Shown piece after piece: positions 1 to 64,000 of a DNA stretch of 64,000 nt. How positions within the stretch are numbered: position 1 is the stretch's first letter; every line of letters begins with the position of its first letter. Under the pieces are notes generated by a model, which was not told the DNA's origin, did no database searches, and saw nothing but the letters and a program-made list of their open reading frames with translations. A program made the position numbers and the translations under genes. Source of the DNA: Planctomyces sp. SH-PL62 (GTDB taxonomy: Bacteria > Planctomycetota > Planctomycetia > Isosphaerales > Isosphaeraceae); assembly GCF_001610895.1 (NCBI RefSeq), contig NZ_CP011273.1, positions 868,001-932,000 of the forward strand, written 5' to 3'.

Positions 1-1
1 A

Positions 2-262
2 CCACCCGGTCCATCGGGCCCCCGCCGCCCTCGCGAGCGACGGCCGCCACGGCGTCGACCACCCGGTCGCGACGGGGCATGGGCATGGGACCGGGCCGGG
101 GCATCCCTCGGCCCAGGGCCACGGCCATCATGCCGGGGGGCCGCTGCCGGGCCCCCCCCGTCGGCCGCCGGGGCCGGGGCCTCGTCGGCCGGCATGGTCC
201 CCCCGCCGAGGGGCGGGGTGGTGGTCAACCTTGACGACGACGACAATTTCGAGCGATTCTGA
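2..262 (+). CDS. C-terminal tail of a methyl-accepting chemotaxis protein (partial, probable frameshift)
   Basis: Only the 3' end lies in the window. The reading frame that stops at 260-262 ends in an acidic stretch followed by NFERF at the very C-terminus. This fits the x-[aromatic]-x-x-[aromatic] tether (NWETF in enteric receptors) that docks CheR and CheB on receptors. cheW, cheR and cheB follow directly, which supports a receptor. The tail before it is low complexity and rich in Gly and Pro. From about 160 onward the third codon positions are GC-rich in this frame. Upstream of the run of eight C at 152-159 the GC-rich frame is the next one over (starting at base 3), giving a His/Gly-rich linker. 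One base may therefore be missing from that run. No receptor signalling domain is visible, so the identity rests on the tail and the context. Confidence 0.5.
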   Translation, partial: PPGPSGPRRPRERRPPRRRPPGRDGAWAWDRAGASLGPGPRPSCRGAAAGPPPSAAGAGASSAGMVPPPRGGVVVNLDDDDNFERF

Positions 263-355
263 TGGGGGCGAGACGCCCGCCGCGTCGATCCGAACTCGAT
301 CCGACCTCCACGCCTCGCCTCTCGGCCGAGGCGATCCCCTGAAGGACCGCCGCGG

Positions 356-862
356 ATGATCGACATGACCACCGACGACGTCATCGAACGGGAACGGGAC
401 CGCGCCCAATCGTACGTCGTCTTCCGCCTGGGGGGGGAGGGCTACGCGCTGGAGGTCATGCGCGTCCAGGAGGTGCTGGACGTGCTGGCGATCACCGAGG
501 TCCCGGGGGCCTCGCGATGCCTGCTGGGGGTGATCAACCTACGCGGGCATGTCGTGCCGGTGTATGATTTGAGGATCCCGTTCGGACTGCCGGTCGACCC
601 CAAGCCCGCTCGCGCGCCCAGCGTGTTGATCGTGGAGACCGAGGCGGGGAACGATTCGGAGGTGACGGGACTCCTGGTCGATCGGGTCTCCGACGTCCTG
701 GAGTTCGCGCCCGACGAGGTGCAGCCGTCGCCGCAGTTGGGGTTGGGGAAGACCACGCCGTTCGTCCGGGGGCTGATCCGACACCAGGACGCCTTCCTGC
801 TGGTGCTTGACGTGGACCGTGTGTTCTCGGTTCTGGCCTCGATCAATGGCGGGGGAGTTTAA
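356..862 (+). CDS. cheW: CheW chemotaxis coupling protein
   Basis: This 168-residue protein matches CheW in length and pattern. It has the SH3-like coupling fold sequence beginning at YVVFRLGGEGYALEV, the conserved VINLRGHVVPVYDLR block near residues 60-75, and the LLVDRVSDVLE segment near residue 115. CheW bridges chemoreceptors and the kinase CheA in the cytoplasmic arrays. The ATG at 356 is preceded by AAGGA at 342-346. The gene sits between the receptor tail and cheR, so it is part of a receptor-cheW-cheR-cheB operon. No CheA is present in the window. Confidence 0.93.
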   Translation: MIDMTTDDVIERERDRAQSYVVFRLGGEGYALEVMRVQEVLDVLAITEVPGASRCLLGVINLRGHVVPVYDLRIPFGLPVDPKPARAPSVLIVETEAGNDSEVTGLLVDRVSDVLEFAPDEVQPSPQLGLGKTTPFVRGLIRHQDAFLLVLDVDRVFSVLASINGGGV

Positions 863-863
863 C

Positions 864-1730
864 GTGGCGACGTCGGGCCTGCTGCCACCCTCGCCCTCGG
901 GTGAACCCGATGCGTGGTCCGAAAAAGATTTCGGCTGCGTCATTGTGTTCCTCCGCAGCCAGATCGGCATCAGCCTGGAGACGCACCGGCTGGGGCTGCT
1001 CCAGGCGCGACTGCGCTCTCGCCTGCAGGCGCGGGGGATCGCCAGCTTCTCGCAGTTCTACGACCAGGCGCTGCGGCCCGACCCCACGGGCTGGGGGGCG
1101 CAGCTGCTGATCGACCTGAGCACGGTCAACCACACCTCGTTCTTCCGCGAGCCGGCCCACTTCACCTTCCTGATCGAGAAGGTCTCCCAGTGGCTCCGGG
1201 AGTCGCCGACGAGTTCGGTGCGGATCTGGTCGGCCGGCTGCTCGTCCGGGCAGGAGCCCTACAGCATGGCGATGGCCCTGGCCGAGGCCCTGCCGCCCCA
1301 CAGCCTCTCGCGGATCGACATCTGGGGGAGCGACCTGTCGCTGGAGATGCTCAAGGTGGCCGCCGGGGCGATCTACACCACGCGGGACGTCCAGGGGGTC
1401 TCGCAGGCGCGGCTCCGGCGATTCTTCCTGCTGGGCCGCGGCCCCCGCGAGGGCTCGTTCCGGATCGTCCCCGAGATCCGCGACCTGGTGAAGTTCCGGC
1501 ACATCGACCTGCGAACGGCCCACTGGGCGATCCCGACCGACTTCCACGTGGTCTTCTGCCGCAACGTCTCGATCTACTTCTCCGACGAGGAGCGGCAGGT
1601 TCTGCTCAATCGGCTCGCCCAGCACATCCGGCCCGCCGGTTGGCTGGTGATGGGCAACGGCGAGATCCTGCCGTCGGTCCCGGCGGTGTTCCACAAGCAG
1701 TCGCCGTCGATTTTCCAGAAAGAGGCTTGA
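864..1730 (+). CDS. cheR: CheR chemoreceptor glutamate methyltransferase
   Basis: It transfers methyl groups from S-adenosylmethionine to receptor glutamates. The protein shows the CheR N-terminal helical region and then the SAM-binding motif GCSSGQEPYS, followed by the late CheR block FCRNVSIYF (usually FCRNVLIYF). I chose the GTG at 864 because GGGGGAG at 850-856 is a strong ribosome binding site and the cheW stop is one base upstream; this gives 288 residues, normal for the family. An in-frame ATG at 846 would overlap cheW by 17 bases and is less likely. The receptor tail upstream ends in a pentapeptide of the kind CheR docks on. Confidence 0.93.
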   Translation: MATSGLLPPSPSGEPDAWSEKDFGCVIVFLRSQIGISLETHRLGLLQARLRSRLQARGIASFSQFYDQALRPDPTGWGAQLLIDLSTVNHTSFFREPAHFTFLIEKVSQWLRESPTSSVRIWSAGCSSGQEPYSMAMALAEALPPHSLSRIDIWGSDLSLEMLKVAAGAIYTTRDVQGVSQARLRRFFLLGRGPREGSFRIVPEIRDLVKFRHIDLRTAHWAIPTDFHVVFCRNVSIYFSDEERQVLLNRLAQHIRPAGWLVMGNGEILPSVPAVFHKQSPSIFQKEA

Positions 1731-1736
1731 GCCGCC

Positions 1737-2870
1737 ATGGCCCTGCGCGATCGCTCCCAACCGCCGGTCCCGCCCGCGCATCACTCGGCGATCGAGGTGA
1801 TGGTGGTGGACGACAGCGCCGTGATCCGTCAGCGGCTGAAGTCGATCATCGAGTCGGACCATCGGTTCCGCGTCACCCTCGCGGCCGACCCGTACGAGGC
1901 GGTCGCCATGCTCAGCCGGTCGGTCCCCGGCGTCATCGTGCTCGACGTCGAGATGCCCCGGATGGACGGGCTGACGTTCCTGCGCAAGCTGATGAAGCAG
2001 CACCCGATGCCCGTGGTGCTCTGCACGTCGGTCGCCGATCGGGCCGTGACGGCGCTGGAGATGGGGGCCATCGAGGTCATCGCCAAGCCCAACTGGCTGG
2101 ACGCCTCGCGGTTGCCGGAATGGTCGGCGAACCTGCTGGAGAGCATCCGCAACGCGGCCCGCGCCGGCCGGCTCCCGCTCCGCGAGGACCGGCCGTCGGG
2201 CCAGGTCGACTCGCGCCATTCGGCCGACGCCGTCCTCCCCTATTCGCCCTACATGCCGCGCGGGACGGTGAGCGACCCCCTGGTGGTCGTGGGGGTGAGC
2301 ACGGGCGGGGTGCAGGCGATCCAGGCGCTCCTGGCCGGCTTCCCCGCCAACGCGCCGGGCCTGGTCGTGGTCCAGCACATGCCGGCCGATTTCACCGGCG
2401 CGTTCGCCGAGCGGCTGAACAACGACGCCCGGATCAAGCTCGAAGTGACCGAGGCCCGGCACCACGAGCCGGTCCGGCCCGGGAGGGTGTTGATCATCCC
2501 CGGCGGGACGTCGCACGGGATGATCAAGCGGCACGGCTCGGGCTACCGCGTGGAGATGCAGGAGGGCCCGCCGGTCTGCCTCCACCGGCCGAGCGTGGAG
2601 GTCCTCTTCCGATCCGCCGCGCAGGCCGCGGGGCCGGCGGCGGCCGGCGTCATCATGACCGGGATGGGGGACGACGGCGCCGGCGGGCTGCTGGAGATGC
2701 GCGAGGCCGGGGCCCTGACCATCGCCCAGAACGAGGCCAGCTGCATCGTCTTCGGCATGCCTCGCGAGGCGATCCGACGGGGGGCGGCGAAGTACGTCGT
2801 CCCGCTGGATTCGATCGCCACGACGATCCAGGCATGGGTCGCGAACCCCGACGCCGGCACCTGGCACTGA
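1737..2870 (+). CDS. cheB: CheB receptor methylesterase/response regulator
   Basis: CheB removes methyl groups from chemoreceptors when phosphorylated by CheA. The N-terminal receiver domain has the acidic pair D25-D26, the phospho-acceptor D70 (in VLDVEMPRMDG) and K117. After a linker rich in charged residues, the methylesterase domain starts near residue 180 with the catalytic triad S188 (GVSTGG), H214 (VVQHMP) and D313 (TGMGDDG). At 377 residues it is full length. It begins six bases after cheR ends, so the genes are co-transcribed. All catalytic residues are intact. Confidence 0.96.
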   Translation: MALRDRSQPPVPPAHHSAIEVMVVDDSAVIRQRLKSIIESDHRFRVTLAADPYEAVAMLSRSVPGVIVLDVEMPRMDGLTFLRKLMKQHPMPVVLCTSVADRAVTALEMGAIEVIAKPNWLDASRLPEWSANLLESIRNAARAGRLPLREDRPSGQVDSRHSADAVLPYSPYMPRGTVSDPLVVVGVSTGGVQAIQALLAGFPANAPGLVVVQHMPADFTGAFAERLNNDARIKLEVTEARHHEPVRPGRVLIIPGGTSHGMIKRHGSGYRVEMQEGPPVCLHRPSVEVLFRSAAQAAGPAAAGVIMTGMGDDGAGGLLEMREAGALTIAQNEASCIVFGMPREAIRRGAAKYVVPLDSIATTIQAWVANPDAGTWH

Positions 2871-2930
2871 TCGATCCGATCAGGCCGGGCGCGGCGTCCG
2901 GGGAGCGTCGGCCGGGCGTCGCCGGCCCGA

Positions 2931-4001
2931 TCAGTAGGAGTCGGCGCTGACGACCTCGCCGCCGGCGATCGTGTTCAGGCCGAGCCAGGTCGGCATGTTC
3001 ACGCTGTTCTTGATGAACCGGCACGACCCGTCGCCCATGAGCGCGTTGACCCCGCCGGAGTGCCGGCTCCGCGCCCCGGCGTAGGCCGGCTTGTCGCCCG
3101 CGCCGCCGGTGCAGGGCAGGCCCTGGACGGGCTCGCTGTCGCACATCGGGACCTGGTTCAGGAAGTCGCCCGTCAGCCCCGAGCGGTAGTAGTCGTTCGG
3201 GTTGTTGGGGGCCAGCCGCGACTGGTACGACGCGCCTCCGGGGAGCGTCGACCACATCAGGCCTCGGACGTCGTACGTCTTGCCCTGGAGGATCTCGGCG
3301 GCGAAGACCGTGTTGCTGGTGCCGTCGCTCACCCCCTCCACGCCGATCGTGTAGAACCCGAACGCTCCCTTCTGGAAGGTCGGCGGGGCCCCCGTGGCGG
3401 GGTCGACCATCGGGCTGGAGGCCGCCCTCGTGTCCTGCCCCCACCAGAGGTTGCCCCAGTTGGCGGCGTAATTCCCCTTCGTGAACACGAGCGCGTTCAG
3501 CGGGGCGTTGCTGACGTAGGAGGGGGCGACCTGCCAGACGTTGACGCGGTCGCTTGGGCACTGGAACGAGCTCATCTTCGTCGAGGCCACCGTGCTGTTG
3601 ATCCAGAACCCGAGCGGCAGCGGGGCCATCGGACCCTCGGACCCGATCGCGTAATTGTAGGAGTTCGCGAGGTTCCCCTGCTCGATGTACGGCAGCATCA
3701 GGCAGAACCACGGCGTGTTCTGGCAATTATTGAAGATGTTCGTGCCGCAGGCGGTCACCCCGGGCGCCATGATCGCGCCGACGCCGCGGATGCAGCCCGT
3801 CGGGAAGCTGTTGCCGGCGGAATGGTAGTTGTGCATCGCCAGCCCGAGCTGCTTCAGGTTGTTCGTGCACTGGATCCGCCGCGCGGCCTCGCGGGCGGCC
3901 TGGACGGCCGGCAGCAGCAGCGCGATGAGGACGGCGATGATGGCGATGACGACGAGCAGCTCGATCAGCGTGAATGCGCGCGCCTTCGAAGTCCTGGACA
4001 T
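2931..4001 (-). CDS. DUF1559 protein with type IV pilin-like N-terminus
   Basis: Starting at the ATG at 3999-4001 (AGGAG upstream), the protein has a short basic leader and then the pilin-type methylation and cleavage motif [25 protein letters not shown], here shortened: F-T-L-I-E-L followed by a 20-residue hydrophobic helix and AAREAARR. The rest is a secreted beta-rich domain typical of planctomycete DUF1559 proteins, with the late H-x9-DG motif ([13 protein letters not shown]) and a conserved C-terminus [10 protein letters not shown]. These proteins are extremely abundant in planctomycetes and are thought to be pseudopilin-like exported proteins; the exact role is unknown. It converges on cheB with a 60-base gap that holds an imperfect GC-rich dyad. 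Confidence 0.9.
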
Positions 4002-4313
4002 GGGACGGCGACTCCTGAGAGCGTTTCCGAACGAGGAAGAGTTGGGCACGGACGTAGTGGATGGGACGATCCCTCCGGCTTCGAGGGATGTGGATACAAC
4101 CTACCAAGGAGGCACTCTCATGACGAGGACGGACTACGAAAATCGTTCGACTTTTTCCTCGCTCGGATTCAACGTTGAGAATCGGAATCAGATGGCTCGC
4201 CTGATGCCGTGGCGGGGCCGGCCCGAAAAGGCGATGATAGGGGCGGGAGCCGGAGGCCGTCGGCGGCCTTGCCGGTCCTGTCGGGGAAGAGCGTCGAAAG
4301 GAGCCTGCGAGCG
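4002..4313. other. Divergent intergenic region between DUF1559 gene and pyrD
   Basis: These 312 bases separate two divergently transcribed genes and should hold both promoters. The GC content falls around 4090-4200. I see no convincing -35/-10 pair. A perfect ribosome binding site AAGGAGG (4106-4112) stands seven bases before an ATG at 4120 that opens a 70-codon frame ending at 4332, 19 bases into pyrD; its codon usage is unlike the neighbouring genes, so it is not annotated as a gene. Confidence 0.4.
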
Positions 4314-5234
4314 GTGGTCGATTTGCGCGTGAAGCTGGGGCGGTTGTCGCTTGCGAATCCGGTGCTGACGGCGTCGGGGACGTTCGGGTACGTCCGCGAG
4401 ATGGCGGGATTCGTCCGCCTGGAACGCCTGGGGGGCGTGGTCCCCAAGACTGTGACTCAACGCCCCCGCGCGGGGAACCCGACGCCCCGAACCGTCGAGA
4501 CCCGCGCCGGGCTGCTCAACGCCATCGGCCTCGACAACGACGGGATCGACCACTTCCGGGAGCACCACCTGCCGTACCTCCGCACCACGGGGACGGCCGT
4601 GATCGCCAACATCGCGGGCGAGGACGAGGACCAGTTCGTGTCGATGGCCGAGGCGATCGGCGGCGAGCCCGGCGTCGCGGCGGTCGAGTTGAACGTCTCC
4701 TGCCCGAACGTCAGCCATGGGCTCGACCTGGGGATCGACGCGGCGGCCGTGGGCCGGCTGGTCCGCCGGGTGCGGGAGGTCTGCCCGATACCGGTGATCG
4801 CCAAGCTGACCCCCAACGTGACCGACGTCGTGGCCATCGCCGCGGCCGCCGCGGAGGCCGGGGCCGACGCCGTCACGCTCATCAACACCGTCCGCGGGAT
4901 GGCCGTGGACTGGCGCCGACGCCGGCCGATCCTGGCGAACGACGTCGGCGGCCTGAGCGGCCCGGCGATCAAGCCGATCGCCCTGCGGATCGTCTGGGAC
5001 GTCGCCCGCGCCCTGCCTACGCTCCCCATCATCGCCGTCGGCGGGATCGCCGACGCCGACGACGCCCTCGAGTTCCTCGTAGCCGGCGCGTCGGCCGTGC
5101 AGGTCGGCACGGCGAGCTTCTACAACCCCGCCGCCGCCGAGAACGTCCTCGACGGGATCGCCCGCGCGCTGGACGAGGCCGGCGTCGCCGCCGTCGCCGA
5201 CTTCATCGGGACCGCCCGATCGAACCGCGACTGA
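4314..5234 (+). CDS. pyrD: Dihydroorotate dehydrogenase, class 1B catalytic subunit
   Basis: It oxidises dihydroorotate to orotate in pyrimidine synthesis using FMN. The GTG at 4314 is chosen because AAAGGAG at 4297-4303 precedes it and the conserved family N-terminus (DLRVKLGRLSLANPVLTASG) begins right there; this gives 306 residues. The catalytic cysteine C130 in ELNVSCPNV marks the class 1 enzymes, and NTVRGMAVDW, GGLSGPAIKP and the FMN phosphate loop AVGGI are typical of class 1B. Class 1B enzymes normally work with an iron-sulfur/FAD subunit PyrK, which is not in this window. Confidence 0.93.
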   Translation: MVDLRVKLGRLSLANPVLTASGTFGYVREMAGFVRLERLGGVVPKTVTQRPRAGNPTPRTVETRAGLLNAIGLDNDGIDHFREHHLPYLRTTGTAVIANIAGEDEDQFVSMAEAIGGEPGVAAVELNVSCPNVSHGLDLGIDAAAVGRLVRRVREVCPIPVIAKLTPNVTDVVAIAAAAAEAGADAVTLINTVRGMAVDWRRRRPILANDVGGLSGPAIKPIALRIVWDVARALPTLPIIAVGGIADADDALEFLVAGASAVQVGTASFYNPAAAENVLDGIARALDEAGVAAVADFIGTARSNRD

Positions 5235-5244
5235 GACGCCCCGA

Positions 5245-5787
5245 TCAACGAAGCCGCGCGAGCGCCCGGAAGGGGACCAGCAGGACGCACGCCGCCATGC
5301 CGAGCCCGAGCGCGGCGACGGCTCCCCCTACGGCCGCGCCGACCGGCCCCAGGACCGTCTGCCCGTGGGCGAACCCCTCCAGGAGGACCCAGACGGTCAG
5401 CCCGCAGGAGGCCCCGGACGTGACGAGCTTCATCTTGGGGAGCCCGCCGAAGACCCAGGCCAGGGCCCGGAGCAGCCCGATCAGGGCGATCACGACGAGG
5501 GGCCAGGCGAAACCGGCCGCGACTCCCGAGGCGATCGCCGCGATCCAGGACTGGCTCGCGAGCCCGCCCGCCAGCGCCCCGATCAGGCCCGCCCACACGG
5601 GCCCGCCGATCGAATCGCCGCCCCCGCCGGATGGCCCGGGAGGGCCGGAAGAGGCGGACTGTTGCCACCGCTGGCGGTCGGCCTCGGCGTTCCAGCGGCC
5701 CACCATCTCGGCGGCGGACCTCGGCGGGCCCGTGTACCAGCCGGTCGCGCCCGCCTGATAGCCGCGATTGTAGTCGTCGATGCTCAT
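5245..5787 (-). CDS. Small integral membrane protein of unknown function
   Basis: I do not recognise a family. The 180-residue protein starts MSIDDYNRGYQ, chosen because GAAGGGA stands just upstream of this ATG and an earlier start would add a Pro/Arg-rich tail unlike a protein N-terminus. The first 70 residues are polar with a Gly/Pro/Ser-rich linker. Four hydrophobic segments follow, with the pair of Ala/Gly-rich helices and a final segment ending in a basic tail RALARLR. It converges on pyrD with a ten-base gap. Confidence 0.65.
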   Translation of the reverse strand: MSIDDYNRGYQAGATGWYTGPPRSAAEMVGRWNAEADRQRWQQSASSGPPGPSGGGGDSIGGPVWAGLIGALAGGLASQSWIAAIASGVAAGFAWPLVVIALIGLLRALAWVFGGLPKMKLVTSGASCGLTVWVLLEGFAHGQTVLGPVGAAVGGAVAALGLGMAACVLLVPFRALARLR

Positions 5788-5893
5788 GCGCGAGTCCCTT
5801 CGCGTTGGAAAGCGGTCGGGGCGCGGGCCGCGCGGCTTCGCGCGAGCCCCGGACGAAGATCGTCGCATCCGGAGCCTCGACTTGAGCGCCGTC

Positions 5894-6607
5894 TCAGCCC
5901 CCCTCGCGGACGACCCGATGGATCGTCCCCGGCCGGCGCTCGCCGGCCTCGTCCAGGGTCCAGGCCGGCTCGGGCTCGACGATCAGCCCCCGCGCGGCGG
6001 CCTCCGCCGGGAAGGACTCGGCGGAGACGCGGTAGGGGGTGGCGATCAGGGCCTCGCCGCCGGCGGCGAGCATTTCGGCGAGCACCTGGGCGACCAGGGG
6101 GACGAGTCGCTTCTCATAGAGCACGTCGGCCGCGATGATCCGGGGGAAGCGGACGTCGGGGGGCTCGCGCCAGTCCAGCAGGGTCGTGCTCGCGTGTTCC
6201 GCGGGGAAGCCGTTCTCGGCGACGCTCCGCCGGATGAAGCCGAAGGCGGCGGGGTCGTAGTCGCTGAAGCAGACGCGGAATCCCAGGGCCATCGCGGCCA
6301 GGCCCCCCAGGCCCAGCCCGCAGCCCAGTTCCAGGACCGGCTCCTCACCGGGATCGACGCCCCCCCAGCGGGCGAGGACGGCCTCGGCGAGCATCCCCGC
6401 GCCGGGCCAGAGGTAGGCCCAGTAGGGCATGTAGTCGTCGCGGCGGTTGCGGGCGTGGACGTCCGGGTCGTCGAGCAGGCGGTCGGGCTCGACCGGCCGG
6501 GCCAGGCGGATCGCCCGTCCGGCGATCGTGAGTATCGAGACCGTCGTCGGCCCCTCGTATTCGGGCCCCGTGGGCGTGGCGTCGTGGGGGGCGGGCGCGA
6601 CCGACAT
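5894..6607 (-). CDS. SAM-dependent methyltransferase of the METTL16/NNT1-like type
   Basis: This 237-residue protein contains the SAM-binding motif I VLELGCGLGLGG near residue 93, the acidic loop SDYDP that would hold the ribose, and the later block IIAADVLYEKR. The preceding PYWAYLWPG segment is characteristic of the family that includes yeast NNT1/EFM7-like and METTL lysine methyltransferases. The substrate, a protein or small molecule, cannot be told from sequence. It is divergent from the thioesterase gene, with a 118-base gap that should carry both promoters. Confidence 0.8.
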   Translation of the reverse strand: MSVAPAPHDATPTGPEYEGPTTVSILTIAGRAIRLARPVEPDRLLDDPDVHARNRRDDYMPYWAYLWPGAGMLAEAVLARWGGVDPGEEPVLELGCGLGLGGLAAMALGFRVCFSDYDPAAFGFIRRSVAENGFPAEHASTTLLDWREPPDVRFPRIIAADVLYEKRLVPLVAQVLAEMLAAGGEALIATPYRVSAESFPAEAAARGLIVEPEPAWTLDEAGERRPGTIHRVVREGG

Positions 6608-6725
6608 GGAAACCTTTCCGCGCGACCGGGGGAGTTGACGGTCGGCCTAGACTTGGGACGTCGCCGCGACGGCGGGAATCGGAGCCCGCGTCCGGCGGGA
6701 TCGATCAATGGAGGGACTTGAGACG

Positions 6726-7253
6726 ATGGACGTGCCCAGGAACGAAGATCCCCTGGCCCCTCGGGCGGCGATCGACTCTCGCGTGACGCTGGCGATCCTG
6801 ACGGTCCCCGAGCAGGCCAATCCCTTTGGGACCCTGCACGGCGGGGTCATGCTTCGCATGGCCGACGAGTGCGGCGCGGTGTCGGCGCTCCGGCACGTCG
6901 GGCGGGGGCAGGTGACGACGGCCGCGCTGGACTCGATGACCTTCCTCAACCCGGTGTACGTGGGCGAACGGGTCGAGATCGTCGCCGAGGTGACTCACGT
7001 GGGCCGGACGTCGATCGAGACGCGGATCGAGATCTACGCGGAGGCGCTCCAGCATCCCGGCCGTCGCAAGGTGGGCTCCGGGTTCGCGCTCTACGTGGCC
7101 CTCGACGACGCGGGGAAGCGGCCCCACGAGGTCCCGCCGCTGCTGTCGATCACCGAGGCCGACCGGATCCGGGACGAGGCCGCCCAGGCCCGCCAGGCCA
7201 TCCGCCTGGCCCGTCGCGACGAGGCCAGGCGGCACAGCCGGGATTTCCTCTGA
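6726..7253 (+). CDS. Acyl-CoA thioesterase, hotdog fold
   Basis: The sequence shows the 4-hydroxybenzoyl/YciA-type hotdog signature: NPFGTLHGGVMLRMADECG, where the His-Gly-Gly turn precedes the central helix carrying the acidic catalytic residue, followed by FLNPVYVGERVEI. Enzymes of this kind hydrolyse acyl-CoA esters. The ATG at 6726 is preceded by GGAGGG (6710-6715); an ATG at 6708 is also in frame and would add six residues. The stop codon abuts the end of the convergent tatA gene. At 175 residues it is normal size, with a charged C-terminal extension of about 30 residues. Confidence 0.88.
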   Translation: MDVPRNEDPLAPRAAIDSRVTLAILTVPEQANPFGTLHGGVMLRMADECGAVSALRHVGRGQVTTAALDSMTFLNPVYVGERVEIVAEVTHVGRTSIETRIEIYAEALQHPGRRKVGSGFALYVALDDAGKRPHEVPPLLSITEADRIRDEAAQARQAIRLARRDEARRHSRDFL

Positions 7254-7586
7254 TCAGTCCGACGCCGGCCGAGGGGCCTCGACCACGGCGGCCGTCGAGA
7301 CCGCGCCGGGGATCTCGAATTTGGGGACCGCCTCGTCGGCCGGGGGCGTGGAGGCGCGGGGGGCGTCGTACATCCCGGACGGCTTGGGCGCCTGGTAGGG
7401 CGAGGCGTAGTTGGAGATCGCCGACGAGGAGTCGTCGAGGCCGCTGGTGACCTCGTTGAGCCCCTTCTTGAACTCGACGATCCCCTTGCCCAGCGAGCGG
7501 CCCACTTCGGGGAGCCGCTTGCCGAAGAGCAAGACGGCCAGCCCCATCACGATCATCATCTCCATCGGCCCGAGGTTGGGAAGCAT
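7254..7586 (-). CDS. tatA: TatA/E-type twin-arginine translocase subunit with long tail
   Basis: TatA forms the pore of the Tat pathway, which exports folded proteins. The N-terminus carries the short hydrophobic helix MEMMIVMGLAVLLFGKRLPEV with the FGKRLP hinge and then the amphipathic helix GRSLGKGIVEFKKGLNE, which is the diagnostic layout. At 110 residues it is longer than usual: the Pro/Ala-rich tail of about 60 residues has no recognisable domain. It is the last of three same-strand genes (8220 down to 7254) that all encode Tat-type N-termini. Confidence 0.9.
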   Translation of the reverse strand: MLPNLGPMEMMIVMGLAVLLFGKRLPEVGRSLGKGIVEFKKGLNEVTSGLDDSSSAISNYASPYQAPKPSGMYDAPRASTPPADEAVPKFEIPGAVSTAAVVEAPRPASD

Positions 7587-7658
7587 GCGGCAGGCTCCGT
7601 GTCGTGTGCCACCGAATCGTGTGATGGTCCGTCCATCCGTCCCCGCGACGCTCCCGGT

Positions 7659-7868
7659 TCAGGGGGTCGGCGGGGTGATCTTCTTGTCGACGTTGACGGC
7701 CTCGTCGATCTCGTCCTCGATGCCGGCCACGCCCTTCTTGAACTCGGTGACGCTCTTGCCGAGCGAGCGCATCACGCTGGGGAGGCGGTTGCCGAACATC
7801 AGGAGGGAGACGAAGGCCACGATCACGAGCTCGGTGGTGCCGAGGTTCGGCAGGAAGGCGAACAGCAT
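7659..7868 (-). CDS. tatA: TatA/E-type twin-arginine translocase subunit
   Basis: This 69-residue protein has the canonical TatA size and order: a transmembrane helix (ELVIVAFVSLLMF), the FGNRLP hinge and the amphipathic helix MRSLGKSVTEFKKGV, then a short charged tail. It lies 72 bases upstream of the longer tatA and is probably co-transcribed with it. Having two TatA paralogues side by side is common in planctomycetes. No tatC is in the window. Confidence 0.9.
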   Translation of the reverse strand: MLFAFLPNLGTTELVIVAFVSLLMFGNRLPSVMRSLGKSVTEFKKGVAGIEDEIDEAVNVDKKITPPTP

Positions 7869-7923
7869 GGCTGGGTCCTCAGTCGGTCGGTTCGAGTCGG
7901 TTCGATTCAGGTCCGGTTGAAGC

Positions 7924-8220
7924 TCAGGGCGTCACGTCGCTGGTGATCAGGGTCCGGGCGACGATCCAGGTGGCGACGGCCGTGGCCGCCAGGATCGTCA
8001 GGAACCAGAAGAATCGCCCCCCCCGCGTCAACGAGGCCCCGAGGACGCGCCGTCGGACGGACGCGACGGGGGAGGGGGGGGATCGACGTCGGGGGCCCCG
8101 ACGGACCGGGCTGATCCAGGGGAGCACCGTCCGGGCGCGTTCGGTCTTGAGGACCCCGGAGCGTCCGTAGAGCGCCAGGGCGACCATCACGATCAGTACC
8201 AGTTCGCGGATTCCGATCAT
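7924..8220 (-). CDS. Tat-like small membrane protein, degenerate
   Basis: From the ATG at 8218-8220 the protein begins IGIRELVLIVMVALALYGRSG, which copies the TatA/B N-terminal helix and hinge (usually LFG-[KR]). The amphipathic helix that normally follows is not recognisable; instead there is an Arg/Pro-rich stretch and a second hydrophobic segment near residues 73-93. It stands just upstream of two true tatA genes on the same strand. It may be a diverged Tat component or an unrelated protein that borrowed the N-terminus. The start is inferred; a more distant ATG at 8247 is also in frame. Confidence 0.5.
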   Translation of the reverse strand: MIGIRELVLIVMVALALYGRSGVLKTERARTVLPWISPVRRGPRRRSPPSPVASVRRRVLGASLTRGGRFFWFLTILAATAVATWIVARTLITSDVTP

Positions 8221-8734
8221 CGCGCCTCGCCCGATGCTCGCGGGCATTGAGCGACGCCTCGGCCGCGCGAGGCGCGGCGATGGGTCGAGTCCTGGGGACG
8301 GTCCGCGGGGGGCGGAAGGCCGGGGGAGGTTCGCACACGGGACGCCGTCGCGTTGATGGGGGCCGACAGATCGGCGCCGACCATAGGCCAGTGCGTCTCG
8401 ACAGGGACGACGCGGGTGGGACTACGTCTTTCCCATCCTATCGCCCACCACACCGCTGTCAATCCTTTTCCCCGGCCGGCGATCCGTCGGAGGCCTCCGA
8501 AAATCGGCTTCTTCGCATCAACTTATGTTGGCCGGAATGCACGCGACGGCGATTTCGACGCCGATTCGCCGCGGATGATGCGATCGTTTCTTCCCCGAAT
8601 GCAACGCGCGTGGATCCTCGGCATCCACGCATTCACGGGCGGGGGCCATCCTCCTAAAGTGCGTTGGAGCCGAGGGACGAGCGAATGGAGACTCGACCGA
8701 GGCCGGCAGTGCAACCGGAACAAAAGGGCGAACT
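8221..8734. other. Intergenic region upstream of the PEP-CTERM gene
   Basis: No protein-like frame is visible in these 514 bases, which separate divergent genes. The stretch 8450-8600 is less GC-rich than the genes and is a likely promoter zone, but I cannot fix -35/-10 boxes. A hairpin with an eight-base stem (GCGTGGAT at 8608-8615, ATCCACGC at 8623-8630, seven-base loop) lies in the probable leader about 100 bases before the start codon. Confidence 0.35.
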
Positions 8735-9559
8735 ATGATGATGCGACGGTGGATCAAGGGGCTGGGCCTGGCGGCGTTGGGCATGATGGGCCTGGGCGGA
8801 GCGGCCTCGGCCGGCACCGTCTATGGGGTCGACAACGCCAGTCGGATCATCAAGGTCGATACCGTGACGAAGACGGAGACCGTCGTGGCGACGACCGGTC
8901 TGGGAGGGAGCGCGAACGGGCTCGCGCTGGACACCAACGCCAACAGGCTCCTGTTCAGGTCGCCGGACGCCTCGGCGCTTCGGGCCTTCGACCTGACCAC
9001 CAACCTGTTGACGACGGTCGCCACCGCGACGCCGCTCCCCGGCTCGTCCGCCAGCGCCGCCTACTATGCGAACGCCTACTGGTACGTCCAGAACAACACC
9101 GACGACCTGGTCAAGGTGGACCTCTCGACCCCGACCGCGACCGTCACCACGTTCCTCGACTTCGACGGCTCGGCCGCTTCGAGCTACGGCTTCGGCGACA
9201 TCGTGATCAGCACCCAGGGCATCCTCTACGGCTCGTCCAGCCGGGGCTTCTTCTCGCTGGACGTCTCCGGCGCGACGCCCGGCGCCTTCACCCTGCTGAA
9301 CTCTCGCACGCCGCAGCTCCAGCTCGCCATGCTCGGCGACGGCAGCATCATCGGCCAGCAGCACGACGGCGTCAACGCCGGCAAGTGGTACAACGTGAGC
9401 CTCACCGGAGACACCACCCTGATCCCGAATTTCCAGACCGCCCCGCTCCGCGACCTGGCCAGCTCCGCCGTCCCCGAGCCTGGTTCGATCGCCATGATGG
9501 GCCTCGGCGGCCTCGGGGTCCTCGCCCTGGCCCGTCGCAAGTCCCGCCGCGCCGCCTGA
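8735..9559 (+). CDS. Exported PEP-CTERM protein with repeat-type beta structure
   Basis: The 274-residue protein has an N-terminal signal peptide (basic MMMRRW, hydrophobic core, ASA cleavage near residue 26). The body has strand-rich repeats of the form GTVYGVDNASRIIKVD and GLALDTNANRLLF that resemble DUF4394 or SMP-30-like propeller blades. The C-terminus is a textbook PEP-CTERM sorting tail: VPEPGS at residues 246-251, a hydrophobic helix, and a final RRKSRR cluster. Such proteins are cleaved and attached by an exosortase and often go to the cell surface with exopolysaccharide. No exosortase is in the window. A strong hairpin follows 40 bases downstream. Confidence 0.88.
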   Translation: MMMRRWIKGLGLAALGMMGLGGAASAGTVYGVDNASRIIKVDTVTKTETVVATTGLGGSANGLALDTNANRLLFRSPDASALRAFDLTTNLLTTVATATPLPGSSASAAYYANAYWYVQNNTDDLVKVDLSTPTATVTTFLDFDGSAASSYGFGDIVISTQGILYGSSSRGFFSLDVSGATPGAFTLLNSRTPQLQLAMLGDGSIIGQQHDGVNAGKWYNVSLTGDTTLIPNFQTAPLRDLASSAVPEPGSIAMMGLGGLGVLALARRKSRRAA

Positions 9560-9598
9560 ACCCCGGCCCCACGGCCCTCCCGCTGATCCGAACGCCCC

Positions 9599-9632
9599 AC
9601 GCCCCTCGGGACCATCGCGTCCCGGGGGGCGT
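9599..9632 (+). terminator. Hairpin terminator after the PEP-CTERM gene
   Basis: A 14-bp stem (9599-9612 with 9619-9632, one T-G wobble) closes a six-base loop CATCGC. It lies 40 bases past the stop of the PEP-CTERM gene. The following GTCGTTTCC has only a weak T run. The convergent gene ends at 9699, so it may act on both strands. Confidence 0.7.
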
Positions 9633-9698
9633 CGTCGTTTCCCTACTCATCCGTCAGGCGACGACGATGAGTTCGCGCCGTCGTGCGTTCTCGGCCGA

Positions 9699-10685
9699 TC
9701 AGCGCCCGACGACGGCCGTCGGCTCGGAGCTTTCGAGCACATGGAGCCACTCGCGGTACTCGGGCGAGTTGAGGGCGGCCCGGGCCCGTCCCCAGCGTTG
9801 GTCGACCCAGCTCCAGAAGTCGAAGTCGATCGTGGAGACCTTCCACTGGATCGCGGCCCAGAGCGTCCAGCCGACGTCCGACATGAGGATGTTGAGCTTC
9901 ATCCGGGCGAGCTTGTCCGGGTAGGCGTCGCCGAAGTACGCGGCGCACATCTCCTGGACGCGCGGCTCGTCGTACTCCAGCTCCTGGCAGGCGTTCCCCA
10001 GCTCGAACGTCGGGTCGTTGTTGCCGCTGTATTCGAAGTCGATCAGCCAGAGTCGGCGTCCGTCGTCCAGGATGTTCCCCGCAAGCAGGTCGTTGTGGCA
10101 GGGGACGGTGGGGACCGGGTGCCGGGAGAAGGCGGACTCGATCCGCTCGACCTCGGGCATGTAGCGGACGTAGTCGTCCGGGATGGGAATCTCCAGTTCC
10201 CGCGTGATCCGAAGGTAGCGCCGGGTCAGCTCGAACATGTCGAAATCGTGCAAGAAGCGAGGCCCCGCGTGGAGCCGCTTGAGGACCTGCGCGAGCCGGA
10301 TCGGCATCCGAGGGCCTCGCATCGACTCCAGGGTCATGGTCTCGGCGGGGATGAATTCGAGGACCAGGACGTTCAGGTCGCGGAAGTGGTGGACGACTCG
10401 CGGGCAGACCCCCGCCTCGGCCGCGGCCCGGGTGTTGTGAAGCTCGTTGCCGCGATCGATCGCGAGCCATTCGGTCCCCGCCCCCGGGATGCGCACGACG
10501 AACGCGTGCCCGTCCACGGCCACGCGGTAAGCCTGGTTCGTCAGCCCCCCGATGAGCGGCGTCACGACGGGAGAGCGCCCCGACCAGGCGGGGATTCGGT
10601 CGATGACCTGGTCGATCGAGATCGTAGTCGTCTTCAATTCCGGCGAGGATCCGCGGCCCAGGACTGTTTCGACCGGACCAGGCAC
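9699..10685 (-). CDS. Choline/ethanolamine kinase-like phosphotransferase (APH fold)
   Basis: The protein has the aminoglycoside-phosphotransferase/choline kinase fold. After an N-terminal lobe with GGLTNQAYRV (nucleotide loop) come the catalytic motif VPCHNDLLAGNIL and the metal-binding segment LWLIDFEYSGNNDPTFELGN, which is the choline kinase signature. Related enzymes include LicA, which phosphorylates choline for surface decoration. The substrate is a guess. The first possible codon is a GTG at 10685, which falls inside a perfect palindrome; a TTG at 10637 just before the conserved part is an alternative, giving 312 instead of 328 residues. Confidence 0.82.
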   Translation of the reverse strand: MPGPVETVLGRGSSPELKTTTISIDQVIDRIPAWSGRSPVVTPLIGGLTNQAYRVAVDGHAFVVRIPGAGTEWLAIDRGNELHNTRAAAEAGVCPRVVHHFRDLNVLVLEFIPAETMTLESMRGPRMPIRLAQVLKRLHAGPRFLHDFDMFELTRRYLRITRELEIPIPDDYVRYMPEVERIESAFSRHPVPTVPCHNDLLAGNILDDGRRLWLIDFEYSGNNDPTFELGNACQELEYDEPRVQEMCAAYFGDAYPDKLARMKLNILMSDVGWTLWAAIQWKVSTIDFDFWSWVDQRWGRARAALNSPEYREWLHVLESSEPTAVVGR

Positions 10686-10699
10686 GGGCCCGTGCCTGG
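10678..10699. repeat. Perfect 22-bp palindrome at the start of the phosphotransferase gene
   Basis: The half-site CCAGGCACGGG (10678-10688) is followed at once by its exact complement (10689-10699). It overlaps the most upstream possible start codon of the phosphotransferase. It could be an operator or a hairpin in the leader. Confidence 0.6.
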
Positions 10700-10856
10700 C
10701 GACCAGGGGGAGGCTTGGAAAGCGAGGGGAGAGATCTCCGTCGACCGACGGACGTCACGATGATCTCAAATCAGCCCGAGGGGCTCAAGCCGCCTTTCGA
10801 GTCCGGAAAGGGCGGTCGCCCGAGTCCATGCAATCCGTGCTGTTTGCGAAGCCAAG

Positions 10857-12026
10857 TCAGACGATGACCCGCAACGCCCGAAGCCGCCGCGCCGCCTCGT
10901 CGAGGGTCTCATCCCGTTTGCAGAAGCAGAATCGGACGTAGGAGCTTCCCAGGGATTTGTCTCGGAAGAAGCTGGATCCGGGAACGGTGGCGACGCCCAG
11001 TTCGCGGACCAATTTGCCCGCGAAGGCGACGTCGTCGTCGGCGCCGAAGGGGGTGATCCCGGCCATGACGTAGTAGGCGCCCTGGGGGGCCTCGAACTCG
11101 AAGCCGATCTCCCATAGAGCCTTGCAGAACCGGTCGCGGCGCGTCTGGTAGCCGGCGGCGAGGGCGTCATAGTAGCTTCGGGGGAGTCGGTAGGCGACCG
11201 CGCCGGCTTCTTGCAGCGGGGCCGCCGCGCCGATGGAGACGAAGTCGTGGACCTGGCGGAACGTCTTCGACAGGTGGGGAGGGGCGAGGATCGTCCCCAC
11301 GCGCCAGCCGGTGACGGAGTAGGTCTTCGACATCCCGCCGACGGTCACCGACCGCTCCCACATGCCGTCGAGGGCCGCCAGCGCGACGTGCTCACGGCCG
11401 TCGAAGAGGATGTGTTCATAGATCTCGTCGGTGATCGCCACCACGTCCCACTTGCGGCAGAGGGCCGCGACCGCCTCCAGCTCCTCGCGGGTGAAGACCG
11501 CGCCGGTGGGGTTGTTGGGGTTGCAGAGCACGATGGCCTTGGTGCGGTCGTTGAAGACGGCGGCCAGCTCGTCGGGGTCGAACTTCCAGTCCGGCGGGCG
11601 GACGGGGACGAACCGGGGGGTGGCGCCGGCGAGCACGCAGTCGGGCCAGTAGTTCTCGTAGAAGGGCTGCGTCAGGATCACCTCGTCGCCCGGGTTGATG
11701 ATCGAGAGCAGGGCGACGAGCATGGCCTCGGTGCTGCCGCAGGTCACGGTGATCTCGGACTCGGGGTCGACGGCGAGCCCCAGGTGCCAGCCGGCGTGCT
11801 CGGCGACGGCCTGGCGGAGGTCGTGCGCGCCCCAGGTGATCGCGTACTGGTTGACGTCGTCCTGGATGGCGCGGCAGGCGGCGTCCTTGAGGGCCTGGGG
11901 GGCGGGAAAGTCGGGCATGCCCTGGGCCAGGTTCACGGCGTCGTGGCGGCGGGCCTCGATCGACATCCCGCGGATGACGCTGTCGGTGAACCGCGCGGCC
12001 TTGGCGGCGATCAACGGATGCTGCAT
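10857..12026 (-). CDS. Pyridoxal-phosphate aminotransferase, class I/II
   Basis: The ATG at 12024-12026 gives 389 residues, the usual length. Visible features are VNLAQGMPDFPAP near residue 31, the YAITWGAHDLRQAVA block, NPNNPTG at 169-174, the D-x-Y pair at 200-203 (TDEIY), and the PLP-binding lysine K234 in GGMSKTYSVTGWRVG. The pattern resembles the methionine/kynurenine aminotransferase branch (YbdL or KAT-like), which uses aromatic or sulfur amino acids; the exact substrate is inferred only. It lies 80 bases downstream of the cytochrome c gene on the same strand. Confidence 0.9.
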   Translation of the reverse strand: MQHPLIAAKAARFTDSVIRGMSIEARRHDAVNLAQGMPDFPAPQALKDAACRAIQDDVNQYAITWGAHDLRQAVAEHAGWHLGLAVDPESEITVTCGSTEAMLVALLSIINPGDEVILTQPFYENYWPDCVLAGATPRFVPVRPPDWKFDPDELAAVFNDRTKAIVLCNPNNPTGAVFTREELEAVAALCRKWDVVAITDEIYEHILFDGREHVALAALDGMWERSVTVGGMSKTYSVTGWRVGTILAPPHLSKTFRQVHDFVSIGAAAPLQEAGAVAYRLPRSYYDALAAGYQTRRDRFCKALWEIGFEFEAPQGAYYVMAGITPFGADDDVAFAGKLVRELGVATVPGSSFFRDKSLGSSYVRFCFCKRDETLDEAARRLRALRVIV

Positions 12027-12106
12027 CGTGGGGCGACTCGGGTTCGAGGAGGGCCGCCGCCGCGACGGCGCGCGGCGGCGGCCCGGATGGTAAAGGGGGG
12101 AGCGGG

Positions 12107-12526
12107 TCACTCGGGGCGATGGGCGGCGTGGCAGGCCTTGCACGAGCCGCCGATGCCCTGGACGACGGCCTTCAGGCCCTCCACGTCCTTCTTCTCGACG
12201 GCCGCGCCGAGGGTCTTGGCGTGCTCGGCGAGCCCCTTCGTCAACTTGTCCCAGGAGTCCTTGTCGCCCTTGGGGGGGGCGTTCTCGCCCAGGGCCGGGG
12301 CGTACCTGGCGAAGACGTCCGAAGCTTCTTTGACCTTGGTCCAGTCGGGCGAGTCGCTCTTGGCGGCGGCCTTGAGCGTGCCGTTCGGCGAGCTCTTGCC
12401 GGCGAACAGCTTCTTCATGACGACCTCGACGCTGGCCGCTTCGTCGGCCGCGTCGACCCGCGCGGCCGACAGGCCCGCGGCGAGGATCAGGGCCGCCAGG
12501 CTCGCACCGCAGATCAGGCTCTTCAT
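12107..12526 (-). CDS. Exported c-type cytochrome, cytochrome c'/c556-like
   Basis: The 139-residue protein starts at the ATG at 12524-12526 behind GAGGAG. It has a signal peptide (MKSLICGASLAALILAAGLS, cleavage near residue 27). The remainder is helical and charged and ends with the haem attachment site C129-x-x-C132-H133 in GSCKACHAAHR, a few residues from the C-terminus. This arrangement, a four-helix bundle with CxxCH near the end, is that of cytochrome c' and c556. It should act in the periplasm as an electron carrier or gas-binding protein. Confidence 0.85.
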   Translation of the reverse strand: MKSLICGASLAALILAAGLSAARVDAADEAASVEVVMKKLFAGKSSPNGTLKAAAKSDSPDWTKVKEASDVFARYAPALGENAPPKGDKDSWDKLTKGLAEHAKTLGAAVEKKDVEGLKAVVQGIGGSCKACHAAHRPE

Positions 12527-12633
12527 GCAATACTCCTCAAAGGACCATCGAGAGTCGGACCTCCGGCGCGGAGGCCCGAGGTTGCGTCGTCGGAGAGCGG
12601 GACGGATCGACGGCGATCCATCAGCGTCATAGC

Positions 12634-13298
12634 CTACAGTCCGGGCCCTGCGCGGGCCAGAACAGCCGCGTCGAAACGATGGATCGGGGCCTCCTCGCGG
12701 CTCGGGCGCCCGGACCCGGCGGCTTCGAGCCTCCCTGACCCCAGGCCGCCCCGGGTCTGATTCATCGAGCGAGCCAGGAACGCCGGGAGTGCAAGGACCA
12801 GGGCGATCGCGACGACCAGGATCATCAGGTCGATCAAGCCGACCCGCCGCCTCAAGCCCGCCGCCCAGGCCAGCGGCGCCAGCATGAGGACGCCGGCAGG
12901 GAACCAGTACGGTACGACGATCAGGCGGTAAGCGCCCGTGTAAGGGCGTCCCAGCCCCATGTGGAGGCGGCTGTCGGTCTGCCAGACGAAGCCCAGCCGC
13001 CATCGGACGCGGCTGGGGTAGTTGGACATGCCGCCGGTCCAGATCGCCTGTGGCACAGGCGGTCGGCCCCATAGGTCGTCCCGCCGCTGCAGCCGCCGCC
13101 GAGGGTGGTGAGCAGGTGCAAGCGGCCGAGGATCGACTGGGCGACGTGACAGTTTCCCCCCGCCCAGCCGAAGCCGATCGAGTCCCGGATCCAGTAGCTG
13201 CGCACCCATGAACCCAGGGTCGCCAGGCAGAGCAACAGCGAGAGCGCCGTCAGCACGTTCCAGGCGACCGAGCCGGCGCGTCTCCTAGCGAGTGTCAT
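12634..13298 (-). pseudogene. Small planctomycete membrane protein, disrupted by a -1 frameshift
   Basis: Two frames share what looks like one protein. The first, read from the ATG at 13298, gives MTLARRRAGSVAWN, then a hydrophobic helix and WVRSYWIRD, and stays credible to about TTYGADRL near 13060. The second carries on with GGMSNYPSRVRWRLGF, VVPYWFPAGVL and a final hydrophobic helix to the stop at 12634. The order (N-terminal helix, WVRSYW, small domain, PYWFP, C-terminal helix) matches a family of about 200 residues common in planctomycetes. Adding one base near the CCCC run at 13067-13070 joins the halves into about 221 residues. It may be a true pseudogene or a sequence error. Function unknown. 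Confidence 0.6.
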
Positions 13299-13464
13299 CG
13301 GCTCCATTTCCCGCATCGAGGAACGCCCCGGGGTCGATGCTCCATCGTCCTCCAGCTTACCCATCCGGCTCGACGAGCTTCAAATGTCGAGAGCGACCGC
13401 GTCCGTGCGTTTAGAATCATACGACCGTCGCACGCCGGGACGGAACGCCCCATGGGAGGATGCC

Positions 13465-14508
13465 ATGCCGCCGAGACGAGCCTCAAGGGCCTTTACGCTG
13501 ATCGAGCTGCTGGTGGTCATCGCCATCATCGCCGTCTTGATCGCGCTGCTGCTGCCGGCCGTCCAGGCCGCGCGCGAGGCGGCCCGGCGCGCGCAGTGCG
13601 CCAACAACCTGAAGCAGGTCGGCCTGGCGATTCACGGCTATGTCTCGACGCACGGGGTCTTCCCGCCGGGACGGGTCAACAGCCATGTCGCCGGCCTGGG
13701 GAACACCTGGGGGGCGTACGCCCAACTGCTGCCTCAGCTCGAGTTGACGACGGTCTTCAACGCCTTCAACTTCGATCTCGCGCCCGACACCGCCCCGGCC
13801 AACACGACGGCCGGGGCGATCTTCATCTCCACCTTCCTCTGCCCGAGCGATCCCAGCCCGCCCCAGTACGCCCAGGCGAATTACGGGATGCACAATTACC
13901 CGGTCTGCGTCGGCAGCCGCCACCCGGTGACCCAAGCCCCGCTCGACGCCTCGGGCCGCGCGCTCGGCGTCCGGCCCGACGGGATGTTCGCGGAGAACTC
14001 GGCGCTGCGGCTCGAGGCGGTCGTCGACGGCCTCTCGAACACGGTCGCGGTCGGCGAGTCGATCCGCTCGGTCCCCGGCGTCGGCTTCGACGCCGACAAG
14101 CTCAACGGCTTCGTGATCACCGGCGACAACAGGACCAGCGGCCCGCCGATCACGTCGGACGCCGATTACGCGACGCTCTGCCTCGCGAACCCGCCGGCCG
14201 GCTTCCAGGTGACGCGAGGGAGCAAATGGCACTACGGGGCCCCGGGCCACAGCATGTACAACCACCGTCGGACGCCCAACGACGCCCGGGGCGACTGCCG
14301 GGGCGGACTGCCTCACAGCGACAAGCGCGACCCGTTCTGGCATCAGCTGTCGCTCGACGTCGCGGCGCGGAGCCGGCATCCCGGCGGCGTCCAGGCCTTG
14401 CTGGCGGACGGCCACGTCCAGTTCGTCAAGGACTCGGTCGGCCTCACGATCTGGCGGTCGCTCGCGAGCGTCGCCGGGGGCGAGGTCGTCTCGGCCGACT
14501 CGTACTGA
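13465..14508 (+). CDS. DUF1559 protein with type IV pilin-like N-terminus
   Basis: The ATG at 13465 follows GGGAGGA (13454-13460) and gives 347 residues. After MPPRRASRA comes the pilin-type motif [12 protein letters not shown], a hydrophobic helix and [17 protein letters not shown]. The body carries the family features: FLCPSDP, an SNTVAVGES block, the H-x9-DG motif at HPGGVQALLADGH and the C-terminus [10 protein letters not shown]. Like its relatives it is probably an exported pseudopilin-like protein. It is one of three in this window and is divergent from the disrupted membrane protein gene. Confidence 0.9.
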   Translation: MPPRRASRAFTLIELLVVIAIIAVLIALLLPAVQAAREAARRAQCANNLKQVGLAIHGYVSTHGVFPPGRVNSHVAGLGNTWGAYAQLLPQLELTTVFNAFNFDLAPDTAPANTTAGAIFISTFLCPSDPSPPQYAQANYGMHNYPVCVGSRHPVTQAPLDASGRALGVRPDGMFAENSALRLEAVVDGLSNTVAVGESIRSVPGVGFDADKLNGFVITGDNRTSGPPITSDADYATLCLANPPAGFQVTRGSKWHYGAPGHSMYNHRRTPNDARGDCRGGLPHSDKRDPFWHQLSLDVAARSRHPGGVQALLADGHVQFVKDSVGLTIWRSLASVAGGEVVSADSY

Positions 14509-14654
14509 GACAAGCCTTCCGCCCGGATGGGCCGCTTCCGCAAGACGTTAATCGCCGCGGGCGCCGGGAGGGCGGAAGGGTCCTGTGCATCGCGCCGGGC
14601 GGTCGGAACTTCCCCGCCCGGTCGATCTCGCATCGGTTGAAGCCCTCGGACCGA

Positions 14655-15824
14655 TCACGGCTTCAGGACGACCTTGATGCAATTGTCCTGCTTGTCGCGG
14701 AAGGTCTTGTACATCTCGGGGGCCTTCTCCAGGGGCACTTCGTGGGTGATGACGAACGAGGGGTCGATCGCGCCGGACTGGATTTTTTCCAGCAACGGCT
14801 TCGTGTAACGCTGGGTGTGGGTCTGGCCCATTTTGAAGGTGAGCCCTTTGTTCATCGCCGCACCCATCGGCAGCTTGTCGAGGAAGCCGATGTAGACGCC
14901 GGGGATCGACACCGTGCCACCCTTGCGGCAGCACATAATGGCGTCCCTGAGGGCTGCGGGACGGTCGGTCGCCAAGCCCACCGCAGCCTTGGCCTTGTCG
15001 ACCATGGCTCCGATGCTCCCCGTCCCGTGGGCCTCGGCGCCGACCGCGTCGATGCAGCTGTCCGGCCCCTTGCCCTTGGTCATCTCCATCAGCGTCTCAT
15101 AGACGTCCTTCTCCATGAAGTCGATGGTCTCGGCCTTGCCCTGACGGGCCATCTCCAGACGCTCGGGCACCGTGTCGATGGCGATGACGCGCCCCGCGCC
15201 GAGCAGCCAGGCGCTGCGGATGACGAACTGGCCCACGGGACCGCATCCCCAGATCGCGACCGTGTCCCCCTTCTGGATCTGGGCGTTCTCGGCCGCCATG
15301 TAGCCGGTGGGGAAGATATCGGAGAGGAAGACGACCTGCTCGTCGGGGAGGCCGTCGGGGATGACCTGGGGGCCGATGTCGGCGTACGGGACGCGGAGGT
15401 ATTCGGCCTGGCCGCCGGGGAAGCCGCCGAGCATGTGCGAGTAGCCCAGCAGCCCGGCGGGCGACTGGCCCATCGCCTTTCGGGCGACCTCGGCGTTGGG
15501 ATTGGAGGTGTCGCAGAGCGAAAATTCGCCCCGCTTGCAGTACCAGCATTCGCCGCAGGAGAGCGTGAACGGGACGACCACCCGGTCGCCCTTCTTGAGC
15601 TTCCGGACGTCCTTTCCGACCTCGACGACCACGCCCATCGGCTCGTGGCCAAGGACGTCGCCGGCCTCCATCGTCGGCATGTAGCCGTCGTAGAGGTGGA
15701 GGTCGGACCCGCAGATGCAGGTGCTCGTGATCTTGATGATCGCGTCGCCCGGCTTCTCGATCGTGGGGTCGGGGACGGTGTCGACGCGGACGTCGCCCTT
15801 CCCGTGCCAGCAGAGGGCTCTCAT
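14655..15824 (-). CDS. Zinc-dependent alcohol dehydrogenase, formaldehyde-dehydrogenase-like
   Basis: The ATG at 15822-15824 (GGAGG upstream) gives 389 residues. Catalytic zinc ligands C38 (CICGSD) and H60-E61 (GHEPMG) are present, as is the structural zinc cluster C90, C93, C96 and C104. The Rossmann motif is [13 protein letters not shown]. Its length and layout match the branch that includes glutathione-independent formaldehyde dehydrogenase and threonine dehydrogenase relatives, which oxidise alcohols or aldehydes with NAD. The small membrane protein gene at 15862-16308 lies 37 bases upstream on the same strand. Confidence 0.88.
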
Positions 15825-15861
15825 GGTGTCTCGCCTCCGGTGATCGTAGGGTGTTGGATTT

Positions 15862-16308
15862 TCAACGTCCCGACACGGCCTCGCTCGCCTCGCGGTAGTG
15901 CGGCGCCGACCCGTCCGCCACGTTCGCGCGGTGGGTGGCGATGGAACCGTGCGGCCTGGCGCTGCCGAGCCGCCTGGCGCACCAGTAATCGAGCGCCGTG
16001 ATCGCGGCGACGACCGCGAACGCGGCGGCGAGGTTTTTCTTCCTGGGGTTGTCCTCGGTGAAGCCCGAGCCCAACGCGGCGAGGTCGAGGGCGTCGCCCG
16101 CGACCCGAGCCCAGACCCCCGCCTTGGGGTTTTCCATCGCAAGGATGGCGACGCCCGTGGCGGCTTCCCTTGCGCCGAAGACGCGAAACAGCCAATCCTT
16201 GTCCTCCATCCCGAGCGCCCGGCCGATTTCGCGGCCCGCGACGATCTCGGCGAACCCCAGGCCGATGCTGAACCAACCCAGGCCGCGGGCGACCCTCATC
16301 TCGTTCAT
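15862..16308 (-). CDS. Small membrane protein of unknown function
   Basis: I chose the ATG at 16306-16308 because GCAGGA lies seven bases before it; a GTG at 16329 is also possible. The 148-residue protein begins [21 protein letters not shown] and has hydrophobic segments near residues 12-25, 48-58 and 96-108. The segment [16 protein letters not shown] is typical of short membrane proteins found next to polyketide-cyclase or dehydrogenase genes in planctomycetes. It probably shares a transcript with the downstream alcohol dehydrogenase. No catalytic motif is visible. Confidence 0.65.
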
Positions 16309-16696
16309 TTTCAGGTCCTGCTTCGTCACGACTCCGAACCCGTCAAGAGCTGGCCGATGAAGGAGAAATTGCAGTGCAAACGGCGAGCCTAAATCCGGAG
16401 AGGGGCGTTCGACCTGGGATCAGCCGATTCCCGAGCGGCACACCTTTGCGTCAAATCCGCATGTTCTCATGGGGGTCCATCTCGGCGCGACGATGCGGTT
16501 CCTTGCTCCTTCCGCATCCCCTCCGCCGCAGGCGTCGGAAAGTCCGACCGCCCCGACATTCGTCGACGAAGCAGCCGGCATGTGCTTTGCGTACCATTGG
16601 TGTTCCCGATACCCTTGATCCACGACGGCTGCGCGGATTTCCCGGCGGCGGGATCGAGGGCGGCCATTCGATGCGGAACCACCGGGAGTCGACCCC
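16309..16696. other. Divergent intergenic region before the YpfJ-type gene
   Basis: These 388 bases hold no credible coding frame. They must contain promoters for genes on both strands. A seven-base inverted repeat (GATGCGG near 16493, CCGCATC near 16513) is the only structure I noted. Confidence 0.35.
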
Positions 16697-17557
16697 ATGC
16701 GCTGGCAAGGCGGACGAGAAAGTGAGAACGTCGAGGATCGCCGGGGGGTGTCACCGGCGGCGGTCGGCGGCGGGATCGGCACGCTGATCGTGATCGTGCT
16801 CGCCCTTTTCCTGGGGATCGACCCGCGTCCCTTGCTCAGGGTCTTCCAGGGGGGCGCGCCGGGTGGGGCGCCCCAGCAGCAGCAACGCGAGCGCGAGCTG
16901 ACGCCGCAGGAGAAGGAGCAGGGCCAGTTCGTCCGCGCGCTCATGGCGATGACCGAGGACGTCTGGAACGAGCAGTTCGCCGAGATGGGCCGGGAGTATC
17001 AGGAGCCGACGCTCGTCCTGTTCTCCGGCCAGGTCGCCACCCAGGGATGCGGCTTCGCCAGCTCGGCCGTCGGGCCGTTTTACTGCCCGGGGGACCAGAA
17101 GGTCTACATCGACCTGTCCTTCTACGACGAGCTGAAGACCCGCTTCAAGGCCCCCGGCGAGTTCGCCCAGGCGTATGTGATCGCGCACGAGGTCGGCCAC
17201 CACGTCCAGAACCTCCTGGGGATCAGCGAGAAGATCTCTCGGGCGCAGCAGCAGTCCGGCAAGGCCGAGGCCAACCGGCTCTCCGTCATGCTGGAGCTTC
17301 AGGCCGACTTCTTCGCCGGGGTCTGGGCCCACCACATCGAGAAGAAGCGGCACGTCCTGGAGAGCGGCGACATCGAGTCGGGGCTCCGGGCGGCGACGGC
17401 CATCGGCGACGACGCGCTTCAGAAGCAGGCGCAGGGTTATACCGTGCCGGACTCCTTCACCCACGGCACGTCCGAGCAGCGGGTCCGCTGGTTCACCAAG
17501 GGGCTCCAGACCGGCGACGTCAACCAGGGCGACACGTTCAACGCGCCGGACCTCTGA
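16697..17557 (+). CDS. YpfJ-type membrane-anchored neutral zinc metallopeptidase
   Basis: The 286-residue protein begins with a polar stretch, then one transmembrane segment (about residues 21-41), a Gln-rich linker and a zinc peptidase domain. The zinc motif H164-E165-x-x-H168 lies in VIAHEVGHHVQN, and the downstream E in LELQADFFAGVWAHH should be the third ligand. The family signature GCGFASSAVGPFYCPGDQKVYIDLSF (here cut short: GCGFASSAVGPFYC) is present. Length and order match E. coli YpfJ; substrates are unknown. The domain faces the periplasm if the single helix acts as a signal anchor. Confidence 0.9.
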   Translation: MRWQGGRESENVEDRRGVSPAAVGGGIGTLIVIVLALFLGIDPRPLLRVFQGGAPGGAPQQQQRERELTPQEKEQGQFVRALMAMTEDVWNEQFAEMGREYQEPTLVLFSGQVATQGCGFASSAVGPFYCPGDQKVYIDLSFYDELKTRFKAPGEFAQAYVIAHEVGHHVQNLLGISEKISRAQQQSGKAEANRLSVMLELQADFFAGVWAHHIEKKRHVLESGDIESGLRAATAIGDDALQKQAQGYTVPDSFTHGTSEQRVRWFTKGLQTGDVNQGDTFNAPDL

Positions 17558-17838
17558 TCGGGAGGATCGCCGAGGGGCGGTGCAGCTTCTCCAGGCGTCG
17601 CGACGGGCGCGACCGGATCGACGGATCCAACCCGTTCGTCGCGATCGACCCTCGCGTCGCGTGGGCTGAATGGGAACGGTTCGCCTCGGTGCGGGGCCGA
17701 TACAGAAATCAGTTTGGGAACCGGCGGGGGAATTCCGTCGGTCTCCGTCGCGGCGTCGGGCCTCGGACGGATCGTCCGTCCGGGGGAGGAGTCCCGCCGT
17801 CCGCCGCCTCGCCTCTCGCGATCATGGAGGATCGTCGC

Positions 17839-19053
17839 ATGTCGGCCTCATCGAACCGCGCCCGCACGTCGCGTCACACGTTCCGCCCGACGGCGGGCGC
17901 CGACGCCCGCCTCGAAGAGCGGATCGTCATGTCGAACGCGCCCGTGACGCTGCACGAGTACCTGACGATCTCGCAGCGGCTGCTGGCGAACCCGTCGCCC
18001 CGGCTCGCCCGCGTCGTCGGCTTCCCGGCGTTCACGAAGAACGCCCCCGGGGTCCACGAGAACCCCCGGACCATCTACGCCCCGGCGATCCAGACCATCC
18101 GTGGCGGCCAGGCGGTCAACGTCGTGACCACCGACGGCTCCCGGTTCCGGATCCAGCTCGGCTACGTCTCCAACACCCAGCAGACCTCGGCCAACGAGGG
18201 TGCCGCGGGCGCCTACGCGGTCGGCTCGGGCCAGACGGCGCTGAGCATCGCGCAGCCGACCGAGACGCCCCAGCCCCAGGGGACGGTGCGCGTCTACCCC
18301 CGGCCCGACGGCTCCGTCGGCATCATCGTGGACGGCTCGACCTCGAACACCGAGCTGACCATCAACCCGCTCCCCCGGTCGATCCGCAAGGGGTACGCCC
18401 ACAGCTTCGCCTACGGCCAGGCCGAGCAGACCCGCGTCCTGGACGTCAGCTCGATCACGGTCAACAGCGGCTCGATCGCCTCGATCCTCGGCTATCACAC
18501 CGCGAACCTGACCGGCCCGGTCACGGTCAGCGGCAGTGGGGCCATCGACCGGATCGCCTTCCGCTCCATCGGGCCGGGCGGGGCGATCACCACCGGCGGC
18601 GACGTCGACACGCTCGACATCCTCGCCGGCGCCACCCTCAGCGGCGGCTCGATCTCGATCGGCCGCGACCTCAACCTCCTGAACGTCGGCGGCGACCTGG
18701 TGCTGGCGAACGGCAGCAACCTCTTCATCAACCGCGACCTCGGCCTGGTCCCGCAGCCGCCGAAGGGGACCGCGACCGGCTCCAACGTCCTGACCCTGAA
18801 CGTCCCGCTCGTCGGCACCCAGACGACCCAGCAGTTCCCGCCGGTCTCGGGCCTGATCAAGGGGGACGTCGTCATCAACCCCGGCAGCCAGTTCGCGATC
18901 GGCCGGGGGATCGACAATCAGCTCCAGGTGAACGGCAGTTTCACGGGCCTGAGCCATTTCAGCGCCAAGGAGAACAACGTCCCGCCCGACACCACCACCA
19001 CCCCGCCGACGCCGGTCCCGCCGATCCGGATCCTGGGGACCATCACGGCCTGA
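17839..19053 (+). CDS. Exported beta-repeat protein with LE-x-R motif
   Basis: Start at the ATG at 17839, seven bases after GGAGGA. The 404-residue protein has no classical signal peptide but has the planctomycete N-terminal motif LEERIVMS at about residue 30, a form of the LE-x-R motif seen at the start of many large exported planctomycete proteins. The C-terminal half contains short repeats of beta type (SGSIASILGYHTANL, GPVTVSGSGAIDRIAF, GGDVDTLDILAGATLSGG) that resemble a parallel beta helix. The tail is Pro/Thr-rich. Function unknown; probably surface. It ends 24 bases from the convergent ThuA-like gene. Confidence 0.72.
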   Translation: MSASSNRARTSRHTFRPTAGADARLEERIVMSNAPVTLHEYLTISQRLLANPSPRLARVVGFPAFTKNAPGVHENPRTIYAPAIQTIRGGQAVNVVTTDGSRFRIQLGYVSNTQQTSANEGAAGAYAVGSGQTALSIAQPTETPQPQGTVRVYPRPDGSVGIIVDGSTSNTELTINPLPRSIRKGYAHSFAYGQAEQTRVLDVSSITVNSGSIASILGYHTANLTGPVTVSGSGAIDRIAFRSIGPGGAITTGGDVDTLDILAGATLSGGSISIGRDLNLLNVGGDLVLANGSNLFINRDLGLVPQPPKGTATGSNVLTLNVPLVGTQTTQQFPPVSGLIKGDVVINPGSQFAIGRGIDNQLQVNGSFTGLSHFSAKENNVPPDTTTTPPTPVPPIRILGTITA

Positions 19054-19077
19054 CCTGGCCTGACCCCCCGTCGTCGA

Positions 19078-20058
19078 TCAGGGCTTCGGGCCGGCCAGGT
19101 AGGCCGGCTTGAGGTCCTTCTTGAACCCGCCGACGCCCGAGTTGTTGGGCTCGTAAGGTCCGACGAAGTCGGCCTTCACGCCGTCGGCGGGGATCTTCTC
19201 CTCAAGCCCGAGCGCCCAGAAGACGCCGTTGAGGGCCAGCTTCCGCATCGACTCGGCCTTGAAGTCGAAGGGATGGCCCAGGGTCGTGAAGAAGACCCGG
19301 GCGGGCTTGCCGCTCGCGCCGGTGTAGGTCTTCGTCCAGGCGACGGGGTTGGTCTCGGGGAATCGGTCGAACTCCTTCGCGTGGCCCGATTTCAGGGCCT
19401 TGCCGATCAGGAGCCGGGTGCAATCTCCCTCCAGCGCGTCGCCTCCCCCCTCGACGTGGTACAGCCACGAGTAGGTCTCGAACGGCGTCACGCCCCGGAG
19501 GGTGGGGTGTCCGACGGCCGAGGGCTCGGGGGAGACGGCGGTGAGCATCTCCAGTCCGTCGCCGAAGTGGCCGTGGTGGGTGATCCATTTCTGGCCGAAG
19601 ACCTTGCGCTCCCAGGCCTCGTTCATCTCGGCCGCGTGGGGGCCGCCGTCGTACCGGAAGGCGTGGGTGGCGGTGCGGAAGCCCATGATGGGTCGGCCGC
19701 TCTCGGCGTACTTCCGGATCCGGTCGAGCTGGTGGTCGGGCAGCTTGCGGAACCGGGTGTACATGACGACGAGGTCGGCGTCGTCGAGCGCCTCCAGCCC
19801 GGCGATGTTCGTCAGGACGTTCGGGTCGACCTTCCCCTGCTCGTTCAGGGCGTAGCAGACCGAGACGCGGAACCCGTGGGTCTCGTCGAGGATCCTCGCC
19901 AGCATCGGCAGGGACTCCTCGCTGCGATACTCCTCGTCGCCGCTGATGAGGACGACGTGGGGGGCCTCGGCCTTGGCCGGCTCGTCCGCGGCCCTCGCCG
20001 CGAGGGGGAGGAGGAGCAAGCAGGCCGGGCCGAACCAGCGGGAGAACGCGCGCGCCAT
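19078..20058 (-). CDS. Exported ThuA-like domain protein
   Basis: The protein (326 residues) has a signal peptide ending at AARA near residue 23. The remainder is a ThuA-like, class I glutamine-amidotransferase-like domain: VVLISGDEEYRSEESLPML at the N-terminus, the DLVVMYTRFRKLPD segment, and IMGFRTATHAF in place of a catalytic Cys nucleophile loop. Related domains bind sugars or act in trehalose use, and are abundant in planctomycetes. It is likely periplasmic; its substrate is not known. Confidence 0.85.
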   Translation of the reverse strand: MARAFSRWFGPACLLLLPLAARAADEPAKAEAPHVVLISGDEEYRSEESLPMLARILDETHGFRVSVCYALNEQGKVDPNVLTNIAGLEALDDADLVVMYTRFRKLPDHQLDRIRKYAESGRPIMGFRTATHAFRYDGGPHAAEMNEAWERKVFGQKWITHHGHFGDGLEMLTAVSPEPSAVGHPTLRGVTPFETYSWLYHVEGGGDALEGDCTRLLIGKALKSGHAKEFDRFPETNPVAWTKTYTGASGKPARVFFTTLGHPFDFKAESMRKLALNGVFWALGLEEKIPADGVKADFVGPYEPNNSGVGGFKKDLKPAYLAGPKP

Positions 20059-20135
20059 GGGGGGATCCTCGGGTGTGGTGGGCGGTTTCCGCCGTTATAA
20101 GGGCCGCGGGGTCGCGGTGCAACGGGCTTGGCGGG

Positions 20136-21067
20136 TCAGGCGTCCTCGGAGTGCTCGTGGGGGTGGGGGAACGGCTCCAGGTGGACGAGGACGTCGCGGA
20201 CGATCGGGAAGCGGTCGAGGATCCGATCCTTGACCTGATGGCTGATCCGGTGCCCCTCGTCGACGCTCATCGCCGCCGAAACCTGGACATGGATGTCGAC
20301 CAGGTATTCCAGGCCCGTCTTGCGGACCCAGAGCTTGTCGACGTTGCGGACCCGAGGCATGTCGGCGGCGGCCTCGCGGATCGCCTCCACGAACTCCGGC
20401 TCGGCCTGGGCGTCCATCAACTCCTGGGCGCTGGAGACGAGGAGGTGGGTCGCCGAATAGAGGATCACCCCCACGACCGCCAGCGCCGCGAGGCCGTCCA
20501 GGAACGAATAACGGGGGCCGAGGACCCGCACCAGGGCCAGGCTGATGAGCACCGCCAGCGCGCTGAGGGCGTCGGATCGGTGGTCCCAGGCGTTGGCGAT
20601 CAGGGCGCTGGAGCCGAGCCGACGGCCGAGGCGGATCTTGTAGTGGTAGAGCGCCTCCTTGATCACGACGTTGCCGCCGGCGATCAGGAGCGTCCAGAAC
20701 GGCGGGATCTCCGACGTCGGCTCGGGGGGGAAGGACCGCAGGGTGTTCCAGCCGACGAGCAGGGCGGAGACGATCACCAGGACCGCGACGTTCGACCCGG
20801 CGATGGCCTCGGCCCGGGTGTGGCCGTAGGGATGCTCGGCGTCGGCCGGCTTCTGCGCCACGCGGAAGGCCATCAGGACGGCCGACGACGTGAAGACGTC
20901 CCCCAGCGAGTTCACCGCGTCGGAGACCATCGCCAGCGAGCCGCCGACGATCCCCCCGACGAGCTTCGCCCCCCCAACGCCAGGTTGACGACCAGCCCCA
21001 GGCTCGTCGCGCGCACGGCCGCGTCGTAGAGCCGCCGCTTCTCCACCTCAACCACCGGCACGCGCAT
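20136..21067 (-). pseudogene. Cation diffusion facilitator efflux protein, disrupted by a -1 frameshift
   Basis: The main frame from 20136 to about 20965 encodes the CDF family: SDAVNSLGD with metal site residues, HPYGHTRAEA, a second metal site around NAWDHRSDALS, and a cytoplasmic C-terminal domain with VRKTGLEYLVDIHVQV and a His-rich end. The N-terminus, MRVPVVEVEKRRLYDAAVRATSLG, is found in another frame from the ATG at 21065-21067. The two meet at a run of seven C (20969-20975). One extra base there would give an intact 310-residue transporter. CDF proteins export Zn, Co, Fe or Mn in exchange for protons. It is either a real pseudogene or a homopolymer error. Confidence 0.82.
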
Positions 21068-21240
21068 TCGCCGAAGCCCACCGCCGCGAAGACGGCGCAT
21101 CCGCCCCGGCGATCTCCATGATACTCCTCCGGCCGACCCGCCCGAAATCCGAAGTCCCCGCCGGCCCAGCTTCCACCCGCGACCGACCCTCGCCGTCCGG
21201 GCCTCGCGGCGGCCTCCGCGCCCCCCGCCATCGGCTTCGA

Positions 21241-21277
21241 ATTGGGTTCGTTCTCACGCCGTGCGAACGGACCCAAT
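21241..21277. repeat. Inverted repeat in the CDF/propeller intergenic region
   Basis: A 13-bp stem (ATTGGGTTCGTTC at 21241-21253 with GAACGGACCCAAT at 21265-21277, one T-G wobble) closes an 11-base loop. It lies in the 405-base stretch 21068-21472, where no gene is visible. The core GGGTTCGTTC occurs again near 21326-21335. A family of intergenic repeats is possible. Confidence 0.55.
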
Positions 21278-21472
21278 CCGGCGCAAGAGTCTGTAGTGAA
21301 TGAATTTGGGTTCCATGTCGAGGGGCGAGGATCGGGTTCGTTCGGCTATTCTTCCATCGTCCGCGAGTCTTCGACCGGGGGCCGGGGCGACGGGCTCGGG
21401 CCGCGAATCGATCGAGGCCATTAAGACAGGATGGCGCACGCTCGACGGTTGCGAACGGCGGGTCGGGAAAAA

Positions 21473-24088
21473 TCAACGGACCTCGACGCGGACGAGCTTG
21501 CCGTCAACCCACCGGAAGAGGCCTCGCGGTCCGAAGTCGACGAAGAGGGTCCCCTGCAAGCCGACCGTGATCCTCAGGGCGTCTCCCTCGTCCAGCCGCG
21601 AGAGGCCCGTCGCTTCGCTCCATCGCCAGAGCCCGAACGAGCCGTAGTCGATCGCCAGCGTCCCGGCCGGGGTGGTCGCGAAACCTTCGGGGTCGGCGGC
21701 GTTCAGGCGACGGAAGCCCGTCCCCTCGCGCCAGTCCCAGAGCCCGTGCGGGCCGTAATCGACGTACAGGACGCCCCCGGGGCCGGCAGCGAGGCCCTCG
21801 GGGTTCGCCCCGTTGATCCGGCTGACGCCGGCCCCCCGACCCCACCTCCAGAGGCCGTGGGGGCCGAAGTCGATGTAGAGCGCGCCGTCCGGCGCGAACG
21901 CCAGGCCTTCCGGGTTCGCGGCGTTGATCCGACGGAACGAGCCCCCTTCCCGGAGCCAGAGCCCGAACGCACCGTAGTCGACGGCGAGCGCGCCGCCGGG
22001 CCCGACCGCGATCCCCTGGGGGTCGGCGTCGTTGAGCTTGCGGTATGCCCCCGCCGCCCAGGCCCACAGCCCGCGCGGGCCGAGGTCGAGATAGAGGGTC
22101 CCGTCCGCCGCCGAGGCGATCCCCTCGGGATCGTCCGCGTGGATCTGACGGAAGCCGTCTTCGAGCGACCAGCTCCACACGCCGCGATCTCCGCGGTCGA
22201 GGTAGACCGCCGGCGTCGTCGCGGGCACGCCACCGGGCTCGACAACCGTGAAGTGGACCGTCGCGACGTTGGAGAAGAGGTCGCCGTCGCGGATCTGATA
22301 GGTGAACGAGTCGGTCCCCGTGAACCCCGCGTCCGGCTCGTACTCGAACTGCCCCTCGAAGCCCGACGCGATGTGGCCGTGCGCGGGGTTCGTGAGCCGG
22401 TAGACCGTCCCGCGCCCGGCCCCGACCCGGAGGATGTCGTTCGAGTGGAAGCCGATCCCCGCGTCGCCGCCCGGCGGGGGCCAGACGACGAGCTTCCCGC
22501 CGGCCTCGACGCGGTACATGTCGTCCACCGCGATCGGGATCATGTCGGGCTGTTCCACGAACTTCACGACGAACGCGTCGGAGCGGCCGATCGAGGTCAG
22601 GACGTGGGTTCCCGACTCGCTCGGGTCGACATCGACCGCGCCTTCGAAGCGGCCGATGACGAAATACGGGCCGTAGATCCCGGACGTCACGCCGAGTCCC
22701 CGCGCCGAACCGTCTCCGCTCAGGGTTCGCGCGACCTCGACCTCCCCCGAAGAATCCATCCGCCACAGGAACGCGCTGCCGCGGCCGGAATCCTGGAGCA
22801 TGCGAACGCCCGCGCCGGGGTCGAAGTCGACGGCGCCGGCGAACCCTCCCGTCGCCGAGACGCTGAGGTAGATGTCGAACGCGATCGCCTCGACGGCGTC
22901 GTCGCCGGCACCCCCCACGGTCGCGACCCAGTCGAGCGCGCCGGTCTCCAGGTCATACCGCGCGAGGAAGCCGTCGGCCCCCCCCGAGGAGGTCCGCACC
23001 CCCGCGTCCCCCGCCCCGCCGAAGTCCACGCGGCCCTCGAACGCGCCGGAGACGTAATAGAAGCTGGGCCGGTACGGGGTGTACGTGCTGTTGTCGACGA
23101 GGCCCAGGTCGGTGGGACGGTCGTCCCCGGCGCCGCCGAACGTCTGGATTCTGCGGGGATCATAGCCGACGGCCCAGAGGATCACGAGGAAGCCGTCGCG
23201 GCCACCGGCGCTCGTCCGCTCCCTGGACCCGTCGGAGATCCATCGCAGGCCGATCCCGTCCCCGAAGCTGAGGTCGGCGGTCCCCTCGAACGTGCCCAGG
23301 ATGGACGAGCCGGCGGCCTTCACGGCCGCATCGTTCCCGGGCCCGCCGGCGCGGGCGGCCGACGAGAGCGGGGGCCACCAGGTGCCGTCCTGCGCCAGTT
23401 GCACATAGAAGGCGTCCGTCCCTCCCGCCGAGGTCATCGTGCGCGTCGACCCGGCCAGGCGCAGGGAGGGGTCGAAATTGGCCGTCCCGCTGAACGATCC
23501 GACCACGAAGAACAGGTCGCCCCAGGAGTTCGGCGAGAGCCCCAACGCCTCGTCGTCGCCGAGCCCCCCGAAGCCACGGGCCCATTCCAGGGACCCGTCG
23601 CCGGCGCGGAACCGGGCCAGCAGGGCGTCTGTCGCCCCCTCGCTGGTCAGCCGGGTTTCCCCGTACCCCGGGCCGAATTCCACGGAGGCCGAGAAGACCC
23701 CGGCGACGACGACCCCGGAGTCGTCGAAGACGAGGGAGTTGATCCGGTCGTCCCCCGGCCCGCCGAACGACCGGGCCCAGCGCAGGCGTCCCATGCGGTC
23801 GTACGAGGCGATGAACGCGTCCTCGCCCCCCGCACTGGTCCGCGCGACCACCCCCTCGCCCGGGTCGAAATCGACGGTCCCCGTGAACGAGCCGACGACC
23901 CAGGGCCCGCCGAGGATTCCGGCCCGCGCCTCCCGGATCGTGATCGTCCCTTCCCCCCCGACCGCGAACGCCGAGGCGAAGTCGGCGATCGTCGACGGGA
24001 CCGTTCGGTCTTCCAGGGAGTCCCAGGCCAGCCTGCGCGACGGGCGAGAGCGGGGCTTCAAGACGGCGAACGGGGCCTTCCAGAGCAT
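21473..24088 (-). CDS. Exported multi-repeat protein: SBBP-like propeller, Ig-like domain and seven W-rich repeats
   Basis: The 871-residue protein starts at ATG 24086-24088 behind GAAGGTG. Near residue 23 it has SLEDRTVPS, the planctomycete LE-x-R motif. From about 40 to 555 there are propeller-like repeats built on GSFTGTVDFDPG, TSAGGEDAFIA and WARSFGGPGDD. Around 560-650 there is a bacterial Ig/cadherin-like domain with GFTGTDSFTYQIRDGD. The C-terminus has seven repeats of 36-37 residues with DYGPHGLWRW and NAANPEGLA. The architecture is that of a large extracellular surface protein; no enzymatic motif is seen. Two repeats lack the second W. Confidence 0.82.
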   Translation of the reverse strand: MLWKAPFAVLKPRSRPSRRLAWDSLEDRTVPSTIADFASAFAVGGEGTITIREARAGILGGPWVVGSFTGTVDFDPGEGVVARTSAGGEDAFIASYDRMGRLRWARSFGGPGDDRINSLVFDDSGVVVAGVFSASVEFGPGYGETRLTSEGATDALLARFRAGDGSLEWARGFGGLGDDEALGLSPNSWGDLFFVVGSFSGTANFDPSLRLAGSTRTMTSAGGTDAFYVQLAQDGTWWPPLSSAARAGGPGNDAAVKAAGSSILGTFEGTADLSFGDGIGLRWISDGSRERTSAGGRDGFLVILWAVGYDPRRIQTFGGAGDDRPTDLGLVDNSTYTPYRPSFYYVSGAFEGRVDFGGAGDAGVRTSSGGADGFLARYDLETGALDWVATVGGAGDDAVEAIAFDIYLSVSATGGFAGAVDFDPGAGVRMLQDSGRGSAFLWRMDSSGEVEVARTLSGDGSARGLGVTSGIYGPYFVIGRFEGAVDVDPSESGTHVLTSIGRSDAFVVKFVEQPDMIPIAVDDMYRVEAGGKLVVWPPPGGDAGIGFHSNDILRVGAGRGTVYRLTNPAHGHIASGFEGQFEYEPDAGFTGTDSFTYQIRDGDLFSNVATVHFTVVEPGGVPATTPAVYLDRGDRGVWSWSLEDGFRQIHADDPEGIASAADGTLYLDLGPRGLWAWAAGAYRKLNDADPQGIAVGPGGALAVDYGAFGLWLREGGSFRRINAANPEGLAFAPDGALYIDFGPHGLWRWGRGAGVSRINGANPEGLAAGPGGVLYVDYGPHGLWDWREGTGFRRLNAADPEGFATTPAGTLAIDYGSFGLWRWSEATGLSRLDEGDALRITVGLQGTLFVDFGPRGLFRWVDGKLVRVEVR
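21476..22204 (-). repeat. Seven tandem 36-37-residue W-rich protein repeats
   Basis: Each unit has a strand-like [YA]-x-D-x-G-x-x-G-[LV]-W-x-W, an aromatic or basic turn, the segment [IL]-[NH]-x-[AG]-[DN]-P-[EQ]-G and a closing GG-x-L. Units 1 to 5 are close to one another, unit 6 lacks the P-E-G, and unit 7 is truncated. Seven units fit a seven-bladed propeller. Confidence 0.75.
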
Positions 24089-24299
24089 CGCGGCACCTTC
24101 GGCGAGGGTCCGCCTCGGGTCCGATCCCGCGTCGCCGCCGAACCCGATCCGAGGCCGCACCGCGTCGTCCGACCGGGCGAGGTCGGGCGCGCGTCGCTTT
24201 CGTTGTGCCTAAGAGGTTAGAACCGCGCGACCATGAATTCAAGATTGCGCCCGCGAATTCCCAGGGGGCGCGAAAACCGGTGAGGCGTCCTTCCGCGCT

Positions 24300-24620
24300 T
24301 CAGGGGCGGAGCAGGCGATCGAAGGCGGCGCGCCTCAGACCCCGGTGGAGTTCGAGGGACGAGGCGGAGTCGTCGAGGTTCACCCGGAGTTCGAGCCTCT
24401 GGCGGAATTCCCGCTCGCAGGCCTCGTGGTACGCCCAGTCGCGGAGGTCGGCGAAGTGGCGGAAGCCGTAGAGATGGACCATCGCCGCGGCGACGAGGAT
24501 CGCCGCGAGTCCGAGGCGCGAGACGCCGCGGAACCGACCGATCGCCATCCGGAGCGGCAGCCAGATCGCCAAGCCCCAGGCGACGCCGAAGACGAAGACG
24601 AAAAAGCGGGGCCAGCTCAT
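24300..24620 (-). CDS. Small membrane protein of unknown function
   Basis: The 106-residue protein begins MSWPRFFVFVFGVAWGLAIWLPL, a transmembrane helix, followed by a second one (LGLAAILVAAAMVHLYGF). The C-terminal half is charged and probably helical (ADLRDWAYHEACEREFRQRLELRV). I recognise no family. Codon third positions are GC-rich along the frame, as in the neighbours, which supports a real gene. Its C-terminus is followed by about 210 bases without a gene before the large repeat protein. Confidence 0.6.
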   Translation of the reverse strand: MSWPRFFVFVFGVAWGLAIWLPLRMAIGRFRGVSRLGLAAILVAAAMVHLYGFRHFADLRDWAYHEACEREFRQRLELRVNLDDSASSLELHRGLRRAAFDRLLRP

Positions 24621-24712
24621 GGTCGCTCTCGGATGTGGTTGCGGCCCGCCGTCGGCTCGGGCATGATACGGCGCGAACCTTCCCGACGCTTTCGCGTCCA
24701 GGAGACCATTCG

Positions 24713-25135
24713 ATGAAGCCGATCCGCAAGACGTTCGTCCTGGTCGCCGCCGACTGCCCGGTGGAGAGGGGGACGGAGCCGCCCGCGAGGGGAGCGAACC
24801 CGACGGTCGCCCGGATTCAGTATGAATTACTCACCACACGACCGTATACCCTGAGGCTAGAGCACCTCATCCTCGCCGTGCACGTCCGCCGCGCGGGGAT
24901 CTCGGAAGTCGAGGCCGCGCGGAACGCCGAGGCGATCCGCGCCGAGCTGTTCGCGAAGCCCCACCCCTGCATGCGGGCCTCTCCCTTGCCGAAGTCTTAC
25001 GGCTGGGGCGTGCATCACGACGAGGAGGGGCGGATCGCGATCGTCGGGGTCGAGTCGGACGAGTACGCCCGCTTCGCGCGCGGCGAGATCGAGGGCGTGG
25101 ACGTGGTCCTCGCCATGAGGAACAAGCGGGCCTGA
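24713..25135 (+). CDS. DUF6157 family protein
   Basis: The ATG at 24713 sits eight bases after CAGGAG. The 140-residue protein begins MKPIRKTFVLVAADCPVERGTEPP and carries RIQYELLTTRPYTL, CMRASPLPKSYGWGVHHDEEG and VGVESDEYARF, all features of the DUF6157 family in their usual order and length. The function of the family is not known; it is cytoplasmic. It ends 22 bases before the acetyltransferase on the same strand and is probably co-transcribed. Confidence 0.85.
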   Translation: MKPIRKTFVLVAADCPVERGTEPPARGANPTVARIQYELLTTRPYTLRLEHLILAVHVRRAGISEVEAARNAEAIRAELFAKPHPCMRASPLPKSYGWGVHHDEEGRIAIVGVESDEYARFARGEIEGVDVVLAMRNKRA

Positions 25136-25157
25136 CGCCCGGGAGAGGAACGCGGCG

Positions 25158-25661
25158 ATGACGATCATCCGTCCCGAGCGGCCCGGCGACGAGCCGGCGA
25201 TCCGAGCCGTGGTGGCCGCCGCATTCCCCACCGAGGCCGAGGCGCGGTTGGTGGACCTGCTCCGCGAGGCGGGGCGGCTGTCGGTCTCGCTGGTCGCCGA
25301 GGTCGACGGCGAGGTCGTCGGTCATGTCGCGTTCAGCCCGGTGACGGTGGGGCCGGGGGTGATCGGCGCGGGGCTCGCGCCGCTGGCGGTGCGGTCGGCG
25401 AATCGGGGGAGGGGGGTCGGCGGGATGCTGATCGGGGAGGGCCTGGCCGCCTGCTGCACGGCCGGCTTCGGCTGGGCCGTCGTCCTGGGCGAGCCTCGCT
25501 ACTACGCCCGCTTCGGCTTCCGACCCGCGCCGGGCGTGGGGCTGGCCGACGAATACGGCGGCGGCGACGCCTTCCAGGTCGCCGAACTAGTCCCCGGTGC
25601 CTTGCCCGTCGGCGCGGGGCTCGTGCGATACGCGCCGGAGTTCGCCTCGCTGGACGTGTGA
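25158..25661 (+). CDS. GNAT-family N-acetyltransferase, YhbS-like
   Basis: At 167 residues it has the standard GNAT layout. Visible parts are the N-terminal IIRPERPGDEPAIRAVV, strand 4 LAPLAVRSANRGRGVGGMLIGEGL with the acetyl-CoA pyrophosphate loop RGRGVGG, and the strand-5 block AVVLGEPRYYARFGF. The GEPRYYARFGF segment is typical of the YhbS branch. The acceptor substrate is unknown. Its last 75 bases overlap the convergent TPR gene on the other strand. Confidence 0.87.
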   Translation: MTIIRPERPGDEPAIRAVVAAAFPTEAEARLVDLLREAGRLSVSLVAEVDGEVVGHVAFSPVTVGPGVIGAGLAPLAVRSANRGRGVGGMLIGEGLAACCTAGFGWAVVLGEPRYYARFGFRPAPGVGLADEYGGGDAFQVAELVPGALPVGAGLVRYAPEFASLDV

Positions 25662-26237
25662 GGGCGGGCGTCGATCCGCCGGTGCGGACTCGTCGCGGCG
25701 GCGCTCCTCCCACTCCTCCATGACCTGCCGCGCCAGTTCGCTGTCCGGGTCGAGTTCCAGGGCCTCGCGAAGCAAGCCGTCCGCGAGATCCCGGCGGCCC
25801 CGGGCCTCGTGCTCGCGGGCCTGCGCCCAAAGCCGCCTCCGCCGCCACTCCATCAGCAGGCGCCTCGGCTGCTCGTCGTCCGGGTCCACTTCCACGGCCC
25901 TGCGGAAGAATTCTTCCGCCAGGTCCTGCTTCTCCTGGAACTCATAAACGTCGGCCTGGCACCACAGCGGCGCGGGCGAGTCGGGGGCAATCAGGGCCGC
26001 GAATTCGAACCAGATCAGGGCGACCTCCCAGTCCCGCTCCCGGTACGCCAGGTTGCCGATGTAGAGATGCGTGAACACGTCGGTCGGGTCCGCCTGGAGG
26101 GCCCGGGCCAGGGCGTCGCGCGCCTCGGCGAAGCGACCTCGTCGGCTGTACCATCGGCCCAGGATGTGGAGGGCTCGGAAGTCGTCGGGCTGATCCTCGA
26201 GGTAGCGGAGGAGCCTCCGGGGTGCTCGGGTCGGCAT
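25587..26237 (-). CDS. Tetratricopeptide repeat protein
   Basis: The ATG at 26235-26237, preceded by GGAGG, gives 216 residues. Four TPR-like units are visible: ALHILGRWYSRRGRFAEARDALARALQADP, TDVFTHLYIGNLAYRERDWEVALI, and two further pairs of helices around FFRRAVEVDPDDEQPRRLL and LLREALELDPDSELARQ (all shown as key stretches). TPR proteins are scaffolds for protein contacts. The last 75 bases overlap the convergent acetyltransferase gene, and the charged C-terminal tail is encoded in that overlap. Confidence 0.75.
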   Translation of the reverse strand: MPTRAPRRLLRYLEDQPDDFRALHILGRWYSRRGRFAEARDALARALQADPTDVFTHLYIGNLAYRERDWEVALIWFEFAALIAPDSPAPLWCQADVYEFQEKQDLAEEFFRRAVEVDPDDEQPRRLLMEWRRRRLWAQAREHEARGRRDLADGLLREALELDPDSELARQVMEEWEERRRDESAPADRRPPSHVQRGELRRVSHEPRADGQGTGD

Positions 26238-26420
26238 GTCGAGCCTCCGAACGAAAGGGGCCTCGGTGAAGATGGGCCTCGCCTCGGACTGACTCGCAAG
26301 GAGGGAAAAGGTTCGGCCCCACTCCTCAAGCGGGCCCGGCTCGTCGCAGGAGGATTCGGGCGCAGCCGGCCCCTGGTTGCGGTAACGGATCAGCAAGCCG
26401 GCTCCCCAAGGCGTCCGGGA

Positions 26421-26846
26421 TTATTCGGCATGCTCGATGACGTAGGTCCAACCGCGCTTTCGGTACTCGTCGGCCAGCCGCTCGATGATCTCGGCGTTCC
26501 GATTCCCGACCTTGTCCACGATGCGGATCGGTCGGAGCCCGCCGTCCGACGCCTCACCCTCGGCCTCCAGGCCGATGACAGGCCCCGTGTGCTCCTTCGT
26601 CTCCGCCTCGAGGTGCCAGTCCCGCTGGGAGCCGCTGACGCTCACCCGCGACTCGCGGGACAGGGGGCCGGGCTGCGGAAGGTCCTCCCCGGCTCTGGTG
26701 ATGACCGACCGGGTGGCGTCGAGCTGGGCCGCGAGCTGCGCGGCGAGTCGCAACCTCTCGCCCTCCCGCCGGACGAGATAGACGGCGACCAGCCCCAGGA
26801 CGAGGAACACGGCCATCGCCGACACGATCATGATGCGTCGCTTCAT
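26421..26846 (-). CDS. Membrane-anchored protein of unknown function
   Basis: The 141-residue protein starts behind a GGAGGG site. It has a signal-anchor (MKRRIMIVSAMAVFLVLGLVAV, basic then hydrophobic) and a soluble domain with a helical stretch EGERLRLAAQLAAQLDATRS. The rest is charged and could form a small alpha/beta domain. No known motif. It is on the same strand as the TPR gene at 25587-26237 (gap about 180 bases) and the LRR gene upstream. Confidence 0.6.
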   Translation of the reverse strand: MKRRIMIVSAMAVFLVLGLVAVYLVRREGERLRLAAQLAAQLDATRSVITRAGEDLPQPGPLSRESRVSVSGSQRDWHLEAETKEHTGPVIGLEAEGEASDGGLRPIRIVDKVGNRNAEIIERLADEYRKRGWTYVIEHAE

Positions 26847-26951
26847 GGCACCCTCCCGCCGCGAGCGAGGTGCTCCGGGCCTTCCTCGCAGGTTCGAGGA
26901 CGGACGAGGTCTTCCGCCGGCGACCCCGGGCGGCCGGGGCCGAGTCCCGGC

Positions 26952-27788
26952 CTAGGGATCCGGATCGACGTTGGGCATCTTCGCACAGAACCGCTCCCAG
27001 CCCTCTCCGGTGACGGCCGTCTGGCCCACCCAGACCTCCTTCAGATTCACCAGGCCGCGAAGCTCCTCCAGGCCGGCGTCCGACACCCTGGTGCGGTTGA
27101 TGTTCAGAAACGCCAGGGACTTCAGGCCCTTCAGGTGGACCAGCCCGGCGTCCGTGATCGGATTGCCGCTCAGGTCGAGGTGCTCCAGCCGGACCAGCGG
27201 GGCCAGGTGCGCCAGGGCGTCGTCCTGGAGCTCGGCATCGTCGACCTCGAGCACGTTCACCTGGAGCACCTTGAGGTTCCGGAGGCTTCGAATCTTCGCG
27301 AAGCCGGCCTCGGTGAGCGCGTGGCCCCAGATCCTGAGGGTCTCGAGCTCCGTCAGCCCCTCGATGACGTCCATCGTCCGGTCGGTCGTCAGTTCGGGGG
27401 TGATGTCGAGGTGGCGGAGCCTCGGGAAAGCCGACAGCTTCGACGCGAGGTCTTCCAGCTCGCGAGCCGTGAGGATCGGCTTCCCGCGCCTGTCGGCGTA
27501 GATCATGTTGACCTCGACCACGCTCTGGAAGAAGTCATCGCCGATCGCCCGCCTCAGCCAATCGGGCACCCACGCGGCACCGGCGGAGGCGAGCAGGCCG
27601 TCGCCTAACTCCCAATCGAACCGGACGACGCCGCCGTACGCCGTGAGGGCGGCGGCGGCCTCGCGCTGCTCCCGGGCGAGGCGGACCTGCCAGCCGAGCC
27701 AGACGCCGAGGCCGAGCACCAGGAGCATCAACCCCCGGACGCTGAGACTCAGGCGGCGCCGGGGTCCCTTCGCGGTCGCCCGTTCCAT
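26952..27788 (-). CDS. Leucine-rich repeat protein with N-terminal transmembrane anchor
   Basis: The ATG at 27786-27788 gives 278 residues, starting MERATAKGPRRRLSLSVRGLM followed by one transmembrane helix. The C-terminal part has plant-type/RNI-like leucine-rich repeats of about 24 residues: LRHLDITPELTTDRTMDVIEGLTELETL, LEHLDLSGNPITDAGLVHLKGL, LAFLNINRTRVSDAGLEELRGL, LKEVWVGQTAVTGEGW (key stretches). This LRR type, with TDAGL, is common in planctomycetes and serves protein binding. Where it sits and its partner are inferred from the anchor only. Confidence 0.82.
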   Translation of the reverse strand: MERATAKGPRRRLSLSVRGLMLLVLGLGVWLGWQVRLAREQREAAAALTAYGGVVRFDWELGDGLLASAGAAWVPDWLRRAIGDDFFQSVVEVNMIYADRRGKPILTARELEDLASKLSAFPRLRHLDITPELTTDRTMDVIEGLTELETLRIWGHALTEAGFAKIRSLRNLKVLQVNVLEVDDAELQDDALAHLAPLVRLEHLDLSGNPITDAGLVHLKGLKSLAFLNINRTRVSDAGLEELRGLVNLKEVWVGQTAVTGEGWERFCAKMPNVDPDP

Positions 27789-27949
27789 CGTCGTGGCCCC
27801 ACAGCCAGGACAGCCCGCGAACCGATCAGTCGACCGCAACCTTCTTCACATCCTAGTTTCGGCTTGCCCGGAAGGTCAATCCGGTCGGTCGATCGGGGGT
27901 CGGTTCGGATCCCGAAGTCGTCTCGTCGCGCGGCCCGGCTGCGCGAGGC

Positions 27950-29488
27950 TCAGCGCAGGAAGAGGCGGTAGACGGGGTTGTCGGTCTCGTCGACGCAGGG
28001 GTAGCCGAGGCCGGCGGTGAAGTCGTGGAAGGCGGCGAGATCGTCGTCGGGGATCTGGAGGCCGACGAGGGTGCGGGCGTAGTCGGCCCCCTGGTTGCGG
28101 TAGTGGAACAGGCTGATGTTCCAGTTCGGGGGCATGTTCGCCAGGAATCGCATGAGCGCGCCGGGGCGCTCGGGGAACTCGAAGCGGTAGAGCCGCTCGT
28201 CGCGGGCCAGGGGGGAACGACCGCCGACCATGTGGCGGACGTGCTCCTTGGACAGTTCGTCGCCGGTCAGGTCGACGACCGGGAAGCCCTCGTCGGTGAA
28301 CCGACGCGCCTGCTCGGCCGATTCGGCGCGGTCGCCGACGGCCAGGCCGATGAACAGGTGGGCGGAGGTCGCGTCCGAGATCCGGTAGTTGAACTCGGTC
28401 ACGCTGCGGTGGCCGATCAGCTCGCAGAGCCGCTTGAAGCTGCCGCGACGCTCGGGGATCGTCACGGCGAAGAGGGCCTCGCGCTCCTCGCCCACCTCGG
28501 CGCGCTCGGCGACGAACCGGAGGCGGTTGAAGTTGATGTTCGCCCCGCAAGCGATCGCCACCAGCGTCTCGCCTTGCAGGCCGTGCTTCGCCGCGTACTG
28601 CTTGGCCCCCGCGACCGACAGCGCCCCGGCCGGCTCCAGGATGCTCCGGGTGTCCTCGAACACGTCCTTGATCGCGGCGCAGGCGGCGTCGGCGTCGACC
28701 GCGACGAAGTCGTCGACCAGCTCGCGGGCCAGCCGGAAGGTCTCCTCGCCGACGAGCTTGACCGCCGTGCCGTCGGAGAAGAGGCCGACGTCGGCCAGCG
28801 CGACCCGATCCCCCGCGCGGACGGATCGGATCATGGCGTCGGAGTCGGTCGTCTGGACGCCGATCACCTTGATCTCCGGCCTCACCGCCTTGATGTAGGC
28901 CGCGACCCCGGAGATCAAGCCGCCGCCGCCGATCGCCGCGAAGACCGCGTGGATCGGCCCCTGATGCTGGCGGAGGATCTCCATCGCGATCGTCCCCTGG
29001 CCGGCGATCACGTCGGGATCGTCGAACGGATGGACGAACGTGTAACCGTGGATCTCGCAGAGTTCCAGGGCGTGCACGTGGGCGTCGGAGTAGCTCTCGC
29101 CGTGCAGGACGACCTCGCCGCCCAGGGCGCGCACGGCGTCGATCTTCAGGCTCGGCGTCGTCACCGGCATGACGATCGTCGCCCGGCAGGCCAGCTTCCG
29201 CGCGCTCAGCGCCACCCCTTGCGCATGGTTCCCCGCCGACGCGCAGACGACCCCTCGCCCGCGCTGCTCGGGCGACAGGAGGGCCATCTTGTTGTAGGCC
29301 CCGCGGAGCTTGAAGCTGAAGACCGGCTGCTCGTCCTCGCGCTTCAGCCAGACCTCGGCGCCGAGGCGGGCGGAGAGCTTGGGCGCGTGCTGCAACGGCG
29401 TCTCGACCGCCACGTCGTAAACGCGGGCGGTCAGGATCTTCTTGAGGTAGTCCATCAGTCCGAGGGGGGCGGGGTCTGTCGTCTTCAC
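27950..29488 (-). CDS. ilvA: Threonine ammonia-lyase, biosynthetic
   Basis: It deaminates threonine to 2-oxobutanoate, the first committed step to isoleucine. The 512-residue length matches the biosynthetic form, with a PLP catalytic domain (residues 1-330) and two ACT-like regulatory domains at the C-terminus. The PLP lysine is K60 in SFKLRGAYNK, and SAGNHAQGVALSA and the phosphate loop GGGGLISG follow. The ACT region starts at about 340 with EALFAVTIPERRGSFKRLCELIG, where isoleucine would bind. It is followed on the same strand by no other isoleucine gene; the gene upstream (higher coordinates) encodes an unrelated PVC cytochrome. Confidence 0.95.
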   Translation of the reverse strand: MKTTDPAPLGLMDYLKKILTARVYDVAVETPLQHAPKLSARLGAEVWLKREDEQPVFSFKLRGAYNKMALLSPEQRGRGVVCASAGNHAQGVALSARKLACRATIVMPVTTPSLKIDAVRALGGEVVLHGESYSDAHVHALELCEIHGYTFVHPFDDPDVIAGQGTIAMEILRQHQGPIHAVFAAIGGGGLISGVAAYIKAVRPEIKVIGVQTTDSDAMIRSVRAGDRVALADVGLFSDGTAVKLVGEETFRLARELVDDFVAVDADAACAAIKDVFEDTRSILEPAGALSVAGAKQYAAKHGLQGETLVAIACGANINFNRLRFVAERAEVGEEREALFAVTIPERRGSFKRLCELIGHRSVTEFNYRISDATSAHLFIGLAVGDRAESAEQARRFTDEGFPVVDLTGDELSKEHVRHMVGGRSPLARDERLYRFEFPERPGALMRFLANMPPNWNISLFHYRNQGADYARTLVGLQIPDDDLAAFHDFTAGLGYPCVDETDNPVYRLFLR

Positions 29489-29519
29489 GGGGGCCTTCGC
29501 GTGCGAGGGGACGCCCCGC

Positions 29520-32500
29520 TCAGGGGGCGGCGGGGGGCTCGGTGGAGTCCAGGAACTCGACGAGGTCGCGGATCTCGCGTCGGTTCAGATCCTTGATCAG
29601 ATCCTCGGGCATCGCCGAGCCGCCTCGGGACTTCTCCTCGATCTGATCCTTGGGGACCACGACGAGGGCGCCCTCGGGGGTGAGGAGCCGGACCTCGCGG
29701 TCGTCCTCGCCCTTGACGACGCCGGCGACGACCTGGCCGCTCGCGAGGGCCAGGACCTGGGACTCGAACCCCTCGGCGATCTGTTTGTTGGGGAGGACGA
29801 TCGACTCCAGGATGTACTCGCGGCCCTTGCGACGGCCGACGCCCGCCAGATCGGGGCCGACCTCGCCGCCGTCGCCGGCGACCTTGTGGCAGCGGAGGCA
29901 CTGGACCTCGGCCTTCTCGCGGAAGATCCGGCGGCCGCGCGCCGCGTCGCCTCCCGCAAGTGCGTCGCGGTAGGCGGCCAGCGGGTCGTCGGCCTTGCGG
30001 AGCGCGTCGTAGCGGGCGAGCGCGGCCTTCACGTCGGCGGACTCCCGCCCGGCGGCGGCCTCGGTCAGGTCGAGCCGGATCTCGGGGGGGACCTCGCCGG
30101 CCTCCAGCTTCGTCAGCCAGCGGCCGAGCAGGGCGTCGGCCTGCGCGCCCGGGACCGCGCCGAGCATGGCGAAGGCGGATTGCTTCTCCAGGATCGAGCC
30201 CCGATCGAGCACGCCGGCGGCCTCGTCGACCGCGCGGTCGGGCTCCAGGCGGGCCAGGATCCGCAGTCCCTCGGCGCGGACCGCGTCGGAGTCGGCCTTC
30301 CTCGCGGCGGCGACGACCTCGCCGAGCTTCTCGTCGTTCAGGGCGTCGAGCGCGCGGAGGGCCTCGACGCGCGAAGCGGCCGGGCGGGAGGCGTCGGCGG
30401 CCAGCCCGCGGAGCGACGGCCCGGCGTCGGCGACCTTCAACTCGCCCGCGGCCGAGGCGGCGGCCTCGCGGACGCGGTCGGAAGGGTCGGTGACCAGGCT
30501 CGGCAGGACCGGGGCCAGCGCAGCCACGGCCGGGTCGGCGGGCCGCTTCGATTCGCCCCGGTAGAGGCCGGTGATCGGGTGCAGCGGCGACGGCGCGCCC
30601 CATCGCGAGAGGATCTGGAGAGCCTCGACGCGGATCGACTCGGGCACGTCCTTCCGCGCGGCGACCGCCGCCAGGACGCGCGGGTCGCCGGGCTGGCCGA
30701 CGGCCTCGCAGGCCGCGAGCACGCGACGCCAGACCGGCTCCGTCAGGTCGCGTCGGGTGGCCAGGGCCGCGAGCTTCGTCAGGCCCTCCGCCAGGGCGGG
30801 CTCCTCGGTGACGGCGCGGGAAGCCTCCAGGACGATCGACGCGACGGGATCGTCGAGGAACCGGGCGACGGCCGGATTCCCGCGCTCCCGCATCGTGAGC
30901 AGAACGATCATGCGGACGTCGGAGGAGGGGTCCGAACCCAGCGCCTCGATCGCCGCGATCGCCTTCTCGTCGCCGCTCGCGGCGCGGGCCAGGGCCGACG
31001 TCGCGGCCGATCTCAGGTAGGGGTCGCCGCCGTCGCCGGCCCGCATCCGGGCCATGATCGGCTCGACGACCTCCGCCGACGGGAGGAGTCGCGCCAGGGC
31101 GAGCATCGCGTAGAGCCGGACACGCGGAGATTCGTCGTCCAGCAGCGGTAGGATCGCCGACGGCGGCGTGACGACGGCCTCGGCCAGCGCCCGCGCGGCC
31201 TGAGCGCGGACCTCCGCGTCCGGGTCTTTGAGGAGGGCGAGGAGCGGCGGCGAAAGCTCGCGGCGGCGGTCGTCGTCCGAAGCCCGGAGGACCTGGCCAA
31301 GGCCCCAGATCGCGTGCAGCCGCCCGTACCCCTCGCCGTTCGCGGCGGCGTTCCGAAGCGCGGCCAACGCGTCTTCTCGGTCGGCCTTCGGCAGCGTCGC
31401 GAGCGCGCCCGTGCGCGGGACGGCCGGCCCCGACTCGGGTTTCGCGCGATCGGCCAGGGTGAACTGCGCCTCCTGGCGGACCCTCCGGTCGGGGTGGGCG
31501 AGGAGGCGGCCCAGCTCGTCGTTCGGCCGGGCGTCGAAGCCCTCGGCGAGGAGCCGCTTGACCTCGGCGACGCGGGGGTCGGCTGCGGCGGGGTCGGAGA
31601 CGCGCCAGATGCGGCCCTTGTCGGTCTTGTTCCAGCCCTTGATCCAGTCGCTGACGTAGAGCGCGCCGTCGGGGCCGAAATCGCAGTCGGTGGCCTGGAG
31701 GCCCCAGAGGAACTCCTTCGGCTCGACCAGCTCGAACGACGCCCCCCTCGGCCGCACGGCGAACGAGCGGACGCCGCTGGTGGCCGCCGCGCCCCGGAAG
31801 TCGCTGAGGTAGAAGCGGCCCTTCTCGCCGTCGTTCAGGCCGACGCCGGGATAGATCGCCAGGCCGGAGGGGCCGTCGGAGAAGTTGGCGAGCGGTGGGA
31901 TCTGGTAGGCGGGCTTGCCTTCGAGCTCCGGCGTCCACATCTTTTCGCTGTTCCAGACGCCCCGGCTGTTCGGCTTCTCGATGAACTGGTAGCCGATCCG
32001 CCAGCCGCTGTCGCCCCCTTCGATGATGTGGACGAAGCGGGCCTTGTCGCCGCCGTCGGAGTTGTTGTCGACGGTGAAGAGGTCGCCGGTGTCGTTGAAG
32101 GCCAGCTCCTGCGGGTTCCGCAGCCCGGTGGCGACGACCTCCAGGTTCGCGCCGTCGGGGTCGCAGCGAAGGACCGAGCCGCTGTCGAGCACGGCCAGCT
32201 TCCGGCCCTCGGGCGTCACGAGGTTGAAGCCCCGGTCGCCGATCGAGAAGTACAGCTTGCCGTCGGGCCCGAAGATCAGGCCGTGGAGGTCGTGGCCGAG
32301 GAAGCCGACGTGCACGCCGTAGCCGGTGTGAAGGGACTTGCGGACGTCGGCCTTGCCGTCGCCGTCCGTATCCCTGAGCAGCCAGAGGTCGGGGATGTTG
32401 GCGAAGTAGACGTCGCCCTTGCGGGCCAGGACGCCGGCCGCGATACCGGTCTCGGGGCCGTCGAAGCCCTCGGCGAAGATCTGGGCGTGGTCGGCCTTGC

Positions 32501-32948
32501 CGTCGCCGTCGCGGTCCTCGACGAGCCGGATCCGCTCGCTCTCGACGCCGAACCTCGCGAACTCCTCGGCCGTGAAGAACTTCCGATACATGGCGACGCG
32601 GTCGGCCACGGTCCGGGCGGCGAGGTCGTCCACCAGCCAGTTCATGTGGCTGCGGTTGTCGGTCACGCCGTCGGTGTGGCGGAAGGTCTCGACGACGAAG
32701 AACCGACCCTTCGCGTCGGCGTGGAAGGCGACCGGGTTCGCCACCAGCGGCTCGGCCGCGAACAAATCGACCTGGAACCCGGGCGCGACGCGCAGCGACT
32801 TCAGGGCTTCCGCCGGCTCCGGAATCCGCCCGACTGGACGGGCCGTGGCCGAGCCGTCTTCCGCGACCGCCGATCGGCCGGGGAGGGCCGTCGAGGCCAG
32901 GACCGCGAGGAGACCGGGGAGGACGACGGAAGGAAGGCGAAGGCGCAT
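29520..32948 (-). CDS. Large exported PVC-type cytochrome c protein with HEAT-like repeats
   Basis: The 1142-residue protein has a signal peptide (MRLRLPSVVLPGLLAVLA, cleavage near AVA). The N-terminal 450 residues form a beta-propeller dehydrogenase-like domain (PVC membrane-bound dehydrogenase type): APGFQVDLFAAEPLVANP, FVVETFRHTDGVTDNRSH, DRDGDGKADHAQIFAEGFDG. The middle, about 470-970, has HEAT-like helical repeats. The C-terminal domain binds haem at C1017-x-x-C1020-H1021 in CLRCHKVAGDGGEVGPDLAGVG and ends with the typical LPNKQIAEGFES and RREIRDLVEFL. Such proteins are hallmark PVC bacteria proteins, probably periplasmic and involved in oxidising sugars or in electron transfer. Confidence 0.93.
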   Translation of the reverse strand: MRLRLPSVVLPGLLAVLASTALPGRSAVAEDGSATARPVGRIPEPAEALKSLRVAPGFQVDLFAAEPLVANPVAFHADAKGRFFVVETFRHTDGVTDNRSHMNWLVDDLAARTVADRVAMYRKFFTAEEFARFGVESERIRLVEDRDGDGKADHAQIFAEGFDGPETGIAAGVLARKGDVYFANIPDLWLLRDTDGDGKADVRKSLHTGYGVHVGFLGHDLHGLIFGPDGKLYFSIGDRGFNLVTPEGRKLAVLDSGSVLRCDPDGANLEVVATGLRNPQELAFNDTGDLFTVDNNSDGGDKARFVHIIEGGDSGWRIGYQFIEKPNSRGVWNSEKMWTPELEGKPAYQIPPLANFSDGPSGLAIYPGVGLNDGEKGRFYLSDFRGAAATSGVRSFAVRPRGASFELVEPKEFLWGLQATDCDFGPDGALYVSDWIKGWNKTDKGRIWRVSDPAAADPRVAEVKRLLAEGFDARPNDELGRLLAHPDRRVRQEAQFTLADRAKPESGPAVPRTGALATLPKADREDALAALRNAAANGEGYGRLHAIWGLGQVLRASDDDRRRELSPPLLALLKDPDAEVRAQAARALAEAVVTPPSAILPLLDDESPRVRLYAMLALARLLPSAEVVEPIMARMRAGDGGDPYLRSAATSALARAASGDEKAIAAIEALGSDPSSDVRMIVLLTMRERGNPAVARFLDDPVASIVLEASRAVTEEPALAEGLTKLAALATRRDLTEPVWRRVLAACEAVGQPGDPRVLAAVAARKDVPESIRVEALQILSRWGAPSPLHPITGLYRGESKRPADPAVAALAPVLPSLVTDPSDRVREAAASAAGELKVADAGPSLRGLAADASRPAASRVEALRALDALNDEKLGEVVAAARKADSDAVRAEGLRILARLEPDRAVDEAAGVLDRGSILEKQSAFAMLGAVPGAQADALLGRWLTKLEAGEVPPEIRLDLTEAAAGRESADVKAALARYDALRKADDPLAAYRDALAGGDAARGRRIFREKAEVQCLRCHKVAGDGGEVGPDLAGVGRRKGREYILESIVLPNKQIAEGFESQVLALASGQVVAGVVKGEDDREVRLLTPEGALVVVPKDQIEEKSRGGSAMPEDLIKDLNRREIRDLVEFLDSTEPPAAP

Positions 32949-33066
32949 GAAGCGGTCTCGCGAGAGGTGCTGAGGGTGGAGAGGCCCGGAACGCTGGATC
33001 GTCGAGGCCGACCCGGCGCATGTTTGGTCTGTCGACGTGGGCGCGCGATCGCGCCCGACCGGCGGT

Positions 33067-33993
33067 TCAGCTCGTGATGCCCTTCGTGAGATGCATGAAG
33101 GCGGTTTCGAGGTTGATCTCGTCTTCCTTGAAGAGGGTCAGCTCGAAGCCGTTCTCGAGGATCCGGCTGGCGAGGAAGCCGTACTGGTGGACGCCGGGGC
33201 GGAGCTTGACGATCAGCACGCCGGCCTTCTCGTCGACGGTCTCGACCTCGGGCTGGGCTTCGAGGAAGTCGGCGGCTTCGTTCAGGCGTTCGGCGACGTT
33301 GATGTTCAGGACGATGTCCGTGCGGACCCGCTTCATGACCTCGGTGACTTCGCCGTTCACCAGCAGGCAGCCCTGCTCGATGATGCCGATCTTGTTGCAG
33401 ATGTCGGCCAGCTCGGGGAGGATGTGGCTGGAGACGAGGATCGTCTTGCCCATGCTCCGCAGCTCTTTCAGCAGCGCCCGCATCTCGATCCGGGCGCGGG
33501 GGTCGAGGCCCGAGGCGGGCTCGTCCAGGAGGAGCACCTGGGGGTCGTGCAGCAGCGTCCGGGCCAGGCCCAGGCGCTGGGTCATCCCGCGCGAGAGGCT
33601 CGTCACCATCGCATCGCGCTTGTAGGTCAGGTCGACGAGCTCGAGGACTTCCTCGCAGATCTTGCGACGGGCGGGGCCCTTGATTCGGTAGGCGGCGGCG
33701 AAGAATTCGAGGTACTCGATGACCTTCATGTCGTCGTACACGCCGAAGAAGTCGGGCATGTAGCCGATGACGCGACGGATCTCCTTGGACTTGGTGTAGA
33801 TCGAGTAGCCGCAGACGGTGGCCTCGCCCCAGCTCGGGTTGAGCAGCGTGGCGAGGATCCGCATCGTGGTGGTCTTGCCCGCGCCGTTGGGACCGATGAA
33901 GCCGTACACGTCCCCCTGATTGAGCGTCAGGTTGAGGCGGTTCAGGGCGTACATGTCGCCGTACATCTTCGTCAGGTCGTGAGTCTCGATCAT
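33067..33993 (-). CDS. ABC transporter ATP-binding protein, ABC-2 type
   Basis: The 308-residue protein has Walker A GPNGAGKTTT, the signature LSRGMTQRLGLAR, Walker B VLLLDEPASGLD and the switch H in VSSHILPE. The C-terminal third is the extra domain of ABC-2 export ATPases. It follows the large membrane protein at 34058-36385 with a 64-base gap, so the two probably form one transcript. The substrate of this export system is not known; comparable planctomycete pairs resemble gliding-type or cell-envelope ABC transporters. Confidence 0.88.
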   Translation of the reverse strand: MIETHDLTKMYGDMYALNRLNLTLNQGDVYGFIGPNGAGKTTTMRILATLLNPSWGEATVCGYSIYTKSKEIRRVIGYMPDFFGVYDDMKVIEYLEFFAAAYRIKGPARRKICEEVLELVDLTYKRDAMVTSLSRGMTQRLGLARTLLHDPQVLLLDEPASGLDPRARIEMRALLKELRSMGKTILVSSHILPELADICNKIGIIEQGCLLVNGEVTEVMKRVRTDIVLNINVAERLNEAADFLEAQPEVETVDEKAGVLIVKLRPGVHQYGFLASRILENGFELTLFKEDEINLETAFMHLTKGITS

Positions 33994-34057
33994 CGCGGTC
34001 CGCCTCGTCTCATCGGTCGGTCTGGGGGCTGTTCGCGTCGGCTTCTCGTGACGGGTA

Positions 34058-36385
34058 TCAGGGCCGGGTCGGATCAGAGGCGGCGGAGACGGCCGCGACC
34101 CTGGCGCCGGGCGATTTGAGCGGCAGGACGACCCGCAGCAGCGTCGTCTGCTCGATCCGGGCCTCGTTGGGGGCGTTGCCGATGGCCACCTGCGCCGCGG
34201 GGCGCTTCGTCCGGGCGACGAGCATCGGCCGCTGGAGCGCCAGCTGGCCGGTGAGGTCCAGGTCGTGCAGGGTCGAGTTCCCCAGCGGCTGCTCCTGGCC
34301 CGTGCGGCGGGACTCGCTCTCGTGGAACATCACGGACAGCAGCAGGTCGCCCCGGTTCAGGAGGGCGTCGGGGGTCCCCGTCTCCCCCTTCATGTAGCGG
34401 GGCTCGCGCGACTTGAGTTCGCCCGAGAGGGTGCGGTCGCTCTGCAATTCCACCCGGATCGTCTGGCCGGGGGCGAGGTCGCCGAGCTGATAGACCTGCT
34501 TGCCGAAGGCGAGGAGGGCGTCGGTCAGCGGGTAGGTTTGCAGGTTCGTGATCGTCCCCTGGAGGCGGTCGAAGCCGGCGACGGCCAGGTCGGACTCGAC
34601 GACCGGCGAGGCCGGGCCGAACCATCGCGAGGAGACGGTCTTGGTGCTCCAGATCGGGATGCGGACCCGTTCCAGCCGGTCGAGCCCGCCGGTCGGCGCG
34701 TACGAGTAGCCGCCGCCGGAGAACGAGAAGCGGCCCGTGGAGCCCCCCATGCCGCCGAACTGGCTCTCGGGCACGCCGAACCAACTCGTCACCACCTCGA
34801 CGCCCGGGGCGGGACGGGCGGGCTCGCCGGTCGAGGCCGGCGCGAGCGGCGGCGCGTCGGCCGGGCCGTCGACCGGCATCGGCAGGAAGCCCAGGTCGTA
34901 GTCGCGGTTCTGCGGGCTGAACAGGGTCGCCCACGATCGCCCTCGGGTCAGCCCGGAGACCTGGTCGACGTCGACCAGGTCCACCTTGTTGACCAGCAGG
35001 TCGTTCCCCTTGAGTCGGTAGGCGGCGAAGTAGGCGAGCAGGCTGACGGCCGTCACGATCAGGGGGAACGTGATCCAGGTCAGCTCCATCCGCTTGAGGA
35101 CCTTCTTGAGGAAGAAGTAGTCCCCCGGGCCGATCGCCAGGATGTAGAGGAAGATCAGGAACGCGACCAGCCCGAACGGCACCAGCTTGACGCGCGGGAA
35201 CTGCTCCAGGGCGACCCGGAGCTGGCTCGCCAGGTCGGTGACGCCGGTGGCGTAGAACCGTCCCGTCCCCCCCATCATGGCGGCGCCGGCGTCCTCCTGG
35301 AAGCGGTCGCGGCGCAGGTCGAGGGCCTGGACCCAGAAGAGGCCGCGGTCGGTCCAGTCGGCGAAGACCTTCTCCTCGACGTCGACCCCGATCAGCGTGA
35401 CCCGGCCGAAGCCGAGAGGCCCCCGGACGATCAGCGGCAGGTTGGCGATCGACGCCAGGACCTTGCCGCCGCGAGCCTCCACCTCTTCCATCTTCGTCGC
35501 CATGTGGGCCGGGCTGCCGGGGGGGGTGATCGGCTTGGTGGAGTTCGCGAAGGTGTCGAGCGCCTCCAGCGACTGCACCCGCTCGCGACCGGTCAGGAGG
35601 GCCGGGAGCGCCTGGCCGAGGGAGGATTCGCGGACCGCCTGCCAGTTCTCGCCGACGGCGACCACCAGGTGGCCGCCCCGCCTGGCCCATTCGACGAGGG
35701 CCTCGCCTCGGGGGCCGGCGAGCATCTCCAGCGTGGCCCGGTCGGCGGTGTCGAGCACGACGACCCGCGCGCCGTCGTAGCCCAGCCAGCGGCCGGGGAG
35801 GCGGTCGGCCTCGGCGTCGATCGCGGTGAGGACCAGCTCCGATTCGCGGCCGTCCGACCGCTTGAAGCCGGCGACCTCCTTCACCTGGTCGACCCCCTGG
35901 GGCCTCCCCACGGTGAGGATCCAGGAATCGTCGGGGGCCAGGGCGGTCAGGTCGGTGCGGGCGATCTGGTCGCGGGTCCGCGCGCCCAGCCAGCGGCCGC
36001 CCTCGTCATAAAACCGGACCGAGAACTCGCCGTCGCGGCCCCCGGCGCGGGTGTAGGCGACGTAGGTCCGGGTCTCGCCGGCCGGCAGGTCGATCGGCTG
36101 TCGGACCGAGGTGGGGACGCCGTCGTCGTCGCCGACCACCACGTCGAGGAAGCCCCGGAACGGGACGCCCCCCCCCTTGACCTGCACCCAGACCGGCGTC
36201 CACGCGCCGATCTTGAAGACGTCGGCCCCGCCGAAGCCGATCCGAAGGTTCTCGACCTCCACCGGCAGGGCCGCCCGCGCCGGGCCGGGCGCGACCAGGA
36301 CGAACGCTCCGACGAGCGCCGACAGGACGATCCAGGATGCCAATCGGGGGCGGCGACGCAGCGGCGGACGGGAGTTGATCATCAT
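34058..36385 (-). CDS. Large membrane protein with glutamine-amidotransferase-like periplasmic domain
   Basis: The 775-residue protein begins with a signal-like helix (WIVLSALVGAFVLVAPGPARA) and a large extracellular region with VWVQVKGGGVPFRGFLDV, a DUF4350/GldG-like amidotransferase fold suggested by VVVLDTADRATLEML and GFGRVTLIGVD. Two transmembrane helices lie near residues 407-425 (LVPFGLVAFLIFLYILAIG) and 441-461. The segment between and the last third are mostly beta. It precedes an ABC ATPase and is likely part of the same transporter or of a regulated export system. No enzyme motif is certain. Confidence 0.7.
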   Translation of the reverse strand: MMINSRPPLRRRPRLASWIVLSALVGAFVLVAPGPARAALPVEVENLRIGFGGADVFKIGAWTPVWVQVKGGGVPFRGFLDVVVGDDDGVPTSVRQPIDLPAGETRTYVAYTRAGGRDGEFSVRFYDEGGRWLGARTRDQIARTDLTALAPDDSWILTVGRPQGVDQVKEVAGFKRSDGRESELVLTAIDAEADRLPGRWLGYDGARVVVLDTADRATLEMLAGPRGEALVEWARRGGHLVVAVGENWQAVRESSLGQALPALLTGRERVQSLEALDTFANSTKPITPPGSPAHMATKMEEVEARGGKVLASIANLPLIVRGPLGFGRVTLIGVDVEEKVFADWTDRGLFWVQALDLRRDRFQEDAGAAMMGGTGRFYATGVTDLASQLRVALEQFPRVKLVPFGLVAFLIFLYILAIGPGDYFFLKKVLKRMELTWITFPLIVTAVSLLAYFAAYRLKGNDLLVNKVDLVDVDQVSGLTRGRSWATLFSPQNRDYDLGFLPMPVDGPADAPPLAPASTGEPARPAPGVEVVTSWFGVPESQFGGMGGSTGRFSFSGGGYSYAPTGGLDRLERVRIPIWSTKTVSSRWFGPASPVVESDLAVAGFDRLQGTITNLQTYPLTDALLAFGKQVYQLGDLAPGQTIRVELQSDRTLSGELKSREPRYMKGETGTPDALLNRGDLLLSVMFHESESRRTGQEQPLGNSTLHDLDLTGQLALQRPMLVARTKRPAAQVAIGNAPNEARIEQTTLLRVVLPLKSPGARVAAVSAASDPTRP

Positions 36386-36456
36386 GGATGGCGGCCACAG
36401 GTGATGAGCGTCGGGGGCTACGCTAGGCTAAGCTACGGAGGCGGGCGGCCGAAGGT

Positions 36457-36780
36457 TCACGGCTTCTCCGCCGGGTCGCAGACGCAGGGCGAGCGGCCGC
36501 AGCCGGGACATCCCACGCCGTACTTGCGTCGTACGGCGTCCTCAAGATCGACGCCCCGGATGTTCGCCAGCGTCGCCAGCCAGGCCAGCACGTCGGCCAT
36601 CTCCAGCGCCAGCTCTTCGTGGCTGCCGGAGCGGAGCGCCGTCGCCAGCTCTCCGAACTCCTCGGCCAGCCAGAGGAACGTCGCCTCGGCCCCGCGCGCG
36701 GCGTCCTTGGTCCCGTACATCTCGAAGATGGTCCGCTGGAGTTCGCGGAGCGTCAACCCGTCGTCGTGAAGCTCGCCCAT
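36457..36780 (-). CDS. MazG-like nucleotide pyrophosphohydrolase with Cys-rich tail
   Basis: The 107-residue protein matches the short MazG-like fold: ATFLWLAEEFGELATALR carries the E-x-x-E of the metal site (WLAEEFGELA), and LALEMADVLAWLATLANIRG carries the E-x-x-D motif. Such enzymes hydrolyse unusual NTPs or dNTPs. The C-terminus adds CPGCGRSPCVC, four cysteines spaced like a small zinc knuckle or metal tail, which is not typical of short MazG proteins. The start at 36780 has only a weak ribosome binding site. Confidence 0.82.
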   Translation of the reverse strand: MGELHDDGLTLRELQRTIFEMYGTKDAARGAEATFLWLAEEFGELATALRSGSHEELALEMADVLAWLATLANIRGVDLEDAVRRKYGVGCPGCGRSPCVCDPAEKP

Positions 36781-36960
36781 TTCGCGATCTTACCCGATCG
36801 CCGATCGCCCGTGCGAGGGGGAATCGGCCTCGGCACGAACCGCTCGCGAACCCGTCCACGCGGCCGAACGCCGCGAGATCCCGGCCGGGGAGATCACGCG
36901 ATCCCGCGGCCGGCGGCTCGGGCTTGCGAGCCGAGGCTCATCCGATCTCGGGAGGCGCGG

Positions 36961-39900
36961 TTAAAGAGGGAGGAATTCGATGCCGTCGGGTTTGAGGTTG
37001 AATCGGCGGGCGCGGATGACGCTGCCGCCGCCTTCGACGTAATAGATGATGAGGATGCTGTGATCCTTCAACTCGACGGTGGCGGGGTAGGCGCCGATGC
37101 ACGAATCGATCGGATACGGCCCCCGCCAGGTTTCTGCGTCGTCGCCGCTGATGTGGATCGACGTCTTCGGGAGGCGATGGCTCAGGATGATCTCGCCGCT
37201 GCTCAGCCGGGTCAGATGCGGGGAATGGGCCGGGAAGCCGGCCTTTTTCGCCTCCGACCAGGACCTGGCCTCATCATCGCTGATCGCGTAGTACATGTCG
37301 TCGGCGAAGGAACGCATCGCTGCATACAGGCGACCGTCGGCGAGGCGGATGACGTCGGTCTCGGCGTTGAGCCCGACGCCCGGCGGCGCCTTGATCGCGA
37401 CGGGGGCTTCCCAGGTCAGGCCGCGATCGGTCGAGCGGGCGGTCCCGGCGATGCTGAGCCCCGTTTCTTCGTCTCCGCGGTAAAGGCCCAGAACGCAGAC
37501 GCCGTTGGGAAGTTGGCGGACGGGGGCGGAGCAGACCCAATCCGGGAACACCGAGCGGGCCTCGGCTTCCCACGTCTTGCCGTCGTCGCGGCTGACGACG
37601 ATCTGGACGCCGGTGTCGCTCCTGTTCTGCTCGAAGAGTTTCGGGTCCTTGATGGTCTTCAGGCGCTTGCGGTCCTTCTCGGCGATCGAGAAGAAGGTGC
37701 AGATCAGCGTGCCGTCGTCGAGCTGGGAGACGTGGGGATCGCGGTTGTCGTCCTCGTCGTCGTACAGGACGGCCGGCTCCGACCAGGTGCGGCCTTCGTC
37801 TGAGGAGCGGACCATGCAGATGCGACCGCCGAGCGGAAAATCGTCGGCCGGGAGCGAAACATGGGTGTAGCCGGCGTAAAAAACCGCGAGGATGTCGCCG
37901 TTCTTCAGGCGGCAGGCGTCGGGGAAGGCCTGGTACGAGTGCGCCTGCTCGCCCCTGGAAATCACGATGGGATCGACCGACGCCGGCGGCTTCGACGAGA
38001 CGGGGGCCGGAGCCGCCGTCGCGTCCCAGTAGTCGGCTTGCATCCCCTTCACGTCGACCTGGGTCCAGACGTGAAGCCTGGAGCCGTCGTGGACGACCTC
38101 GGTGAGCGTCGCAAGCTCCGGGCGCAGGACGGCTTCGAACACCGCGATGTCCCAAAGGATCCGCTGGGGGTCGTTGGGGGCGTGCGACTCCCAACGCTGG
38201 ACCAGATAGTCTCGCAAGCCCCCTTTCCCCTTGAAGCGAGCGTCGACTTCGGCCTTGGTCCACTGGAAATGGTCGAGGGTGGTGTTGACCATCGCCTTCA
38301 GCTCGACGCCGCTCTTGAGGAGATGGGCGGCGGCGTGCAGGTCGCCCTGCGAGTTGAATTCATTGGGCGTGAGACGCTCGTCGTCGTAGCGGAATCCCAT
38401 CACGTGGACGGTCATCCTGTCCGTGACGCTCGGGTCGAGCAACAGCGCGGAGGCCACGTTCGTGTAGGCGCCGAGCACGAAGACTTGCAGTTTTCGCCCG
38501 GCCGGCATCGCCTTGGCCCTGGCGATGATGTCGCGAGCGGCGGGGGAGTCGACGGGCGTGGAGGCCGCCGGCATCGGATTCGGCGCCCCGATCGGATGCG
38601 AGATGCGGTCCTCAAGCTTCAGGAGGCCGAGCACCTCCTCGTTCATCCGCTGGCTGGTTCGGGTGTTGGTCGGAAAGGCCTCCGTCTCCCCCCAGCCGGC
38701 CGAAGACAGGCCGACGACGTGGAATTCCGGGGCGACGAGAGCCCGGTAGATCGCGAACGGGTCATCGACCTCGTTCCCCGTATCGGCGTCGATGTAGACG
38801 TGGGGCTTCGACGGCCCGTCCAGAGTCTTGACGGTGGAAGCTTCGGCGGCCGCGTGCGGCTTCGACGAACCGGAGGCGAGCGTTTCCGCCGCTTCCCAGT
38901 AATCGGCCTTCATCCCCTTGATATCGACCTGAGTCCAGACGTGAAGCCTGGAGCCGTCGTGGACGACCTCGGTGAGCGTCGCCAGCTCCGGGCGCAGGAC
39001 GGCTTCGAACACCGCGATGTCCCATAGAGTGCGCTGGGGGTCGTTGGGGCTGTACGATTCCCATCGTTGGGCCAGATAGTCGCGTACGCCCCCTTTCCCC
39101 TTGAAGTGGGCGTCCACGTCGGCCTTGGTCCACTGGAAGTGGCGGAGTGTGCTGTTGACCATCGCCTTCAGCTCGACGCCGCTCTTGAGGAGATGGGCGG
39201 CGGCGTGCGGGTCGCCCTGGGTGTTGGATTCGTTGGGGGTAAGACGCTCGTCGTCGTAGCGGAATCCCATCACGTGGACGGTCAGCTTGTCCGTAATGCT
39301 CGGGTCCAGCAACAGCGCGGAGGCCACGTTCGTGTAGCATCCGAGCACGAAGACCTGGAGCTTCTGGCCGGCGGGGGTCTCCTTCGCCTTGGCGATGATG
39401 TCGCGAGCGGCGGGGGAGTCGACGGGCGTGGAGGCCGCCGGCATCGGATTCGGCGCCCCGATCGGATGCGAGATGCGGTCCTCAAGCTTCAGGAGGCCGA
39501 GCATCTCCTCGCTCATCTTCTGGCTGGCCCGGGTGTTGGTCGGGAAGTCGAGCGGGCCCTCCCAACCGATCGTGGACAGGCCGACGACGTGGAACTCCGG
39601 GGCGATCAGAGCCCGGTAGACGGCGAAGGAATCGTCGACCTCGGCCGCCAGGTCGGTGTCGATGTAGACGCGGGGCGGCGTCGAACCGCCGAGGATCTTG
39701 TCGACGATCGGATGGAGGCAACGGGCCTGCCGGTCCATCCCGAGGTCGTTGGGGTGGACGCCGTCCACGGTCCCCTCGCCGTCGGAGCCGATCAGGTCCG
39801 CTCCCGGAACCAGGAAGAGCCCCTCGACCCCCTCGTTCTTCAGGCTCAGCACCGGAGCCTCCAGCCTTCGGGAAAGCTCGGTGGGATGCGTCTCCGGTCG

Positions 39901-40767
39901 GATGTGCGACTGGGCCACGAAGACGATCGGCGTATGCGGACGCGCCTTGCGGATCGTCCGCACGAGTCGGGTCACCCTCTCCGTGTACACTTCCTGGCCG
40001 TCGCCCATGTTCCAGGTGCAGTCGATCAGGTAGGCCGCGGGGTCAAGCTCGGCGAGTGCCTCCCCGACGGGAGGCTGCATCGTCCCCGCGGACGAGAACC
40101 CCAGGTTGATCACGGGCCGATCCAGCATCCGACCCAGGATGGCCGTCCAGACCATCCCCGGCCGCGACGCGCACCCGCCCTGGACGATCGACGTCCCGTA
40201 GACCACGATCGGCCTGCGACGATCCTCGGGACGCGGCGCGGGCTTCTCCAGGACGGCGTCCGGCGGCGCCCCGATCTCCAGCGACTTCGTGCCGTTGTAC
40301 AAGGGGAGGTACACCAGGCATTCCCGCCGCCGCCTGGGCCCTTCCGGGAACTCGATCCTGGCGAGATTGCCGTCCCGCTTTGCCGGCCTGCCGTTCCCGA
40401 TGAACCGCCAAGAGCCGTCGTCGTCGCGGGCGTACAGATCCAGCCCGCTGACCCCGGTCGCGGGCATGTGAGGCATGGCGAGCGACTCGCTGGCGACCGA
40501 CCACCGAAGGCTGACGGCGGCGGCGTCCGTGTCGAACCGGATGCAGATCCCCGCGCTCTCCGCGCTCAACTGCCACGCCAGGGGCGAGAACTTGTCCTTC
40601 ACGGAATCCGGCAGCCGGACGAACGGGCTCGCCGTGTCCGCCCAACCTTTCCCCTCGATCTCCAACGTCGCGGCGTCGCGCCAGCGCACGTCGTCCGCCG
40701 AGGCTCGGCCGACATCCCAGGCGGACATCACCGATAACGCCAACGCAATCCGGCAAGCCACTCGCAT
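36961..40767 (-). CDS. Giant exported fusion: SGNH hydrolase, two nucleoside-hydrolase-like domains, sialidase-like domain
   Basis: With the ATG at 40765-40767 this is 1268 residues; starts at 40779 or 40800 are also in frame. A signal peptide ends near ASA (residue 24). Residues 30-360 form an SGNH esterase: nucleophile S193 (GTSIVQGG), G223, N253 (CTWNMGDG), D335/H338 (VDGVHPN). Residues 365-625 and 655-915 are two copies of a nucleoside-hydrolase-like domain with the calcium loop: copy 1 reads DTDLAAEVDD, copy 2 DADTGNEVDD. From about 925 a BNR sialidase-like propeller has Asp boxes SSDEGRTW, SRDDGKTW, STDRGLTW. The order is unusual. The role may be degrading extracellular nucleosides and acetylated sugars. 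Confidence 0.82.
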   Translation of the reverse strand: MRVACRIALALSVMSAWDVGRASADDVRWRDAATLEIEGKGWADTASPFVRLPDSVKDKFSPLAWQLSAESAGICIRFDTDAAAVSLRWSVASESLAMPHMPATGVSGLDLYARDDDGSWRFIGNGRPAKRDGNLARIEFPEGPRRRRECLVYLPLYNGTKSLEIGAPPDAVLEKPAPRPEDRRRPIVVYGTSIVQGGCASRPGMVWTAILGRMLDRPVINLGFSSAGTMQPPVGEALAELDPAAYLIDCTWNMGDGQEVYTERVTRLVRTIRKARPHTPIVFVAQSHIRPETHPTELSRRLEAPVLSLKNEGVEGLFLVPGADLIGSDGEGTVDGVHPNDLGMDRQARCLHPIVDKILGGSTPPRVYIDTDLAAEVDDSFAVYRALIAPEFHVVGLSTIGWEGPLDFPTNTRASQKMSEEMLGLLKLEDRISHPIGAPNPMPAASTPVDSPAARDIIAKAKETPAGQKLQVFVLGCYTNVASALLLDPSITDKLTVHVMGFRYDDERLTPNESNTQGDPHAAAHLLKSGVELKAMVNSTLRHFQWTKADVDAHFKGKGGVRDYLAQRWESYSPNDPQRTLWDIAVFEAVLRPELATLTEVVHDGSRLHVWTQVDIKGMKADYWEAAETLASGSSKPHAAAEASTVKTLDGPSKPHVYIDADTGNEVDDPFAIYRALVAPEFHVVGLSSAGWGETEAFPTNTRTSQRMNEEVLGLLKLEDRISHPIGAPNPMPAASTPVDSPAARDIIARAKAMPAGRKLQVFVLGAYTNVASALLLDPSVTDRMTVHVMGFRYDDERLTPNEFNSQGDLHAAAHLLKSGVELKAMVNTTLDHFQWTKAEVDARFKGKGGLRDYLVQRWESHAPNDPQRILWDIAVFEAVLRPELATLTEVVHDGSRLHVWTQVDVKGMQADYWDATAAPAPVSSKPPASVDPIVISRGEQAHSYQAFPDACRLKNGDILAVFYAGYTHVSLPADDFPLGGRICMVRSSDEGRTWSEPAVLYDDEDDNRDPHVSQLDDGTLICTFFSIAEKDRKRLKTIKDPKLFEQNRSDTGVQIVVSRDDGKTWEAEARSVFPDWVCSAPVRQLPNGVCVLGLYRGDEETGLSIAGTARSTDRGLTWEAPVAIKAPPGVGLNAETDVIRLADGRLYAAMRSFADDMYYAISDDEARSWSEAKKAGFPAHSPHLTRLSSGEIILSHRLPKTSIHISGDDAETWRGPYPIDSCIGAYPATVELKDHSILIIYYVEGGGSVIRARRFNLKPDGIEFLPL
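38026..39675 (-). repeat. Tandem 870-bp duplication inside the fusion gene
   Basis: The segment 38896-39675 and the segment 38026-38805 are copies at a constant offset of 870 bases (290 codons). Long stretches are identical in DNA, for example around GACGTGAAGCCTGGAGCCGT in both. Differences are mostly in the calcium loop and the first 60 codons. Each copy encodes one nucleoside-hydrolase-like domain. Confidence 0.9.
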
Positions 40768-40920
40768 CGACCTATCCATCCTTCCGACCGCAAGCCTCAT
40801 TCGCCCGAAGCGCCCCGCCGCCAGGCGGCCGGACCCCCGAATACGCTAGGCCTCCGGAGCGGGAAACGCAAAGGAAAAGGCCGTCGACTCGCGGGGCGGT
40901 TCGGCGGGGCGGTCGAGTCG

Positions 40921-41220
40921 CTAGCGGGCGTCGCGAGGGCCGGCGGGGCGGTCGCGGTCGACGCCGGTCTTCTCGCGCCAGGCGTCGTCGTATTCGAGCG
41001 AGAAGATGAGCTGGACGGTCTCGGCGCGGTCGGGGTCGGGCTTGAGGAGGGCGTCGAGGGCCTGGCGGATCTGGCCGATGCGAGGGTCGGGATGTTCGCC
41101 GTGGTGGGCGGGCGCGCGGCCGATCCGGTCGAGTCCGGCCGCGATTTCGAGGATCTTGGCGCGGATCTCCAGGAAGTCGCGATCGAGGATCTGGAGCGAG
41201 TCTCGGGCGGTCGCGGTCAT
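40921..41220 (-). CDS. Small conserved protein of unknown function
   Basis: The 99-residue protein starts after GAGGAGG. It is helical and charged, with LDRDFLEIRAKILEIAAGLDRI near the N-terminus and DPRIGQIRQALDALLKP in the middle, followed by RAETVQLIFSLEYDDAWRE. I recall similar short hypotheticals in planctomycetes, but I recognise no domain. It lies between the big fusion and the M16 genes on the same strand. Confidence 0.6.
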   Translation of the reverse strand: MTATARDSLQILDRDFLEIRAKILEIAAGLDRIGRAPAHHGEHPDPRIGQIRQALDALLKPDPDRAETVQLIFSLEYDDAWREKTGVDRDRPAGPRDAR

Positions 41221-41322
41221 CTCGAACCTCCTCGCCGGGGAAGGGGGGGGGCCGGCGGCTTCGCGTCGACGGGCCCCGCTTCGCGGAGCGGCCCGCCGGC
41301 GAATGATCGGGCGGGCGCCGCC

Positions 41323-42561
41323 TCACTTCGGCGGCTCGACCTCGGTGGTGGGGCCGACGGAGACGATGGTCATGGGCCAGAGGGGCCACTCCCGGAGGAG
41401 GCGGCCGATCTGGTCGACCGTGACGGCCGCGAAGGCTTCCAGCTCCTGCTCGACCGGGAGGTAAGCGCGGCGGTAGACCCAGTGGAAGCCGAGCGAGGCC
41501 AGGCGGCCCATCGGGCGTTCGCTGCGGAGCACGGAGCGGGCCTGCACCTTGTTCTTGGCCTGGTTCAGCTCGTCCTGGGTGACCCCCCTGGCCATGGCGC
41601 CGCGGTAGACGTCGGCCATCCGGGCGAGGTTGTCCTGGACGTCGTCCGGCTCGCAGGAGAGGAACGAGTAGAAGCCGCCGGACTGGTTGTAGTCCTGGTA
41701 GCTCATCTCGGCGCCGTCGGCGTAGCCGGGGTCGACGAGGGCCCAGTAGAGCTGGGAGCTGGTGTGGTCGCCGAGGATCGTCGCCAGCAGGTGGGCGGCG
41801 TAGCGGTCGTCGCTCTCCAGCGAGGGGCCGTCGCTGACGCCCACGACGGTCTGCTGGAGGTCCTCCTCGCGGAGGATGGTCTGGAAGGCGTGCTTGCCGC
41901 GGGCGGGCTCGGCCAGGCGGGTGGGATGGTCGCCGGTCCAGGAGCGGCAGTGGGCCGACGCCAGCTCGACGAGCTGGTCCCAGTCTCCCTTGCCGGCGAA
42001 GCCCAGGACGATGTTGGCCGGGCTGTACCGGCTGGCGAAGTACGCCCGCATGTCCTCGGCCTTCATGGCGTTGATCGAGTCGATCGTCCCGAGGATGCTG
42101 TTGCCCAGCGGGTGCCCGCCGAAGTGGGCGGCCTTGGCCGCCTCATAGGCGACCGACATGGGGTTGTCCAGGTACATCCGGATCTCTTCGATGATGACCT
42201 TCTTCTCGGTCTCGAAGTCGTCTTCCCGGAGGGTCGGGCGGAGGATGTCGGCCAGGACGTCGAACGCCCTGGGGAGGTACTCGGGCAGGCAGGTGAAGTG
42301 GTAGAAGGTGTCTTCCTCGGACGTCTGCGCGTTGTGCTTGGCGCCGACGCGGTCGAAGTCGCGGTTGACGGCCAGGGCGTCGCGGCGGGCGGTCCCCTTG
42401 AACGTCATGTGCTCGAGGAAGTGGGAGACGCCGGCCAGCTCGGGGGTCTCGTCGCGGCTGCCGGCCTTGACGAAGAAGCCGGCGGCGATCGAGTGCGCGT
42501 CGTCGTTCAGCTCGGCGATCACTTCCAGGCCGTTGTCCAGGGTCGTGCGGTGGAATCGCAT
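41323..42561 (-). CDS. M16 zinc peptidase, catalytic subunit
   Basis: The 412-residue protein carries the inverted zinc motif H47-x-x-E50-H51 (SHFLEHMTFKG) and the distal ligand E126 in EKKVIIEEIRMY. The C-terminal domain lacks the R-G-L-x-Y pair that helps bind substrate in other M16 enzymes. The partner gene at 42586-43857 lies 24 bases upstream on the same strand. The pair is best read as a heterodimeric peptidase, like processing peptidases that need both subunits. Cytoplasmic or periplasmic location is not settled; I see no signal peptide. Confidence 0.9.
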   Translation of the reverse strand: MRFHRTTLDNGLEVIAELNDDAHSIAAGFFVKAGSRDETPELAGVSHFLEHMTFKGTARRDALAVNRDFDRVGAKHNAQTSEEDTFYHFTCLPEYLPRAFDVLADILRPTLREDDFETEKKVIIEEIRMYLDNPMSVAYEAAKAAHFGGHPLGNSILGTIDSINAMKAEDMRAYFASRYSPANIVLGFAGKGDWDQLVELASAHCRSWTGDHPTRLAEPARGKHAFQTILREEDLQQTVVGVSDGPSLESDDRYAAHLLATILGDHTSSQLYWALVDPGYADGAEMSYQDYNQSGGFYSFLSCEPDDVQDNLARMADVYRGAMARGVTQDELNQAKNKVQARSVLRSERPMGRLASLGFHWVYRRAYLPVEQELEAFAAVTVDQIGRLLREWPLWPMTIVSVGPTTEVEPPK

Positions 42562-42585
42562 GGATCGGGTCTCCGCCTCTCCCGT

Positions 42586-43857
42586 TCAGGCCGGGATTTG
42601 GACGTCCAGCGGGGTGGGGCCGAGCGTCAGGATGGTCAGGTCTTGGAGGTTCAGGAGGGTCTTCGCGTAATCGGAGACCGAGCCGGGGGTGAGGGCGTCG
42701 AGCTCGGCGGCGATCTCGTCGAGCGAGCGGACGCGGCCGAGGAAGTACCAGTCGGACGCCAGGGCGTTGGAGCGGCTCATGCTGGATTCCTGGGCCATGA
42801 TCAGCGAGCTCTTGAGGCCCGCCCGCATGGTCTCCAGCTCCTCCAGCTCGACGCCCCCGGTCGCCAGGCGGCGGAACTCGGCGAGCATCACGTCCAGGGT
42901 CTCCTGGGCCCGCTCGGTGGAGGTGCCGGCGTAGCTGAGCATGGCCCCCCGCTCGCGCTGGCCTTCGTAGCTGGCGTACACCGAGTAGCAGAGCCCGCGC
43001 TTCTCGCGGACCTCGGTGAAGAGCCGGGCGGAGGAGTATCCGCCGAGGATGGCGACGGCGGCCCGGGCGCGGTAGTAGTCGTCGCTGGCGACGGTGGCGG
43101 CCGGCGCGGCCATCGCGATCTGGATCTGCTGTGTCTCGCGGGTGATGTGGCCGATCCGGGGGCCGGCGGGCTTCTCGACGAGCCTGGGGTCGGGGCGGGT
43201 CGCCCAGCCGTCGAAGAGTCGGCCGACGGCGTCCCGGAGCCGGGGCCAGTCGATCGCGCCGGCCACCCCCAGGATCGCCCCGTTGGGGCGGTAGGCGGCT
43301 TCATAAAAGGCCCGCAGGTTCGCCGGCGTGATCCGGGCGACGTCCTCGGGCGAGCCCGGCGAGGGGCGCCCCCAGGGCTCCGGGAAGTGCCGACGGCGCA
43401 GCTCGTAGATGACCTTGGAGCCGGGGTCGTCCTCCAGGCTCCGGAGATTCTGGAGGCCCAGGGCCCGGATCGGCTCGACCTCTTCGTCGTCGAACCGGGG
43501 TCGAAGGACGATGTCGGCGAAGATCTCCAGGGCCGGGATCAGGTTGACGCCGAGAGTGGCGGCGGCGAGGCTGGTGTGCAGCGTCTGCGCGCTCTCGGAG
43601 TGGCTGACGCCCAGGTTGTCCAGCGCGTTGAGGAGTTCGCGGCTGTCGCGAGAGCCGGCGCCGCGCGTCAGCCATTCGCAGGCCATGCTCGCCGCGCCGC
43701 CGCCGCCGGAGTCCAGGCCCTCGGCCGCTTCATAGGCCGCGCCCGCGGGGATGAGCAGCGTGAACGAGGCGGACTGCACGCCGGGCATCGTCTCGGCGAC
43801 GAGCACCAGGCCGTTGGAGTACTCGTGCTGTTGGATCGTCGCGGATGGCGCCGGCAC
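42586..43857 (-). CDS. M16 zinc peptidase-like, non-catalytic subunit
   Basis: A GTG at 43855-43857, preceded by GAGGGA, gives 423 residues. The zinc motif is replaced: the region aligned to HxxEH reads M58-A-C-E61-W62, so both histidines are lost. The C-terminal M16 domain keeps REKRGLCYSVYASYE, with the Arg and Tyr that help bind the peptide in active partners. Together with the next gene it makes a complete enzyme with the metal site on one chain and the substrate-binding residues on the other. No signal peptide is visible at this start. Confidence 0.85.
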   Translation of the reverse strand: MPAPSATIQQHEYSNGLVLVAETMPGVQSASFTLLIPAGAAYEAAEGLDSGGGGAASMACEWLTRGAGSRDSRELLNALDNLGVSHSESAQTLHTSLAAATLGVNLIPALEIFADIVLRPRFDDEEVEPIRALGLQNLRSLEDDPGSKVIYELRRRHFPEPWGRPSPGSPEDVARITPANLRAFYEAAYRPNGAILGVAGAIDWPRLRDAVGRLFDGWATRPDPRLVEKPAGPRIGHITRETQQIQIAMAAPAATVASDDYYRARAAVAILGGYSSARLFTEVREKRGLCYSVYASYEGQRERGAMLSYAGTSTERAQETLDVMLAEFRRLATGGVELEELETMRAGLKSSLIMAQESSMSRSNALASDWYFLGRVRSLDEIAAELDALTPGSVSDYAKTLLNLQDLTILTLGPTPLDVQIPA

Positions 43858-44066
43858 GGCGGTCCCTCGTTTTCGCGCTTCGCCCCGCCGCATCCCGCGG
43901 CCTCGGGCGTCGCGTCGTCCTGAAGAAGAAGCCCAATCCGGTACGGCGACCGGCCGTCGCGAATCCGCGCGGCGAGGTCGAGTCCGGGCCTCTCGCGGGG
44001 AGGCCCTTCCGAGGATACCCGGCCGAGCCCCGGCGCGGAAGGATCTGGTCCCGTTTCGCCCTCGCG

Positions 44067-44597
44067 TCAGCCCCCGACCGCTTTGTAGAGGGTCTTGGCC
44101 TTGCGGAAGCCCAGGGCGCGGTAGAGCTGGACGGCCGAGCGGTTCTCGGCGGTGACTTCCAGGTAGGTCCGGCGGAGGCCCGCCTGGTGGAAGCCCCACA
44201 AGGCCCGGCTGACCAGCGCCCGTCCCAGGCCCAGGCCCCGATAGGCCGGCAGGACGCCGACGTTCTGGATCGAGCCGATCGGGCCGTAGTCGACGACCCC
44301 CTGGATGGTCCCCACGTACCCCTCGGGGCAGGCGATCAGCCAGGTGGCCCCGGGGAGGAAGCCGGGCTTGCGGCGGATCTCGCGCATCAGCCGGAGGCAG
44401 CCCTGGCGGTCTCCCAGGCAGGGGAAGACGGCCGCGTCGATCTCCTCGCGGAAGCTCAGGTATTTGATCTCGGCGTGCTGGATCAGCAGCGTTTCGTCCC
44501 AGGGCGCCCAGAAGAACGGCCCGGGGAGCGGCTGGGAGAGGTTCGACCCGTCGAGGTCGACCTCCATGCGGAGCCGTTTGTAGTAGGTGATCGCCAT
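44067..44597 (-). CDS. GNAT-family N-acetyltransferase
   Basis: From the ATG at 44595-44597 the protein has 176 residues; a GTG at 44624 would add nine. The acetyl-CoA loop is VLPAYRGLGLGRALVSRAL and the following strand is LRRTYLEVTAENRSAVQLYRALGFRKAKT, both typical of RimI-like GNAT enzymes. The N-terminal part is unusual, with an acidic WAPWDETLLIQHAEIKYLSF region that may fit a particular substrate. Acceptor unknown. It is separated from the M16 subunit by 209 bases. Confidence 0.85.
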   Translation of the reverse strand: MAITYYKRLRMEVDLDGSNLSQPLPGPFFWAPWDETLLIQHAEIKYLSFREEIDAAVFPCLGDRQGCLRLMREIRRKPGFLPGATWLIACPEGYVGTIQGVVDYGPIGSIQNVGVLPAYRGLGLGRALVSRALWGFHQAGLRRTYLEVTAENRSAVQLYRALGFRKAKTLYKAVGG

Positions 44598-44751
44598 CTG
44601 ACGCCCGAGGATCGGCCGGCCCACGCCACGCGAGGCGTCCCCGCCCGGCCGAAGAGAGACGCGCGGTCGCCTTCGACGACCTGGATCGATCCATTCTAGG
44701 AATCGCGTCGAAGGCGGTCAATCCGCGCGGTCGCAAGGGATGGGGCGGCGG

Positions 44752-45291
44752 TCAGGAGACGCCCGCGGGGGTCTCGGCGGCGACGGCGATCGCGAAGCCC
44801 TGGACCACCGCGGCGATCCTCACGGCCTGGTGGACGCGGTCCTCGGTGTAGCCCTCGTGGAGCAGGCTGTGCTCGTGGGCCTTGATGCAGGCCTCGCAGC
44901 CCGCCAGGACGGCGCAGGCCATCGAGGCCAGCTCGAACAAGCCCTTGGTCGTGGCGGGCTTGCCCATCCGGCTCATCCGCAGCCCCGCCTGGCGCTGGGA
45001 GTAGCTCGGCTTGCCGATCATGTGGCGGAAGCGGTAGTAGACGGTGTTCATGCCCATGATCGCGGCGGCCGCGCGGGCGTCGGCGATCGCGGCGGGGGTC
45101 AGGTGGGGGGCGCCGGCGGCGGTCAGGGCCGCGACCAGCTCGCCCGCGCGCAGGAAGTAGGCCGAGGCCAGGGCCGTCGCCCAGCGCTCGCCGGGTTCCA
45201 GGTCGCCCGTGTCCAGCACGTTCCCCAGGTTCAGGCGGAGGTCCTTGGTGTCGTCGCCGAGCGAGGACTTCAGATCATCGAGAGAGCGCAT
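44752..45291 (-). CDS. ahpD: Alkylhydroperoxidase AhpD
   Basis: The 179-residue protein matches AhpD: the redox pair C132-x-x-C135 with H139 in GCEACIKAHEH, and the helical bundle. In mycobacteria AhpD passes electrons from lipoyl proteins to AhpC and also has weak peroxidase activity. It lies 84 bases downstream of ahpC on the same strand, with AGAGGAAT upstream of the ATG at 45291. The two genes form an operon facing oxyR. Confidence 0.94.
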   Translation of the reverse strand: MRSLDDLKSSLGDDTKDLRLNLGNVLDTGDLEPGERWATALASAYFLRAGELVAALTAAGAPHLTPAAIADARAAAAIMGMNTVYYRFRHMIGKPSYSQRQAGLRMSRMGKPATTKGLFELASMACAVLAGCEACIKAHEHSLLHEGYTEDRVHQAVRIAAVVQGFAIAVAAETPAGVS

Positions 45292-45375
45292 CGTTCCATT
45301 CCTCTCAGTATAGGGGCGGGGACGGGGCCGATTCGCCGGACGCCGGGCGGCCCCGCCCCGATACCCGAGGGCGGG

Positions 45376-45903
45376 TCAGGCCTGGATGGTCGCCTCGCCC
45401 TGCTTCCAGTTGCAGGGACAAAGCTCGTCGGACTGGACCGCGTCGATGACGCGGATCACCTCGTCCACGTTCCGGCCGACGTTGCCATTGTAAACGGCCA
45501 CCCACTGGATTACGCCATTGGGGTCCACCAGGAAGGTCGCGCGGTTGGCGTAGCCCTCGACCGGGTCGCAGATCCCCAGGGCCGGGGCCAGCTTCTGGGC
45601 GGCGATCAGGGGGTAGCCCAGGTCGTGCAGGTCGTCGTGGTCCTTGCACCAGGCCAGGTGGGAGAACTCGTTGTCGGTGCTGCCGCCCACGACCTCGACG
45701 TCGCGGTCCTCGAATTCCTTGAGGCGACGGCTGAACTCGACCAGCTCAGTCGGGCAGACGAACGTGAAGTCCTTCGGGTAGAAGAAGAAGACCGCCCACT
45801 TGCCCTGGAACTGCTCGCTGCTGACGGTGACCAGGGCCTCCGGGCCGCTCCCGAGACTCGCCTTGGCCGTGAATTCCGGGAACTTGTCGCCGACGCTCAA
45901 CAT
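45376..45903 (-). CDS. ahpC: Alkyl hydroperoxide reductase AhpC, typical 2-Cys peroxiredoxin
   Basis: It reduces hydrogen peroxide and organic hydroperoxides. The peroxidatic cysteine is C50 in FVCPTEL and the resolving cysteine is C162 (LCPCNW; C164 is a second Cys nearby). The motif DFTFVCPTELVEF and the R in NRATFLVDP are intact, and the 175-residue length is usual. It is divergent from oxyR with a 271-base intergenic region that has an operator near the oxyR start. Confidence 0.95.
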   Translation of the reverse strand: MLSVGDKFPEFTAKASLGSGPEALVTVSSEQFQGKWAVFFFYPKDFTFVCPTELVEFSRRLKEFEDRDVEVVGGSTDNEFSHLAWCKDHDDLHDLGYPLIAAQKLAPALGICDPVEGYANRATFLVDPNGVIQWVAVYNGNVGRNVDEVIRVIDAVQSDELCPCNWKQGEATIQA

Positions 45904-46105
45904 CGCGCTCGATCTCCAAATATCTAGGGGATTTCGGTCGCCCGCGCCGCGGCTTGCGACGAAGGCGTGCTGAAAGTGGATTCCTCGGTCCGTCGGGACG
46001 CGCCGACGGGACCCCGGCGAGGCGAGATCGTCCTCGCCCCGCCCGCTCGCCGGCCTCGGCGAGCCCGGCGGCCATCGCCGGCTTTCGGTCCGTCCGGCGT
46101 CCTAC

Positions 46106-46134
46106 TCGTCATGATAGACGCTCGCCGGTATAAT
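46106..46134 (+). promoter_or_regulatory. Probable promoter of oxyR
   Basis: A -10 box TATAAT (46129-46134), 17 bases after TCGTCA (46106-46111, four of six to the -35 consensus). The start of transcription would be near 46141, just before the operator. Confidence 0.6.
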
Positions 46135-46151
46135 TCAAGACTTCGGACCGC

Positions 46152-46164
46152 TATAGATTCTATA
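46152..46164. promoter_or_regulatory. Perfect LysR-type T-N11-A operator
   Basis: TATAGATTCTATA is a perfect inverted repeat around one base and starts with T and ends with A, as LysR-family sites do. It lies between the likely transcription start and the oxyR start codon at 46175, so binding could repress oxyR. The inner ATAG and CTAT resemble the half-sites of the E. coli OxyR motif but with a shorter centre. Confidence 0.65.
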
Positions 46165-46174
46165 AGGATTCGTT

Positions 46175-47071
46175 ATGGAAATCCAGCAGCTCCGCATGTT
46201 CCTGAAGGTCGCCGAGCAGGGGAGTTTCACCCGCGCCGCGCGCGAGTTCGGGGTCAGCCAGCCGGCCATCAGCCAGCAGGTGGCGCGGCTGGAGGCGACC
46301 CTGGGGAGGCCCCTGTTCGAGCGTCAGGGGAGGCAGGTGGCCCTGACCGAGGCGGGGGAGCTGCTCCGGCGGCGGGCCTTGCAGATCGTCTCGCTGGTGG
46401 ACGATACCGCGCGGTTGCTGTGCGACGACGGCGAGACCGGCAAGATCGTGGTCTCGGCGATCCCCACGATCGCCCCCTACCTCATGCCCGAACTGCTGGA
46501 AGCGTTCCATCGGGACCACCCCAGGGCGCAGGTGGAGGTGAACGAGGAGGTGACCGAGGCCATCCTCCGCCGCTGCGCCCTGGGCGAGATCGACGTCGGC
46601 GTGCTGGCGCTGCCGGCGTCGCGCGGGTATCTCCGGTTCGAGAACCTGTTCGAGGAGGAGCTGCTCCTGGTCACCTCGGCCGACCACCCGCTCGTCGGCC
46701 GGGACCGCGTCGAGCTGGAGGACCTCCGCGACCTGCCGTTCGTCCTGCTGGACGAGGCCCATTGCCTGTCGGACGACATCCGGGGCTTCTGCCGTCGCAA
46801 GCTGTTCCAGCCGGTCAGCACGGGCCGCGTCAGCCAGCTCGCCACGGTGCAGGAGCTGGTGGCGCAGGGGTTCGGCGTCTCGCTGATCCCGGAGATGGCC
46901 GTGCGCCCCAACGCGAACGACCGCCTCCGCTACCGCCGCCTCGACGGCGACACGCCGACCCGCACCATCACCGCCTGCTGGAACCCGGACCGCTACCAGT
47001 CCCGGCTGATGCTCCGCTTCCTGGATACGCTCAAACAGGCCGGGGCCCTGCGGCTCACGCCGAGTCCTTGA
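46175..47071 (+). CDS. oxyR: OxyR-type LysR-family peroxide sensor
   Basis: A LysR regulator of 298 residues with a winged-helix DNA-binding domain at 1-60 (FLKVAEQGSFTRAAREFGVSQPAISQQV). The regulatory domain holds two cysteines, C197 and C206, nine residues apart in DEAHCLSDDIRGFC. E. coli OxyR has C199 and C208 with the same spacing and context, so this protein should form the same peroxide-sensing disulfide. It is divergent from ahpC-ahpD, with a LysR box and promoter in between. AAGGA lies six bases before the ATG. The last 17 bases overlap the convergent alcohol dehydrogenase gene. Confidence 0.93.
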   Translation: MEIQQLRMFLKVAEQGSFTRAAREFGVSQPAISQQVARLEATLGRPLFERQGRQVALTEAGELLRRRALQIVSLVDDTARLLCDDGETGKIVVSAIPTIAPYLMPELLEAFHRDHPRAQVEVNEEVTEAILRRCALGEIDVGVLALPASRGYLRFENLFEEELLLVTSADHPLVGRDRVELEDLRDLPFVLLDEAHCLSDDIRGFCRRKLFQPVSTGRVSQLATVQELVAQGFGVSLIPEMAVRPNANDRLRYRRLDGDTPTRTITACWNPDRYQSRLMLRFLDTLKQAGALRLTPSP

Positions 47072-48118
47072 GCGTGGCCATGTCGATCACGAACCGATAG
47101 CGCACGTCCCCCTTGAGGAGCCGCTCGTACGCGGTGTCCACGTCCTGCACGCCGATCATCTCGATGTCGCAGGTGATCCCTCGCTCGGCGCAGAAGTCGA
47201 GCATCTCCTGGGTCTCGGCGATGCCGCCGATGCCCGAGCCGGCGAAGTTGCGGCGGGGGATGAGGAGGTTGAACGCCGCGACCGGCAACGGGTGCTCCGG
47301 GGCGCCCACCAGGGTCAGGGTGCCGTCGAGCTTCAACAGTTGCAGGTAGGCGTTGATGTCATGCTGGGCGGAGACGCAGTCCAGGATGAAGTCGAAGCTC
47401 CGCGCCTGCGCGGCCATCGCGTCGGGGTCCTTGGAGACGACCACCTCGTCGGCCCCGAGCCGCCTGGCGTCCTCGGCCTTCCCCGGCGAGGTCGTGAACA
47501 GGACGACGTGGGCGCCGAACGCATGGGCGAACTTCACTCCCATGTGCCCCAGGCCGCCGAGCCCGACGATCCCGACCTTCTGACCCGGTCCGACCTTCCA
47601 GTGCCTCAGCGGCGAGTACGTCGTGATCCCGGCGCAGAGCAGGGGGCGGTCCCGGCCAGGTCCGCCTGCTTGACCTTGTCCGAGACTTTCAGGACGAACG
47701 CCTCGTCGACGACGATGTTCTCGGAATAGCCGCCGAAGGTCACGCCGCCGAGGATCTTGTCGGGGCCGTTGTAGGTGAAGACCGTGCCGCCGGTCTCGCA
47801 GTACTGCTCCAGGCCCCCCAGGCAGGCGGGGCACTTCCGGCAGGAATCGACCATGCAGCCGACCGCGGCCAGGTCCCCCTCCTTGAACCGCGACACCGCC
47901 GAGCCCACCTTCGCAACCCGCCCCAGGATCTCGTGGCCCGGCACGCACGGATAGATCGTGTTGCCCCACTCGTTGCGGGCCTGGTGCAGGTCGGAATGGC
48001 AGACGCCGCAATAGAGGATGTCGATCAGGACGTCGTTGGGCAGGGGATCGCGGCGGGTCAACGAGAACGGCGCCAGCGGGGACTCGGCGGCCTGAGCGGC
48101 GTAGGCTTTCGTGCTCAT
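47055..48118 (-). pseudogene. NADP-type alcohol dehydrogenase (YahK/CAD-like), disrupted by a -1 frameshift
   Basis: The 5' part, from the ATG at 48116-48118, gives MSTKAYAAQAAE, the catalytic zinc Cys in YCGVCHSDLHQ, GHEILGRV, and the structural Cys set C-x5-C-x-x-C. It ends in LAGTAP near 47650. The 3' part, in another frame, continues with LLCAGITTYSPLRHWKVGPGQKVGIVGLGGLGH, NADP-binding Rossmann fold, to the end. The two meet at GGGGG (47642-47646). One more base gives a normal enzyme of 354 residues. It could be real decay or a sequence error. Substrate would be aromatic or aliphatic aldehydes. Confidence 0.85.
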
Positions 48119-48171
48119 AGTTCGACAACTAGCTCCGAAGATGGATCGGGGAGGGACCGGTCGGGGTCCCG

Positions 48172-49347
48172 TCAGGGGGTGACGGCGATCATGTCGATCG
48201 CGAAGCCGCGGCCCGGGAACGCGACGTCTCGGACGGCCGCCTTCGAGGCGGCGGGGGGGCGCGTGGGGTCGTACAACTCGGTCCTGATCTTTGCGAGGGC
48301 GGCGTCGGCTTCGGGATCGGAGACGTAATAGGTGGCCTTGGCCATGTGGCGGAAGTCGGACCGGGCCTCGTCCAGAACGGAGCGAAGTTCGTCGAAGACC
48401 GCGCGGACCTGATCGCCCCCGGGGGCGTTTTCGGGGCCGATGAGGCCCGAGACGAAGACGAGCGAGCCCTGACTCGCCAGCGCCGCGCGGCTGTAGACGG
48501 GCGACGGCTTGAGCGGCGGCAGGGCCGGGAATTCCAGGCGGCCGGAGCCGCCGGGCGAGTGCGACGCGGCGATCAGTTCGATCTCGACGGGCTGAGACGG
48601 CGACGACTTCCAGCCCACGACGACCAGCGGAGGGGGCGTCTCCCCTTCGAAGAACGCGGCGACCTCCCGCGCGACGACCTCGGCGGCGGGGGCGTCCGAA
48701 GGCTGGATGAACGCCTTGAGCTGGACGACCCGATCGCGGTCGAGGCCGAGGGTCTTCAGCGAATCGCCCAGGCTTTCGAGCGTCTTCCGGGTCGCGACGG
48801 CGAGATCCGCGTCGGGCTCGGCCTGGCCCGAGATGAAAACCCGAGGCCCGCCGGGGAGGACGGCGGACGTGGCCGAGCGGGGCGCCGTATTGGGGGGAGG
48901 GGCGTGGTCCGTCGTCGCGACGGCGTCCACGGCCAGGATGGCACCCGGCCGGAGCGGCTCGCCGCCGACGAAGGTCCAGGCCGGGCCGTCGCGGCCGTCG
49001 AGCCGTTTCGCGAACGCCTTGCGGACCTCGTCGCGCCAGTCCGCTCGGCTCAGGACGACGTGCATCCGGACGACCCGCGAGGCGTCGGAGCCGGCCGCGC
49101 GGAGCGCCGCGTCCAGACGATCCAGGACCGTCTCGATCTGTCGGTCCTCGGGCGCGAGCCGCCCCGCCTCGTCGATCGGGAAGAACTGCGTCGTATGAAC
49201 CAGGGGCGCGGCGATCGGGACGACCACGGCCGCCGAACCGGCCCGGTCGGGCGAAACGCGTAGTCGGCGCGGGGCGTCGTCGCCCAGCGCGACGGGCGTG
49301 AACGCGGCCAGCACCGCGGCGAGGACGATCGAGGGTTTTTGTCGCAT
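48172..49347 (-). CDS. Exported protein with three RidA (YjgF/UK114)-like domains
   Basis: From the ATG at 49345-49347 (another ATG at 49359) the protein has 391 residues and a signal peptide MRQKPSIVLAAVLAAF ending at ALG. Three RidA-like folds follow: residues about 30-140 (VVRMHVVLSRADWRDEV), 160-265 (VFISGQAEPDADLAVATRKTL, LKAFIQPSD) and 280-391 (LVFVSGLIGPENAPGGDQVRAVF, YYVSDPEADAAL). RidA normally is a small cytoplasmic trimer that hydrolyses reactive enamines; one chain with three domains could make a trimer by itself. It lies 46 bases downstream of the metallophosphoesterase gene. Confidence 0.83.
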   Translation of the reverse strand: MRQKPSIVLAAVLAAFTPVALGDDAPRRLRVSPDRAGSAAVVVPIAAPLVHTTQFFPIDEAGRLAPEDRQIETVLDRLDAALRAAGSDASRVVRMHVVLSRADWRDEVRKAFAKRLDGRDGPAWTFVGGEPLRPGAILAVDAVATTDHAPPPNTAPRSATSAVLPGGPRVFISGQAEPDADLAVATRKTLESLGDSLKTLGLDRDRVVQLKAFIQPSDAPAAEVVAREVAAFFEGETPPPLVVVGWKSSPSQPVEIELIAASHSPGGSGRLEFPALPPLKPSPVYSRAALASQGSLVFVSGLIGPENAPGGDQVRAVFDELRSVLDEARSDFRHMAKATYYVSDPEADAALAKIRTELYDPTRPPAASKAAVRDVAFPGRGFAIDMIAVTP

Positions 49348-49393
49348 CGGAAGTCGCATCCTGGGACGAATTGTAGGGACGAGCGGACGGAAA

Positions 49394-50062
49394 TCAACGC
49401 GGGCCGCAGTCGACAACCACGATTCCGGCGTCCGTGAAGTCGACCACGATCGGCCGGTTCGCGGGTTCGTACTCCTCGTCGAGCAGCGAGCAGCTCGCGA
49501 GCGTCGTCGGGCCGATCGGATGGATGCCGTAGCCGGAATGCAGGTGCCCCGCGACGGCCAGCCGGGGCCGGACGGCCTCGATCCGCCGCAAGAGGCTGGG
49601 CGAGCCGACGGGGCCCCGGGGCGTGGGGTCGCCGTGGCCGTAGGGGGGGCCGTGCAGCAAGAGGACGTCGATCCCCTCCGGGATCAGCGCCCACTTCTCG
49701 GCCAACTCCTCTTCTTCCAGGTTGAACGCCCAATCGAAGAAGGTCGGCTGCCAGGGCGTCCCCCAGATCGAGAGGCCGCCGCAGGTCGTCCCGGAGTCTT
49801 GCAGATACGTCCAACGCAGGGGGGCGTCGAACGTCGCGGCGTCCTCCTGAAAGACGAAATCGTGATTGCCCGCCACTCCGACCACCTGCGTGCGCGCCGG
49901 GAGCGCCTCCAGCCAGGCGCGGAACTCCGTGTCGAGCCAGTCGCGGCCGTCCAGCGGGTCGCGAGCCCATCCCGGCGTCAGGTCGCCCCCGAGGAGGAGC
50001 AGGTCGCACTCGGGGATCTTCGGGAGATGGCCGTGCAGGTCGGCCGCGCAGCAGATCCGCAT
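49394..50062 (-). CDS. Calcineurin-like metallophosphoesterase
   Basis: The 222-residue protein begins MRICCAADLHGHLPKIP, the first metal motif D-x-H, then LLLGGDLTP, VGVAGNHDFVF (GNHD), LLLHGPPYG and GHLHSGYG at the end. The order matches metallophosphoesterases acting on phosphoesters. It has no signal peptide. GAGGGA lies seven bases before the ATG at 50062. The ceramidase-like gene ends 33 bases upstream on the same strand, so both may be one transcript. Substrate unknown. Confidence 0.9.
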   Translation of the reverse strand: MRICCAADLHGHLPKIPECDLLLLGGDLTPGWARDPLDGRDWLDTEFRAWLEALPARTQVVGVAGNHDFVFQEDAATFDAPLRWTYLQDSGTTCGGLSIWGTPWQPTFFDWAFNLEEEELAEKWALIPEGIDVLLLHGPPYGHGDPTPRGPVGSPSLLRRIEAVRPRLAVAGHLHSGYGIHPIGPTTLASCSLLDEEYEPANRPIVVDFTDAGIVVVDCGPR

Positions 50063-50095
50063 CGCGTGGGTCCCTCGTCGCAGTGCAGGTCGGGG

Positions 50096-51499
50096 TCAGG
50101 GCTTCCGGCCGACCCGTTCCAGGAGCCGTTTGACGGCCCCGACCAGGATCGGCTCGACCTCCGGCGCGAACGGGCCGGGGAGGCTGGCGTAAGCGTAGTA
50201 AAGCGCGTCGCCCCCTTCATATCCTCCCTCGGCCAGCACGCGGGCCGAGGGGACGTATCCGAGGACGTCGTTGGCGTAGGCCGCCACCCAGAGCGAGCGT
50301 CCCGGCGAAACTTCCTCGCGTTTCAGCCGCAAGGAGTAGTCGACCACGACCTCGCCCGCCAGCGCAACGAGGACCAGCGAGTCGCCCAGGGCGAACGCCT
50401 GGACGGGGGCGGGATACGTCGTCGTTACGCCCCGGCCCGCGTCGATGTCCGCGATCAGTCGCTGCGCGTGGGAGCGTCGGGCGGGGTTCTCGGGAGTCTC
50501 CTGGAGCCTCGCCTCGTAGGAGGCCCGGTCGGTCGGCCCCGCCAGCGGGAGCGGGGCTTCATCGAACGCGGCGTTCAGCCGGCCGGCGACCGGTCGCAGG
50601 CGGGCGGGGTCGTCCAGGACCGCTTCGACGGCGTCCGCCAGCGCATGACCGTGCCGGACCCCCAGCTCGACGGTCCCTCGCGGGTCGGGGTTCGCGTCGC
50701 CGCCGCAGCCCATGACGAAGAGGGCCACGGCGCCCGGGTGGTCGTCCTCCAGCTTCGCCTGGGCGAAACCGGCGTAGTCGCCGGAGATGGTCATGATCTT
50801 GTCGGTGAGCGTCGTGTTGTGGCAGGCGTAGCCGAACAGGACCGCGACGAGCGAGCCGTCGTCGGCGACGGCGCGGAGCACCGGCACGGCGCGGTCGACG
50901 GGGCCGTCGGGGTTCCGGCCGATCCGGAAGCCCGAGGCGGTCTTCTCGCGGCGGTTGATCGCGAACGACACCTCGCCCTCGCCGAAGGCCAGCGAGACAG
51001 GCCGGAGCGCGGCGATCGCTGCGCCGGCGGTCGCGACCAGCTTCGCCTCGACGTCGCGTCGGAAATCGTCGTTGGGCTTCGCCCGGTCGAGGTCGATCCC
51101 ACGTTCCGCCAGCATCGGCCGGGCGTCGCGGACGAGCGGGGCGGTGTGGGTGTGCGACGCGAACAGGGCGACGGCCTCGCGGGGGAGCCCGTGCGCGGCC
51201 TGGATCGCCGCGAACACCCGGTCGGCGAAGGCGCGATCGAATCCGACGACGTCCGCCGTGAGCAGGACGGCCGTCGCCCCGCCGCCATCGCGGAGCGCCA
51301 GGGCCTTGACCTTGATGGGGATCGTCACCCCCTCCGACGGCGTCTTGCGCGAAGCGTAGCCCGCCAGCCAGACGGGCCCAGCCGGCGTGACGTCGGCCGC
51401 CGCCGCCCCCGCCGACCAGCCGTCGCCGGCCCTCGCCGAGACGGCCGTCGCCGCGATCGCCAGCCAGCACGCCGTGAGTCGTCGCATCGTCGTGGTCAT
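50096..51499 (-). CDS. Exported neutral/alkaline ceramidase-like hydrolase
   Basis: From the ATG at 51497-51499 (an ATG at 51487 is also possible) the protein has 467 residues and a signal peptide, MRRLTACWLAIAATAVSARAG. The mature part fits the neutral ceramidase family: GAAAADVTPAGPVWLAGYASRK at the N-terminus, VALFASHTHTAPLV with the conserved SHTHT (here SHTHTA), CHNTTL, and GDYAGFAQ. These zinc enzymes hydrolyse ceramide or similar amides. Planctomycetes hold many such paralogues whose substrates are unknown. The gene is head of a three-gene run with the phosphoesterase and RidA genes. Confidence 0.87.
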   Translation of the reverse strand: MTTTMRRLTACWLAIAATAVSARAGDGWSAGAAAADVTPAGPVWLAGYASRKTPSEGVTIPIKVKALALRDGGGATAVLLTADVVGFDRAFADRVFAAIQAAHGLPREAVALFASHTHTAPLVRDARPMLAERGIDLDRAKPNDDFRRDVEAKLVATAGAAIAALRPVSLAFGEGEVSFAINRREKTASGFRIGRNPDGPVDRAVPVLRAVADDGSLVAVLFGYACHNTTLTDKIMTISGDYAGFAQAKLEDDHPGAVALFVMGCGGDANPDPRGTVELGVRHGHALADAVEAVLDDPARLRPVAGRLNAAFDEAPLPLAGPTDRASYEARLQETPENPARRSHAQRLIADIDAGRGVTTTYPAPVQAFALGDSLVLVALAGEVVVDYSLRLKREEVSPGRSLWVAAYANDVLGYVPSARVLAEGGYEGGDALYYAYASLPGPFAPEVEPILVGAVKRLLERVGRKP

Positions 51500-51723
51500 T
51501 GGGAAGGGTCTCGTCAGGGTGCTTCGGGAGTCTCGACCGCTCACTCCGGGGCGACCATCGGCGTCTCAGCGCCGGCGGAACCGTGGGAAAGGACGCCGGC
51601 GTCCCCGATCCCGCGAACCGGCATCTTAAATCGCCGTCGCGGTCGGGGCGACCCCCGGCCCCTCCTGCGGCCCCGGCAACGATCGAGTGGCGACCTGGAG
51701 ACGGGGCCTTCCTGGAATTTCAA

Positions 51724-51752
51724 TTGACACGGCAGGTTGGCTACTTTATCGT
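51724..51752 (+). promoter_or_regulatory. Sigma-70-type promoter before the third DUF1559 gene
   Basis: A perfect -35 TTGACA (51724-51729), then 17 bases, then TATCGT (51747-51752, four of six). Transcription would start near 51759 and meet the Fur-like dyad at 51766-51780. Confidence 0.6.
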
Positions 51753-51765
51753 TTGGCAATGCAAT

Positions 51766-51780
51766 TGAGATTCAGTCTCA
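51766..51780. promoter_or_regulatory. Fur-like dyad in the promoter region
   Basis: TGAGATTCAGTCTCA is a 7-1-7 dyad: TGAGATT, C, AGTCTCA, with 6 of 7 positions matching. The outer TGAGA and TCTCA match classical Fur boxes of the TGAGAATCATTCTCA type. It lies just past the -10 box, so it could repress. Confidence 0.55.
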
Positions 51781-51993
51781 GGTCGATTTGAAATCAGTGA
51801 TCGCGGTGTGGCCCTTGACACCCGATTCCTCGCCGTTTCTCGGGGGTCGGGGATGCCCGCCAGGGTGGCGTCCATCGGTCGCGGTCGACGCGGCCGTGAG
51901 GACCGAAGTTCCCGGACGAGAGCGAACGCCCCGCCGATCCCCCACCGGTATCGAGGTCGAAACGACCCGCCCCCCCATTCGGAGAATCCCGCC

Positions 51994-52944
51994 ATGCCGT
52001 CGAGCCGACGCCCCCGAGGCTTCACGCTGATCGAGTTGCTGGTCGTGATCGCGATCATCGCCGTGCTGATCGCGCTCCTGCTGCCGGCCGTGCAGTCGGC
52101 CCGCGAGGCCGCCCGCCGCGCCCAGTGCGTCAACAACCTGAAGCAGATCGGGCTGGCGATGCACAACTACGCCGACGGCAACGGCTGCTTCCCGTTCGCG
52201 CTGATCCAGGCGTCGTCGAAGTATTCGTGCTTCACGGGCATCCTGCCGTTCGTGGAGCAGGGGCCGCTGTTCTCGACGTACAATGTGTCGTTCGGGGCGT
52301 CGACCACGACCAACTCGACCGCGTCGGGGACGATCGTGGCGTCGTTCCTCTGCCCCTCGATGACGTTGCCGTACTCCAAGCCGGACGTCTCGCAGAACGA
52401 TTTTCTGGCCCCCTCCAGCTACACGACCAATAACGGCGACGCCTACGCCAACCTCTATAGCGGTCGGCACCTCTACGGCGTTCCCCGGGGGGTGATCATC
52501 GGCGCGACCAGCACGAACAGCGGCGACACGACCGCCCCGCTGACGACGGTCGACCACCCTCCCGTCACGATCGCCTCGATCACCGATGGGTCCTCGAACA
52601 GCTTCCTGGGCGGCGAGCAGGACTACGGCCTGAAGAACGACTTCTTCAGCTCGACCCACGCCCGCGCGGGACAGTATCGCGGTGGTCAGGGAGTCTGGGC
52701 GCACGGCTATCCGCGCGGGCTGAACTTCTCGACCTGGGGCAAGTTCAACCTCCACAAGGTCGTCGACGACGTCACCAGCGAGGAGAGCGGCATCTACTCG
52801 TTCCGCAGCCAGCATCCGGGCGGGGCCAACTTCGTCTTCGCCGACGGTTCCGTGAAGTTCATCAAGGAGGGGATCGCCAAGCCCGTCTACCGCGGCCTCT
52901 CCACCCGGGCCGGCGGCGAGGTGATCTCGTCCGACAGCTTCTGA
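51994..52944 (+). CDS. DUF1559 protein with type IV pilin-like N-terminus, Fur-box-linked
   Basis: The ATG at 51994 (GGAGA eight bases before) gives 316 residues: MPSSRRPRG, the motif [12 protein letters not shown], helix, and [17 protein letters not shown]. Family features include [17 protein letters not shown], the H-x9-DG motif in [13 protein letters not shown], and the C-terminus [10 protein letters not shown]. It is the first gene after a promoter with a Fur-like dyad and is followed by a small lipoprotein and a copper monooxygenase fusion on the same strand. That context suggests a role tied to metal limitation, although DUF1559 proteins have no known biochemical function. Confidence 0.9.
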
Positions 52945-53032
52945 CCCGACGAGATTGCCCCGCCGGCGCGACCGCTTCCCGTGGTCGCGTCGGCGGGTGG
53001 CTCGACCGCGCATCCTGGAGACGGTTAGGCTC

Positions 53033-53284
53033 ATGTTCCGATCGAGACGCCTCGCGACGACCTTCGCCGCCCTCGCGCTGCCGCTGATCGCCCTCTGCTC
53101 GGCAGCCTGCGGCAACCCCCACGACCCTTCGATCACCTACACGAAGCTGACGCCCGAGGAGTTCGCGAAGCTCCCGCCCGAGGAGCAGGAGACCCCCGAG
53201 GTGCAGGAGAACATGGGGGCCGACTGGAAGGACCCCAACCTCCCCGAGAACGCCACGAATCCCAAGCGCCGGAAGCGTCACTGA
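53033..53284 (+). CDS. Small lipoprotein-like protein
   Basis: The ATG at 53033 gives 83 residues. The N-terminus MFRSRRLATTFAALALPLIALCSAACGNP looks like a lipoprotein signal (in short: basic, hydrophobic, then CSAAC), with Cys at residue 25 as the likely lipid site. The -3 position is Ser, less ideal. The remainder is charged, with PSITYTKLTPEEFAKLPPEEQ and a basic tail. Small lipoproteins after DUF1559 genes are common in planctomycetes. Its stop is 38 bases before the next gene. Confidence 0.7.
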   Translation: MFRSRRLATTFAALALPLIALCSAACGNPHDPSITYTKLTPEEFAKLPPEEQETPEVQENMGADWKDPNLPENATNPKRRKRH

Positions 53285-53322
53285 GCCGATCGGCCGTGCG
53301 CGATCCCCTGGAGGAGCGGGGC

Positions 53323-55164
53323 GTGAAACGAATCATCCTGATCTGCGTCCTGGCCGCGCCGGCGTGCGCGGCCCTGTTCGTTTCGCTCGCCTCGCGCACG
53401 GCGAAGCCCGCCGGTCGGCCGATCTCGCCGTCGCTGCTGGGGAGGACCTTCCTGGAAGGCCCCCCGGCGCTCCGGGCGATCGACGGCCGTCGGATCGACC
53501 TCCGCCCCGCCGACGGAGGCGCGACGGTCGTCACGTTCCTCGCCGCCGACGACCCGGCCTCCGATGTCGCGGCTGACGGCCTGGAAACGCTCCGCGAGTC
53601 CTTCCCCCCCGGAGTCGTCGCGACGATCGCCGTGGCGGTCGGCGAGGGGCCGCCTCGGGAGGCCGCCGGCTCGGCCGTCGTCCACGACCCGACCGGGACG
53701 ATCGCCCGCCGGTTCGGCGTCGCGACCACCCCCGAGTCGCTCGTCCTCGTCGGCGAGGCCCGCCTGCTCCATCGGGGTCGGTTCGACCTCGGCGAGCTTC
53801 GCGAGGCCGTCGCGGCGGCCAGTCGGGGAGTCGAGCCGGACGCGATCGGCGAGCCCGCGACGGGGACGCCGATCCCCGAGCCTTCATCGGCCCGAAGTTC
53901 GCCGACCTACACGCAGGACGTCGAGCCGATCCTCCGCCGGAGTTGCCGCGACTGCCACCGGCCGGGCGAGGCCGCGCCGTTCTCGCTGCTGAAATACGCC
54001 CAGGCGGCCCGCCGCTCGCGCGACCTGGCCGACGTGGTGGAATCGCGGTTCATGCCCCCGTGGAAGCCCTCTTCCGGGCATGGCCCGCCCCTCCTGCACG
54101 ACCGGACGCTGCTCCCGGACGAGGTCGCGACGCTCCGCGCCTGGGCGGAAGCCGGAGCGCCCGAAGGCCCGCAAACGGCCGAGCCGGTCCCCGAGCCACC
54201 CCCCGTCGGCGAATGGGCCCTGGGGACTCCCGACCTGATCCTCGAGATGCCCGAGCCGTTCGAGATCCCTCCGACCGGCGGCGACGTCTACCGCTGCTTC
54301 GTCCTGCCGACCGACCTTCCCGAGGACCGCTGGATCCGCGCCATCGAGGTCAAGCCGGGCAACCCTCGCGTCGTCCACCACACCTTCGGCTACCTGGACG
54401 TCCGCGGCCTGGGCCGATCGCGCGACGAGGCCGACGAGGAGCCGGGCTACATGTGCTTCTCCGGCTTCGACGGCGATTCGATCTTCGGCGCACTGGGGGG
54501 CTGGACGCCCGGCAACGAGCCCCATTTCTACGGCGACGGCGTCGGCCAGAAGCTCCCACAAGGGGCGGATCTCGTCTTGCAGATCCACTACCATCCGATC
54601 GGCAAGGTGGAGCGCGACCAAACTCGACTTGGGATCCACTTCGCCCGGAAGCCGGTCAAGAAGGCCCTCCAGTGGGTCTCCGCTTGCGCCGATCCGGCGG
54701 AATTCGTGATCCCGGCCGACGACCCGGACGTGCGCTGGAAGGCGGAGTTGAAGATCCCGATGGACGTGGACCTGCACGCGATGACGCCGCACATGCACAT
54801 GCTCGGGCGGTCGATGGCGGCCCGCGTCGTGACGCCCGACGGCCGCTCCCGGCCGCTGATCCGCATCGACGACTGGGATTTCAACCGCCAGGACACCTAC
54901 TTCCTCCGCGAGCCGCTTCGCATCCCCGAAGGCTCCACCGTCCACCTGGAAGCCCGGTTCGACAACTCGTCCGGCAACCCGCGCAACCCGTCCCGCCCCC
55001 CCCGCGAGGTCCGCTGGGGCGAGGGGACGAACGACGACATGATGATCCTTTTCCTCGGCCTCACGCACGCCGATCAGGACTTGACCGTCCCCGGCGCCGT
55101 CGACGACTTCATGGAGGAGTTCTTCCGCCGCGCCGGGGTCGCGCCGAGCGACGCCGTCGAGTGA
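53323..55164 (+). CDS. Exported fusion: redoxin-like, cytochrome c and copper type II monooxygenase-like domains
   Basis: A GTG at 53323, six bases after GGAGGAG, gives 613 residues. A signal peptide (VKRIILICVLAAPACAALFV) is followed by a redoxin-like domain at about 30-165 with no CxxC. A haem site C208-x-x-C211-H212 (SCRDCHRPGE) and YTQDVEPIL mark a cytochrome c segment. From about 300 the protein resembles peptidylglycine-hydroxylating/dopamine monooxygenases: H352-H353 (VVHHTFGY), H422-x-H424 (IHYHPIG) and MTPHMHMLGRSM with a Met/His set near 493. These residues would bind the two coppers. Substrate unknown; ascorbate or the haem may supply electrons. Confidence 0.8.
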   Translation: MKRIILICVLAAPACAALFVSLASRTAKPAGRPISPSLLGRTFLEGPPALRAIDGRRIDLRPADGGATVVTFLAADDPASDVAADGLETLRESFPPGVVATIAVAVGEGPPREAAGSAVVHDPTGTIARRFGVATTPESLVLVGEARLLHRGRFDLGELREAVAAASRGVEPDAIGEPATGTPIPEPSSARSSPTYTQDVEPILRRSCRDCHRPGEAAPFSLLKYAQAARRSRDLADVVESRFMPPWKPSSGHGPPLLHDRTLLPDEVATLRAWAEAGAPEGPQTAEPVPEPPPVGEWALGTPDLILEMPEPFEIPPTGGDVYRCFVLPTDLPEDRWIRAIEVKPGNPRVVHHTFGYLDVRGLGRSRDEADEEPGYMCFSGFDGDSIFGALGGWTPGNEPHFYGDGVGQKLPQGADLVLQIHYHPIGKVERDQTRLGIHFARKPVKKALQWVSACADPAEFVIPADDPDVRWKAELKIPMDVDLHAMTPHMHMLGRSMAARVVTPDGRSRPLIRIDDWDFNRQDTYFLREPLRIPEGSTVHLEARFDNSSGNPRNPSRPPREVRWGEGTNDDMMILFLGLTHADQDLTVPGAVDDFMEEFFRRAGVAPSDAVE

Positions 55165-55274
55165 CGATGGAATCCGCCCTCGTCGCGGCGCGTGGAGCGG
55201 GTCCTGGCGGAGATCGCGTGCGACGGATACAACGAAAGGCGCGCACCTGAATCCGTCGTCCCGAGGAGCCCGCG

Positions 55275-56705
55275 ATGAACCGTCGCCTATCGGCATCCGT
55301 CGTCCTCGCCATGATGCTCGTCGCGATCCTTGAGGCGAGCCCCGTCGCCCTGGCGCGCGACGGCAAGCCCAACGTCGTCTTCATCCTGGCCGACGACCTG
55401 GGCCGGGCCGAGGTGGGGGCCTACGGGCAGGAGAAGATCAAGACGCCGGCGATCGACCGCCTGGCTGCCGAGGGGATGCGGTTCACGCGGTTCTATTCCG
55501 GCTCGCCGGTCTGCGCCCCGTCGCGGGGCACCCTGATGACCGGCAAGCATACCGGCCACGGCCACGTCCGCGACAATCGGGAGATCCAGCCTGAAGGGCA
55601 GCCCCCGATCCCCGACGCCGAGTTCACGCTCGCCGAGATGTTCAAGCGTCAGGGGTACGCCACGGCGGCGATCGGCAAGTGGGGACTGGGCTTCCCCGGC
55701 TCCGAGGGGGACCCGCTCAACCAGGGCTTCGACCACTTCTTCGGCTACAACTGCCAGCGCCACGCCCACAACCATTACCCGACCTACCTCTGGAACGATC
55801 GCGCGAAGATCGACCTGGCGGGAAACGACGGCGGCGCGACCGGCGCCCAGCACTCGCACGACCTGTTCGAAGCCGAGGCTCTCCGGTACGTCCGCGCGCA
55901 CAAGGACGCGCCGTTCTTCCTGTTCCTGCCGTTCACGATCCCGCACGTCGCGCTCCAGGTCCCGGAGGATTCGCTGGCCGAGTACGCCGGCCGGTTCGAG
56001 GAGACCCCTTACACCGGCGGCCGCGGCTATCAGCCCCATCCGAAGCCCCGCGCCGCGTACGCGGCGATGGTCACCCGCATGGACCGCACGGTGGGGCGGA
56101 TCCTCGCCCTCCTGCGGGAGACCGGGATCGACGACGACACGCTGGTGATCTTCGCCTCCGACAACGGTCCGAACCAGGAAGCCGGCGGCGCGGATAGCGG
56201 CTTCTTCCATTCGGCCGGCGGACTCCGGGGGTTCAAGGGTTCGGCGTACGAAGGGGGGATCGCAGTCCCGATGATCGTCCGATGGCCGGGCCGCGTGAAG
56301 CCGGGGGCGACGTGCGACTTCGTCGGCTACTTCCCGGACGTCGCGCCGACCTTGATGGAGCTGATCGGAGGGGGCGCGAGCCTGCCGCCGGGCCTCGACG
56401 GGATCAGCTTCGCCCCCAGCCTCCTCGGCCGTCCCGACGCCCAGCCCGCGCACGAGTTCCTTTACTGGGAGTTCGCCTCCTACGGCGGCTGGCAGGCCGC
56501 CCGCATCGGCCCGTGGAAGGGCGTCTGCCGGGATCTTCGGCAAGGGAACGACGCGATCGAGCTGTACAACCTGGACGACGACCCGCGCGAGCGACGCGAC
56601 CTCGCCGCCGATCGTCCCGAGATCGTCGACCGCATCAAGGCGGTGATGACGAAGGAGCACGTCCGCTCCGAGATGTTCCCGCTGCCGACGATCGACCCGA
56701 AGTGA
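55275..56705 (+). CDS. Exported sulfatase (arylsulfatase type)
   Basis: The 476-residue protein has a signal peptide ending near LARD (residue 29). The sulfatase signature C80-A-P-S-R in SPVCAPSRGTLMTGKHTG has the cysteine that is converted to formylglycine by a maturase. Metal ligands D40-D41 (LADDLG) and D-N in ASDNGPN follow. Planctomycetes use such enzymes on sulfated polysaccharides of algae or animals. The exact sugar is unknown. GAGGAG precedes the ATG by six bases. It lies 110 bases after the copper monooxygenase gene on the same strand. Confidence 0.93.
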   Translation: MNRRLSASVVLAMMLVAILEASPVALARDGKPNVVFILADDLGRAEVGAYGQEKIKTPAIDRLAAEGMRFTRFYSGSPVCAPSRGTLMTGKHTGHGHVRDNREIQPEGQPPIPDAEFTLAEMFKRQGYATAAIGKWGLGFPGSEGDPLNQGFDHFFGYNCQRHAHNHYPTYLWNDRAKIDLAGNDGGATGAQHSHDLFEAEALRYVRAHKDAPFFLFLPFTIPHVALQVPEDSLAEYAGRFEETPYTGGRGYQPHPKPRAAYAAMVTRMDRTVGRILALLRETGIDDDTLVIFASDNGPNQEAGGADSGFFHSAGGLRGFKGSAYEGGIAVPMIVRWPGRVKPGATCDFVGYFPDVAPTLMELIGGGASLPPGLDGISFAPSLLGRPDAQPAHEFLYWEFASYGGWQAARIGPWKGVCRDLRQGNDAIELYNLDDDPRERRDLAADRPEIVDRIKAVMTKEHVRSEMFPLPTIDPK

Positions 56706-56852
56706 TTGGACGAGGCGGCGGATCGACGCGCCGGCGCCGTCGCCGGAAATCAGGGAAGACGCCGGAGGGCCGGGGCGGGTACGATGGTCCGCTTGATCGG
56801 CCGCCGGGCCGTCCGCTTCGATCCAGGTGATAGATAAGGGCGTCGCGTCGAT

Positions 56853-57941
<1,089 letters not shown>

Positions 57942-57961
57942 TCGATCCGATCTCGATCCGG

Positions 57962-57989
57962 GGGCCCGCCGGCGGATTGCGGCGGGCCC
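57962..57989 (+). terminator. Hairpin terminator after ychF
   Basis: A perfect 10-bp stem GGGCCCGCCG (57962-57971) and CGGCGGGCCC (57980-57989) closes an eight-base loop. No T run follows. It lies 21 bases past the ychF stop and before the ABC operon. Confidence 0.65.
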
Positions 57990-58089
57990 GCCGGGGCCGC
58001 ACAATATTCGGGCGGGAGCGGCGAACCGATTGAGGCGACGCCCCCCGCGCGACGCGAGGCGACGCGACGCGACGGCCCCAATCCGGTGA

Positions 58090-59004
58090 ATGATGCTGAT
58101 CGAGCTCGAAGACCTGACCAAGACCTACGGGGCGGTGACGGCCCTGTCGGGACTCTCGCTCTCGCTCCCCGAGGGGGCCGTGGGGCTCCTCGGCCCCAAC
58201 GGCGCGGGCAAGACGACCCTGATCCGCAGCCTGCTCGGGCTCGTCCGGATCGACTCCGGCCGGGGCCGCGTGCTCGGGATGGACCTGGCGGGACAGCCCC
58301 TGGCGATCCGCCAGGCGGTCGGCTTCGTCCCCGAGGACGAATGCCTCTTTCCCGGCGTGACCGGGGTCCAGTTCGTCGCCTACGCCGGGGAACTGGTCGG
58401 CATGCCGTCGCGCGACGCCCTCCGCCGCGCCCATGAGGTCCTGGATTACGTCGAGCTGGGCGAGGCCCGCTATCGGAGGGCCGAGTCGTATTCCACGGGG
58501 ATGAAGCAGCGGCTCAAGATCGCCTCGGGGATCGTCCACGACCCCCGGCTGTTGATCCTCGACGAGCCGACCAACGGCATGGACCCGGCCGGTCGCCAGG
58601 AGATCCTCGCCCTCTGCCGCGACCTCTCGCGGAACAAGGGGATGAATCTCCTGATCTCCAGCCATCTGCTCCCGGACGTCGAGGCCGTCTGCGAATACGT
58701 CGTCGTGCTGGGCCAGGGGCGGTTGCTGGCGCAGGGGCGGATCGAGGAGTTGAAGAAGCCGCACTCCCGGGAGTTCGAACTCCGCGTGCGCGGCGATCGA
58801 TCGCGGTTCGCCGCGATCCTGGCCGAGCGGGGCGTCCGGTCGGAGCCGGTCGACGACCACCTGCGGGTCGAGCTGCCGGACGGGGCGGGGGTCGACGCGC
58901 TCTGGGAGGCGGCGGAAGCCGCATCCGAACAGATCCGCCTGCTTCGGCCTCGTCGCAGCACGCTGGAAGAGGTCTTCCTCCAGGCGATCGGGAGGGCGAG
59001 CTGA
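58090..59004 (+). CDS. ABC transporter ATP-binding protein, first of two
   Basis: The 304-residue protein has Walker A GPNGAGKTT, signature YSTGMKQRLKIASG, Walker B LLILDEPTNGMDP and the switch H in ISSHLLPD. Length and the C-terminal domain match ABC-2 exporters. The TGA overlaps the ATG of the next gene by one base (59004), so they are translated together. A second ATG at 58093 could be the start. It pairs with the permease next to it. Confidence 0.92.
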   Translation: MMLIELEDLTKTYGAVTALSGLSLSLPEGAVGLLGPNGAGKTTLIRSLLGLVRIDSGRGRVLGMDLAGQPLAIRQAVGFVPEDECLFPGVTGVQFVAYAGELVGMPSRDALRRAHEVLDYVELGEARYRRAESYSTGMKQRLKIASGIVHDPRLLILDEPTNGMDPAGRQEILALCRDLSRNKGMNLLISSHLLPDVEAVCEYVVVLGQGRLLAQGRIEELKKPHSREFELRVRGDRSRFAAILAERGVRSEPVDDHLRVELPDGAGVDALWEAAEAASEQIRLLRPRRSTLEEVFLQAIGRAS

Positions 59005-60083
59005 TGCCGATTCTCGACCAGGGATACCAGCACTGGGACGGCAAGCTCGGCGGCCACGCCTTCCGCTGGCTGGCCATCACCCGCCAGGGGGTGAAGGCCC
59101 AGTTCAAGAACCGCTGGCTGATCTCGACGCTCGTCGGCGCGCTCGCTCCGGCGCTCGTGCTGGCGGGGTTCCTGATCCTTTGGGGGCTGTTCGAGCAGAA
59201 GTCGTCGATCCTCACCCCCTTCCTGTTCCTGTTCCAGGGGCTCCCGGAAGAGATCCGCGACGGCCCGAGGGCGTTCCGGACGACGTTCTGGACGCTGGCG
59301 TACACGCAGTTCTTCCAGGTCCAGCTCTTCTTCACGTTCCTGCTGGTGATGATGGTCGGCCCGGATCTGATCAGCCAGGACCTGCGGTTCAACGCGCTGC
59401 CGCTCTACCTCTCGCGGCCGTTGCGGCGGATCGACTATTTCCTGGGCAAGTTCGGGGTGATCGCCGTGTTCTTGCTGGCGGTCATGCTCATCCCGGCGGT
59501 GCTGGCGTACCTGATCGGGCTGGCGTTCAGCCTCGACACGGCCATCCTCCGCGACACCTGGCGAGTCCTGGCCGCGTCGGTCGCGTTCAGTCTGGTGGTG
59601 ACCGTCTCGACCGGGCTCCTGATGCTGGCCTTCTCGTCGCTCTCCCGGCACTCCCGGTTCGTCACGGCGATGTGGCTGGGGGTCTGGATGCTGGGCGGCG
59701 CGGCCGCCGACGCCCTGAGCGGCTCGGTCGGGCGCGAGTGGGTGCCCCTGGTCTCATACTCCGCCGACCTCTCCTCCGTCCGCGACGCGCTCTTCGACTC
59801 CGACGCCGAATGGGAACGCCTGAGGAAACTCTTCCGGGCGAGCCAGGACGCCATGCTGAACGGGGCGGGGAGCATCGGCCCGGAAGGGCGGCGGCGAGGC
59901 TTCCCGTTCCCCTTCGGCCCGCCTCGGCCTCCGCGTCCGCCGGAGCCGCCACCGTCGGCCGGGGAGGACCCGGCGTCGCGACGTCCCCCGTGGACCTGGT
60001 CGGCCGGCGTGCTCGCCGGCCTGGGGGTCGCGTCGATCGTCGTCCTTTCCACCCGGGTCCGGTCGCTCGACCGTTTGAAATAG
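59004..60083 (+). CDS. ABC-2 type permease, first
   Basis: The 359-residue protein has a cytoplasmic N-terminus (LDQGYQHWDGKLGGHAFRW) and six predicted transmembrane segments, for example LVGALAPALVLAGFLILWG, QLFFTFLLVMMVGPDLI and FGVIAVFLLAVMLIPAVLA. The segment DLISQDLRFNALPLYLSRPLRR is typical of ABC-2 permeases. The C-terminal part is Pro/Arg-rich before a last helix. It forms a unit with the ATPase before it. Its N-terminal YQHWDG motif recalls the planctomycete/myxobacterial ABC permease branch. Confidence 0.83.
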   Translation: MPILDQGYQHWDGKLGGHAFRWLAITRQGVKAQFKNRWLISTLVGALAPALVLAGFLILWGLFEQKSSILTPFLFLFQGLPEEIRDGPRAFRTTFWTLAYTQFFQVQLFFTFLLVMMVGPDLISQDLRFNALPLYLSRPLRRIDYFLGKFGVIAVFLLAVMLIPAVLAYLIGLAFSLDTAILRDTWRVLAASVAFSLVVTVSTGLLMLAFSSLSRHSRFVTAMWLGVWMLGGAAADALSGSVGREWVPLVSYSADLSSVRDALFDSDAEWERLRKLFRASQDAMLNGAGSIGPEGRRRGFPFPFGPPRPPRPPEPPPSAGEDPASRRPPWTWSAGVLAGLGVASIVVLSTRVRSLDRLK

Positions 60084-60093
60084 GGAGACGGTG

Positions 60094-61044
60094 ATGAGCA
60101 CGACGGACGCCCCCGAAGCGCCGCCGGTGATCGAGTTCCGGTCGGTCTCGAAGTGGTACGGACAGGTGATCGGGGTGAACAACCTCTCGCTGCGGATCGG
60201 CAAGGGGGTGACGGGCCTGCTCGGCCCCAACGGCGCGGGGAAGAGCACGCTCCTGCAACTGGCGACCGGCCAGCTCCGCCCCAGCCAGGGGGACGTCCGG
60301 GTGCTGGGCGTCCGGCCCTGGAACAACGCGGCCCTCAATCGCCACGTCGGCCTGTGCCCCGAGCAGGACGCGATGTTCGAGTGGATGACCGGCCGAGCGT
60401 TCCTCCGCGCCAGCGGCTCGCTCGCCGGGATGGGCCGGCGGGCCGCTCGCGAGGCCGCCGACCGGATGCTCGAACAGGTCGGGATGACCGCCGCCGCCGA
60501 CCGTCCGGTTCGAGGCTATTCGAAGGGGATGCGGCAGCGGACGAAGCTCGCCCAGGCTTTAATCCACGACCCCGAGGTCCTCTTTCTCGACGAACCCCTG
60601 ACCGGGACCGATCCGGTGGCCCGCCACGAGCTGATGGAGCTGATCGCCGGTCTCGCCCGCCAAGGGCGGACGATCCTCGTGTCGAGCCACGTGCTCTACG
60701 AGGTGCAGGCCCTCACGTCCCAGATCGTGCTGGTGAATCGGGGCCGACTGGTCGCCTTCGGGGACGTCCGGCAGATCCGCGACCTGATCGACAAGCATCC
60801 CCATCGGATCGTCCTCAAGGGGCCCGACCGCCGCGCCTTGGCCGCCAAGCTCGTGCGATGGGACGACGTCGAGGGGATCGAGCTGCCACGCGACGAGCGG
60901 GCGATCGTGGTCGAGACCCGCGCCCCGGACCAGTTCTATCAGCGCCTGCCGAGGCTGGCCCGCGAGGCCGACTCGCCGATCGAGGAGATTTACTCGGACG
61001 ACGACAATCTGGAAGCCGTCTTCAAGTATCTGGTGAATCCATGA
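60094..61044 (+). CDS. ABC transporter ATP-binding protein, second of two
   Basis: The ATG at 60094 has AGGGAG six bases before it; a GTG at 60091 is also possible. The 316-residue protein has Walker A GPNGAGKST, signature YSKGMRQRTKLAQ, Walker B VLFLDEPLTGTDP and VSSHVLYE. It ends in an extra C-terminal domain of about 90 residues. The TGA overlaps the next gene by four bases (ATGA at 61041-61044). Together the four genes make two ATPase-permease pairs of the same type. Confidence 0.92.
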   Translation: MSTTDAPEAPPVIEFRSVSKWYGQVIGVNNLSLRIGKGVTGLLGPNGAGKSTLLQLATGQLRPSQGDVRVLGVRPWNNAALNRHVGLCPEQDAMFEWMTGRAFLRASGSLAGMGRRAAREAADRMLEQVGMTAAADRPVRGYSKGMRQRTKLAQALIHDPEVLFLDEPLTGTDPVARHELMELIAGLARQGRTILVSSHVLYEVQALTSQIVLVNRGRLVAFGDVRQIRDLIDKHPHRIVLKGPDRRALAAKLVRWDDVEGIELPRDERAIVVETRAPDQFYQRLPRLAREADSPIEEIYSDDDNLEAVFKYLVNP

Positions 61045-61916
61045 TCCCGGCCGCAACGCCCGCCGACGAACCCCGCATCCCTCCGATCGCGGCCTCTCGA
61101 GCCTTTCCGGTCGTGTCCTCCGGCCGACCTTCGCTCGGTGCGCTGGCTACGGTGCTCCGGATTACGATCGCCCGTCAGATGCGGGGGAAGCGGATCTGGC
61201 TGTTCGTGCTCATGTTCGCCGCCCCGGTGGCGATCGCGCTGCTGGTCCGCCGGTACGATCAGCCCTACGATCCGGAGGCGAGCGAGCGGGCCCTGATCTA
61301 CGGCCTTATTCCGCAGGCGATCGTGCCGCTGGCGGCGTTGCTGTTCGCGTCGAGCCTGGTGCAGGACGACGTGGAGGAGCAGACGCTGACGTATTTCCTG
61401 ATCCGGCCGATCCCGAGGTGGGCGATCTACCTGGTGAAGGTGCTGGGGGCGACGCTCGTGACGTCGATCCTGGCCGCGATTTTCACGACGGCCGTGACGG
61501 CCGCGGTTCGCGTGGGGCTCCCCGAGGCGGACCCATCGGACCTGTTCCGTCAGGCCGGGGTCCTGGCAGGGCTCTCGGCCCTTTCGCTGCTGGCCTACAT
61601 CGCGATCTTCGGCCTGCTCGGGCTCTTCACGCGCCGGGTGCTGGTGATCGGCGTGGGCTATATCCTGGTGTTCGAGGGGGTCGTGTCGAACATCCCGTTT
61701 CTGGTCCGGTACGGAACGATCCTGTTCCACGTCCGGGTCCTGGCGGTCCGGCTGCTGGGCCTGGACGGTGGCGCATGGTCGATCGACCCGGCCGAGGCAC
61801 CGGCCGTCGCGACCTCGCTGGCGGTCCTGACAGGCGCCGCCGCGCTCTTCACGGCGCTGGGGGCCTGGTTCTTCAGCAGCCGCGAATTCCGTGTGAAGAC
61901 GCCTGAGGGAAGCTGA
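61041..61916 (+). CDS. ABC-2 type permease, second
   Basis: The ATG at 61041 overlaps the stop of the preceding ATPase by four bases and gives 291 residues. The first 40 residues are polar; six hydrophobic segments follow, including IWLFVLMFAAPVAIALLV and AIYLVKVLGATLVTSILAAIF. The VQDDVEEQTLTYFLIRPIPRW block is a typical ABC-2 permease loop. It is the last gene of the operon and is followed by a long perfect palindrome. Its partner is the ATPase at 60094. Confidence 0.85.
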   Translation: MIPAATPADEPRIPPIAASRAFPVVSSGRPSLGALATVLRITIARQMRGKRIWLFVLMFAAPVAIALLVRRYDQPYDPEASERALIYGLIPQAIVPLAALLFASSLVQDDVEEQTLTYFLIRPIPRWAIYLVKVLGATLVTSILAAIFTTAVTAAVRVGLPEADPSDLFRQAGVLAGLSALSLLAYIAIFGLLGLFTRRVLVIGVGYILVFEGVVSNIPFLVRYGTILFHVRVLAVRLLGLDGGAWSIDPAEAPAVATSLAVLTGAAALFTALGAWFFSSREFRVKTPEGS

Positions 61917-61951
61917 ACCGCCTTGCCGATCGACGACCCACGACCGCGCCG

Positions 61952-61977
61952 TCCTCCCCCTTCGCGAAGGGGGAGGA
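61952..61977. repeat. 26-bp perfect palindrome, terminator or repeat
   Basis: The half TCCTCCCCCTTCG is followed by its exact complement (CGAAGGGGGAGGA), with CGCG at the centre. It lies between the convergent ABC permease and antitoxin genes and may stop transcription from both sides. The same type of pyrimidine-rich stem is often found in planctomycete intergenic DNA. Confidence 0.65.
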
Positions 61978-62009
61978 GACGACGTAAAAGGGGCCGTCCG
62001 AAGTCTGGA

Positions 62010-62294
62010 TCAGACCTCGACGAGGTCGCCTTCGGGCTCCTCGGCGTCGACGACGGAGGATTCCAGGCCCTGGACCAATGCGCCGAGCTGGAGCGCCAGG
62101 AGCCGGTCTTCGGGCGTCGCACCCCTGAGGAGGCTCAGGAACGCCTCGGCGCCGATCATGACGGCCTTGGGCTTGCTGTGGATGGTCAGGACGTAGCGAC
62201 ATTCGGGGTTTTCCAGGCTATCCAGCACCTTCGGGAGATCTCGATGGAGTTCGCGGCTGCCAATGAAGCGGACACGAGACGGGGACGGAGGCAT
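62010..62294 (-). CDS. Phd/YefM-like antitoxin without an obvious toxin
   Basis: The ATG at 62292-62294 follows GAGGA and gives 94 residues: VRFIGSRELHRDLPKVLDSL resembles the Phd/YefM N-terminal DNA-binding part (an alpha/beta fold with a short helix), and VLTIHSKPKAVMIGAEAFLSLL is the second conserved block. The C-terminal 30 residues are acidic and would wrap a toxin. Neither neighbour (an ABC permease and a kinase) looks like a toxin. ATGs at 62300 and 62312 are also in frame. It may be an orphan antitoxin or a repressor. Confidence 0.7.
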   Translation of the reverse strand: MPPSPSRVRFIGSRELHRDLPKVLDSLENPECRYVLTIHSKPKAVMIGAEAFLSLLRGATPEDRLLALQLGALVQGLESSVVDAEEPEGDLVEV

Positions 62295-62504
62295 CAGCAT
62301 CCTCGGGGCCATGCTCGGCCCAAAGCTAGCACCAAAATATCGCATTGAGGCGAACAGACGGGAATCGCCTCGGCTTGCGGACGAAAGGTCACACCAGACT
62401 ATCGAACCGGAGCACGGTCCGTCAATCATGGGGTCGTATGTTGCTACGTCGGCGAGACCCGAATTGTTTGACGAGTCTCCCAATGAAGTTGAACCGGGGC
62501 GGTC

Positions 62505-64000
62505 TCACTCCGGTTCGGCGGGGCTTTTCTCGCCATCGGACGCGTCGGTGGGCTGGGGCGGCGGCTCGGGGGAGGGCGTTGGGACGGGAGCGAAGAATTC
62601 GGCGAGGTCGGTGTAGCGGCCGTATTTCTCGCGGAGCATCCCCTGGATCGCGGAGGCCTCGCGAGGCCGGCCGGCCTGGAGCGCCGCGACGGCGCGGAGG
62701 TACTGCTGCTCCACGAACGCGCGACGCTCCCGGATCCGCGTGGCGAGGTCGTCGGCCCGATGGTGGGCCAGGAGGAGCCATTTGCGCTCGTCGGGGTCGT
62801 CGGCCGCGATGGTCCCGATCATCTCCCGCCAGTAGCGCTGGGCGGTGAGTTCGTCCCCCTCGGCCTCGGCCTTCGAGGCCAGGCTGTGGAACGCGGCGAA
62901 CTGGCGCTCGCCATTGGTCTGGGGCTGCGAGAAGGGGGTGGGGGTCGGGCTGGCGAGGAGCTTGGCGCGGCCCTCGGCCTCGTCGAGCGCGATCTTGTCC
63001 CGCCAGGCCTGGGTCTCCTCGCGGTAGGGGTGGTCGGGGAACCGCTTGTCGAGCGGGTCGATGTATTCGGCCCGTGCGGTCAGCCAGTCCGAGCGCCGGG
63101 TTGACTCCATGAGCGGGACGGCGTGCCGGTAGAGGTATTCGGCGCCAGGGGGCCAGAGCCAGTAGGCGACGAGAGCGGCGATCGCGACCAGGCCCAGGAC
63201 CAGTCCCCCGACCTCCATTCGGTCGCGGGTGAAGAAGCTCCGCTCGTCGCCGTCGAGATTCGCGGCCGAGGAGACCCCGGACGATCGACCTTTCTTCTTC
63301 TTCTTGCTCTTGGCGGCCCCCTTTGGGGGCGCGGCCTCGACGCCGATCCCGGCGCGGGTGGGATTGGCTGCGGACGATCCGGCCTCGGGCCAGACCATGG
63401 CCACCGTCTGCTTCTTCTCGGCCTTCTCGCGAAGCTCGCGGAGGATCACGGACACCGCGTCGGCGTCCCACGGCCGTTCGGTCGGGTTCTTCGCCATCAG
63501 GGCGACGACCACGTCGTCGAGGGCCTTGGGGATCTCCTGGACCTTGGCGCTGGGGCGGGGCGGCGGCTCGTTGATGTGGCAGTGCATCAGCACGACAGCC
63601 GACGACCCGCTGAACGGCGGCTTGCCGACGAGCATCTGGTACAGCAGCGCGCCCAGGGCGTAGAGGTCGGTCTTGTGGCTGACGGCCGGGGTGCCACGGA
63701 TCTGCTCGGGCGCCATGTAGGCGGCCGTCCCCAGGGTCCTGCCGGGCGCGGTCAGGGCCGTGCGGTCCAGGTCCTTGGCGATCCCAAAGTCGGTCAGCTT
63801 GATCCGGCCGTCAGGGGTGACCATCAGGTTCGAGGGCTTCAGGTCACGATGGACGACCCCCTGCTGGTGCGCGTACTGCAAGGCGTCGCAGATCTGGATC
63901 GCCAGGTCGACGACCTCGAGCCAGGGGATCTCGCCGCGCTCCTGGAGGACCTTGTCGAGGGTCGAGCCCTCGACGTACTCCATGGCGAAGTAATAGGTCC
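62505..64000 (-). CDS. Transmembrane Ser/Thr protein kinase, C-terminal part (runs off the window)
   Basis: The start lies beyond base 64000; what is seen is about 498 residues. The frame enters with PYYFAMEYVEGSTLD, the end of the N-lobe, then the catalytic loop HRDLKPSN, the DFG motif (LTDFGIAKD), the TAAYMAPEQ segment and the C-lobe to about residue 190. A linker with a run of lysines (KSKKKKKG) leads to a transmembrane helix (VGGLVLGLVAIAALVAYWLW), and a periplasmic domain of about 200 residues that is helical and may be TPR-like. Eukaryotic-type kinases with one transmembrane segment are abundant in planctomycetes. The tail is Pro-rich. Confidence 0.9.
   Translation of the reverse strand, partial: TYYFAMEYVEGSTLDKVLQERGEIPWLEVVDLAIQICDALQYAHQQGVVHRDLKPSNLMVTPDGRIKLTDFGIAKDLDRTALTAPGRTLGTAAYMAPEQIRGTPAVSHKTDLYALGALLYQMLVGKPPFSGSSAVVLMHCHINEPPPRPSAKVQEIPKALDDVVVALMAKNPTERPWDADAVSVILRELREKAEKKQTVAMVWPEAGSSAANPTRAGIGVEAAPPKGAAKSKKKKKGRSSGVSSAANLDGDERSFFTRDRMEVGGLVLGLVAIAALVAYWLWPPGAEYLYRHAVPLMESTRRSDWLTARAEYIDPLDKRFPDHPYREETQAWRDKIALDEAEGRAKLLASPTPTPFSQPQTNGERQFAAFHSLASKAEAEGDELTAQRYWREMIGTIAADDPDERKWLLLAHHRADDLATRIRERRAFVEQQYLRAVAALQAGRPREASAIQGMLREKYGRYTDLAEFFAPVPTPSPEPPPQPTDASDGEKSPAEPE

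Follow-up and report, generated by a model that had tools for sequence, protein, structure and literature searches.

A predicted exported planctomycete protein joining an SGNH esterase-like unit, two nucleoside-hydrolase-fold domains and a sialidase-fold propeller

Ordinary nucleoside hydrolases (NH) of the PF01156 family are single-domain enzymes. An NH-like domain is also described in the multidomain carbohydrate-binding protein Sde_0182, where it is reported as inactive on nucleosides and is thought to contact furanose (PMC8910321, citing Hehemann 2011). Fusions that combine an esterase-type domain with a sialidase are exemplified by SiaBb1 of Bifidobacterium bifidum, described as an SGNH and GH33 sialidase fusion in which the esterase aids the action of the sialidase (PMC10298468). 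As for the SGNH families themselves, a 2022 review names no member of the Lipase_GDSL_3 Pfam family with a known function among those it lists. Here we describe a gene from Planctomyces sp. SH-PL62, located in a 64,000-nucleotide stretch of the chromosome (hereafter, the window), in which relatives of all these domains are joined in one reading frame. No described protein with this architecture was found among the open-access papers searched, judged mostly by title and the start of the abstract. The features of the gene are as follows, with residues counted throughout from a start at 40800 rather than 40767.

36961..40767, minus strand: whole gene (1268 aa from the start at 40767), based on the frame, Pfam and alignment of relatives
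40696..40767, minus strand: probable signal peptide (residues 12-35), from alignment with three relatives, by eye
40252..40686, minus strand: GxDLY domain (residues 39-183), N-terminal part of the SGNH unit (Pfam PF14607, 4.6e-43)
39703..40215, minus strand: Lipase_GDSL_3 SGNH domain (residues 196-366; Pfam PF14606, 5.4e-47)
38851..39690, minus strand: NH1 (about residues 371-650), motif DTDLAAEVDD, from Pfam, family alignment, model and Foldseek
39390..39503, minus strand: 114-base NH1 tract identical to an NH2 tract, from codon shuffles
37981..38811, minus strand: NH2 (about residues 664-940), with motif DADTGNEVDD, EFN and WD884, from family alignment and motifs
38520..38633, minus strand: 114-base NH2 tract matching the NH1 tract, from codon shuffles
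36964..37968, minus strand: sialidase-fold BNR propeller (about residues 945-1279), from Pfam, alignment and model

The minus-strand open frame spans positions 36961-40800 and would encode 1279 aa if counted from 40800. The start at 40767 looks the better one: its methionine aligns with one in each of three relatives, and a run of hydrophobic residues with a small-residue site comes after it. These features, recognized by eye in the same alignment, suggest that the protein is exported. Both the single frame of about 1268 residues and the signal peptide had been proposed in a preliminary description of this DNA. The frame is intact and shows strong codon bias (GC3 of 0.88). Within the window, the neighbours of the gene include two for M16 peptidases and one that is MazG-like, and no carbohydrate gene cluster or operon was seen among the eight neighbours scanned against Pfam, four of which had no match.

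The Pfam scan yielded the domain order SGNH (GxDLY plus Lipase_GDSL_3), NH1, NH2 and BNR propeller, the same four-domain order that had been read from the sequence earlier. The IU_nuc_hydro profile matches in two stretches (best, residues 378-610, 1.6e-34) and BNR_2 at residues 1067-1246 (1e-15). The solved relatives retrieved by sequence are 4lhs for the SGNH part (2.8e-53), 4kpn for the NH domains (4e-10) and 5hx0 for the propeller (2.1e-14). Matches of this quality lie well outside what chance would give. Every domain belongs to a known family, and it is the arrangement of these known domains that looks new and very rare. The Pfam match of the SGNH unit is accompanied by blocks I, II, III and V, namely, GTSI with Ser204, the block II glycine, Asn264 and Asp346-x-x-His349, and the same motifs are found in the alignment with 4lhs, which is in line with the esterase proposed in the preliminary description. 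Known Lipase_GDSL_3 proteins, such as 4lhs and the Bacteroides SGNH protein WP_004296574.1, share the GxDLY plus Lipase_GDSL_3 layout and all four SGNH blocks but, unlike the window protein, carry neither NH nor propeller domains.

The two NH domains share 81.5% identity over 276 aa, and at the DNA level their identity is 87% and patchy. In the tandem model, the high pLDDT (89.5) combined with a pTM of 0.55 indicates that NH1 and NH2 are each well folded, with their mutual placement not fixed by the model. An intramolecular NH1-NH2 dimer was considered and dropped, given this pTM and an alignment covering the second copy only. In a Foldseek search with the model, the 50 rows listed are all nucleoside or riboside hydrolases, and the earlier reading of two NH-like middle domains agrees with both the profile matches and the predicted fold. 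All 21 NH family members analysed match PF01156. The likeness to PF01156 nucleoside hydrolases (4kpn, 6ba1 and RihA) extends to the metal-site aspartates, the Thr and Asn motifs and the final WD/HD aspartate. Metal-site positions D673, E677, D679, D680, N816, W883 and D884 are occupied identically in 63/63 aligned rows, which include the window's own copies. WD594/WD884 and N526/N816, which we take to provide the last calcium-site Asp and the ribose-contact Asn, respectively, are likewise present and invariant in the 63 rows. By contrast, the hallmark motif differs: instead of DxDxxxDD, both copies read DxDx5DD, with the hallmark aspartates kept but two extra residues compared with the four solved chains of those three proteins. 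Furthermore, NH1 departs from the family at L384, A386, C488 and S525 in the 63-row alignment, whereas NH2 keeps the family-typical residues. The Sde182_NH-like profile (PF07632) matched neither the window protein nor NH2 alone in the Pfam scan, although eight of the 21 NH relatives do match it. The window protein resembles Sde_0182 in placing an NH-fold domain within a multidomain carbohydrate-linked protein, but matches IU_nuc_hydro only and carries an SGNH unit and a propeller, whereas Sde_0182 is described with carbohydrate-binding domains instead (PMC8910321). Given the altered NH motif and the nucleoside inactivity reported for Sde_0182, the nearest described multidomain NH-like protein, the proposal that the protein strips bases is not supported.

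The sialidase-like propeller named in the preliminary description was recovered by the BNR_2 match, the 5hx0 relationship and the predicted fold (pLDDT 88.1, pTM 0.88). The model aligns with 5hx0 at a VIA Z of 38.2 and with the sialidase 2ber at 36.1 (301 residues, rmsd 2.3), consistent with the beta-propeller fold of GH33. In an alignment of 19 rows, comprising the window propeller and 18 relatives, Y1238 and E1147 align to the Tyr/Glu nucleophile pair of sialidases in all rows, R1163 is kept in 19 and R1198 in 16, and H980, D1018 and R1020 are also invariant. Asp-boxes are present in three strict (999, 1070 and 1123) and two looser (1174 and 1218) forms. However, the arginine triad lacks the FRIP arginine: the window has Q957 in that column, which contains E in 13 rows, Q in three, V in one and gaps in two, and Arg in none of the 17 lettered rows. 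The acid/base aspartate is similarly absent, with Y975 in the window and Y in 16 and S in three of the 19 rows, one row having D in the next column. Both columns were placed by sequence-profile alignment, not by residue superposition. Because this alignment shows no counterpart for two of the residues by which GH33 catalysis is defined, the suggestion that sialic-like sugars are removed is not supported. Like SiaBb1, the window protein, predicted to be extracellular, combines an SGNH esterase-type unit with a sialidase-fold domain in a single chain, but the GH33 domain of SiaBb1 is described as a working sialidase and no NH domains accompany it (PMC10298468); by these two aligned residues, the window protein does not match a fusion of SGNH with catalytic GH33. 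The closest solved propeller by both sequence and fold, 5hx0 (Dfer_1899), a sialidase-fold protein of unknown function, also lacks the FRIP arginine in the alignment but is a single domain with 23-24% identity to the window propeller.

The fusion was found in two of the 45 genomes from the same family, bearing out the earlier impression that the order is rare. Of these two, the window has the four-domain form, whereas genome G014, from another genus, encodes an SGNH-NH-propeller protein next to an SGNH-NH gene; the two fusions are 70% identical in the SGNH part and 83% in the propeller. A relative in the same genus (G002) has the SGNH unit alone, and no trace of an NH domain or a propeller is left in its 15-kb stretch. 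Two or more of the three kinds of domain occur together in only four of the 78 loci with a match, one of them being G014 and one counted through weak propeller matches. In the plasmid collection, 41 records had a match and none reached 80% query coverage. The separate domains are found near carbohydrate enzymes in three loci. G149 has successive frames for GH2, SGNH and NH whose ends overlap (L127). In Bacteroides finegoldii, a polysaccharide locus containing SusC/SusD-type genes encodes a relative of the SGNH unit (36% identity) as well as a BNR_2 protein that is 27% identical to the window propeller, together with GH88, GH115 and two GH43 genes, and a Paenibacillus NH relative (32%) adjoins genes for GH43, an MGH1-like GH and a sugar ABC transporter. 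A census of neighbours of standalone NH genes (82/191 neighbour frames, 23/51 loci, with one repeated flavobacterial arrangement mostly left out) yielded, among the first 25 of 127 families and as uncontrolled raw counts, three sulfatases, two each of GH9, GH3 and alpha-L-fucosidase, and two kinases of the PfkB type, a finding also compatible with the use of nucleosides.

As the best explanation, to which we assign a probability of about 0.5, we infer (activity, substrates, export and order of steps alike) an exported multidomain glycan-processing fusion that combines deacylation with glycoside cleavage or binding, perhaps on a furanoside-containing glycan. The SGNH unit would deacylate a polysaccharide or glycoconjugate, probably by taking off acetyl groups, the NH-fold unit would then bind or hydrolyse a furanoside linkage (ribose-like or other pentofuranose) via its metal-aspartate site, and the propeller may bind or cleave a neighbouring sugar in a remodelled site keeping the Tyr/Glu pair. 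This reading draws on the intact SGNH motifs, the conserved NH metal-site positions and invariant propeller residues, the G014 fusion, the carbohydrate links of the separate domains in G149, B. finegoldii and Paenibacillus, and the nucleoside-inactive domain described for Sde_0182 (PMC8910321). Against it stand the location of the window gene outside a carbohydrate cluster, the few carbohydrate families in the neighbour census and the low number of multi-kind loci. The NH domains and the propeller seem adapted to something other than nucleosides or sialic acids. It is improbable that the protein is a true nucleosidase and true sialidase that would free outer material of its acyl groups, its bases and its sialic acid-like sugars; the Pfam names, the NH fold with most catalytic residues, the propeller fold very near sialidases, in which two arginines and the Tyr/Glu pair persist, and the precedent described for SiaBb1 (PMC10298468) speak for it, but are countered by the insertion in the NH hallmark motif and by the profile-aligned FRIP and acid/base columns without Arg and Asp, respectively.

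A tentative alternative, somewhat doubtful in our view, is that part of the protein, either NH1 together with the propeller or the pair of NH domains, is non-catalytic and keeps the SGNH esterase at its substrate by binding sugar or acting as a scaffold. This would fit the loss of family-conserved residues in NH1, the two catalytic residues missing from the propeller, the NH-like domains described as lacking nucleosidase activity and the G002 relative with an SGNH unit alone, yet the six residues invariant in the propeller (H980, D1018, R1020, E1147, R1163 and Y1238) and the family residues of NH2 suggest selection for a site rather than a mere shell. A bolder reading, rather unlikely, is that three activities directed at an acylated glycan bearing furanose would be covalently coupled in one machine: an esterase, an O-furanosidase of the NH fold (DxDxxNExDD family) and a propeller glycosidase of a new family, which would use the Tyr/Glu pair, have an invariant His where an aspartate is usual and do without the carboxylate-binding FRIP Arg. 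That tandem paralogues fused recently by accident and serve no common function is quite improbable: the rarity of the fusion, the patchy NH1/NH2 DNA identity and the paired genes of G014, a likely kind of parent arrangement, would agree with it, but the fused form occurs in two genera, at 70% (SGNH) and 83% (propeller) identity, the frame in the window is unbroken and strongly biased in its codons, and SGNH and NH adjoin as separate genes in G149. The fusion itself hints that its parts act on one material. It joins three families with few or no characterized relatives, namely, Lipase_GDSL_3, the DxDx5DD NH family and the FRIP-less propeller family, so that the substrate of one would point to what the other two act on. 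Should the NH fold prove to cut O-linked furanosides, it would add one more fold to the known glycosidases.

The identical 114-base tracts of NH1 and NH2 are probably the result of gene conversion. The longest identical run was reached in none of 5000 shuffles of all codons and in 47 of 5000 shuffles among same-amino-acid codons, the latter giving less support. In the favoured explanation, NH2 is the family-typical copy and NH1 a second subtype whose sequence was partly homogenized with it. Trees built from the NH and SGNH parts did not separate the four nearest rows. Pairwise identities to the two G014 genes, computed on stretches of differing length (70.7% over 198 aa versus 64.9% over 288 aa, and 66.9% over 293 aa versus 63.0% over 200 aa), together with shared residues, weakly suggest that NH1 resembles the second G014 gene and NH2 the first.

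The gene occupies a single frame on the minus strand of the window (36961-40800), within which a start at 40767, its methionine aligned with that of three relatives, yields a protein of 1268 residues (residues are numbered here from 40800). By Pfam, the domain order is GxDLY, Lipase_GDSL_3, IU_nuc_hydro (two stretches) and BNR_2, and sequence searches found relatives of solved structure for each part. Fold predictions, built from alignments of the window and locus proteins, bear out a nucleoside hydrolase (NH)-type fold for the middle domains, NH1 and NH2, and a sialidase-type propeller. The Pfam order and the predicted folds thus confirm the preliminary description of a one-frame protein with SGNH, two NH-like and sialidase-like domains.

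Whereas the component domains are known, the arrangement is new. Of 45 same-family genomes, the own one (G000) included, 11 match NH with an E-value of 1e-10 or better. Two of the 11, G000 and G014, join NH to SGNH and propeller in one frame; in the remaining nine, the frame read contains NH alone. In a draw of 392 genomes from the phylum, from which G014 was evidently absent, 12 had NH at 1e-15 or better, fused in G000 only; in G149, SGNH and NH are adjoining frames. None of the 53 loci from named genomes (NH frame shown in 52, both flanks of that frame in 51) carries SGNH or propeller on the NH frame. Propeller matches at 1e-25 occur in 18 of 297 class genomes. Outside G000 and G014, 18 loci were read, covering all but two of the other matched places, and their frames have only the propeller. 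G002, of the same genus, has the SGNH unit by itself. Thus, as regards recurrence of the order elsewhere, a check proposed in the preliminary description, the four-domain order was seen once in the genomes searched (G000) and a three-domain form once (G014). In five propeller relatives (L108, L112, L114, L115 and L116), whose frames span 541-573 residues, the propeller is preceded by about 230 residues to which none of the three domain profiles matches.

The protein is most economically explained as a predicted exported, glycan-processing fusion, in which the SGNH unit would deacylate and the NH-fold and propeller domains would bind or cleave through sites unlike those of nucleosidases and sialidases. 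The SGNH catalytic residues are kept (GTSI with Ser204, Asn264, Asp346-x-x-His349), as in 4lhs. In a 63-row NH family alignment, which includes the window's own copies, seven NH2 residues (D673, E677, D679, D680, N816, W883 and D884) do not vary, and conservation of N676 and F815 reaches 97-98%. NH1 retains the aspartates, with L384, A386, C488 and S525 replacing family residues; since its AAEVDD and ESN forms recur in the second gene of G014, it seems to represent an established subtype and not random decay. The hallmark motif of both domains, DxDx5DD, is two residues longer than in the characterised nucleoside hydrolases 4kpn, 6ba1 and E. coli RihA (two chains). The four IU_nuc_hydro matches found in the own genome all have the longer motif, none being a canonical DxDxxxDD nucleosidase, and belong to three proteins:

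G000:C1:3050905-3051711, IU_nuc_hydro protein
5117798-5118601, IU_nuc_hydro protein
36961-40800 of the window, minus strand, the window gene

A review (PMC8910321) describes Sde_0182, a multidomain protein, as having an NH-like domain that does not act on nucleosides and may contact a furanose, and XopQ as having no activity on common nucleosides; for HopQ1, whose motif is altered in another way, nucleoside hydrolase activity is reported as undetectable. Although the motif change in the window protein is not that of Sde_0182, XopQ or HopQ1, a base-stripping role is, by analogy, doubtful. In the propeller, aligned by profile to a Porphyromonas sialidase, E1147, R1163 and Y1238 are present in all 19 rows and R1198 in 16, and H980, D1018 and R1020 are invariant. 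Of the GH33 catalytic residues, as defined in PMC10298468, the FRIP arginine appears in none of the 17 rows with a letter in its column (E 13, Q 3, V 1; gap in 2), and the acid/base aspartate column reads Y 16, S 3. The earlier proposal that the protein strips acyl groups, bases and sialic-like sugars is supported in part: the SGNH motifs are intact, base stripping is doubtful, and by alignment the propeller site differs from that of sialidases.

Gene neighbourhoods of relatives point to polysaccharide use: in G149, GH2, SGNH and NH frames are consecutive with overlapping ends; in Bacteroides finegoldii, genes for a BNR_2 protein, GH88 and SGNH are consecutive, with GH115, two GH43, SusC/SusD-type genes and a hybrid sensor also present; in Paenibacillus, NH adjoins GH43, an MGH1-like GH and sugar transport genes. 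A wider neighbour census gave a mixed outcome, and no carbohydrate genes were seen among the eight scanned neighbours of the window gene itself, four of which have no Pfam match. A 775-residue protein without a Pfam match (34058-36385, minus strand) adjoins an ABC transporter ATPase gene (33067-33993). Frames of equal length, 426 residues, lie beside standalone NH genes in G013 (L023, 4911-6188; no Pfam match) and G439 (L135, 6774-8051).

In G014, the SGNH-NH-propeller gene adjoins a second SGNH-NH gene, split by an insertion element, and the window gene could derive from a merger of such neighbours. NH1 and NH2 share an identical tract of 114 bases against a background identity of 87%, which suggests gene conversion between them. 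Trees of the NH and SGNH parts left the closest rows unseparated. The G014 element (L021, about 4912-6230) encodes a DDE-type transposase, ISAs1-like by eye, and is flanked by a short target repeat. PF07596 (SBP_bac_10), a family expanded in planctomycetes, has no match in 14 control genomes and 107 in the own genome (6.8 Mb), which also contains 11 matches to BNR_2.
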